Part shown: positions 1 to 36,374 of the stretch, piece by piece
Numbering within the stretch: position 1 is the first letter of the stretch
Layout of the letters: every line of letters starts with the position of its first letter
NCBI GenBank assembly: GCA_001789745.1
Contig: MGAN01000003.1
Coordinates: 1,684-38,057 of the forward strand
Direction: 5' to 3'
Length of the DNA: 36,374 bases
Origin: Candidatus Roizmanbacteria bacterium RIFCSPLOWO2_01_FULL_40_13
GTDB taxonomy: Bacteria; Patescibacteriota; Microgenomatia; UBA1406; GWC2-37-13
Notes under the pieces: model-generated
Told to the model about the DNA's origin: nothing
What the model saw: the letters and a program-made list of their open reading frames with translations, nothing else
Database searches by the model: none
Position numbers and translations under genes: made by a program

Positions 1-876
1 AAGAGAAATCTGATCTATTTCCTTTTCTTTGTTTTAGATCTTTTGACCCTCACTTTAACCGCATCAAGAAGTTCCTCTCTGGCTTATTTAATATCTGTTG
101 CTTCTTTTTTGATCCTTATTAAAAAGGTCAGGCTTTTACTGGTGGTTATAATCGTCTCTGTCGGGCTAAGTTTTTTAAACAATAGTCTTGCTTCTCGCTG
201 GGCGCAGGCTCTTCGCGTCAAACAAATCTATATTAATGAAGAAACCGGTCAGGTTGTTATTCCGCAAAGAATCACTACCAAAGAATTACCCGCCGGTACG
301 CTTTTTGTCGAACTCAAAAAAAAGCCTACAGAAAAAAAAACAGCACAAACAGAACGAATGTTGAGGGATAAAATAATAGAAGATCTGCAGGATGAAGCAA
401 AAAAATCAGGCAAAAAAATATCTTCAGAAGAAGCGGAACAGATGGCAGCTGCAATTTCAGCTGATTTAAAACCCCTAAGCACAGTCGTTTCCGATATTTC
501 TTTTGCCACCCGCATCCAAGTTGAGTGGCCGAGGGCTATCAAAGCCTTTCTTAAAAATCCCGTCCTTGGTTCCGGTCCGTCAAGCATCAGCGAAGCAACC
601 GACGGTGATTACTTCCGCTGGCTGGGAGAGTTAGGTCTTTTGGGAACATCGCTCTTTTTATATTTTTTATTTACCGTGGCTAAATTAATCTGGACAAAAA
701 TCAAAGCGCTGGCCCAATCAGAAAAATTTGTCTACATAGGTTATATTTTTGGTTTGTTCGGGCTGTTAATTAATGCAACTTACATCGATGTATTTGAAGC
801 GTCAAAAGTCGCCTATACTTTTTGGTCGATGACCGGAATTTTTGTCGGTTCGCTTACGCTTAACCATAAAAAATAA
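1..876 (+). CDS. O-antigen ligase/polymerase-like membrane protein (5' truncated by window)
   Basis: The reading frame is open back to base 1, so the N-terminus lies outside the window; only about 291 C-terminal residues are visible. A T-x-S-R-S-S stretch follows a hydrophobic segment. Further on, a hydrophilic region rich in Lys/Glu is followed by NPVLGSGPSS, then a D-Y-x-R-W-L-G-E-L-G-L-L-G motif and two or three further membrane segments. The SRSS, NP-x-LG-x-G and E-x-GLLG signatures are typical of the Wzy/WaaL (O-antigen ligase) superfamily, which polymerises or transfers undecaprenyl-linked glycans on the outer face of the membrane. It is immediately followed by a GT39-like gene (TAA then ATG with no gap), consistent with a polysaccharide operon. 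Whether it is a ligase or a polymerase cannot be decided from sequence. Confidence 0.75.
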   Translation, partial: KRNLIYFLFFVLDLLTLTLTASRSSSLAYLISVASFLILIKKVRLLLVVIIVSVGLSFLNNSLASRWAQALRVKQIYINEETGQVVIPQRITTKELPAGTLFVELKKKPTEKKTAQTERMLRDKIIEDLQDEAKKSGKKISSEEAEQMAAAISADLKPLSTVVSDISFATRIQVEWPRAIKAFLKNPVLGSGPSSISEATDGDYFRWLGELGLLGTSLFLYFLFTVAKLIWTKIKALAQSEKFVYIGYIFGLFGLLINATYIDVFEASKVAYTFWSMTGIFVGSLTLNHKK

Positions 877-2337
877 ATGAAAATTAAGAAAATTTTTCGC
901 CTTGAAGTTTATTTGTTGCTTATAATACTTGCTCTCGCTTTGGCCACCCGCCTGTATAAAGTCGATTCGCCCTTGGCTGATCTGCATTCCTGGCGGCAGG
1001 CCGATACAGCGGCGGTTGCGCGCAACTTTGCTCGCGACGGCATAGACTTGCTTCATCCGCGGTATGATGATCTGTCAGGTCGGGAAGCGGGAATCGAAAA
1101 TCCAGAGGGTTATCGCATGGTCGAATTCCCGATCTATAATGCTATTACCGCTCTCCTTTATAAATCTCTGCCCGTATTTCCTATCGAAATATATGCCAGA
1201 TTGACTTCTATTTTCTTTTCTTTGCTGACTATTGCGGTTTTGTATTACCTTCTGCTTCGTGAGGAGGGATTGTTAACTGCTGCGGTTGGGGGCTTCGTAT
1301 ATGCCGTTTTTCCTTTCTTTGTCTTTTTCTCCCGGGTTGTCCTGCCTGAAACTACGGCACTCGGGTTGACTTTTGTCTCTATTTATTTCCTGTATTTATA
1401 TACGCAAAAAAATATCTCTCCCGCTAAAACAATTATTTACATTATCGTTTCCCTTCTTTTCTTTGTAGCCGCAATTCTGGTAAAGCCGACTGTGGTATTC
1501 TATGCTGTGGTTTTAATCTACTTATTTATAAAAAGATCGGGTTTAGGATTTCTTAAATCCGCTTCTTTTTATCTCTATTTCATTTTAAGCGTCATCCCCT
1601 TTATTCTTTGGCGGTTATATATCAAAAATTTTCCTGCGGGTATTCCGGTAAGCGATTGGTTATTCACCAGCGTTAACACTTATGAAGGATTAAGGACAAT
1701 CTTTTTGCGGCCCGCTTTTTTCCGCTGGATTTTTTATGAGAGATTGAACAACCTGATTTTGGGAGGATACCTTTCGATCTTTTTTCTCATGGGGATCTTA
1801 AGAAAGAACGGTAAATTCTTTTTTCCCGTTTTTTTGATTTCGATGCTCAGTTACCTTTTCATCTTTGAGGGAGGCAATGTCCAACACGAATACTATCAAA
1901 CGATTATTTTGCCTTCGATTGCTATATTTATCGGTCTGGGCGTAAACTTTTTGCTTTCGTTAAAGCATAAATTAATTTCTTTCCCCCTGACGGTAGTTAC
2001 CGTTGCTCTGATCTTTATCTCTTCTTTTTTCTTTTCTTATTATCAAGTCAGGTCTTTTTATTCGGTCCCCCAGGATCTTGTTACAATCGCAAAAATAATC
2101 AAAACTATCACCGAACCTGACGCCAAAATTATCACCGACCGTACCGGAGATACTACTCTGCTGTATTTGGCTGATAGAAAGGGATGGCCTGCTTATGCCG
2201 GCAATTTAGATTATCTAAAGCAGCAAAATTACCGGTATGTGGTTACCGCCAACCAGGATCTGATCAAAGATCTCAAGACCAATTGGCGCTATAGCGTGAT
2301 TTTTCAGAATGACCAGTTCACTATTTTTAAAATATGA
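877..2337 (+). CDS. GT39/ArnT-like polytopic glycosyltransferase
   Basis: A 486-residue protein with a single N-terminal membrane helix, then the conserved LHSWRQADTAAVARNF stretch (about residues 35-50), followed by around ten hydrophobic segments and a soluble C-terminal tail. The W-R-Q-A-D-T-A motif in the first extracytoplasmic loop is characteristic of the PMT/ArnT-like GT-C fold (glycosyltransferase family 39), which uses polyprenyl-phosphate sugars outside the membrane; Asp in this loop is the expected catalytic residue. It starts directly after the stop of the O-antigen ligase-like gene and its TGA overlaps the next gene's ATG (ATGA), so it is translationally coupled within a glycan operon. 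The sugar and acceptor are unknown. Confidence 0.75.
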   Translation: MKIKKIFRLEVYLLLIILALALATRLYKVDSPLADLHSWRQADTAAVARNFARDGIDLLHPRYDDLSGREAGIENPEGYRMVEFPIYNAITALLYKSLPVFPIEIYARLTSIFFSLLTIAVLYYLLLREEGLLTAAVGGFVYAVFPFFVFFSRVVLPETTALGLTFVSIYFLYLYTQKNISPAKTIIYIIVSLLFFVAAILVKPTVVFYAVVLIYLFIKRSGLGFLKSASFYLYFILSVIPFILWRLYIKNFPAGIPVSDWLFTSVNTYEGLRTIFLRPAFFRWIFYERLNNLILGGYLSIFFLMGILRKNGKFFFPVFLISMLSYLFIFEGGNVQHEYYQTIILPSIAIFIGLGVNFLLSLKHKLISFPLTVVTVALIFISSFFFSYYQVRSFYSVPQDLVTIAKIIKTITEPDAKIITDRTGDTTLLYLADRKGWPAYAGNLDYLKQQNYRYVVTANQDLIKDLKTNWRYSVIFQNDQFTIFKI

Positions 2338-3545
2338 GGATTCTCATGTTGACTCCCTATCTGCCCTACCCCCCTGCCTCTGGAGGTCAAATAAGATCTC
2401 TTAATCTGCTTAAATATCTTAGTCGTAAAAATAAAATCACCCTAATTGCTTTGTATAAGAATCAAAAGGAGAAGTCATATGCCAAATTTCTTGAGACCTA
2501 CTGCGAAAAAATATATCTCTGTAAACGGGCTGAAAAACCCTGGCAAATTAAAAATATATTAAAATCCGTATTTACTCCCTTACCCTTTCTTATTGTCAGA
2601 AATTTCTCTCCCGAAGCTAAAAAAACTGTAGAAAATTTATTACGAACTGACTTTTTTGACGTCATCCACGCTGAGACTTTTTATATCATGCCCCATATTC
2701 CGCAGACCGAGATTCCGATTTTTCTGCTTGAACAAACGATTGAATACAAAGTCTATCAGCATTTTGTCAACTCTCTCCCTCCCCTTTTTCGCTACTTCTT
2801 TTATTTTGATATTCTGAAATTAAAATTCTGGGAAAGGCATTATTGGAAAAAGGCTTTTTCGGTCGGCACGGTATCGGAGACCGACAGAAAACTCATCAAC
2901 AAACTCGAGTCTGAAATCAATCCGGTTGTTATCCCTAATGGAGCTGGCGATCAGCTGATTGCCTATAAGTTGAGTAAAAAGAATTTGTATAAGCCGACAG
3001 TCTTATTTGTAGGTAATTTTGCCTGGCTGCAGAATATTGAAGCCGCCAATTACCTCTATCATAAAATTTATCCCAAACTATTAGCAATAAAACCGGCCAT
3101 TAATGTTCTCATCGCCGGTCAACGAGCAATGGAAAAATTGTCTTTCTCATCGGGAAAAAACCTCCATATAGTCGACATAAAAAACGACGACGTCAATCAG
3201 GTCAAAAAAATCTACGAAAGTTCCACTATTTTTATCGCGCCCATATTCGGTCCGGGCGGCACAAGACTTAAGATACTGGCCGCCATGGCTACAGGACTCC
3301 CGGTTGTCTCAACCAAAATCGGTATCACCGGTCTCTTGGTCAGAGACAGATATAGCGTGCTGATTGCAGACTCGCCGGCAGTTTTTGCCAGAAAAATACA
3401 GGATTTGTTAGCCGATAAAAAATTGTTTGAAAAACTGCAAAATAACGCTTACAGGCTGGTTAACGAGGTGTATAACTGGAAAAAAATTGCCCAGAAATTG
3501 GAAGTTGTTTATGAGGGGATAAAACAGCATGAACATCGGCATTGA
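2334..3545 (+). CDS. GT4-family glycosyltransferase
   Basis: A 403-residue GT-B fold protein. The N-terminus (MRILMLTPYLPYPPASGGQ) has the glycine-rich acceptor-side loop of family 4 transferases. The C-terminal half opens with LFVGNFAWLQNIEA (start of the nucleotide-sugar domain) and contains GPGGTRLKILAAMATGLPVV, the donor-binding region of this subfamily. It overlaps the upstream gene by 4 bp (ATGA) and the next gene by 17 bp. It probably adds one sugar to a lipid-linked oligosaccharide on the cytoplasmic side. The first Glu of the usual E-x7-E motif is replaced here by the GPGGTR variant seen in a subset of GT4 enzymes. Substrate unknown. Confidence 0.85.
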   Translation: MRILMLTPYLPYPPASGGQIRSLNLLKYLSRKNKITLIALYKNQKEKSYAKFLETYCEKIYLCKRAEKPWQIKNILKSVFTPLPFLIVRNFSPEAKKTVENLLRTDFFDVIHAETFYIMPHIPQTEIPIFLLEQTIEYKVYQHFVNSLPPLFRYFFYFDILKLKFWERHYWKKAFSVGTVSETDRKLINKLESEINPVVIPNGAGDQLIAYKLSKKNLYKPTVLFVGNFAWLQNIEAANYLYHKIYPKLLAIKPAINVLIAGQRAMEKLSFSSGKNLHIVDIKNDDVNQVKKIYESSTIFIAPIFGPGGTRLKILAAMATGLPVVSTKIGITGLLVRDRYSVLIADSPAVFARKIQDLLADKKLFEKLQNNAYRLVNEVYNWKKIAQKLEVVYEGIKQHEHRH

Positions 3546-4638
3546 TATATCGCAAATTGTTTATGAGGGAACCGGTGTCTCCCGATTTACCAGGGGTTTA
3601 ACCAATGCTATTCTTAATTTGGACAAAAAAAACCGGTGGACTTTTCTTTTTTCTTCATTAAGAAGAAAATTAGACTCGGAAATAGAATCCGAAATTAGCA
3701 AAAAAGGGCACGAATTGATAAAATGGAAAATTCCGCTTACGCTTCTTGCCTACCTTTGTTACGATTGGCGTTTAATTAGCAAATATCTAATAACTCATTT
3801 CGCATATCTGGATAAACTTGATTATTTTGTCACTTCCGATTGGGTGGAACTTCCGCTTAAAGTAAAAAAAACGACCGTTGTCCATGATCTTGTGTTTCTC
3901 CGCCATCCCGAAACCGTCAGCCCTGAAATCAAGACAGTGCAAACAAAACGGCTTGAGTTGGTAAAGCGGGAATCGCAGATCATTTTTGCAGACTCTAACG
4001 CTACCAAAGCAGACTTATCTGACTATTTATCAATAGACAAAAACAGAATATTTGTTAATTATCCCGGAGTAGATGTCCGACAACCAACCAGCGATCAAAT
4101 TAATTTGACGATAAAAAAATATGATCTAAAAAAACCTTTTATCCTGACCGTCGGCAAGTTAGAACCGCGAAAAAACCTTCATAGACTAATTGCAGCTACC
4201 AAACAATTGAATAATGAAGCTATCGATCTAGTCATAGTCGGGCCAAAAGGTTGGGGAAAAAATAATTTAAAAACTGAATATTCAAATATTAAATTCCTGG
4301 GCATGGTAGATGACAATGATCTTTATTGCCTCTACTCTTCCTGTCTCTTGTTTATCTACCCGTCCCTTTGGGAAGGATTTGGTTTTCCTGTTGTTGAAGC
4401 CATGGGTTTGGGTGCGGCTGTAGCAACCTCAAATACCTCTTCGCTCAAAGAAATTGTCGGTGACGCAGCTTTGCTTTTTAACCCGCAAAATACGACTGAA
4501 ATCAGTCAGTCTCTGAATACTTTGCTAACGGACAGTAAATTAAGAGCATCTTTGGCCAAAAAAGGCAAAAAAAGAAGCACTGACTATAGTTGGAAGAATT
4601 ATTTTAACAAATTCATTAAAATATTAACTAATAAGTAA
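3529..4638 (+). CDS. GT4-family glycosyltransferase (mannosyltransferase-like)
   Basis: A 369-residue GT-B protein. The N-terminal GIDISQIVYEGTGVSRFTRGL loop and VVHDLVFL segment are typical of GT4 mannosyl/rhamnosyl transferases. The donor domain starts at ILTVGKLEPRKN and carries the E-x7-E motif in EGFGFPVVEAM, which binds the nucleotide sugar. The start lies inside the 3' end of the previous gene (17-bp overlap), indicating translational coupling. Together with its two GT4 neighbours it likely builds a short cell-surface oligosaccharide. The exact linkage cannot be inferred. Confidence 0.85.
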   Translation: MNIGIDISQIVYEGTGVSRFTRGLTNAILNLDKKNRWTFLFSSLRRKLDSEIESEISKKGHELIKWKIPLTLLAYLCYDWRLISKYLITHFAYLDKLDYFVTSDWVELPLKVKKTTVVHDLVFLRHPETVSPEIKTVQTKRLELVKRESQIIFADSNATKADLSDYLSIDKNRIFVNYPGVDVRQPTSDQINLTIKKYDLKKPFILTVGKLEPRKNLHRLIAATKQLNNEAIDLVIVGPKGWGKNNLKTEYSNIKFLGMVDDNDLYCLYSSCLLFIYPSLWEGFGFPVVEAMGLGAAVATSNTSSLKEIVGDAALLFNPQNTTEISQSLNTLLTDSKLRASLAKKGKKRSTDYSWKNYFNKFIKILTNK

Positions 4639-4664
4639 TAACTATTAGCTCCCAGCTGTTTATT

Positions 4665-5780
4665 ATGATTATTGCAGTAGACGGGAATGAAGCCAATGTC
4701 AAAGAAAAAGTTGGAGTGTCTGTTTACACTTTCAAACTGCTTCAGTATTTTCACAAAAAAGCGGATAAAAATTTAAGGTTTTTAGTTTTTCTTAAGTACA
4801 ACCCGGCAAGCGATTTGCCTCTGGAAACTGACTTTTATAAATATTCTGTAATTCGTGGAGATTTTCTTTGGTCACAAACATTCCTTCCGCTTGATTTATA
4901 TAAAAGAAAGGCTCTTGGACAAAAAATCGATATATTTTTCTCACCTGCCCACTATATCCCCCGTCTTACTCCAATTCCTACAATCGTGACCATTCACGAC
5001 CTATCTTTTTTCTATTATCCTCAGGAGTTTCTTAAAAAAGATTTATTTAAACTCAAAAATTGGACAAGACGCGCGGTTGAAAAAGCCAAAAAAATCATCG
5101 CGGTTTCTAATACGACCAAAAAGGATATCGTTAGGTTTTATGACGTTGAGGAAGAAAAAATTGAGGTAATTCTTAATGGATATGAAAAAAAAATCAAAAA
5201 TCAAAAATCAAAAATCAAAAGTATCGATAAAAAATATATCTTATTTGTTGGAACTCTTCAACCGCGTAAAAACCTCGATACTTTAATCGATGCGTTTACG
5301 CTCTTTCGACAAAATAACCCGGAATTCAAGTTAATAATTGCCGGAAAAAAAGGCTGGCTGTATGATTACATTTTTAAGAAAGTTGAAGGTTTAAAGCTAA
5401 AAAAAGACGTTATTTTCAAAGGATTTGTATCCGATCAAGAGCTGACAGTTCTATACCAAAATGCTTTTTGCTTTGTTCTACCGTCACTCTATGAAGGATT
5501 CGGCATACCGGTTCTGGAGGCTATGAGCTTTGGATGTCCGGTAATATCCTCATTCGCCTCGAGTCTGCCGGAAGTTGGGGGTGAAGCCTGCCTGTATTTT
5601 GATCCTAAAGATCCTCTTGAACTTAAAGAAAAATTAACCCTCTTGGCCGAAAATCGTAAATTAAGAAGTGATTTGATAAAAAAGGGAGGTCAAAGAATAC
5701 GTCTTTTTTCCTGGCAAAAATGTGCCAAATCGACACTTGATTTATTGTCAAACCAAGCTAATTCCGATCTGACAGGTTAA
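4665..5780 (+). CDS. GT4-family glycosyltransferase with heptamer-derived insert
   Basis: A 371-residue GT-B protein closely similar in layout to the preceding gene: AVDGNEANVKEKVGVSVYTFKLL at the N-terminus, TIHDLSFF in the middle, LFVGTLQPRKNLDTLI opening the donor domain, and EGFGIPVLEAM as the E-x7-E motif. Just before the donor domain, residues about 177-186 (Lys/Gln/Ser-rich) are encoded by four perfect 7-bp ATCAAAA units, an apparent repeat expansion in the interdomain linker. The gene is the last of the glycosyltransferase run; a repeat-filled 277-bp gap follows. Probably arose by duplication with the 3529-4638 gene. Confidence 0.85.
   Translation: MIIAVDGNEANVKEKVGVSVYTFKLLQYFHKKADKNLRFLVFLKYNPASDLPLETDFYKYSVIRGDFLWSQTFLPLDLYKRKALGQKIDIFFSPAHYIPRLTPIPTIVTIHDLSFFYYPQEFLKKDLFKLKNWTRRAVEKAKKIIAVSNTTKKDIVRFYDVEEEKIEVILNGYEKKIKNQKSKIKSIDKKYILFVGTLQPRKNLDTLIDAFTLFRQNNPEFKLIIAGKKGWLYDYIFKKVEGLKLKKDVIFKGFVSDQELTVLYQNAFCFVLPSLYEGFGIPVLEAMSFGCPVISSFASSLPEVGGEACLYFDPKDPLELKEKLTLLAENRKLRSDLIKKGGQRIRLFSWQKCAKSTLDLLSNQANSDLTG
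5193..5220 (+). repeat. Heptamer array (4 x ATCAAAA) inside a GT4 gene
   Basis: Four exact tandem copies of the 7-bp unit ATCAAAA lie in the coding sequence, in the linker before the donor-binding domain. Three added units equal 21 bp, so the frame is kept. Confidence 0.9.
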
Positions 5781-5790
5781 AACTTTAGCT

Positions 5791-5859
5791 TATATCCTAT
5801 CTTACTCCGATTTGCAGCTTTCTCGGAGCGCGAAAAAGCGGAATTAGATTGGGTATATA
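5791..5859 (+). repeat. MITE-like element, TATATACCC-end family, interior type A (copy 1)
   Basis: The left end TATATCCTATCTTA and the right end TTAGATTGGGTATATA are imperfect inverted repeats. The interior (CGATTTGCAGC, then CTCGGAGCGCGAAAAAGCG) matches the copies at 13185 and 35132. It contains a CTCCGA/TCGGAG hairpin. The downstream tail of the element (TTAAGTTAT-N-GAAGTATA, ending at 6039) is separated from it by another repeat. Confidence 0.8.
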
Positions 5860-5888
5860 CTTAATAATATCAAATCCGCTTGATTGAA

Positions 5889-5979
5889 TGTCATGCCGAA
5901 TTTATTTCAGCATCTGATTTAAAATAGCAGATCCTGAAACCCATTCGACAAGCTCAGGGCGTACTAGTTCAGGATGACA
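5889..5979 (+). repeat. TGTCAT-ended palindromic repeat nested in another element
   Basis: Begins TGTCATGCCGAA and ends TTCAGGATGACA, an imperfect inverted repeat of 12 bp over 91 bp. It contains a TTTCAGCATC/GATCCTGAAA pair and a segment like the one in tsaD (AGCTCAGGG). Its first 26 bp recur with one mismatch at the right edge of the window (36349-36374). It lies between the two halves of the TATATACCC-type element, so it looks like a later insertion. Confidence 0.75.
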
Positions 5980-6013
5980 ACAGAGTATTCAACAGAATTT
6001 GATATAACTCTGT

Positions 6014-6039
6014 AGCAATCCTTAAGTTATTGAAGTATA
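6014..6039 (+). repeat. Tail segment of the TATATACCC element (copy 1)
   Basis: The stretch GCAATCCTTAAGTTAT followed by GAAGTATA matches the segment that directly follows the type A element at 13263-13282 and 35212-35234, and occurs reversed at 36121-36150. Here it is displaced about 150 bp from its 5' half. Confidence 0.65.
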
Positions 6040-6057
6040 ACAATGATTTAAATTCCC

Positions 6058-7083
6058 ATGAAAATTCAAAAAATTGAAGAAAATTTTAACAAAAATGTCT
6101 TCAATCAAACAGCGACACATCCATTGCAATCTTGGGATTGGGGAGTGGCAAGAAAAAAGACGGGAATAGAAGTTTTAAGAATAGGTGAATTCAAAAGCGT
6201 AGAGACGCATAGCAATGCGTCTCTACAAAATATTTATCAGATCACCCTGCACAAAATCCCCTTTTCGAACTATAAAATCGGTTATCTTCCCCGCTCGGTT
6301 TTTCCTTCGATAAAAGTTTTGAAGTTCTTATATAACTACGGCAAAAAAAATAACCTAATCTTTATCAAGATAGAACCCTATGTGTTCAAATCCGAAATTC
6401 GAAATTCGAAATTCGAAGTAAATTCAAAATTTAAAATAATAAGTTCAAAGCATCCATTATTCCCAAATTGGACACAAATAATTGATCTAACAAAATCCGA
6501 AGAACAGCTTCTGAATAACATGCATCCAAAGACCAGATACAACATCCGTCTGGCCACAAAAAAAGGGGTTACGGTTAAAGAAATGTCGAATAATGAAGGC
6601 TTTACATTATTCCAAAAGTTATATTTTGAAACAACCAGAAGGCAAAGATATTTTGGTCATAATTATATCTACCATAAAACTGTCTGGGAAAATTTGAAAA
6701 ATAAAATTTCCCATATCTTGATTGCTTATTATCAGAATATTCCCTTAGCCGCATATCAGCTTTTCTTCTTTAAAAATACTTTGTACTATGTATACGGTGG
6801 AACTTCGGATCAGTATCGCAATCTTATGGCTTCCAATCTGCTGATGTGGGAGTCGATAAGGCTTGGGAAAAAACTCGGAGCAAAAAAAATCGATCTATGG
6901 GGTTCACTACCGCCTGGCTATGATTCTGATCATCCCTGGGCTGGATTTACCAGATTTAAAGAGGGGTATGGAGGAAAATTTGTTGAATTGGTTGGGAGTT
7001 ACGATTTAATAATTAATCCGCTACTGTATAAATTTTATGATCTGGCTTTAAGTTTAAGAAATTTCTATCTCAGACTGCACTAA
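6058..7083 (+). CDS. FemAB/FemX-like aminoacyltransferase (peptidoglycan bridge)
   Basis: A 341-residue protein of the FemAB family, which has a GNAT-like fold and transfers an amino acid from aminoacyl-tRNA to the lipid II stem peptide. Supporting features are PLQSWDWG near the N-terminus, the [11 protein letters not shown] motif in the middle, [28 protein letters not shown], and the C-terminal [18 protein letters not shown]-x4-FKEGYGG signature. Two short stretches look repeat-derived: residues about 48-57, encoded by a perfect 28-bp palindrome, and about 113-119, encoded by a 7-bp tandem repeat. The stop overlaps the convergent lon stop by 4 bp (CTAA). No Shine-Dalgarno sequence is evident upstream. 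Confidence 0.8.
6199..6226. repeat. Perfect 28-bp palindrome inside the femAB-like gene
   Basis: GTAGAGACGCAT, loop AGCA, then ATGCGTCTCTAC: a 12-bp perfect stem. It is read in frame as residues about 48-57 of the protein. Confidence 0.9.
6394..6414 (+). repeat. Heptamer array (3 x GAAATTC) inside the femAB-like gene
   Basis: Three exact GAAATTC units followed by degenerate AT-rich continuation to about 6447. It encodes an Asn/Ser/Lys/Phe-rich stretch in a variable loop. Confidence 0.8.
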
Positions 7084-9503
7084 TTCGGCTTCTGTAGCTG
7101 GGCGAAGATTTTCTTGGATTCAACTTGAAATCCTTGGTGATTTTTGGGAAAAACTATAGCCTGTTTTAGAACATCATCCATATGATCGACGAATTTGAAA
7201 TTGAGTTTCTTTAAGACCTGGGCCGGTATGTCCACCAGGTCTTTTTTATTTTCTCTAGGCATAATCACGGTATTAATGTCGGCGCGATGAGCAGCGATCA
7301 CTTTTTCCTTTACTCCGCCAATTTCAAGCACTCTGCCTCTTAAAGTGATCTCTCCTGTCATTGCAACATCCCTTCTTACGGGAATTTTAGTCAAGGCAGA
7401 CACCATTGCTGTAGTGATTGCAATTCCTGCGGAAGGTCCGTCTTTGGGCACCGCACCTTCAGGAACGTGAACATGAATATCGATTTTGGAGAAAAATTCC
7501 TTCGGCTGCTTAAAGACAAACCAGCGAGACCTGATATATGACAAAGCTGCTTGACACGACTCTTTCATTACTTCTCCCAGATGACCGGTAAGCGTCAACC
7601 CTCCTTTACCGGGCATGACGGCTACCTCGATAAATAATATGTCTCCTCCTGCCTGTGTCCAGGCAAGACCCGTTGATATCCCCACGGTGTCTTTCTCCTC
7701 AATTATCTGGGATGAATACTTATAAGGTCCAAGATACTTGGAAATGTCAGACACCCCGACCACTTTAACTTTGGTCTTGTTTTCCACAATCTCTCTGCCT
7801 ACCTTTCTAAAGATTGCAGCAATTTGCCGCTCCAATTCCCTTACTCCCGCCTCGCGTGTGTAGCGTCTGATAACTGTTCTCAGGGTATGATCTGTTATTT
7901 TAACTTCGTCTGGATTTAGGCTGTGCGCTTCCAGTTGCTTTTTGATCAGGTGGCTTTTGGCAATATTATATTTCTCATCCTCCGTATATCCGGGAAAATG
8001 AATTACTTCCAATCGGTCAAGCAACGCATCTGGAATAGTATCTAAAATATTGGCGGTAGTTATGAAAAAAACATCTGACAAATCAAACTGGACCTCCAAA
8101 TAGTGATCCGAAAATGAATGGTTTTGTTCCGGATCCAAAGTCTCAAGAAGCGCTGCTGAAGGATCTCCTCTATAATCTCGTCCTACTTTGTCGATCTCGT
8201 CAAGCATAAATACGGGATTTTTGGTTCCGGCCTGTTTTATCCCCTGGATTATCCTTCCGGGCATCGAGCCGACATAGGTTCTTCTGTGTCCCCTTATTTC
8301 TGCCTCATCCCGGATTCCGCCAAGCGAAATCTTGACAAATTTTCTCCCCAATGAACGGGCGATCGACCTGCCAAGCGAAGTCTTACCCACTCCGGGTGGT
8401 CCGACAAAACAAAGAATCGTGGGCTGGTTCTCTTTCTTCGTACTATTTTCTTTTAACTCTCGTCTCTTTCTCAATTCCAAAATAGCCAAATATTCCAATA
8501 TCCTCTCCTTTATTTTTTTAAGTCCGTAGTGGTCCTCATTTAGTATCTTCTCCGCGACCTTAATGTCTACGTTATTGGATGATGCGACCGACCAAGGTAG
8601 TTCTACCAACCAATCAATATAAGTACGGATATAAGATGCTTCCGGATTAAACTGTGACATCTGAGACAGTCTTTTCAATTCCTTTAGGGTTTTTTCTTCG
8701 ACTTGTTGTGGCATTTTAGCTTTTCTGATCTTTTCTCTATATTCAGCAACGTCTCGGTCTTCACCCTTGCTTCCCAATTCCTCCTCGATTGTCTTCATCT
8801 TTTCCCGTAAGAAGTTTTCCCTCATGCCTTGTTCGAATTTTTGTTGAGTTTTTGAAGATATATTTTTTTCAATTTCGAGTACTTTTATTTCCCGATTGAT
8901 ATATTCAATTTCCTGCTTTAACCTTGATTTAAGATTAATCTCCTCTAGAAGTTTTTGTCTCTCGAGAGTTTTAAGATCCAAAACTACTGCTATTTGATAG
9001 GAGAAATCCTGAGGGTTTGAAATATTCAGAATATTCATGAGAAATACCAAATCCACGGTTTTTCCCAGATTGATAGCTCGCTTGATTTGGGTAACCAGAT
9101 GCCTTGCCATCGCCTGGACCTCTTCATCTTCCTCTATTTTGTCTTGCAGCTTCTCTACTCTTGCCTCCAAGTATGGTGAATCTTTAGTAAACTCAATTGT
9201 CTTCACCTTTTCTCTTCCTTTCACCATGGCATTAATTTCGCCTCTCTCTCCTGAAGCCGTCTTTTCTATGCTGGCCAACACCCCTACCTGAAAAAGGTCT
9301 TCTTTATTGGGGTCGTCTACTGAAGAATTTTTCTGCATGATCAAAACCACCTTATTGCCTTTTCTCGTCCCCTCTTCAATTCCGGCCAAACTTTTGGGCC
9401 GGCCAAAAACCAGTACGTTTTCTGTTCCGGGAAAAACAATAGCGTCTCTTACCGCAACTACCGGATAAATTGATTGATCCGAAGTCTTAGCCAATAGTGT
9501 CAT
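7080..9503 (-). CDS. lon: Lon ATP-dependent protease
   Basis: An 807-residue cytoplasmic Lon (LonA type) with an N-terminal substrate-binding domain beginning [15 protein letters not shown], a coiled-coil linker, and an AAA+ module with Walker [10 protein letters not shown] and Walker [12 protein letters not shown]. The protease domain has the catalytic Ser in PKDGPSAG (about Ser691) and Lys in GGVKEK (about Lys734), the correct 43-residue spacing. A longer reading with a TTG start at 9563 exists, but its 20 extra residues are not Lon-like and overlap korB; ATG at 9503 is preferred and has an extended -10 box 10 nt upstream. Last gene of the co-directional block; its stop overlaps the convergent femAB-like stop. 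Confidence 0.95.
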
Positions 9504-9513
9504 GTTAATTAGC

Positions 9514-9522
9514 AGTTTAGCA
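9514..9522 (-). promoter_or_regulatory. Possible extended -10 promoter of lon
   Basis: On the minus strand TGCTAAACT lies 10 nt before the lon ATG, the same spacing as at tsaC/tsaE. It suggests lon has its own promoter within the korB-lon gap. Weaker match than the TGCTAAAAT boxes elsewhere. Confidence 0.4.
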
Positions 9523-9546
9523 GAATAATTGCTAATTGTCAACTTA

Positions 9547-10401
9547 TCATTTGAAGTCGCCAATCAGCTTATCGTACTCAGTATATCTCTTTTTTTCCAG
9601 CAGCGTTCCTGCTGATAATTGAGGAAGACTCGCGGTGTAAGTCGGACGTTGAATTTGGTACAAAATACCCAACGGAAATTTATCTTGTAAGGTCATTTCC
9701 GCTGCTCTTTTAACTGCCTCGTTGAAATCTTCCTTATTATATTGTTGCTCAAGTTTATAGCTGTGCTTGAGGTAATACTGATAAGTATTGATTTTGTTAA
9801 AAGTCACGCAAGGCTGAAGCACGTTTACCAGTGAAAAGCCCTGATGATTGATTCCGGCCTTGATCATCTCAATTACATGATTGACATTGCCGGCAAAGGA
9901 CTGCGCTACAAAACTTGCTCCTTGCGTCAACGCCAGGGTTAGGGGATTAATCGGCGTGTCGATTATCCCTGAGGGAGTAGACTTGGATTTAAAACCTTTT
10001 TGAGCGGTTGGCGCCACCTGTCCCGTAGTCAAACCATAGACGCCGTTATCGTGAACTACGACCGTGATATCGTGATTGCCCCGGCAGGCATGCATAAAAT
10101 GATTGCCGCCCTCGCCGTAGCAGTCGCCATCCCCTACTATTGCAACCACCGGCATCTGATGATTGGCTATTTTTGCTCCAATGGCATTTGGCAGCGCCCT
10201 GCCGTGCAATGAATGTATAGCGTAAGCATTCAAAAAATCATTCATATTGCCCGAGCAGCCGATACCAAATACCACCATGATACGGGAGGGATCATATCCA
10301 AGCTGTGAAAACGCTGTCTTTATAGCTATCCCTATCCCCCAGTCTCCACAACCCGGACACCAGGAAGGGGTATAACCGCTAAAGTCTTGTATTGTTGACA
10401 T
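9547..10401 (-). CDS. korB: 2-oxoacid:ferredoxin oxidoreductase, beta (TPP-binding) subunit
   Basis: A 284-residue beta subunit. It carries the Fe-S/TPP region start [12 protein letters not shown], the FGIGCSG segment, [12 protein letters not shown], and the thiamine-diphosphate motif [11 protein letters not shown] followed downstream by [12 protein letters not shown]. It forms the catalytic half of a KorAB/PorAB-type complex that oxidises a 2-oxoacid with CoA and reduces ferredoxin. The reading frame extends 18 codons upstream of the chosen ATG, but that extension is the translation of a 7-bp repeat array and is not family-like, so ATG at 10401 is preferred. The substrate (2-oxoglutarate, pyruvate or another oxoacid) cannot be fixed by sequence alone. 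Confidence 0.9.
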
Positions 10402-10407
10402 CAAATT

Positions 10408-10442
10408 ATGAAATATAAAACACCTAACATGAAACATCAGAA
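10408..10442. repeat. Degenerate heptamer array between korA and korB
   Basis: Five 7-bp units (ATGAAAT, ATAAAAC, ACCTAAC, ATGAAAC, ATCAGAA). An inverted partner array follows at 10457-10484. Confidence 0.7.
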
Positions 10443-10456
10443 AACTATTTTTCAAA

Positions 10457-10484
10457 TGTTACGTGTTATGTGTTATTTATTATA
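10457..10484. repeat. Degenerate heptamer array at the korA 3' end
   Basis: Units TGTTACG, TGTTATG, TGTTATT, TATTATA, inverted relative to 10408-10442. It runs over the korA stop codon, so the last few KorA residues are repeat-encoded. Confidence 0.7.
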
Positions 10485-12208
10485 TGATCAGCAATTTCTT
10501 CCGGCCAAAAAGGCCTCCCGTCATATTTCAATATTTTTTCCTTAATTTCAATACCCGTCTGCATCATCAATAACTGGCCGAATTGACCCTGTGAATTATT
10601 CTCAACCAGAATATAACGTTTTTTATCTTTAAATAAAGGTTCCACCTTCTCCCTGGCTAAAGGATAAATATGATTGAAATGGATAAAAGCAGTCTTTCTT
10701 GCCTTTGCATTAAGAACCTTTTGCGCTTCAAGTATCGACCCCATTGTGCTTCCCCAACCGACAAAGACAGAATCACTCTCCTCCAAATTACCGTAGACGC
10801 TGGGAGCTTCAAAATGCGTCTTTAAATAAGTTTGATTTTTTCTATTTCTTTTATCTACCTGGTTTTTCCGTGATTCTGCCAATTCGGTCGTATGACCGTC
10901 TTCAATATGCTCATAAGAGTTGGCTTGATAGAATTGTCCTTTCACTCCCGGTATTAATCTTGGGGAAATTCCGTCTTCAGTTATCTGGTATCTTAAGTAT
11001 TTGTTGGAAGTTGATAATTGGGAATTGGATAATTCAGAGATGGTTTCTCCACGATCTATCTTATATTCGTTAATCAAGGAAGTTAAAAATTGTTGTTTGA
11101 TTGATTTGTGCGATTCTGACAAGTACATATCTGACATGACAATTACCGGAGTCTGATAGATATCGGCCAGATTGAATGCTTTTACGGTCAGTTTAACCAT
11201 TTCCCGGATGTCGCCCGGAGCAAGGACAATTTTAGGAAATTCACCGTGGCCGGAAAAGCAGGCAAATAGTAAATCGCCTTGCTCGGTCCAGGTAGGCATG
11301 CCTGTAGCCGGCCCTGCCCGTTGAGCCAAAAAGATAACAATCGGCATCTCTGCTATTCCGGCAAAAGAGATTGACTCCACCATCAAAGCAAATCCGCCGC
11401 CCGATGTCCCAACGGCCGACCTTGCCCCCATAAAAGACGACCCTAAAGCGGTATTGATTACAGATATTTCATCTTCAGCGTGGCGAACTACAATTCCCGC
11501 CTTGTCCTGCCAGGACGCCATAGTTGTCAGTACGGAAGAGGACGGGGTCATTGGATAAGCGCAGTACATCCTGCAATCGGCTATTATCGAAGCCAGCGAA
11601 AAAGCGTCATTACCGGTCATTACAAAAGTTTCGTCTCCCGCTTTTTTTGGCATTAGCGGCTTGATGTTTGCTTTGAAATTCTTAACTATAAAATCAAAGC
11701 CCAAAGCGGCAAATTGCCTGTTAAAATCAACTACTTCTTGCCCCTTGTGTATAAACTGTCTTTCAATAATTTCATTTAGAATCCCGAGGTCTGACCCTAA
11801 GACCGCCAAAGTTGCCCCCATCGCAATCGTATTCTTCATCACCGGTTGCCCCTTTAGATCAGACAGTATTTTTTTGAATGGTACGGATATTTTTTGACGC
11901 TTATTTTCACTGATGCTAAATTCTTCCGGATCATAGAGAACAAAAGCATTCCCGGACAACCTGTGTTTATGATTTTTATACGTGTCCTCGTTGAGACAAA
12001 CCAAAAAATCAATATCCTGTTTAAGCGCATGCACCTCTTCATCTGAAACTACCACTTCCAGGGCATTATGCCCTCCGCGGATAAGAGAAGGATACTCAAT
12101 ATAGTCAAAAGTGAAATATCCAAGACGATTGGCTATTTTGGAAAATACCAGTCCCGAAGTCAGAATTCCAAATCCTGCTTCGCCGCCGATCTTCCAAGTA
12201 AATTTCAT
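10466..12208 (-). CDS. korA: 2-oxoacid:ferredoxin oxidoreductase, fused gamma-alpha subunit
   Basis: A 580-residue protein joining a gamma-type domain at the N-terminus (GGEAGFGILTSGLVFSK, EYPSLIRGGHN; about residues 1-185) to an alpha/pyrimidine-binding domain (YCAYPMTPSSSVLTTMA, EDEISVINTALGSSFMGARS, TSGGGFALM, PTWTEQGDLLFA). This arrangement is usual for KorA-type subunits and pairs with the KorB encoded just downstream; the preceding ferredoxin gene is the likely electron acceptor. Residues about 393-402 (Ser/Asn/Gln-rich) are encoded by four 7-bp units and sit between the alpha core and the C-terminal domain. The ferredoxin stop is 3 nt upstream, supporting co-transcription and coupling. 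Confidence 0.92.
   Translation of the reverse strand: MKFTWKIGGEAGFGILTSGLVFSKIANRLGYFTFDYIEYPSLIRGGHNALEVVVSDEEVHALKQDIDFLVCLNEDTYKNHKHRLSGNAFVLYDPEEFSISENKRQKISVPFKKILSDLKGQPVMKNTIAMGATLAVLGSDLGILNEIIERQFIHKGQEVVDFNRQFAALGFDFIVKNFKANIKPLMPKKAGDETFVMTGNDAFSLASIIADCRMYCAYPMTPSSSVLTTMASWQDKAGIVVRHAEDEISVINTALGSSFMGARSAVGTSGGGFALMVESISFAGIAEMPIVIFLAQRAGPATGMPTWTEQGDLLFACFSGHGEFPKIVLAPGDIREMVKLTVKAFNLADIYQTPVIVMSDMYLSESHKSIKQQFLTSLINEYKIDRGETISELSNSQLSTSNKYLRYQITEDGISPRLIPGVKGQFYQANSYEHIEDGHTTELAESRKNQVDKRNRKNQTYLKTHFEAPSVYGNLEESDSVFVGWGSTMGSILEAQKVLNAKARKTAFIHFNHIYPLAREKVEPLFKDKKRYILVENNSQGQFGQLLMMQTGIEIKEKILKYDGRPFWPEEIADHIINNT
11004..11031. repeat. Heptamer array (4 units) inside korA
   Basis: On the plus strand: TTGGAAG, TTGATAA, TTGGGAA, TTGGATA. 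It encodes a short Ser/Asn/Gln-rich loop in KorA. Confidence 0.8.
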
Positions 12209-12211
12209 AGC

Positions 12212-12487
12212 TTATTGAGGAAAAATCTTATTGCCATTTTGATCTTCAATTATGATCGCAGCAACCGGACATCCCTTTGCAGCGTCAATGATTACATTAT
12301 CGCTGTCCTGATCGGCTGAAGCAAGGATTATTGCCTTTGCTTCAGAATCCAGGACAAAAGTTTTGGGCGCTATAGCTACGCAGGTTGCTGCTCCGATGCA
12401 AAGATCGCGATCCACATGCATCTTGAGGTTACGTATCGTAACCGGACCGGATGGATTATTAGGATCTTTTAGTTGTTGATCATCCAT
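12212..12487 (-). CDS. Ferredoxin with three cysteines ([3Fe-4S]-like)
   Basis: A 91-residue single-cluster ferredoxin. Cluster ligands seen are Cys30 and Cys36 in DLCIGAATC and Cys73 in GCPVAAI; these are the only cysteines. The usual second cysteine of the C-x2-C-x2-C motif is Ala33. The pattern C-x-G-A-x-x-C-x3-AP...CPV-x-AI is that of monocluster ferredoxins holding [3Fe-4S], such as those serving actinobacterial P450s, rather than of [4Fe-4S] ferredoxins. It ends 3 nt before korA, so it is very likely the electron partner of KorAB. Cluster type is inferred from ligands only. The N-terminal 22 residues are polar and probably flexible. Confidence 0.85.
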   Translation of the reverse strand: MDDQQLKDPNNPSGPVTIRNLKMHVDRDLCIGAATCVAIAPKTFVLDSEAKAIILASADQDSDNVIIDAAKGCPVAAIIIEDQNGNKIFPQ

Positions 12488-12500
12488 ATAATTACAAAAC

Positions 12501-12627
12501 TCTAAATTCTAAACCCCTAAAACCTAAACAATTTCAAAAATCAAATATTCAAAATCTCAATTCTTGTTTTTAAAATTTGAATTTAGAATTTTGGGTTTAT
12601 TTAGAGTTTAGAAATTAAGATTTTGAA
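12501..12627. repeat. Inverted pair of heptamer arrays between sufU and ferredoxin
   Basis: The left arm at 12501-12528 reads TCTAAAT, TCTAAAC, CCCTAAA, ACCTAAA. The right arm at about 12579-12627 reads GAATTTA, GAATTTT, GGGTTTA, TTTAGAG, TTTAGAA and continues across the sufU stop. The arms are inverted relative to each other and could form a long weak hairpin in the transcript. Confidence 0.65.
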
Positions 12628-12980
12628 TTTATTAAATTATGTAATGCCTCAAGCGGCAATAGTGCGCATTTGATTCTGCTTGGCCCTAAATTTATTCCCA
12701 ACATTTTAATCATAAATTCTTTGTCGAGTTTTTGCAAATCCTCATTTGCCTTATTTTTGACATAATCGGTGAGCATCGACGCTGAAGCAATTGAAATAGC
12801 ACACCCTTGTCCTCTAAATTTTATTTCCTCCAGTTTCTTTTTAGTAAATACCGCCTCCATCTCAATTCGATCACCGCAGGACGGATTGAATAAAACGGTT
12901 TTTTTATTTGCTTTACTTATGGAACCGTAATTATGAGGGTTTTTATAATGTTCTAAAACTATTTCACTGTAAATATTCAT
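12615..12980 (-). CDS. sufU: SufU/IscU-like Fe-S assembly protein
   Basis: A 121-residue member of the IscU/SufU family. The three conserved cysteines are visible in NPSCGDR (with the conserved Asp), GQGCAISIASASML and RIKCALLPLEAL. SufU proteins accept sulfur from the SufS cysteine desulfurase, binding Zn, in SUF systems that lack SufE. The gene follows sufS in the same direction, separated by a 310-bp repeat-filled gap. It is shorter than Bacillus SufU (about 147 residues). Its last codons fall within a 7-bp repeat region, so the C-terminal tail may be variable. Confidence 0.9.
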   Translation of the reverse strand: MNIYSEIVLEHYKNPHNYGSISKANKKTVLFNPSCGDRIEMEAVFTKKKLEEIKFRGQGCAISIASASMLTDYVKNKANEDLQKLDKEFMIKMLGINLGPSRIKCALLPLEALHNLINSKS

Positions 12981-13028
12981 ACTCTATTTAGACTTATTGC
13001 GTAATAAGAAATTTTAATCATTCCTTAC

Positions 13029-13113
13029 GTCATTCTGGTAAGCCCCGCCTGTGGCGGGGCGCATCCAGAATCGTTGTTAATCAATTTGTAGATTCTGGAC
13101 AAGCCAGAGTGAC
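13029..13113. repeat. GTCATTCTGG-ended palindromic repeat in the sufS-sufU gap
   Basis: GTCATTCTGG at the left and CCAGAGTGAC at the right are inverted (9 of 10 matches). Inside is a perfect hairpin GCCCCGCC-TGT-GGCGGGGC at 13042-13060. An outer pair, ATTGCGTAAT at 12996-13005 and ATTACGCAAT at 13127-13136, is a perfect 10-bp inverted repeat enclosing the whole unit. No T-run follows the hairpin, so it does not look like a terminator. Confidence 0.75.
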
Positions 13114-13184
13114 AAATTGATTGCTAATTACGCAATGACTCTTTTATTCTATCTATCCGCTACATCCACTATGTAGCGTAGTTG

Positions 13185-13249
13185 TATACCCGTCTTACTC
13201 CGATTTGCAGCTCTCTCGGAGCGAAAAAGCGAAATTAGACAGGTAGATA
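13185..13249 (+). repeat. MITE-like element, TATATACCC-end family, interior type A (copy 2)
   Basis: The left end TATACCCGTCTTA and right end TAGACAGGTAGATA are inverted; the interior matches the copies at 5791 and 35132. It is followed directly by the shared tail (TTGCAAACCTTAAGTTATC, to about 13282), here cut short before the GAAGTATA end. Confidence 0.8.
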
Positions 13250-13290
13250 CTGGGTTACTCGGTTGCAAACCTTAAGTTATCACACTATCT

Positions 13291-14622
13291 TTAACCCAGT
13301 ATCGTTTGCGCCTTCTTTAGTCCGGTTATAAGTTTAGCAACGTCTTCAATCGTGTTATACAAATAAAAACTCGCTCGAACAGATGAATTGACACCTAGCC
13401 TGTCATGAAGCGGCATGGTACAGTGGTTGCCGGCTCTAACGCAGATATTCACTTCGTCTAGAATCTGGGCAATGTCGTGAGAGTGATACTTGCCGAATGT
13501 AAAAGCTATTATTCCACCCTTTTGAGCCGCAAGGTTTGGTCCCAAGATGTTGATCTGGCCGCTAAAATGTCTGTTTAGCTCGTTAAGCGCGTGTTGCGTA
13601 ATTTGAGCTTCGTGTTGTCTAATCTTCTCCATCCCAATATTTTGCAGATATTCAACCGCCGTCTTTAGGGCTATTACTCCTGCAATATGGGGAGTTCCCG
13701 CTTCAAATTTATGCGGAGGATATTTAAATACTGTTCTATCGAGATAAACTTCTTCAATCATCTCACCACCGAAGTTAAATGGAAACATGTCGGCTAGTAA
13801 TTCATACCTGCCCCACAAGACCCCAACGCCGGTCGGGCCCAACATCTTATGAGAAGAAAAAGCAAGAAAATCACAACCAAGATCCTGTACGTCAATTTTC
13901 ATATGGGGCGCAGCTTGGGCAGCGTCAATAACCGCAATTACTTCAGGATTAATTTTTTTTGCAGCCTTTATTATTGCTTTAATTGGGTTAATCGTTCCTA
14001 AAACGTTGGAAACGTATGTAAGTGCAAGTATTTTCGTTTTTTTGGTGATTATTTTATCCAAGTTGTTTAACGTCATTCCGGATTGGTTACCTCCCGAAGC
14101 TCTGGCGATGCGGTGTCCGGAATCGCGGTCAACTACGGCTCCGGTCGCGTTTCGCCTGCCGGAATGACGATTTTCAAGATCTAAATATCCCTCATCGGAT
14201 ACATCCATCACTTTAAGTATTGCACCGTTCTCCAAGGTTAGCTGTTGCCAGGGGACAAAATTCGAGTGGTGTTCCATGATTGTCGTAACTAATTCATCTC
14301 CTTGGGAAATAATTTTTCTCCCCAAAGAATAAGCCACAAGATTCAGAGACTCCGTCGTATTTCGCGTAAACACTATCTCGTTGGAACTTCCCGCGCTTAT
14401 GAATACCTGGACAATTTTCCGTGTCTCCTCATATTCTTCCGTGGCTTTTTCAGAAATTTTGTAAATTCCCCTAAAGACATTGGCCGAATATTTTTCGTAA
14501 TACTCTCTTTCTTTTTCAATTACCGGCCTTGGCTTTAAAGACGTAGCCGTCGAATCAAGGTAGACCAGATCGGGATCGTTATTAAAAATCGGGAAGTCCT
14601 TTTTAATCAATTTTATATCCAT
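13291..14622 (-). CDS. sufS: Cysteine desulfurase SufS with a 33-residue repeat insert
   Basis: A 443-residue PLP-dependent group II cysteine desulfurase. It has YLDSTATSLKP at the N-terminus, TIMEHHSN, VIDAAQAAPH, the PLP lysine in FSSHKMLGPTGVG and the catalytic cysteine in RAGNHCTMP. It takes sulfur from cysteine for the SufBCD scaffold, probably through SufU. Compared with the family layout, an extra Arg/Gly-rich block of 33 residues (about 152-184) lies between GYLDLEN and LDKIITKKTKILALTYVSN; it is encoded by a 99-bp inverted-repeat element in frame. The gene overlaps the end of sufD by 20 bp, indicating coupling. Confidence 0.93.
   Translation of the reverse strand: MDIKLIKKDFPIFNNDPDLVYLDSTATSLKPRPVIEKEREYYEKYSANVFRGIYKISEKATEEYEETRKIVQVFISAGSSNEIVFTRNTTESLNLVAYSLGRKIISQGDELVTTIMEHHSNFVPWQQLTLENGAILKVMDVSDEGYLDLENRHSGRRNATGAVVDRDSGHRIARASGGNQSGMTLNNLDKIITKKTKILALTYVSNVLGTINPIKAIIKAAKKINPEVIAVIDAAQAAPHMKIDVQDLGCDFLAFSSHKMLGPTGVGVLWGRYELLADMFPFNFGGEMIEEVYLDRTVFKYPPHKFEAGTPHIAGVIALKTAVEYLQNIGMEKIRQHEAQITQHALNELNRHFSGQINILGPNLAAQKGGIIAFTFGKYHSHDIAQILDEVNICVRAGNHCTMPLHDRLGVNSSVRASFYLYNTIEDVAKLITGLKKAQTILG
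14071..14169. repeat. Palindromic repeat element inserted in frame in sufS
   Basis: It is bounded by perfect 11-bp inverted repeats CGTCATTCCGG and CCGGAATGACG. Its length is 99 bp, exactly 33 codons, with no stop in the sufS frame. It is more G+C-rich than the surrounding gene and related in its ends to the intergenic GTCATTC/GTCATGC repeats of this window. Confidence 0.9.
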
Positions 14623-15163
14623 AGCTTTTTATTCTGTCGGGAATTTCGCGGGTAAATCCGCCGATAAGCAGCCCTTGAGCTGAATTATAATCTAAATGAC
14701 GGGTCTGAAGATAATAAATCTGCTCTTCGTTAAGCCTGCCCGTAGTTGATCCGTGGGTGCAAAACACATCATTAGCCAATATCTCCAGAAAAGGTCGCGA
14801 GTCAACAAAACACTTGTCCGACATGATCAAGTTTTGATTTTTTTGATAAGCGTGAGTTTTCTGTGCTTGTTTCTCTATCCGAATCAGTCCCTGGTAAATA
14901 AATTTCGCCTCATCATAAAATACTCCCTTGATCAGCAAATTAGAAGTTGACTCGGGAGCTGAATGCTTTTGAATGGTCTCAACCTCAAATTTATCTTTTC
15001 CTTTTCCGATAAATAGACCGAAGATATCCAAATCGATACCCGCAGCTTTTAATTCGAATTCAAATTTTCCCGATAAATTCTTGAAATAAACAATATACTT
15101 TCCTGGTTTATTGAATATGTATCTGTCTTTTTTTTCTCGGTTGAGATTTACAAATTTAGCCAT
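14603..15163 (-). CDS. sufD: Minimal SufD-like SUF scaffold subunit
   Basis: A 186-residue protein matching only the C-terminal beta-helix part of SufB/SufD: a run of short beta strands, then FLEILANDVFCTHGSTTGRLNE and YLQTRHLDYNSAQGLLIGGF, the conserved SufD signature near the C-terminus. Typical SufD is about 400 residues, so the N-terminal half is missing. With SufB and SufC it should form the SufBCD scaffold that builds Fe-S clusters. ATG at 15163 is preferred over an in-frame TTG two codons upstream. It lies between sufB (32-bp gap) and sufS (20-bp overlap). Confidence 0.85.
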   Translation of the reverse strand: MAKFVNLNREKKDRYIFNKPGKYIVYFKNLSGKFEFELKAAGIDLDIFGLFIGKGKDKFEVETIQKHSAPESTSNLLIKGVFYDEAKFIYQGLIRIEKQAQKTHAYQKNQNLIMSDKCFVDSRPFLEILANDVFCTHGSTTGRLNEEQIYYLQTRHLDYNSAQGLLIGGFTREIPDRIKSYGYKID

Positions 15164-15195
15164 TTTCAACTATTTTCAACGATTTTTAACTATCT

Positions 15196-16599
15196 TTAAC
15201 CAACCGACCCTGACATCTCCAAATTAATTAATCTGTTAAGCTCTATCGAATACTCCAAAGGGATCTCTTTGGTCACCGGTTCAATAAAACCGTTCACCAG
15301 CAATCCCTCGGCGTCAGATTTAGAAATTCCTTTTGAAGTCAGATAAAAAAGCTTTTCCTCGCCCAACTTTTCCACAGTAGCTTCATGTTGAACTGAAATA
15401 TCGTTTTCTTTGATTTTCATATAGGGATAAGTGTCTGATCTTGACTCTTCATCCAGAATCAATGCGTCGCAGCTGACAAAAACCGAAGATTTTTTGGCTC
15501 CCGGCATCACTTGGACCAGACCGCGGTAAGAAGTTCTTCCTCCGGCTTTGGAAATTGACTTGGAGATAATTCTTGAGGAAGTATTGGGGGCAAAATGCAG
15601 CATCTTAGCCCCGGCATCCTGATGCTGTCCTTTGCCCGCATAGGCAATAGACAAAACCTCACCTCTTGATCCTTTACCATACAGGTAGACGCTTGGATAC
15701 TTCATGGTCGCTCGGCTACCCAGGTTACAGTCAACCCACTCCATCACAGCCGACTCATCGGTACGGGCTCTTTTGGTCACCAGATTATAGACATTGTTGC
15801 TCCAATTCTGCACTGTGGTGTAGCGGACTCTGGCGTTTTTGTGCACAAAAATCTCAACCACGGCCGCATGCAGGGAATCAGTCGTATAGATAGGAGCTGT
15901 GCAGCCTTCGACATAGTGAACAAAGCTGCCTTCTTCTACGATAATTAAAGTTCTTTCAAATTGACCAAATCGCTCCGCATTGATTCTGAAATAAGCCTGA
16001 AGCGGTAATCCCACTTTCACGCCTTTTGGCACGTAGACAAATGATCCCCCTGACCAGACTGCGGAATTTAAAGCGGCAAATTTATTGTCATGGGGAGGGA
16101 TTAATTTACCAAAGTATTTTTTCACAATTTCGGGATAAAGACGCAAACCAGTATCCATATCGCAAAAAATTACCCCGAGTTTTTTTAACTCTTTATTAAA
16201 ACTCTCATACACTACTTCCGATTCATACTGGGCAGATACGCCTGCCAGGAATTTTTTTTCCGCCTCTGGCACTCCGATCCGGTCATAAGTTTCTTTGATT
16301 TCCTTAGGCAGTTTTCTCCAGGAGTTAACTTGTTTTTCAGTTGGTTTAATATAGTAGTAGAGATTGTCAAAATCAATCCGGGTTAGATCTGCTCCCCAGT
16401 CCGGCATTTGCTTCTGTTTAAAAATATCGTATGATTTTAGCCTGAATTTTGTCATCCAGTTTGGTTCTTTTTTAATTTGCGAAATATTACGAACAGTCTC
16501 TTCACTTAACCCCTTTTTGGCTCGAAAAGTGTACCTTGAAGGCATAGAAAAACCGTACTTATACTCAAAATCCAATGCTGATCGAGTTATATCTTGCAT
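15196..16599 (-). CDS. sufB: SufB, Fe-S cluster scaffold
   Basis: A 467-residue SufB of normal length. The N-terminus [24 protein letters not shown] is typical. Further landmarks are [86 protein letters not shown] and, near the C-terminus, [20 protein letters not shown]. The protein is the main cluster-assembly subunit of the SufBC(2)D complex. The frame continues to a TTG at 16635, but the family start is at ATG 16599. A repeat-rich gap of about 200 bp separates it from sufC, unusual inside a suf operon. Confidence 0.95.
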
Positions 16600-16672
16600 G
16601 TGTATAAAAAATTCGGGTATCGGAATCCGAAACAAATTCTAATTTTTTAAAACCATATTTCAAAACATCAAT

Positions 16673-16758
16673 CCTCCCCTGTCTCGCCTCTTTTCCAAGG
16701 AGGGGAAAAAACAACTTCAGTCTCCCCTCCTTATTTAAGGAGGGGATTAGAGGGGAGG
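16673..16758. repeat. CTCCCC/GGGGAG inverted repeat (copy 1, nested)
   Basis: CCTCCCCT at 16673 and AGGGGAGG at 16751 form the outer inverted repeat. Inner pair CTCCCCTCCTTA and TAAGGAGGGGA (16722-16746) is also palindromic. Related copies lie at 21803 and 30759. Confidence 0.8.
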
Positions 16759-16788
16759 CGTTTGGGAAATTTGAATTTTGCTGTTGTT

Positions 16789-16816
16789 TCGAACTTCGGA
16801 TTTAGGTTTTCGGATT
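16789..16816. repeat. Heptamer array (4 units) at the sufC 3' end
   Basis: Units TCGAACT, TCGGATT, TAGGTTT, TCGGATT on the plus strand. The sufC stop codon falls inside, so the last SufC residues are repeat-encoded. Confidence 0.75.
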
Positions 16817-17521
16817 TATTTTCTCATATCCGTATTTTTCTATCTCTTCCGCCAGTTTAGCTCCTCCCGACTTGACCAACCTCCCATCCATTATCACCAG
16901 CACTTTATCCGGTTTAATGTAATGTAAAATACGGTTGTAGTGCGTGATGATCAAATAAGTTTTACCGCTCTTAGTCTCGTCCAGAAATTGGGAAATTTTT
17001 TTTAAGGCATCGATGTCAACGCCTGTATCGATCTCATCAAAAATTAACAGCTTCGGGTTAAGAATAGCCGCCTGTAACATCTCAAGTTTTTTCTTCTCGC
17101 CGCCTGACGAACCTTCATTCAAAGACCTGTTCAACAATTCTTCTTTTATGCCTAATTTTTTTGCTGTCTTGTCTATCCTTTTTTTAAGAGCTAACGGGTC
17201 TTTCTGCTTGGTCAAAGCCAAGCGAAGCAGTTGAAAAACATTGACGCCCGATAACGCAAGCGGGCTCTGAAATGACAAAAATATTCCCAGTTTCGCCCTC
17301 TTGTCGGGACTTAATCCGCCAATGTCTCTTGCTTCAAATTTCAAACTTCCGCCATCGATTTTATACGTCGGGTGTCCCGCTAAGACAAAAGCCAGCGTCG
17401 ACTTTCCCGACCCGTTTGGACCCATCAAAGCATAAACCTTACCTTTCTTGAATTTAAAATTAAAGTCTTTAAGAATCGTTTTACTCCCGACCTTGACTGT
17501 TAAATTTTTTACCGATAGCAC
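16802..17521 (-). CDS. sufC: SufC ATPase
   Basis: A 239-residue ABC-type ATPase of the SUF system. Walker A is GPNGSGKST, the signature is SSGGEKKKLEMLQ and Walker B is LLIFDEIDTGVD, followed by the switch His in ITHYNR. These match SufC specifically (SGGEKKK with E-I-D-T/S-G-x-D). It powers remodelling of the SufB-SufD scaffold. The start is GTG at 17521, 3 nt after the tsaD stop, so translation is probably coupled to tsaD. No membrane segments are present, as expected. Confidence 0.95.
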   Translation of the reverse strand: MLSVKNLTVKVGSKTILKDFNFKFKKGKVYALMGPNGSGKSTLAFVLAGHPTYKIDGGSLKFEARDIGGLSPDKRAKLGIFLSFQSPLALSGVNVFQLLRLALTKQKDPLALKKRIDKTAKKLGIKEELLNRSLNEGSSGGEKKKLEMLQAAILNPKLLIFDEIDTGVDIDALKKISQFLDETKSGKTYLIITHYNRILHYIKPDKVLVIMDGRLVKSGGAKLAEEIEKYGYEKINPKT

Positions 17522-17524
17522 TTT

Positions 17525-18715
17525 TTAATTATACCCCAATCCTTTGACCTCTGAAAGCGAAAAGCGAGGAATCCTGTCTAAAGTCTGGGGATTGCTAAAA
17601 ATTCTTCTTCTTGCTTTATAATATGCGGCTACGCCAATCATCGCCGCATTATCTCCGGTTAAGTATTTAAAAGGTGGAAAATAAATTTGACCTTTATTTA
17701 TTCTCATCATATTTCTTAACGATTTACGAAGATAGAGATTTGCTATGACTCCTCCTCCGACTACCAACCTGTTGATCCCTGTCTGTTGTATAGCTTTTTT
17801 GGTTTTAAATATTAAAGTATCAAATACCGCCTGTTGAAAAGAGCTTGCCAACTCTCTAATATTTTTAACCGCTCCTTTATCTCCTCCCGGAAATGAAAAG
17901 GAAATCGGGGGGGGTTTATTGTTTTTTAAGAAATAATAAAACGCTGTTTTTAATCCCGAAAAAGAAAAGTCCAGATTATCGGCTTTCATCATCGGTCGGG
18001 GAAATTCGTAAATGTCTCGATTGTCTACTTCTTTGGCCAGTCTTTCAATCGCCGGACCCCCGGGGTATCCCAGACCCAATAACTTTGCCGCCTTGTCCAG
18101 CGCCTCACCCGCAGCATCGTCTCTGGTCTCGCCGATTACTTGATATTTAATCTGGTCCTGAAATATCACGATTTCGGTATGTCCTCCCGAAACAATTAGC
18201 GCTAAATAAGGAAATTCGAAACTTCTTTTCGGATTGCCTTTACTGTTTTGGGCAAAACTGGAGTAGATATGGCCCTCAAGATGATTTACCGCGATGAGTT
18301 TTTTCTGGTATTTTGCTGCCAGTTCTTTGGCTTTTTTTATTCCTACCTCCAAAGCCACGGCCAACCCAGGTCCCTGTGTAACTGCAATATAATCTATATT
18401 TTTCATTTTATTTTCAAATTTTTTTTGGGAATTTGCTATTTGAGATTTGTGATTTGACTGAAAATTGTCCCTCGACTCCGCTCGGGACCCTGAGCTTATC
18501 GAAGGGGAAGTTGAAAATTGAGAATTGATAAGAGTTTTTTCAATTACTTTGTCAATCCTTTCCTCATGGGCTCTTTTGGCTAAACTGGGGTAAATTCCTC
18601 CCCACTTTTTATGTAGATTAATCTGGGAATAAATTACATTCGACAAAACTTTTCTTCCTTCGGTTATCGCTGCCGCGGTCTCATCCGCCGAAGTCTCAAT
18701 GGCTAAAATTAGCAT
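17525..18715 (-). CDS. tsaD: TsaD, t6A37 threonylcarbamoyl transferase, with repeat insert
   Basis: A 396-residue ASKHA-fold protein; bacterial TsaD is usually about 340. It transfers the threonylcarbamoyl group to A37 of ANN-decoding tRNAs. Motifs seen: LAIETSADETAAAI, QINLHKKWGGIYPSLAKRAHEE, the metal-binding H-x3-H in NHLEGHIYS (His145, His149), VSGGHTEIV, DDAAGEALDKAAKLLGLGYPGGPAI and VVGGGVIAN. The excess length is concentrated in Ser/Asn/Gln-rich residues about 62-97, encoded by two 7-bp arrays around a CG-rich palindromic segment. It sits between the tsaC/tsaE fusion (upstream, 23-bp gap) and sufC. Confidence 0.95.
   Translation of the reverse strand: MLILAIETSADETAAAITEGRKVLSNVIYSQINLHKKWGGIYPSLAKRAHEERIDKVIEKTLINSQFSTSPSISSGSRAESRDNFQSNHKSQIANSQKKFENKMKNIDYIAVTQGPGLAVALEVGIKKAKELAAKYQKKLIAVNHLEGHIYSSFAQNSKGNPKRSFEFPYLALIVSGGHTEIVIFQDQIKYQVIGETRDDAAGEALDKAAKLLGLGYPGGPAIERLAKEVDNRDIYEFPRPMMKADNLDFSFSGLKTAFYYFLKNNKPPPISFSFPGGDKGAVKNIRELASSFQQAVFDTLIFKTKKAIQQTGINRLVVGGGVIANLYLRKSLRNMMRINKGQIYFPPFKYLTGDNAAMIGVAAYYKARRRIFSNPQTLDRIPRFSLSEVKGLGYN
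18427..18532. repeat. Composite repeat in tsaD: heptamers flanking a palindromic segment
   Basis: Left array at 18427-18461: GGGAATT, TGCTATT, TGAGATT, TGTGATT, TGACTGA. Centre at 18469-18507: CCCTCGACTCC followed by CTCGGGACCCTGAGC and a CGAAGGGG end. Right array at 18512-18532: TGAAAAT, TGAGAAT, TGATAAG. The whole block is read in frame in tsaD. Confidence 0.85.
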
Positions 18716-18738
18716 AATAAAAATTTTTGATTTCCGGG

Positions 18739-19806
18739 TTAATTTTGAACGATGATCTCTCTCTCCTTTTCACTTTTATAATCCATCCTAATATAAATTG
18801 CCTTTCCCCGCCTTTTAAGCAAATCGATAATCTCCCCCGCTTTCTCTCCCCACTCAATACACAGAATGTTGCCGGGCTTTAAATATTTCTCCAGACCCAG
18901 GTGCTTAAATTCTTCTCGGTCCTCGATGTTATATAGATCAACATGCACGAACGCTTTGATTAATCGATTAATCAAAGCGTATTCATAATAAATAACAAAA
19001 GAGGGGGAAATTATATTATTTATGCCTAGAATTTCAGCCAACCCCTTGACAAAAACAGTTTTTCCCACTCCCAGATCCCCTTGGAGGATAAAAATTAAGG
19101 GTTTTTCGTCAACTTTTTTTGCAAATTTGCCATAGAGATATCGGGCAATTTTTTTTGTTTGTGAGGGGGATTCCGAGAAATACTTTTGCGATTCGGAAAA
19201 AACAATATCTCCTTTTCTGACAATCTTAATTCTGGGACGTGTCAGATCCATGACCGTCGACGGTTTAATCCGCGGCAGCTTTCCCTTATCTATTATCAAA
19301 TCTATCAACTGTTTTTTCTTTTCCGGCAACTGATTCAATAGCGATTTAATTGAGTAATGGGGAGATTTTCCCGCTAGGTTTGCCGAGGTGGCGGTAATCG
19401 GCCTGCCAAATTTATTGGTTAAATTGAGTAAAAATTGGTAGTCCGGTAATCTAACCCCCAATGTTCCTCTTTCTGACTCGAGCAGTCTAGAAACTTGATG
19501 TTTTGAATCAAGGATAATGGTAAAAGGCCCGGGCAGTAATTCCTGCAAAACTTTTTTTTGTTTTTCATTAACATGCACTTGGTCTTGTAACATTAAAAAA
19601 TCCGGGATAAATACGGCAATTGCTTTACCTGTTGGCCGATTCTTAAATTCAATCAGTTTTTTTACCGCTTTTTCATCCGTGGCATCTGCCAGCAATCCAT
19701 AAACGGTGTCAGACGGTGAAACAACGATTCCCCCCTTAGCCAAAGCTTGTATTATCACGTCAATTATCAGCTTTTCCTTTTCATTTTTATATTTTATTAT
19801 TCTCAT
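18739..19806 (-). CDS. tsaC/tsaE: TsaC-TsaE fusion (t6A biosynthesis)
   Basis: A 355-residue two-domain protein. Residues 1 to about 205 form a YrdC/Sua5-type TsaC domain (SPSDTVYGLLADA, LPGPFTII, LGVRLPDY, TATSANLAG), which makes threonylcarbamoyl-AMP from Thr, bicarbonate and ATP. Residues about 215-355 are TsaE: Walker A GDLGVGKT (243-250), ISPSF, then HVDLYNI and IEWGEKA. TsaE is the ATPase that resets the TsaBD complex. Residues about 277-285 come from a 30-bp perfect palindrome. tsaD follows in the same direction. Divergent from ftsH across a 40-bp region holding back-to-back promoters. No TsaB is encoded in this window. Confidence 0.92.
   Translation of the reverse strand: MRIIKYKNEKEKLIIDVIIQALAKGGIVVSPSDTVYGLLADATDEKAVKKLIEFKNRPTGKAIAVFIPDFLMLQDQVHVNEKQKKVLQELLPGPFTIILDSKHQVSRLLESERGTLGVRLPDYQFLLNLTNKFGRPITATSANLAGKSPHYSIKSLLNQLPEKKKQLIDLIIDKGKLPRIKPSTVMDLTRPRIKIVRKGDIVFSESQKYFSESPSQTKKIARYLYGKFAKKVDEKPLIFILQGDLGVGKTVFVKGLAEILGINNIISPSFVIYYEYALINRLIKAFVHVDLYNIEDREEFKHLGLEKYLKPGNILCIEWGEKAGEIIDLLKRRGKAIYIRMDYKSEKEREIIVQN
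18951..18980. repeat. Perfect 30-bp palindrome inside the TsaE domain
   Basis: ACGCTTTGATTAATC followed immediately by its exact reverse complement GATTAATCAAAGCGT, with no loop. Read in frame as A-L-I-N-R-L-I-K-A. Confidence 0.95.
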
Positions 19807-19816
19807 CTTGGCTACT

Positions 19817-19840
19817 ATTTTAGCAATAATTTGCTAAAAT
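19817..19840. promoter_or_regulatory. Divergent overlapping promoters of tsaC/tsaE and ftsH
   Basis: A palindrome with arms ATTTTAGCA and TGCTAAAAT carries an extended -10 box (TGCTAAAAT) on each strand. On the plus strand the box ends 6 nt before the ftsH ATG, predicting a leaderless transcript. On the minus strand it ends 10 nt before the tsaC/tsaE ATG. No convincing -35 is seen. Confidence 0.65.
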
Positions 19841-19846
19841 TATCTA

Positions 19847-21721
19847 ATGGCCAATTCAAAAAGCTTCAAAAAAAACCCAAACTCCCTTAAAAAAATGGCA
19901 GAATTTAAGTTCAGGTTGGATCTTAAGACGCTTTTTATCATCATTTTCGTCGGATTTTTTTCATTTTACCTGCTTAGATCTATCTCCAGCGAGATCAAGC
20001 AAGCTTTACCTGAAAAATCAATCACCGCCGTTGTCAAAGAAATCAAAAATAAAAAAGTAGAGAAACTGGAAATAATCGATAATAAAATCATCGTCTATTA
20101 TAAAAATGACAAGCTCGCGCTTACCTATAAAGAACAGGGTGAAAGCTTTCTTACAACTCTGCGTGACGAGAATATAGACCTCTCTTCCATAGATATAGTT
20201 ATCAAAGACACTCAGGGATCGGCCGGTATCGTCAATTTCTTAAGCAATGTCATACCTACGATTCTGATGGTGGCCTTTTTTATTTTTCTTTTTCGTCAAG
20301 CCAAGGGAGCTCAGGAATCAGTCTTTTCTTTCGGACAATCTCGGGCCAAGCGATTCAACAAAGACCTTCCCAAAGTCACTTTTAAAAATGTGGCCGGAAT
20401 TGATGAAGCAAAAAAAGAGATGGAGGAAGTTGTCGATTTCTTAAAACACCCGGAAAAATATAAAAAATTAGGAGCTCGCACCCCTAAAGGTGTGATTTTG
20501 GTTGGACCTTCAGGCTGCGGAAAAACCCTGCTTGCCAAAGCGGTAGCCGGCGAAGCCAGCGTCCCCTTTTTCTCTATCGCAGGTTCGGAATTCATGGAGA
20601 TGCTCGTTGGAATTGGCGCAGCCCGCGTCCGGGACCTTTTCGCCACAGCCAAAAAGAGCGCTCCTGCCATTATCTTCATCGATGAAGTCGACGCCATAGG
20701 TAGGGCGCGCTCGGTAGGAGTTATGCCTTCGCATGACGAACGGGAGCAAACCCTGAATCAAATCTTAGTTGAGATGGATGGGTTTACGCCAAATGAGCAG
20801 GTTGTAGTCGTTGCGGCTACTAACCGCGGGGATCTTCTGGATTCTGCTTTACTTCGCCCGGGCCGATTTGATCGTCGAGTTACCGTCGACTTTCCCGACC
20901 TTGAGGGCAGAAAAGCGATCATAAAAATCTATGCCAATGGAAAACCCTTCACCAAAGAAGTCGACTGGGAAAAAGTCGCCAAAAGAACGGTGGGATTTTC
21001 CGGAGCCGACCTGGAAAATATGCTAAATGAAGCTGCCATCTATGCTGCCAGAAACGGTAAAGATACAATCGTCATGGATGATATTGAAGAAGCAGCCACA
21101 AAAGTCAAATTAGGACCGGAAAAAAAGAGACTTCAATCGGATCTTGATAAGAGATTGACCGCCTACCACGAAGCAGGTCATGCCATTGCCTCTCACTTCC
21201 TACCCCATACCGACCCGGTTCACCGCATCTCTATTGTCTCAAGAGGATTATCGCTGGGGTTTACTTTGATACCGCCTGCAAAAGATAAGCTCCATGAGAC
21301 AAAAACCCATCTGCTGGAGCAGATCACGGTCATGATGGGTGGACGCGCTGCCGAAGAGTTGGTTTTTAATGAAACCACAACCGGAGCTGCCAATGACTTT
21401 GACCAGGCGACCAATATCGCTCGCGCTATGGTGGTAGAGTACGGAATGAGCCAACTCGGTCCTGTCAATTTCGGCCCGACCATGGATGTTACCGAATGGG
21501 GTAAAACCTATTGGGAGCGAAATACCGTATCGCAGGACATGCTGGCCAAGATTGACGAGGAAGTTAAGTCAATAATAACTACCCAGTATAAAATTGCAAT
21601 TCAGACTATCAAAAATAACAGGCAAAATCTTGATAAGGTTGCCGAAGCCTTGCTGAAGACCGAAAGTCTGGATCAGGAAGAGTTTGAGAAGATCGTCGGC
21701 GCAAAAGCAAAATTAAATTAA
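19847..21721 (+). CDS. ftsH: FtsH membrane AAA+ metalloprotease
   Basis: A 624-residue FtsH. Two membrane helices (about 29-44 and 136-151) flank an extracytoplasmic domain. The AAA+ module has Walker A GPSGCGKT (220-227), Walker B IIFIDEVD and the second region of homology [22 protein letters not shown]. The Zn site is HEAGH (441-445) with a downstream Asp in NDFDQAT. It degrades membrane and short-lived cytosolic proteins. Oddities: Walker A is GPSGCGKT rather than the common GPPGTGKT, and the pore loop reads EMLVGIG where most FtsH have MFVGVG. ATG 19847 fits the -10 box placed 6 nt upstream; a later Met at codon 17 is the alternative. Confidence 0.95.
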
Positions 21722-21905
21722 TATCATACGGATTATGGATCTTATTCGAATGATGCGGGACGTCAATCGTCCCGACCACGTTTGACGCGGCGGATATTCC
21801 GACACCTCCCCTGTTTCCCCTCTCCTTTATAAGGAGGGGATAAAAAGGTGGGATTATCCGCATATCCGTAGATCCGCGTAGAATCCGTAGATCAGTATTA
21901 CGTAT
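21722..21905. repeat. ftsH-exonuclease gap: CTCCCC element between heptamer-like arms
   Basis: The core (21803-21852) runs from CACCTCCCC to GGGGATAAAAAGGTGGG with inner palindrome CTCCTT-TAT-AAGGAG. The left flank (about 21730-21757, GGATTAT, GGATCTT, ATTCGAA, TGATGCG) and right flank (about 21853-21900, ATCCGTA-type units) are degenerate 7-bp-phase repeats and roughly inverted to each other. No gene is visible. Confidence 0.65.
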
Positions 21906-22823
21906 ATGAAGACTCTCTTACTTATCGACGGCAACGCGATCATGCACCGCGCCTTCCATGCTTTACCTCCCTTCAAAACCAAAGACGGCACGCCAACCAA
22001 CATCATCTACGGCTTTTTCTCTATGCTGCATAAAGCCGTAACCGATTTTAAACCCAGCCATATTGTAGTCTGTTTTGACACTCCCAAGCCTACTTTCAGA
22101 AATCGGTTATTCAAAAAATATCAGGCTCAAAGACCGCCCCTGGTAGACGATTTTAAATCACAGATTCCGCTGCTTAAAGAAGCGCTGAAAAAAAGCGGAA
22201 TCAATTATCTGGAAAAGGACGGATATGAGGCTGACGACATCATCGGAACCCTTACCAAAACAGCTGAAAACAAAATGAAAGTGTTGATACTTACTGGTGA
22301 TAAAGATATTTTACAGCTGGTAAATAAATATAACTTTGTACTGGCTCCCCAAGTTGGGCTATCGAATATCAAATTATACGACGAGACCGAAGTAAAAAAT
22401 AAAATGTCTGTTTCCCCTGCAGAAATACCGGATTTAAAAGCCTTGACGGGCGATCCTTCTGATAATTATCCCGGGGCCAAAGGTATCGGTCCCAAAACCG
22501 CGGTGAAACTAATCGCGGAGTATAACTCTGTGGAAAATTTATTGAAAAATCTGGATAAGGTTGATAACGAAAAAGTCAAAACGATTTTGGCGATAGAAAA
22601 GGAAAACATCCTCCTTTCGAAAAAACTTGCCCAAATCGTCCGAGATGTTCCGATTGAGTTTAATCTGAAAAGCGCTGTTTTTAACTGGTTCAAACCGGCT
22701 CTGAAAGGTTACTTTGATAAATTGGAGATTAAATCCCTTAAAATCCGCATCTTTGCCCAAAAAAAACCGGATAAAGAAAAAGGGGTTAAAAAAGAATCCC
22801 GGAGCCAGATGGAATTATTCTAA
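21906..22823 (+). CDS. Stand-alone PolI-type 5'-3' exonuclease (FEN-like)
   Basis: A 305-residue protein equal to the N-terminal nuclease domain of DNA polymerase I. It begins LLLIDGNAIMHRAFHAL, then VVCFDTPKPTFRNRLF, the metal-binding run DGYEADDIIGTL, LTGDKDILQLV and the helix-hairpin-helix segment GDPSDNYPGAKGIGPKTAVKLI. It should remove RNA primers and flaps during lagging-strand synthesis and repair. No polymerase domain follows. The C-terminus ends in QMELF (301-305), matching the Q-x-x-L-F sliding-clamp-binding consensus, so it may be recruited by DnaN. Its stop overlaps the stop of the convergent CvpA-CAP gene by 4 bp. Confidence 0.9.
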   Translation: MKTLLLIDGNAIMHRAFHALPPFKTKDGTPTNIIYGFFSMLHKAVTDFKPSHIVVCFDTPKPTFRNRLFKKYQAQRPPLVDDFKSQIPLLKEALKKSGINYLEKDGYEADDIIGTLTKTAENKMKVLILTGDKDILQLVNKYNFVLAPQVGLSNIKLYDETEVKNKMSVSPAEIPDLKALTGDPSDNYPGAKGIGPKTAVKLIAEYNSVENLLKNLDKVDNEKVKTILAIEKENILLSKKLAQIVRDVPIEFNLKSAVFNWFKPALKGYFDKLEIKSLKIRIFAQKKPDKEKGVKKESRSQMELF

Positions 22824-23815
22824 TTCGTGAACTCCTGCACGAACATCTTGCCGTATATACCTCCATCAACTACCCCAATTCCCACTTTACCGTAGTCCTC
22901 GGATAAAATATTCTTTCTGTGTCCTTCGGAGTTCATCAAACCGTCATGGGCAATAAAGACGTCGGGAGCAAAAGCCAAATTTTCCCCGACTACCAGATAA
23001 CTTATTCCTTTTCTATCGGCTCGATCTGCGGGTGTTGAACCGTCAACTGCGGACACATGCGAAAAAAACCCGTGCGTAAACATCTCCATCGCATATTCTC
23101 TGGCTAAATCTCTTAAATTATAGTCAAAAGACAAAGACTTAATGCCGCGCGACTCTCTCTCTTTATTGACGGAGTTAAACATCTCGATTTCCGAAGTCGA
23201 ATCATAGTCAAGCTGTTTTTTCTCCGGCTTAATCCCCAGATCCACTGTTTCATTCGATCTGGGCTTGATCGTCAAGAAGTTTAGAGTTTCATTGACCGCT
23301 CCCCCGAAGATATTTTTAAGATATTTTTCCGTTGATCTGGAAAGGTTGATGAAGTAAGGCCCGCTGCGGGAATCAAGCAAAGCCTGCTTAATCTGGCCTC
23401 GTACAGGAAAGGCGAATACGAAGCTGACAAAGAATAAAAAAATGGCTGCCGCTTGGATTATAGCGGCCAAAATTCCTAACGAAATGTTTAAAGGATGTTT
23501 TTGAAATTTCTCGAATAATCTGGCTAATAACCTTAACACGATCACCGAAAAAACCAATTCCGTCAGAAACCAAGCAATAAAAAAACCTGATGCCTGCGAA
23601 ATTCCCTTGGGAATTGAGAAGTTTAAAATCAGTAACTTGCCCAAAAATGGGTAAAACTTAAACGAAATTATCAAAGACAGGATAAACGCCAAAGCCTCAA
23701 GGATGGTGTTTATAAATCCTTTCTGGGTCATGACAAAGTAGATGATTATCACGATAAAAACCAGATCGATCCAATTTCCCTTGAGCGAATATTTTTCCAG
23801 AAACTGCTCCAACAT
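22820..23815 (-). CDS. CvpA-like membrane protein fused to a CAP/SCP domain
   Basis: A 331-residue protein. Residues 1 to about 150 have four hydrophobic helices with the CvpA-like start WIDLVFIVIIIYFVMTQKGF. A linker of about 55 residues leads to a CAP (cysteine-rich secretory/YkwD-like) domain at about 210-331: MFNSVNKERESRGI, LARE-x2-EMFTHGFFSHVS, GENLAFAP, GLMNSEGHRKNIL and VGIGVVDGGIYGKMFVQEF. Conserved His and Glu residues of the CAP cavity are present. The CAP domain should face outside the membrane. Function is unknown; bacterial YkwD-type domains are linked to spores and the cell wall. Divergent from a small membrane gene and preceded by a -10 box 6 nt before ATG. Confidence 0.85.
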   Translation of the reverse strand: MLEQFLEKYSLKGNWIDLVFIVIIIYFVMTQKGFINTILEALAFILSLIISFKFYPFLGKLLILNFSIPKGISQASGFFIAWFLTELVFSVIVLRLLARLFEKFQKHPLNISLGILAAIIQAAAIFLFFVSFVFAFPVRGQIKQALLDSRSGPYFINLSRSTEKYLKNIFGGAVNETLNFLTIKPRSNETVDLGIKPEKKQLDYDSTSEIEMFNSVNKERESRGIKSLSFDYNLRDLAREYAMEMFTHGFFSHVSAVDGSTPADRADRKGISYLVVGENLAFAPDVFIAHDGLMNSEGHRKNILSEDYGKVGIGVVDGGIYGKMFVQEFTN

Positions 23816-23821
23816 GTTTAT

Positions 23822-23830
23822 ATTTTACCA
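23822..23830 (-). promoter_or_regulatory. Extended -10 box of the CvpA-CAP gene
   Basis: TGGTAAAAT on the minus strand is followed by 6 nt and then the ATG at 23815, predicting transcription to start at or next to the start codon. Confidence 0.6.
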
Positions 23831-23842
23831 TTTTCGGGCTTT

Positions 23843-23851
23843 TGCTAAAAT
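23843..23851 (+). promoter_or_regulatory. Extended -10 box of the small membrane-protein gene
   Basis: TGCTAAAAT, then 6 nt, then ATG at 23858: the same geometry as ftsH. The box lies 13 bp from the opposing box of the CvpA-CAP gene. Confidence 0.6.
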
Positions 23852-23857
23852 TAGTGG

Positions 23858-24253
23858 ATGGGGTTTTTTGATACCATACCGGCAGATTTAAAACAAAATA
23901 TATTTTATACGCTACTTTTCATCATTTCTCACAATTTCCCGGCTATTTTTTATTCTTTGGGAATTATTATTTCAGCCGTTATACTTTTAATCAAACCGAC
24001 CAGATGGAAAACGCTCTTATTGTTTGGTTTTATTCTTCTTTTATTTGCGTTTGAATATAGTAAGCATATAGTCGAACCCCTCAAGGAGCAGATACTGAAT
24101 TCATTAATTACCGAACGGCCTCATTATAAAGCAGCCTGGATCGTTAATATTGTCCTGGTCAATGCCTTTCCCATACTGCTACCTGCATCAGGCTGGTTTT
24201 TGGTGATAACCGGTTTATTATTCTTATTTTTGGAAAAAAGAAAGATTGATTAA
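23858..24253 (+). CDS. Small membrane protein of unknown function
   Basis: A 131-residue protein that I do not recognise. Three hydrophobic stretches are seen: about residues 25-44, 52-66 and 98-125, the last broken by a Pro-Ala-Ser-Gly kink. The C-terminus is basic (EKRKID) and probably cytoplasmic. No conserved catalytic motif is evident. The start is supported by the -10 box 6 nt upstream. It is divergent from the CvpA-CAP fusion and lies just upstream of the glmS promoter region; its stop overlaps the likely glmS -35 box, so it need not be in the same transcript. Confidence 0.65.
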   Translation: MGFFDTIPADLKQNIFYTLLFIISHNFPAIFYSLGIIISAVILLIKPTRWKTLLLFGFILLLFAFEYSKHIVEPLKEQILNSLITERPHYKAAWIVNIVLVNAFPILLPASGWFLVITGLLFLFLEKRKID

Positions 24254-24274
24254 TGAATTTATGTTTGCTAAAAT
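24246..24274 (+). promoter_or_regulatory. glmS promoter
   Basis: The -35 box TTGATT (24246-24251), a 17-bp spacer and the extended -10 TGCTAAAAT (24266-24274) form the best promoter in the window. Transcription would start near 24281, about 35 nt before the ribozyme cleavage site. Confidence 0.7.
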
Positions 24275-24314
24275 AGACTTGCTCTTTGGAAATAGGGGAG
24301 TTATGATTCTTTCG

Positions 24315-24480
24315 AGCGCCTGACCCCGACGTAACGTCGGGGTGACGAGGAGAGGGGTCCGACGTAACGTCGGACAATCGGACCTCCGATTTAATCGGGG
24401 AGTATCAGCGGAAACCCTCAAGCCTAGGTTTGGCTGTTTATTTTAAAAATCGGGAGTAATTCCGAGATTAAAGAATAAAC
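24315..24480 (+). ncRNA. glmS ribozyme (glucosamine-6-phosphate-responsive)
   Basis: The segment upstream of glmS carries the conserved parts in order. The cleavage site is A24315/G24316 in AGCGCC. Then comes a stem CCCCGACG-TAA-CGTCGGGG (24324-24342) and the invariant TGACGAGG (24343-24350). GAGGG (24352-24356) pairs with CCCTC (24415-24419). AGCGGA (24407-24412) supplies GCG to pair with CGC of the cleavage-site strand. Next are a small AGCC/GGCT stem and a final domain GTTTATT/AATAAAC containing TCGGGA-GTAA-TTCCGA, a GNRA-capped hairpin. In known glmS ribozymes, GlcN6P acts as cofactor for self-cleavage and lowers glmS mRNA. Two extra hairpins (24359-24375 and about 24377-24393) expand the loop after GAGGGG compared with Bacillus examples. 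Confidence 0.9.
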
Positions 24481-24519
24481 TATAACTGCTCCTGATATTC
24501 TTCAAAGAAATGCAATACT

Positions 24520-24588
24520 TGTCATGCTGGCTTGGTTCAACCTGTGCTTTTTCTAAAGATCGGATTCCGAAATACATTCGGAATGACA
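24520..24588. repeat. TGTCAT-ended palindromic repeat in the glmS leader
   Basis: It starts TGTCATGCTGG and ends CGGAATGACA; inside, ATTCCGAA-ATACA-TTCGGAAT is a perfect 8-bp hairpin (24564-24584). It lies between the ribozyme and the glmS start codon, so it is part of the mRNA leader. Confidence 0.75.
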
Positions 24589-24630
24589 ATGTATTTTTAA
24601 TTTTTCATTTTAAATTTTTAATTTACTATC

Positions 24631-26400
24631 ATGTGCGGGATATTTGCCGTAGTCAACGATAATTCAGATAACGCAGCCCAGACTGTCCTTAAAGGACTAA
24701 AAAAGCTCGAGTACCGGGGTTATGATTCCTGGGGTATTGCCGTTAAACCGGCCGATAAACCAGCTCTTCAGGTGGATAAACATATTGGTAAGATCGGAGA
24801 CGCCAATACCGATCTACCCAAGGGTAAAATTGCCATCGGTCACACTCGTTGGGCCACCCACGGCGGTGTAACCGATCAAAATGCCCACCCCCACCTTGAC
24901 TGTAACGGAAGGATAGCGGTGATTCATAACGGTATTGTCGAAAACTATCGGGATCTGAAAGATAAGCTTATGAAAAAAGGGCACAGATTCAGCTCGCAGA
25001 CCGATACTGAAACAGTCGCACATCTGATAGAAAATAAAAAAAATTCCTTAAAAGAAGCGGTCTTTTCGACTTTTAATGAATTAACCGGCTCCAATGCTAT
25101 CGGAGTTCTCGATTATCAAAGTGAAACGGTTATTGCCGCCAGAAACGGTTCACCTCTGGTCGTCGGATTCGATAAAAAAAATAGCCAATATTTCTTGGGC
25201 AGCGACGTACCGGCTTTTTTAAAATACACCAACCGCGTTTACTTTCTTAAAGACGGAGAAGGCGTCACCATAAGCAAAGCCGGAGTCAATCTTTACGACC
25301 TCTACAGTGGAAAGAGGAAAGAATTCACCCCCCAGGTGCTTAATTGGAAATTGGAAGATGCGGAAAAATCAGGATATCCCCATTTTCTTTTGAAAGAAAT
25401 CCATGAGCAAAAAAACACCATCTCCGGGACAGCCTCACTCAATCTGAATGAGCTGAAACAAGTAGCCGATCTCATCAGGAAAAAATATAAAGTTGTTCTC
25501 ACGGGCTGCGGTACAGCTTCTTACTGCGCATTAGCCGGTAAATATTATTTATCAAATGTTGGCGTCGAGTCACAGACTTACCCGGCAAACGAAATTATGC
25601 CATTTGTGCGTTTTATAGATAAAAAAACCTTGTTTATCGCCGTTTCCCAGTCGGGTGAAACCGCAGATACCCTGATTGCCGTCAAAGCTGCCAAAACCAG
25701 AGGTGCCAAAACTGTCGCGTTAGTCAATGCACGCGGTTCGACTTTAGAAAGACTAACGGATATTGTCTTGCCTGTTGGCGCTGGTCCGGAGATCGCCGTC
25801 GTCTCAACCAAAGCCTTCACCGCCCAGCTGGCAACTTTATATCTGTTAAGTAAAGCTTTGCAGGGAAAAATAAGCCAGGCAAAACAAAAATTACGCAAAT
25901 TACAGGGAGAAATCAAAAAGCTGTTCACCCCGATCGCAATTAAACACTTAATTGCGATCGCTAAATCTTTGCTTGATGAAGAGCATATTTACCTCATCGG
26001 CAAACATTCGAATTACCCTGCATCTCTTGAGTTTGCCTTAAAGATTAAAGAAACTTCTTACCTTCATGCCGAACCTTTTGCCGCAGGTGAGCTAAAACAC
26101 GGAGTGATCACTTTAATTCAAAAGGACACGCCCTGTTTTATTTTGGCTTCAAACGATGAATCCAAAGAAGAAGTTCTCTCAAGCGCATCCCAGCTTAAAG
26201 CCCGCGGTGGAAGAATAATAGGAATAGCACCCTTCGAAGCAGAAGAATTCGACGAAGTGATAAAAACTCCTGATCTGGGAGATCTGACGATTTTCCCCAA
26301 TATCATCGTCGGTCAGCTTCTGGGTTACTATCTTGGTATCGGCCGCGGCGCCGACCCCGACAAGCCGAGAAATCTCGCCAAAAGTGTCACCGTTAAATAA
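24631..26400 (+). CDS. glmS: Glutamine:fructose-6-phosphate amidotransferase
   Basis: A 589-residue GlmS making glucosamine-6-phosphate for peptidoglycan and surface sugars. Cys2 (MCGIFAVV) is the glutaminase nucleophile; RGYDSWG, GHTRWATHG, AHPHLDC and HNGIVENY complete the N-terminal glutaminase domain. Two SIS domains follow (GCGTASYCALAGKYYL; SQSGETADTL; STKAFTAQLATLYLLS; ELKHGVITL), ending DKPRNLAKSVTVK, the conserved C-terminus. Residues about 434-444, between the SIS domains, are encoded by a 30-bp palindrome. Expression is probably controlled by the ribozyme in its leader. The start codon has no clear Shine-Dalgarno sequence. Confidence 0.97.
   Translation: MCGIFAVVNDNSDNAAQTVLKGLKKLEYRGYDSWGIAVKPADKPALQVDKHIGKIGDANTDLPKGKIAIGHTRWATHGGVTDQNAHPHLDCNGRIAVIHNGIVENYRDLKDKLMKKGHRFSSQTDTETVAHLIENKKNSLKEAVFSTFNELTGSNAIGVLDYQSETVIAARNGSPLVVGFDKKNSQYFLGSDVPAFLKYTNRVYFLKDGEGVTISKAGVNLYDLYSGKRKEFTPQVLNWKLEDAEKSGYPHFLLKEIHEQKNTISGTASLNLNELKQVADLIRKKYKVVLTGCGTASYCALAGKYYLSNVGVESQTYPANEIMPFVRFIDKKTLFIAVSQSGETADTLIAVKAAKTRGAKTVALVNARGSTLERLTDIVLPVGAGPEIAVVSTKAFTAQLATLYLLSKALQGKISQAKQKLRKLQGEIKKLFTPIAIKHLIAIAKSLLDEEHIYLIGKHSNYPASLEFALKIKETSYLHAEPFAAGELKHGVITLIQKDTPCFILASNDESKEEVLSSASQLKARGGRIIGIAPFEAEEFDEVIKTPDLGDLTIFPNIIVGQLLGYYLGIGRGADPDKPRNLAKSVTVK
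25931..25960. repeat. 30-bp palindrome inside glmS
   Basis: CGATCGCAATTAA, loop ACAC, then TTAATTGCGATCG: a 13-bp perfect stem, read in frame between the two SIS domains. Confidence 0.95.
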
Positions 26401-26531
26401 GTATTAATTAGGATAATGACACCGTTTGAAATGCTTTTTTATAGGGAACCATATGATTGAAATTAATGAAGTGGAGTTCTTAAAAGAAATTAGAGTAGGT
26501 CAGATAAATATTAAAAAGATGATTTGTATGG

Positions 26532-27752
26532 TTATCTGAATGTTGATTTCCACATATCTGCAAATTCTGCTGCTGTTTTACGTATTATCAAGTCTTCATC
26601 TTGCGGAGATTCTAATAGATGTGAAGTAAATGTGCCATCGGGCAATCTGTATCCTTCAGGGTCAACATAAATGACTTGTATACCCTGATCTCTGGCAGAA
26701 TGTTCAACCCTTCTTCTGTCTGCATGAACACCGACTACAACTAAACTCTTAGCATCAGGATCAAAGTCTATTTTTGGCGTAATGTTAACCTCATCATAAC
26801 GTCTTATGTATCTTTCTTTTAATCCTACTACTCTAGGCAAACCGTCAAAATTATTTGTAATTATATCTCCAACTATAATTCCTTGATCATGTAATTCTGC
26901 GAGTAATTTATAAAAAGGTGTAGGCTCTGCTATTAATGATGCAGAAAATGGTAAAGCGGCTCGACCGTAGAATTTTTCAGGGTTCTGTACAATATCAATC
27001 AACAATTTATCTTTTTGAGGTCCAAATATAAACTTGCCCGTGTGTGAATTATGAACATAATAAATACCGTGTAAATAGTAAAGAGGCGGGATTCCTGCCT
27101 CAATCGACGGACCACAACCTAATTCAACCTGCATTGGTAATAATCCTCTTTTTTCAAGTATTCTTAAATCGTCAATTTCTTCAGGATTACCTCTAATATC
27201 TTTTTTTCTTATTCCAGTTTTCAAGACTTCCCAGGGATGTTGTTTTTGATCACTTGATACAGAATCCTCAACGGAAGAAATAGTCGTTTCCATCACTATA
27301 TAGCCAGGAGGAAAGCTTCTTCCTTCTATTTCATCATGAGGATCGCGTTCAAAAACGCGATATTTTATCTCTAAATCGTCTTTTATATAATGACCATATT
27401 GATCTCCGGATTCTTTTTTTTCCCATCTTCTTCGATTGAGATCAGCGCGCAACAATTCAAGATACTTTGCTATTTCATCAGATGGAGATACAACCTCCCG
27501 CCAGAGATACGGTGTTATCAGTCCAAGACCGACATCTTCAGGATGTCTGACCAGATCGTATTGATCAATATAATGAACTATTCTTCTTCTTTGATCGGTT
27601 GGTGACCAACCTGATTCGTCCTTATTCTCTCTATTCTGAGTTCTTCGCCATAATCCTTCAAGATTTGTATTTCCACTCGCTTCAAATTGAGTATGCCATC
27701 TATTTACCAGTTTTTCATTTAAATGTGTTAATACTTCTACAGGTAAAGCCAT
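26532..27752 (-). CDS. Sir2-like protein with a novel N-terminal region
   Basis: A 406-residue soluble protein with no clear full-length match that I know. The C-terminal half has sirtuin-fold landmarks in order: GCGPSIEAGIP (212-222, the NAD-binding GAGxSxxSGIP loop), EPTPFYKLLAELHDQG (275-290), ITNNFDGL (298-305, the TQNIDGL motif) and LVVVGVHADRRRVEHSARDQ followed by IYVDPEGY (337-368, the GTSL and nucleotide-binding end). The Zn-ribbon cysteines and the His-Gly of active sirtuins are not visible. The first 200 residues are polar and unassigned. It may bind NAD or ADP-ribose without deacylase activity, or act as an NADase-like defence effector; both are speculation. The gene stands alone between glmS and secA. 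Confidence 0.6.
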   Translation of the reverse strand: MALPVEVLTHLNEKLVNRWHTQFEASGNTNLEGLWRRTQNRENKDESGWSPTDQRRRIVHYIDQYDLVRHPEDVGLGLITPYLWREVVSPSDEIAKYLELLRADLNRRRWEKKESGDQYGHYIKDDLEIKYRVFERDPHDEIEGRSFPPGYIVMETTISSVEDSVSSDQKQHPWEVLKTGIRKKDIRGNPEEIDDLRILEKRGLLPMQVELGCGPSIEAGIPPLYYLHGIYYVHNSHTGKFIFGPQKDKLLIDIVQNPEKFYGRAALPFSASLIAEPTPFYKLLAELHDQGIIVGDIITNNFDGLPRVVGLKERYIRRYDEVNITPKIDFDPDAKSLVVVGVHADRRRVEHSARDQGIQVIYVDPEGYRLPDGTFTSHLLESPQDEDLIIRKTAAEFADMWKSTFR

Positions 27753-27772
27753 AATAAAATTTCTTAAAATTA

Positions 27773-27778
27773 ATTATA
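27773..27778 (-). promoter_or_regulatory. Possible -10 box of the Sir2-like gene
   Basis: A consensus TATAAT on the minus strand lies 20 nt before the ATG at 27752, within a very AT-rich stretch. No convincing -35 box is seen. Confidence 0.4.
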
Positions 27779-27843
27779 GTATATCTTATTATATCACACT
27801 AGAAGCACGCAGAGGTGTTTTTATGTAGATTTAGATTATTATA

Positions 27844-30708
27844 TCAAACGGAATCACTCAAAAGGTGACATTTTTTGTATTTCTTGCCGCTGCCGCACCA
27901 GCAGGGATCGTTGCGCCCGGGCTTTTTCTTGACTTGACCGGGGAGATTAACACGGAAGCCAATTTGATTATCAGTCGTTGGTGATTGGTTGTTGGAAAGC
28001 GGTTGTTGGTTATCGGAATGAATGTGGGGATGGGCGTCTTCAATCGGAGGAATTATCTGGCCGCTGGGAATATTTGACTGCATTGAGGTCACACCTTGCT
28101 TTTGAGCGGCTTGCGAATAAGGATCAACCCGCGCTGCGGATTTAAACTGCATCGGTTGGTCTTTTTCGGATTTCTGCCTTACCGACACGCCGCGTCTTGT
28201 CTCTACCTTAATTTTAAACAATCTTCTGGTCGCCTCAAAGTTAATCTCGCCCAACAGTTTCTCAAACATCGAATAAGCTTCATTTTTATACTCTACCAGC
28301 GGATCCATTTGTGCATATCCGCGAAGATTAATTCCTTCACGCAGGTCATCAATTGCGGTCAGATGCTCTGTCCAGAATTTATCAATGGTGGCCAGGAAAA
28401 TAATCCTTGCCACATCCGTCCACATTTTTTCACCTAATTCATTCTCTTTTTCCCGATATTCTTTCTCAATCCTGCCGTTCAGATAGTTGACCAAATTTTC
28501 CGCGTTTTTATCTTTGACATATTTATCGAGTTCCTTTGACCTTAGATCAAAAATTAAATTAAATTCTTTTTCCAGTTTTTCTGAATTTTCCTTAGTTAAA
28601 ATTCCCTCAACTGACAGCTGCGCGTTAACCAAAACATTCACTTCTTCCTGAAATATTCCCAGAATCGTCTCCTTAAACTTATCTTTATCCTTTTCCGGCA
28701 AAGTTAAAATTTTACGTCTTAAAGTATAGATAATGTCACGCTGTTTATTTAAGACATCATCAAAGTCAACCAGGTGCTTGCGGATATCGAAGTTGAATCC
28801 TTCTACTTTTACCTGGGCCTGTTCGATCGCCTTTGATACCATGGGGTGGGTCAGCGATTGATCCTCCGGGAATTTGAAAAAAGTCATCAACTTTGAGATC
28901 TGTTCACCGCCAAAGATGCGCATCAGGTCGTCGTCCAACGCCACGTAAAAAAGCGACTCCCCCGGATCACCCTGGCGACCCGATCTCCCACGTAACTGAT
29001 TATCAATCCTTCTTGATTCGTGTCTCTCTGTCCCGATTACTTTCAATCCTCCTAAACTTACAACTTCATCGTGACTCCTCTGCCACTCCTTAATTTTTTT
29101 CCCATATTCGACTTTGGACTTTGGACTTTGGACTTTGGAATTACTCGGCGTTTCTCCTCCAAGTATAATATCCACTCCTCTTCCGGCCATGTTGGTTGCT
29201 ACTGTAATTGAGCCTTTCTTGCCGGCGTTGGCGATGATCATAGCTTCTCGCTCGTGATTTTTAGCATTCAAAAGTTCGTGGGGAATTCCTTTTTGCTTTA
29301 AGAGTCTTGACAGATGTTCGTTTTTCTCGATTGAGGTAGTTCCGACCAATACGGGCCGGCCTTTTTGGTAATTTTCTGCAATGTCTTCAACCACGGCATT
29401 GAATTTCCCACGCTCGGTCTTATAGATCAAATCGGATACATCTTTTCTTATCATTGGTCGATGGGTTGGAACTGCTACCACATCGCACTTGTAGATTTTA
29501 TTGAATTCCTCGGCTTCTGTAGCTGCCGTCCCCGTCATCCCTGCCAGTTTTTTATACATCCTGAAGTAATTCTGCAGCGAGACTGTCGCCAAAGTCCTTG
29601 ATTCTCTTTGAATGGCTACATTTTCCTTGGCCTCAATTGCCTGATGCAAACCTTCGGAAAACCGTCTACCATAAAGCAGTCTTCCGGTGAATTCATCGAC
29701 AATAATCACCTGATTATCTTTTACAATATAATCTTTATCCAATTTAAAGAGAGCGTTAGCTTTAAGCGCCGCTTCAGTGTGAAATAAAGTGTCAAAGTCT
29801 TTTTCGTAGATATTGGCGACACCCAAGGCGGATTCGATTGTCTTAATCCCGGCCTCGGTTAAATTAGCGGTTCTCAATTTTTCATCTACGATATAATCGG
29901 TTTTCGCATCAAGTCTTTTTACCAACTGGGCATACTTGTAATATCTGGAGGTGTCCTCATCATAGGGGGCAGAGATAATGTGGGGCGTTCGCGCCTCGTC
30001 GATCAGAATCGAATCTGCTTCGTCGATGACGGCAAAATAATAATCCCTTTGTACTAACTCGGCAGAAGACGAATTCATATTATCCCGCAGATAATCAAAG
30101 CCGAATTCACTGTTAATCCCATAGGTAATGTCGGCAAGATATGCTTCTTTTCTAGACGCCTCCCGTAGGTGGGACAATCTCCAATCCTGCGCTTCACTAT
30201 CTGTATGATTGAAGTCGAAAATATAAGATTTTTCTGAGATGATTGCCGAGGTAGTAAGGCCCAAAAGGTGAAATACCCCGCCCATCCAGCCGGCGTCGCG
30301 CCGCGCAAGATAATCATTAACGGTCACCAGATGGGCGCCTTTGTCGACGAGAGCATTTAAGTATAAGGCGGTGATGGACGACAAAGTTTTACCCTCGCCG
30401 GTTTTTTGCTCGACAATTTTACCTTCATGTAAAGCAATTCCTGCCAAAATCTGTACATCATAATGTCGCTGATTCAAAACCCTTCTTGCCGCCTCCCGTA
30501 CCAAAGCGAAGGACCAAGGCAAAAGTTCAGCCAACTTGTTTTCAGAGGATTCTGCAGATTGTTTAAGCTTTTCAGTTTCTTTTTTAAACTCTTCTTCTTT
30601 TAATTTTCTCGCCTTATCTTCCAAGGTATTAACTTCCTCGACTTTTTTCCTAAGTCTGGCCAACTCTTTTTCGTTGTAATCAAAGAATTTTTTAAAAAAC
30701 TTAAACAT
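27844..30708 (-). CDS. secA: SecA preprotein translocase ATPase
   Basis: A 954-residue SecA that drives Sec-dependent export. Seen are RHYDVQILAGIALHEGKIVEQ, Walker A TGEGKT (103-108), GINSEFGFDYLRDNM, the DEAD box VIDEADSIL, TGTAATEAEEF, ATNMAGRGVDI, ERHESRRIDNQLRGRSGRQGDPG, and the C-terminal Zn-binding tail PGRNDPCWCGSGKKYKKCH. Two places are repeat-encoded: residues about 524-534 (Ser/Lys/Pro-rich, after AGRGVDIILGGE) from four 7-bp GACTTTG units, and about 896-915 (Asn/Gln-rich linker) from eight degenerate units. The first lies in the second nucleotide-binding domain, next to a conserved motif. Upstream is a CTCCCC repeat rather than an obvious promoter. Confidence 0.97.
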   Translation of the reverse strand: MFKFFKKFFDYNEKELARLRKKVEEVNTLEDKARKLKEEEFKKETEKLKQSAESSENKLAELLPWSFALVREAARRVLNQRHYDVQILAGIALHEGKIVEQKTGEGKTLSSITALYLNALVDKGAHLVTVNDYLARRDAGWMGGVFHLLGLTTSAIISEKSYIFDFNHTDSEAQDWRLSHLREASRKEAYLADITYGINSEFGFDYLRDNMNSSSAELVQRDYYFAVIDEADSILIDEARTPHIISAPYDEDTSRYYKYAQLVKRLDAKTDYIVDEKLRTANLTEAGIKTIESALGVANIYEKDFDTLFHTEAALKANALFKLDKDYIVKDNQVIIVDEFTGRLLYGRRFSEGLHQAIEAKENVAIQRESRTLATVSLQNYFRMYKKLAGMTGTAATEAEEFNKIYKCDVVAVPTHRPMIRKDVSDLIYKTERGKFNAVVEDIAENYQKGRPVLVGTTSIEKNEHLSRLLKQKGIPHELLNAKNHEREAMIIANAGKKGSITVATNMAGRGVDIILGGETPSNSKVQSPKSKVEYGKKIKEWQRSHDEVVSLGGLKVIGTERHESRRIDNQLRGRSGRQGDPGESLFYVALDDDLMRIFGGEQISKLMTFFKFPEDQSLTHPMVSKAIEQAQVKVEGFNFDIRKHLVDFDDVLNKQRDIIYTLRRKILTLPEKDKDKFKETILGIFQEEVNVLVNAQLSVEGILTKENSEKLEKEFNLIFDLRSKELDKYVKDKNAENLVNYLNGRIEKEYREKENELGEKMWTDVARIIFLATIDKFWTEHLTAIDDLREGINLRGYAQMDPLVEYKNEAYSMFEKLLGEINFEATRRLFKIKVETRRGVSVRQKSEKDQPMQFKSAARVDPYSQAAQKQGVTSMQSNIPSGQIIPPIEDAHPHIHSDNQQPLSNNQSPTTDNQIGFRVNLPGQVKKKPGRNDPCWCGSGKKYKKCHLLSDSV
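27966..28021. repeat. Heptamer array (8 units) in the SecA C-terminal linker
   Basis: Plus-strand units: GATTATC, AGTCGTT, GGTGATT, GGTTGTT, GGAAAGC, GGTTGTT, GGTTATC, GGAATGA. It encodes an Asn/Gln/Pro-rich stretch before the Zn-binding tail. Confidence 0.75.
29110..29137. repeat. Heptamer array (4 x GACTTTG) inside secA
   Basis: Four exact copies of GACTTTG (plus strand), read on the minus strand as a Ser/Lys/Val/Pro stretch next to the AGRGVDI motif region. Confidence 0.92.
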
Positions 30709-30715
30709 ATACGTG

Positions 30716-30834
30716 ACACGAATCTAAGAATAATATGCGAAAGCGGCGAAATTGCAAACACCTCCTCTCTCTCCTCTCCTTACTAAGGAAGGGATAGCGG
30801 GGTGGTTGGTATTAGTATATTCGCATCATTCGTA
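30716..30834. repeat. secA upstream gap: CTCCCC element between heptamer-like flanks
   Basis: The core at 30759-30805 runs from CACCTCC to GGGGTGG with inner arms CTCCTTA/TAAGGA. Both sides carry degenerate ATTCGCAT/ATTCGTAT-type units in 7-bp steps, roughly inverted. The layout is the same as in the ftsH-exonuclease gap. No gene is seen. Confidence 0.65.
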
Positions 30835-31626
30835 TTATTTTATAAAATATTCCTGCGGGATGATCAAAATACGTACGGCTGAGAAGCGGTTTAGTTTGGT
30901 TGCTTCTGCATTTTCCTCAGACTGCGAATCAGCATCTAAAGCGATTTTTTTCACTACGAAATGAGTCGTATCGCCCTCTTTGATCTTGGAAAATCCTACA
31001 CTCTCAATTGCCAAGGTCTTCGGATTCATCATCGACTGTTTAGTCGTCTTTTCAATATCAAGGATATAGTTTTCTTTGTCTGAAGTGATTACATTAAGGT
31101 AATAATCGTCGCTATTTACGTCGGTAATTTTACCGGTTGCAACAAAATACGCTTCGTCAAGATAGATGAAATTAGCATCAACCGCCTTCTCGCTGATTAC
31201 ACCTGTAGCCAAGATATACGCGCCCGTTTTCACTTTTTCAGCGGCAATCTCTTTTTTGAGATTTTGACCTATCTGATAATATTTGGTTAAATCGGGATCG
31301 ACATTTATTTTTATATCTTCTCCATTTTCGGATCTAATATTTATGCTTTTACTTCTATCGTCTATATTTTCAACTGTCCCGCTCACAGCTTTTAAATTTT
31401 TTGCTCTTAATTCAGCTACCTTTGTGGCAATTTTTTCTTTTAATGTTTCGATTTCTTTTTCTTCCGATGATCTGGTCGCGGTAATTTCTTCAGGTATGGG
31501 ATTACCTGTTATAGACTGGGCCAAAACTTGCATGGAAAATGAAGTTAACCAAATTAACAATAAAGGGAAAATAATTATTGTAAATCCTTTAAAAATCGGC
31601 ATAATGAAATTGGAAATTTTTATCAT
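30835..31626 (-). CDS. Exported protein of unknown function
   Basis: A 263-residue protein with a hydrophobic N-terminal segment (about residues 9-36) ending in VLAQS, consistent with a signal peptide or membrane anchor. A charged helical stretch (about 48-77, coiled-coil-like) leads into repeated beta-rich blocks of the form V-x-G-T/K-V/I-x-x-I/V-x-x (SGTVENIDDRS, ATGVISEKA, ATGKITDVNS), suggesting two or three small OB-like domains as in DUF5666-type exported proteins. No catalytic motif is seen. Its ATG overlaps the stop of the upstream TM/Ig-like gene by 4 bp, so the two are translationally coupled and may work together at the cell surface. Confidence 0.6.
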   Translation of the reverse strand: MIKISNFIMPIFKGFTIIIFPLLLIWLTSFSMQVLAQSITGNPIPEEITATRSSEEKEIETLKEKIATKVAELRAKNLKAVSGTVENIDDRSKSINIRSENGEDIKINVDPDLTKYYQIGQNLKKEIAAEKVKTGAYILATGVISEKAVDANFIYLDEAYFVATGKITDVNSDDYYLNVITSDKENYILDIEKTTKQSMMNPKTLAIESVGFSKIKEGDTTHFVVKKIALDADSQSEENAEATKLNRFSAVRILIIPQEYFIK

Positions 31627-32057
31627 AGTTCTTCGTTCAAATTATAAATTCGCAGTTCTTTCTCCTGTGATCTGACTAAGCTATTTTTGGCGTGTGTAGT
31701 CACTTTAATTACGTTTTCACCTAAACTTAGCGGGAACTGTACTGAAAATTCTTCTTTTTCATTCGTAAAGATAAGGTCTTTGACCGGCGACTGGATGATT
31801 ATTAAAGAATCTTTTGCCGCTTTGCCTTTTATTTTGATTGTATAGCTGTCAAATACGGCTTGGTCTTTTGGTTCAGAAATCTCAAGAGGCTGAATTTTGG
31901 CAAGCGAATTTCGGGGACGGTTGTTCTGATTCGGATTGTGGGAGATTGTCTTAGTTTTAGTCAATTGATACTCTCTGTTTTTGACTAGGATGACGACCGC
32001 TATTAGCATGCCGATTATAACTCCAAGGACAATTGCAATTACCGTCTCTTTTTTCAT
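31623..32057 (-). CDS. Membrane-anchored Ig-like domain protein
   Basis: A 144-residue protein. One N-terminal membrane helix (about 6-26) is followed by a polar Asn/Pro-rich linker and a single beta-sandwich domain from about 57 to 135: ISEPKDQAVFDSYTIKIKGKA, FSVQFPLSLGENVIKV, then regularly alternating strands. The pattern (P-x-D/N-x5-...-I-x-G-x-A, L-x-x-G-x-N-x-I-x-V) is typical of bacterial Ig-like domains on secreted proteins. It overlaps both neighbours by ATGA: the hydratase gene upstream and the exported protein downstream. A role in surface binding is likely but unproven. Confidence 0.6.
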   Translation of the reverse strand: MKKETVIAIVLGVIIGMLIAVVILVKNREYQLTKTKTISHNPNQNNRPRNSLAKIQPLEISEPKDQAVFDSYTIKIKGKAAKDSLIIIQSPVKDLIFTNEKEEFSVQFPLSLGENVIKVTTHAKNSLVRSQEKELRIYNLNEEL

Positions 32058-32974
32058 ATATTATCTTTCAATCTTTTAAGGACAATCGGAATTTTATCTA
32101 TTATCTTATCTATATTATACCAATATCCGTACTCTGCAAAAAGGGTGTCGGCGGTTTTTTTTAGCAGATATGAAGATATTATGCAAGAATTTAAGGATTT
32201 ATTTTTACAATAAAAAGCAGCGGTCAAACCGGCTAATATATCTCCCGTTCCTCCCTTGGTTAGACCGGCGTTTCCGCCATTGACTATACAGTTGTCTATG
32301 CCGTCGCTGATTATGTCATTTACTGCTTTTAGCAAAATTACGCAGTTATATTTTTTCGCCTGTTTTTGTACCATCCTGATTTTTTCTTCGGCCGAATACA
32401 GACTGATCGGCAATCCAAACAACTGCATAAACTCTTTTTGGTGAGGGGTGATTATTGCCTTCGTTTTTAACTTTTTCAACCATTCGGGATCCATCATCTG
32501 CAAAGCTCCGGCATCAATGACAAATTTTTTCTGAGGAAAATTCCTAAGTAAATATTTTGTTAAATAATATGTATAATCTGCTTCGTTCTGAATTTTCAAA
32601 ATTTCTTCAAACTTTTGACTATTGACTTTTGACTTTTGACTTATTTTTCCTCTCATCATTCCCGGCCCTATCAATACCACATCGTCTTCCCCTACGTAAT
32701 CCAATAGCTCTTTCTGCGAAATCACCATTCCGTTTCTGAATTTTTTCTTCCAGCTCAGGAAAATTTTATTATTCTCTCTCGTAGAAGAGTAATGCACCAT
32801 ATCGACAAAGTACGAAGCCACTTCTGCCGCCCAGATAGACGCCGAATGAAACAGCGAAGACCCGCCGATGACCAGTACTCTCCCGTTTTGCCCCTTGTGG
32901 GAATCAAATTTAGGGAAATTTAGCGATTTTATGAAAGGCTTGATCGAATTAAAGCCTGATGTTTTTATAAGCAT
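32054..32974 (-). CDS. nnr: ADP/ATP-dependent NAD(P)H-hydrate dehydratase
   Basis: About 306 residues matching the C-terminal (CARKD/NnrD) domain of Nnr, which repairs hydrated NAD(P)H. Seen are GRVLVIGGSS, DVVLIGPGMMRG, FVIDAGALQMM, IITPHQKEFMQLFG, VILLKAVNDIISD and the nucleotide-binding NAGLTKGGTGDILAGLTAAF. The epimerase (NnrE) domain is absent. Residues about 112-121 are encoded by four 7-bp units (TTTGACT type), an insertion in a surface loop. ATG at 32974 is preferred; an in-frame TTG three codons upstream is possible. Divergent from alaS across a 37-bp region. Confidence 0.88.
   Translation of the reverse strand: MLIKTSGFNSIKPFIKSLNFPKFDSHKGQNGRVLVIGGSSLFHSASIWAAEVASYFVDMVHYSSTRENNKIFLSWKKKFRNGMVISQKELLDYVGEDDVVLIGPGMMRGKISQKSKVNSQKFEEILKIQNEADYTYYLTKYLLRNFPQKKFVIDAGALQMMDPEWLKKLKTKAIITPHQKEFMQLFGLPISLYSAEEKIRMVQKQAKKYNCVILLKAVNDIISDGIDNCIVNGGNAGLTKGGTGDILAGLTAAFYCKNKSLNSCIISSYLLKKTADTLFAEYGYWYNIDKIIDKIPIVLKRLKDNI
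32614..32641. repeat. Heptamer array (4 units) inside nnr
   Basis: Plus-strand units TTTGACT, ATTGACT, TTTGACT, TTTGACT, read in frame on the minus strand as a Ser/Lys/Val/Asn-rich loop. Confidence 0.9.
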
Positions 32975-32997
32975 TATATGCAATACGAATGATACTG

Positions 32998-33003
32998 TAT
33001 AAT
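32998..33003 (+). promoter_or_regulatory. -10 box of alaS
   Basis: Consensus TATAAT, 8 nt before the alaS ATG, again predicting a transcript with almost no leader. Confidence 0.5.
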
Positions 33004-33011
33004 TTTACACT

Positions 33012-34847
33012 ATGTCTATGACCCATTTGCAACTTCGCAAGCTATTTTCCGAGTACTGGGAAAGTAAAGATCACAAACTCATTCCAGCAATACCTCTGAT
33101 TCCCAAGGATGACCCGACAACCCTTTTTACGGGTTCCGGCATGCAGCAGTTGGTACCCAATTTATTAGGCGATATCCACCCTTTGGGCAAAAGATTATAC
33201 AACATCCAAAGGTGCATCAGGGCGCAGGACATCGAGGAAGTCGGGGACAACCGCCATGACACTTTTTTTGAAATGATGGGAAATTGGTCTTTGGGTGATT
33301 ATTTTAAGAGGGAACAGTTAAATTGGTTTTGGGCATTTTTAACCCGTGAATTAAAACTCCCGGAGGAAAAGCTTTATGTCTCTGTATTTGGCGGAACAAA
33401 AGAAATTCCCGCCGACGAAGAAAGCGTCGAGATATGGAAAAAAATCGGTATACCTGAGAAAAGAATTGTCAGGTATAATACCAAGACCAATTGGTGGTCA
33501 AGAGCCGGAGCGCCGGACAATATGCCTGACGGAGAACCGGGCGGTCGAACCTCCGAAGTCTTCTTCGAATTTATCGACAGGCCTCATGATCCGATGTTTG
33601 GAAAAATTTGTCATCCTAATTGTGACTGTGGAAGATTCCTGGAAATCGGTAATTCTGTTTTTATGGAATATAAAAAACACCAAAGCGGATTGGTTGAATT
33701 ACCGGCCAAAAATGTCGATTTCGGCGGAGGACTGGAAAGAATCACCATGGCGCTGGAAAACCAAAACGATCTATTTTTAACCAACATTTTCAGTAAAATC
33801 GTCCGCACTATCGAAAAAGTCACTGGTAAAAAATATTCCGGTTATCAAAAATCAATCAGGATCATCTCCGATCACCTAAAAACATCCGTCTTCTTAATTA
33901 GAGAGACTGTAACTCCCTCCAATAAAGAACAAGGATATGTATTACGCCGGCTTTTAAGAAAAACGGCTTTTAATCTCCATAAAATTGGCGTCAATTTAAA
34001 TCAGACTCCCTCGCTTGAAGAAATTGTCGAAAGCGTGATTGACACTTACGGAAACATTTATTTTGACAAAGAAAGAGACTTAAAACAAATCGTGCCTGTA
34101 ATCAAAGATGAAATCGATAAATTCGGAAGGGCTTTATCACGAGGCATAAAAGAGATTGAAAAGATTACCGAAAAAGACCTGGAAAATAAAGCTTTTTACT
34201 TATACCAATCTTACGGGTTGCCGCTTGAACTGCTGGAAGAAATCTTTGTCAATCTAAAAAAGAAGGTAAACAAAGAAAAATTCAGAGAAGAATTTAACAG
34301 ACACCGAAAGTTGTCCAGAGATTCTTCATCGGGTAAATTTAAAGGCGGTCTGGCTGATGTCAAAGAGCAGACAATCAAATATCACACCGCTACTCACCTG
34401 CTGCATCAGGCTTTATTTGATGTCTTGGGTGACGGGATCAGACAGGAAGGATCAAATATTACCAGCGACAGACTGAGATTTGATTTCTCCGCTCCCAAAA
34501 AACCCGAAAAAGCCGACTTGGAAAAAGCCGAAAGAATCATCAATCAAAAAATCAAAGAAGATTTAGCGGTTAAATTCAAGATCATCCCCAAGCAGGAAGC
34601 TTTTAAAATTGGGGCCCGGGCATTTTTTAAGGAAAGGTATCCCGACCTGGTCAAGGTTTATCTTATTGGTTCCGCAAACTCGCCGCAAGACGCTTACTCG
34701 AAAGAATTTTGCGGTGGCCCGCATGTAAAAAATACCGGTGTAATCGGTAGTATGGAAATCTACAAATTCGAAAAAATCGGCAGCAATCTATATCGCATTT
34801 ACGCTCGTGAAAAGCTCCCACGACCTAACGGTCGGGGATTCAATTAG
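33012..34847 (+). CDS. alaS: Alanyl-tRNA synthetase lacking the C-terminal domain
   Basis: A 611-residue AlaRS; E. coli AlaRS is 876. The class II catalytic core is complete (LFTGSGMQQLVPNLLG, FFEMMGNWSLGDYFKRE, ENSVFMEY-type segment, GGGLERI), followed by the tRNA-recognition region and the editing domain with its Zn-site motifs H-x3-H (TATHLLHQ) and C-x3-H (CGGPH). The dimerisation/C-Ala region is absent, as often in reduced genomes. The last 10 or so residues (KLPRPNGRGFN) are translated from a palindromic CGACC-TAAC-GGTCG repeat, so the natural end may have been displaced by that insertion. TATAAT lies 8 nt upstream of the ATG. Confidence 0.95.
   Translation: MSMTHLQLRKLFSEYWESKDHKLIPAIPLIPKDDPTTLFTGSGMQQLVPNLLGDIHPLGKRLYNIQRCIRAQDIEEVGDNRHDTFFEMMGNWSLGDYFKREQLNWFWAFLTRELKLPEEKLYVSVFGGTKEIPADEESVEIWKKIGIPEKRIVRYNTKTNWWSRAGAPDNMPDGEPGGRTSEVFFEFIDRPHDPMFGKICHPNCDCGRFLEIGNSVFMEYKKHQSGLVELPAKNVDFGGGLERITMALENQNDLFLTNIFSKIVRTIEKVTGKKYSGYQKSIRIISDHLKTSVFLIRETVTPSNKEQGYVLRRLLRKTAFNLHKIGVNLNQTPSLEEIVESVIDTYGNIYFDKERDLKQIVPVIKDEIDKFGRALSRGIKEIEKITEKDLENKAFYLYQSYGLPLELLEEIFVNLKKKVNKEKFREEFNRHRKLSRDSSSGKFKGGLADVKEQTIKYHTATHLLHQALFDVLGDGIRQEGSNITSDRLRFDFSAPKKPEKADLEKAERIINQKIKEDLAVKFKIIPKQEAFKIGARAFFKERYPDLVKVYLIGSANSPQDAYSKEFCGGPHVKNTGVIGSMEIYKFEKIGSNLYRIYAREKLPRPNGRGFN
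34817..34837. repeat. Small palindromic repeat forming the AlaRS C-terminus
   Basis: CCC-A-CGACC, loop TAAC, GGTCGGGG: an 8-bp stem with one bulged A, followed by ATT. The right half (AACGGTCGGGGATT) recurs at 35009-35022. Confidence 0.7.
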
Positions 34848-34906
34848 TTCGCATTGTCAGAGTCGAAATCCTGTCGAAGCGGAAATTGCTCTCTCATCCC
34901 ACGATC

Positions 34907-35010
34907 TATACCCATCTTAGTTGATTTTGCAAATTGTCAACTAAAGTTATCTTATCAAATCAACTAAGGAGTGGTATATACTGATTGCGATTTCGATTAA
35001 TAGAAGTATA
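34907..35010 (+). repeat. Left arm of the inverted repeat around dsbA; TATATACCC family, interior type B
   Basis: The 104-bp arm is the near-exact reverse complement of 36199-36304. Its first 74 bp is itself bounded by inverted ends TATACCCATCTTAGTTGA and TCAACTAAGGAGTGGTATATA, with TTAGTTGA/TCAACTAA hairpins inside. It ends in GAAGTATA like the other family members. Confidence 0.9.
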
Positions 35011-35131
35011 ACGGTCGGGGATTTCCGCTAAGGCGGATTAAATAACAATGTAACCGAAACATAAGTGTCATTTCGAGCTTTTCAAAGAGCCGATGAATTA
35101 GGAGGGAAGTTCTTTTAAGCGAGAAATATGG

Positions 35132-35196
35132 TATACCTATCTTACTTACGATTTGCAGCTCTCCCAGCGCGAAAAAGCGGATTAGATGGGTATATA
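35132..35196 (+). repeat. MITE-like element, TATATACCC-end family, interior type A (copy 3)
   Basis: Ends TATACCTATCTTA and TTAGATGGGTATATA are inverted; the interior matches copies 1 and 2. The shared tail TTTGCAAACC through GAAGTAT follows directly (to 35234), giving the most complete copy. Confidence 0.85.
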
Positions 35197-35289
35197 CTGA
35201 GTAACTTATTTGCAAACCTGTGTTATCGAAGTATGTCGGACTTTATAATTCGGTTGACTTAATCTGTCTAATACTTTATATTTTTCCCT

Positions 35290-36081
35290 ATGGCCAAAAA
35301 GGCAGGAATTCCTTTAACTTCTTACGTTCTGATGATTCTGCTGGTATGTTTCTCTTTTTTTGCTGGCTATTTCTTTTTCAAAAGCAAAAATCTCGAACAG
35401 AAATTAACCACCGGAACCCAGCAAGGTCAAGCCCAACCCCAAGCTCCTCAAGCCGTCACGGTTACTCTGGACCAAATTAAAAAATTATTTAACACGGACC
35501 ATATTATATTTGGTGATGTTAAAAGAAAAGTGCTTTTTGTCGAAATCTCCGACCCCAGTTGTCCTTACTGCCATATTGCGGGTGGTCAAAATCCGGAATT
35601 ATCTGAAACAGCGGGAAATTTTAAATATGTAAGCGAGGGAGGCGCTTATACTCCGCCTTTACCTGAAATTAAGAAACTGGTGGACGAAAAAAAAGCTTCT
35701 TATGTATTTTTGTACGGAAACGGTCATGGAAACGGGAGGCTTGCCAGTGAGGCGCTTTATTGCGCTTATGAAAAAGGTAAATTTTGGGAAGTTCACGATC
35801 AATTGATGACAAATACTGGCTATAGCCTGATCAATGATGAAGTACAAAATAATCGCGATCAGGCTCAAAAATTAGTAGATTTTGTCTCGGCCCAAATTGA
35901 TCCGAATTTCTTGACAGAATGTTTGACTAGTGCAAAACATGAAAAAAAATTGGAGAGAGATGAACAAATCGACGCAACTCTCGGTTTTGCCGGTACGCCC
36001 CATTTTTTTGTAAATGAAACCGCGGTCAACGGCGCTCAAGACTGGAACGCTTTTAAAGAACTCGTAGACAAACTTCTGTAA
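35290..36081 (+). CDS. Membrane-anchored DsbA-like thiol oxidoreductase
   Basis: A 263-residue protein. An N-terminal membrane helix (about 10-30) is followed by a Gln/Pro/Ala-rich linker (about 40-56) and a thioredoxin/DsbA fold. The redox motif is CPYC (91-94) in SDPSCPYCHIA, with an inserted helical domain (ALYCAYEKGKFWEVHDQL) and the cis-Pro loop GTPHFFVN near the C-terminus. It most likely oxidises or isomerises disulfides in exported proteins at the outer face of the membrane. It stands alone, on a roughly 1.4-kb segment bounded by 104/106-bp inverted repeats. No partner (DsbB/VKOR) is seen in the window. Confidence 0.9.
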   Translation: MAKKAGIPLTSYVLMILLVCFSFFAGYFFFKSKNLEQKLTTGTQQGQAQPQAPQAVTVTLDQIKKLFNTDHIIFGDVKRKVLFVEISDPSCPYCHIAGGQNPELSETAGNFKYVSEGGAYTPPLPEIKKLVDEKKASYVFLYGNGHGNGRLASEALYCAYEKGKFWEVHDQLMTNTGYSLINDEVQNNRDQAQKLVDFVSAQIDPNFLTECLTSAKHEKKLERDEQIDATLGFAGTPHFFVNETAVNGAQDWNAFKELVDKLL

Positions 36082-36120
36082 CTAAGCAAAAACTAATCTT
36101 TAAGCGGAAAACACCCTTAG

Positions 36121-36150
36121 TATATACTTTCGGTAACTTAAGGAATTGCA
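36121..36150 (-). repeat. Reversed tail fragment of the TATATACCC family
   Basis: On the minus strand TTGCAATTCCTTAAGTTACC followed by GAAAGTATATAC matches the tail at 6014-6039, 13263-13282 and 35212-35234. A short IR GCTGTC/GACAGC lies just beyond (36165-36198). Confidence 0.6.
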
Positions 36151-36198
36151 ACTGATACCACTTGCGCTGTCATAAATCTATAAAACCGTCAAGACAGC

Positions 36199-36304
36199 TA
36201 TACTTCTATTAATTGAAATCGCAATCAGTATATACCCCTCTAAGTTGATTTGATAAGATATCTTTAGTTGACAATTTGCAAAATTCAACTAAGACGGGTA
36301 TATA
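36199..36304 (-). repeat. Right arm of the inverted repeat around dsbA; TATATACCC family, interior type B
   Basis: Reverse complement of 34907-35010 with only a few differences. The 76-bp core (36229-36304) has terminal inverted repeats of 20 bp, TATATACCCCTCTAAGTTGA versus TATATACCCGTCTTAGTTGA (18 of 20 identical). Confidence 0.9.
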
Positions 36305-36348
36305 TTAGGTATAGCGATCGCAAAACGAAATGACAGATGGTATTTTTG

Positions 36349-36374
36349 TGTCATGCTGAATTTATTTCAGCATC
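36349..36374. repeat. Partial TGTCATGC repeat at the window edge
   Basis: Matches 5889-5914 with a single mismatch (TGTCATGCTGAA here, TGTCATGCCGAA there); the rest lies outside the window. Confidence 0.75.

Follow-up and report, generated by a model that had tools for sequence, protein, structure and literature searches.

A glmS ribozyme with an expanded core in the glmS leader of a Candidatus Roizmanbacteria genome, and a candidate stem closing the 5' end of its transcript

A glmS Ribozyme Upstream of glmS

The leader of glmS in a Candidatus Roizmanbacteria genome appears to contain a genuine and complete-looking glmS ribozyme, a member of a known family that is predicted to control this gene; we put the probability of this reading at roughly 0.9. 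The glmS ribozyme is the textbook example of a metabolite-dependent ribozyme and has mostly been discussed in Firmicutes. We know of no published account of glmS ribozymes in CPR bacteria. Our literature search, itself incomplete, found none, and the full RF00234 alignment of Rfam may contain such sequences.

The element lies in the window, i.e., the whole 36,374-nt stretch of DNA that was analyzed, and all leader features described below are on the + strand. A search against all Rfam families matched RF00234 (glmS ribozyme) to positions 24304–24491 with 59.1 bits (E = 2.5e-11), so the element passed the covariance check against the gathering cut-off of 37 bits that the sequence-only reading of a glmS ribozyme upstream of glmS had called for. 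The match spans model positions 1–167, which is the full length of 167, and RF00234 is the sole Rfam family above its curated threshold within the 36-kb window. The score is below those of Bacillota examples, with the Listeria ribozyme reaching 149.8 bits. The conserved core strands A|GCG, GACGAGG, and GCGGA are all present, and the core is complete as judged by its sequence. On folding, the leader (24281–24520) was more stable than 200 of 200 dinucleotide shuffles (z = −5.3).

The element had been assigned the entire interval 24246–24630; this extent is now refined to the Rfam match, followed by a 139-nt spacer that contains a dispersed repeat-like element (24519–24592; elsewhere in the genome it occurs once nearly in full and twice in shorter form). 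The claimed positions of promoter and gene both held. A putative sigma-70-like promoter, TTGATT-17-TAAAAT, is located at 24246–24274 (a consensus match only, 9 of 12 bases, with TG before the −10 element), and places the predicted transcription start at about 24281. The glmS gene (24631–26400, starting with ATG at 24631) encodes a glutamine-fructose-6-phosphate aminotransferase of 589 aa with two SIS domains and a glutamine amidotransferase domain by Pfam, and its TIGR01135 score of 581.9 bits is above the cut-off. A candidate conserved leader peptide (ATG ATT CTT TCG AGC GCC TGA, 24303–24323) was dropped because the relatives lack it.

Architecture of the Core

The predicted self-cleavage dinucleotide, A24315|G24316, lies exactly where it had been proposed, within AGCGCC and in a region where the Rfam alignment is free of indels. 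AGCG at the cleavage site is common to nearly all relatives; in two of them (L014, L041) nucleotide −1 is G rather than A. The 5' strand of P2.2, GCGCCUGA (24316–24323), begins at the cut and overlaps the P1 hairpin GACCCCGACGUAACGUCGGGGUG (24322–24344), which is supported by both the Rfam alignment and the fold and corresponds to the P1-like stem noticed earlier. The invariant strand of that reading is GACGAGG (24344–24350), which includes the active-site G and the 5' strand of P2.1, CGA; these residue roles are taken from PMC11602151. P2 is formed in the Rfam alignment by GAGGG (24352–24356) and CCCUC (24415–24419), enclosing AGCGGA within the 3' strand of P2.2, AUCAGCGGA (24404–24412), as had been described; P2 is absent from the minimum-energy fold, the folding program being unable to draw pseudoknots. 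Further downstream are the P3 hairpin AGCC/GGCU (24421–24435), whose loop GGUU can pair with AACU (24484–24487) as P3.1, and P4, GUUUAUU/AAUAAAC with a purine internal loop (24436–24480, alignment and fold). The GNRA-capped hairpin claimed for the 3' domain is P4.1 (24450–24465) with a GUAA loop, so that both the tetraloop and the conserved internal-loop purines of the family are present.

The double pseudoknot P2–P2.1–P2.2 can be formed, with P2.1 CGA/UCG in place and P2.2 differing from the classical form in the place of its bulge. P2.2 joins the nucleotides that follow the cut (G1 C2 G3 N4 N5 N6 G7) to CNNCGG. In its classical form nucleotide 6 is bulged; this register leaves a C5/A64 mismatch in the window, whereas bulging one C, at nucleotide 4 or 5, gives a full helix with UCAGCGG (24405–24411). 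The core was compared in 40 CPR ribozymes and six from other phyla (Listeria, Paenibacillus, Acetoanaerobium, two Oscillospiraceae, and Cetobacterium), and P2.2 forms fully in all 46 when one bulge is allowed at nucleotide 4, 5, or 6. Shuffled partners reached a mean of 36 and a maximum of 43 of 46, and none of 5000 shuffles equaled the real pairing. Covariation is seen, for example, in UAAG/CUACGG, UGUG/CUGCGG, CUUG/CAGCGG, and CCAG/CGGCGG. The migrating bulge agrees with a mutational study of the T. tengcongensis ribozyme, in which core mutants were partly rescued by bulge-shifted forms of P2.2 (PMC7125110).

P3.1 covaries in a permutation test on 28 CPR sequences outside family f50 (p = 0.0027) and in the pooled set without f50 (p = 0.0002). 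In the window only 4 bp are possible, one of them G-U, and in the minimum-energy fold a GUUAU/AUAAC pairing, which extends the closing stem described below, would compete with P3.1.

Extra Hairpins in an Expanded Core

The two extra hairpins that had been noted as a variant architecture are real. H1, GUCCGACGUAACGUCGGAC (24357–24375, from the fold), lies between P2 and P2.1, and H2 (24384–24402) between P2.1 and P2.2; they flank AAUCGGA (24376–24382), the P2.1 3' strand, whose UCG pairs with CGA at 24346–24348. We propose that both are peripheral additions around P2.1 that would leave the active site intact. The distance from GACGAGG to the 3' strand of P2.2 is 55 nt in the window versus about 19 nt in the standard ribozyme. 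Standard spacing of 17–21 nt is found in five of the six outgroups, in 12 short CPR sequences of one family, and in several others, while an expanded core of 52–95 nt occurs in half of the CPR ribozymes (20/40) and across several families. Most expanded cores place an AUCGGAC motif, the counterpart of AAUCGGA in the window, between two hairpins of unrelated sequence. In relatives, H1 keeps its position and differs in sequence; L006 has the second extra hairpin only.

The content of H2 in sister genomes makes it plausible, from sequence comparison, that the extra stems arose by the capture of dispersed hairpin repeats. In G001, H2 (G001:C31:25977–25995) contains CCTGAGCGAAGTCGAAGGA, which is present in 11 copies genome-wide (with at most one mismatch) and in none in the reversed control, and H2 of G002 (G002:C2:11380–11406) and G004 (G004:C9:73812–73838) holds related repeats. 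In the window, the same 15-nt palindrome occurs in P1 (24326–24340) and in H1 (24359–24373). A dispersed-repeat origin of this palindrome was rejected because the genome has no exact copy beyond these two, both within this ribozyme. P1 and H1 of L008 and L015 share another identical palindrome, different from that of the window; such shared palindromes suggest duplication or copying of a hairpin within the ribozyme.

A Candidate Closing Stem at the Transcript 5' End

A further pairing, designated P0, lies outside the RF00234 model. It joins the predicted 5' end of the transcript, GCTCTTTGGAAATAGGGGAGTT (24281–24302), to the sequence directly 3' of the ribozyme, GCUCCUGAUAUUCUUCAAAGA (24488–24508), in the minimum-free-energy fold. 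Since P0 encloses the ribozyme, the functional leader appears to be larger than the Rfam model.

In a permutation test, each upstream strand was paired both with the downstream strand of the same leader and with those of all other leaders. For 28 CPR sequences the mean for own pairs was −17.7 kcal/mol versus −12.6 kcal/mol for permuted ones (sd 0.63, p = 5e-5), and a control with the downstream strand shifted by 60 nt gave p = 0.15. Six Bacillota and Fusobacteriota controls gave p = 0.004, with 0.56 for the shifted control. P0 as a CPR-specific feature was therefore rejected; it seems to belong to glmS leaders in general and to be missing from the Rfam model. Outside CPR, P0 was observed in the glmS leaders of Cetobacterium (L171), Acetoanaerobium (L173), and Listeria (L177), the last with the pairing GUUUCCUUG/CAAGGAAAC plus GGAGG/CCUCC. 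In most sequences there is little variation in where the 3' strand of P0 starts. Where the promoter is clear, the first nucleotide of the 5' strand is within 1–2 nt of the predicted transcription start, a coincidence that is suggestive only, because the strand used in the search itself began two nucleotides before that start. No description of P0 was found in the literature search, which returned other riboswitches only.

Distribution in CPR and Beyond

Among 96 near relatives, of which 67 encode a full-scoring glmS, RF00234 is present in 24. In a phylum-wide sample 23 of 380 genomes were positive, about 22 after removal of one locus (L049 in G225, 24.5 bits) counted as false because GACGAGG is missing and no glmS start was found nearby. 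A locus scoring below the cut-off in G133 (L048, 35.1 bits) was kept, having a full core and glmS downstream. Apart from the false L049, glmS follows the ribozyme in every locus read, with a gap of 17–141 nt where a regular start motif was found, and the order promoter, ribozyme, glmS is present in most relatives. Both counts are lower bounds, because glmS leaders scored as negative hold further copies: three RF00234 matches (L192 at 42.6 bits, above the cut-off; L181 at 36.4 and L190 at 28.8 bits, below it) and three ribozymes recognized by motif only (L217–L219). A strict Rfam filter thus undercounts glmS ribozymes among the relatives. Some ribozyme-negative glmS genes begin near the apparent end of the upstream gene.

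With many positive relatives and phylum-wide genomes that have glmS downstream, and with at least 12 family labels among them, the predicted glmS ribozyme is a widespread, multi-family feature of CPR and not a single extension of its range. The earlier expectation of a wider range thus stood as regards CPR, and its picture of a mostly Firmicutes element proved too narrow, Cetobacterium (Fusobacteriota) and, among the controls, Deinobacterium chartae being positive as well.

The leader of glmS in G031 (L190) is short, diverged, and ribozyme-like, with a P4 domain that is apparently much reduced; it is possibly a minimal natural glmS ribozyme. Viral contigs were searched twice. The sole locus with a Bacillota-type core pattern in the first search was not a glmS ribozyme by Rfam, and a filter for ribozyme-shaped patterns in the second gave only apparent phage coding sequences.

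Host Genome and Other Genes in the Window

The host had been read as a probable CPR bacterium, which is borne out by a genome of 1.04 Mb and a GlmS that is 77% identical to that of Candidatus Roizmanbacteria. The closest named GlmS proteins (68–77% identical) all come from Candidatus Roizmanbacteria MAGs.

Three other ORFs in the window were noted. The ORF at 18739–19806 (−), adjoining tsaD, combines Sua5/YciO/YrdC (TsaC-like) and TsaE domains in an apparent TsaC-TsaE fusion, and that at 22820–23815 (−) fuses a Colicin V production (CvpA) domain to a CAP domain. The 611-aa product of the ORF at 33012–34847 (+) is a class II tRNA synthetase of the alanyl type that carries tRNA-synt_2c and SAD domains and is apparently shorter than usual alanyl-tRNA synthetases.

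Proposed Mechanism and Alternative Readings

In the proposed sequence of events, the mRNA would start at about 24281 and its first nucleotides would pair with 24488–24508 to form P0, enclosing the ribozyme. As glucosamine-6-phosphate accumulates, it would bind beside the double pseudoknot core and act as a cofactor for the cut between A24315 and G24316. The cleaved glmS mRNA would start with a 5'-hydroxyl at G1 and be degraded, and synthesis of the sugar would therefore fall. Membership of the family is the ground on which we infer glucosamine-6-phosphate dependence, cleavage, the 5'-hydroxyl end, and decay through RNase J. In B. subtilis, RNase J1 degrades the 5'-hydroxyl product of glmS cleavage (PMC11780869), and a 25-nt leader is reportedly released (PMC11476745). 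Judged only by its position, P0 may sequester or protect the 5' end of the mRNA before cleavage. The broadest version of our reading, that P0 is an unrecognized 5'-terminal closing stem of glmS leaders from Bacillota and Fusobacteriota to CPR, that it locks the triphosphate end and protects the uncut mRNA until cleavage unlocks a 5'-hydroxyl, and that CPR cores grew by repeat capture, is tentative and falls somewhat short of even odds.

The element might be a chance match, or its contig might come from Firmicutes and have been misassigned to this CPR genome during binning, the assembly being a Patescibacteria/CPR MAG of 21 contigs and 89% completeness. Contamination and a recent transfer of glmS from Firmicutes are nevertheless unlikely, because the window GlmS is only about 40% identical to the Bacillota or Fusobacteriota proteins, against 68–77% within Candidatus Roizmanbacteria, and because four of the five genomes of the same genus have a ribozyme before glmS; the sister genomes refute contamination in practice, and we give it next to no weight. 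Decay of the ribozyme, leaving a recognizable fold whose core, with H1, H2, and the shifted bulge, is uncut or independent of the ligand, is improbable. It would account for a score below those of Bacillota ribozymes and for the C5/A64 mismatch in the textbook register of P2.2, and in vitro work has shown the importance of the 5-53 pair (Tte numbering; PMC7125110), but the same study found bulge-shifted mutants partly rescued, all 46 sequences pair once the bulge may move, and expanded cores in 20 of 40 CPR ribozymes from several families are not expected of a decaying sequence.

The readings that concern P0 carry more weight. That it is not a functional stem, its complementarity stemming from AU-rich or repeat-derived flanks, is rather unlikely and yet the likeliest of these alternatives: the window duplex taken alone is modest (−21.8 versus −17.9 for shuffles, 15% of which are as good), the test in family f50 is uninformative (p = 0.93) because its members share GGGA/UCCC, and P0 was not seen in L004, L007, and L047 among the sequences compared. 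Against this stand the permutation tests in both CPR and the Bacillota and Fusobacteriota controls with their negative shifted controls, the near-constant start of the 3' strand, and the location of the 5' strand at the predicted transcription start. An active ribozyme might also exert its control by a route other than decay triggered by the 5'-hydroxyl, acting on translation or leaving the mRNA stable, because P0 would keep the cut-off leader bound; in several relatives P0 is an extended duplex of high stability (about −20 to −25 kcal/mol) that could hold the leader in place. This we regard as a little less likely again than a nonfunctional P0. Against it, genes for RNase J (489.6 bits) and RNase Y (488.6 bits) are present in the genome, each scoring above the cut-off; Listeria and other Bacillota have P0 as well, and decay is the established route in B. 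subtilis (PMC11780869). Cleavage followed by decay thus stays our preferred reading; the original observation is confirmed at the level of sequence and its interpretation supported.

The broad and diverse presence of this element in Patescibacteria suggests that an RNA catalyst regulates the supply of a cell-wall precursor in reduced genomes, which would point to an own, regulated supply rather than only a ready-made precursor from the host. The CPR copies also offer many natural core variants, such as shifted P2.2 bulges and inserted stems, that probe the needs of the active site. A functional P0 would change the view of the regulatory step and would open the 5' end of the uncleaved transcript to direct testing.

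Comparison with Known Systems

The window element shares with RF00234, as known from the B. subtilis, T. tengcongensis, and B. anthracis structures, the AG cleavage site, GACGAGG, P1, P2, P2.1, P2.2, P3, a candidate P3.1, P4/P4.1 with its GNRA loop, the AAAG internal-loop purines, and the location upstream of glmS. Unlike the family, it has H1 and H2 beside P2.1, with 55 nt from GACGAGG to the P2.2 strand where Bacillota have about 19 nt, and its P2.2 bulge is shifted and its P3.1 short. The P4 internal loop reads UUAAAG and not ACAAAG on its 3' side. In Subdoligranulum variabile (L175) a hairpin is inserted at the same place as H1, between P2 and P2.1, but H2 is lacking and P2.2 is standard (CGGCGG). 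McCown et al. in 2011 are said to have described glmS variants of Deinococcus-Thermus, another phylum, with additional stems inside the catalytic core. By sequence, the ribozyme in the window belongs to a known family and combines an enlarged core with a displaced P2.2 bulge in a CPR host; P0 adds a further and more general lead.
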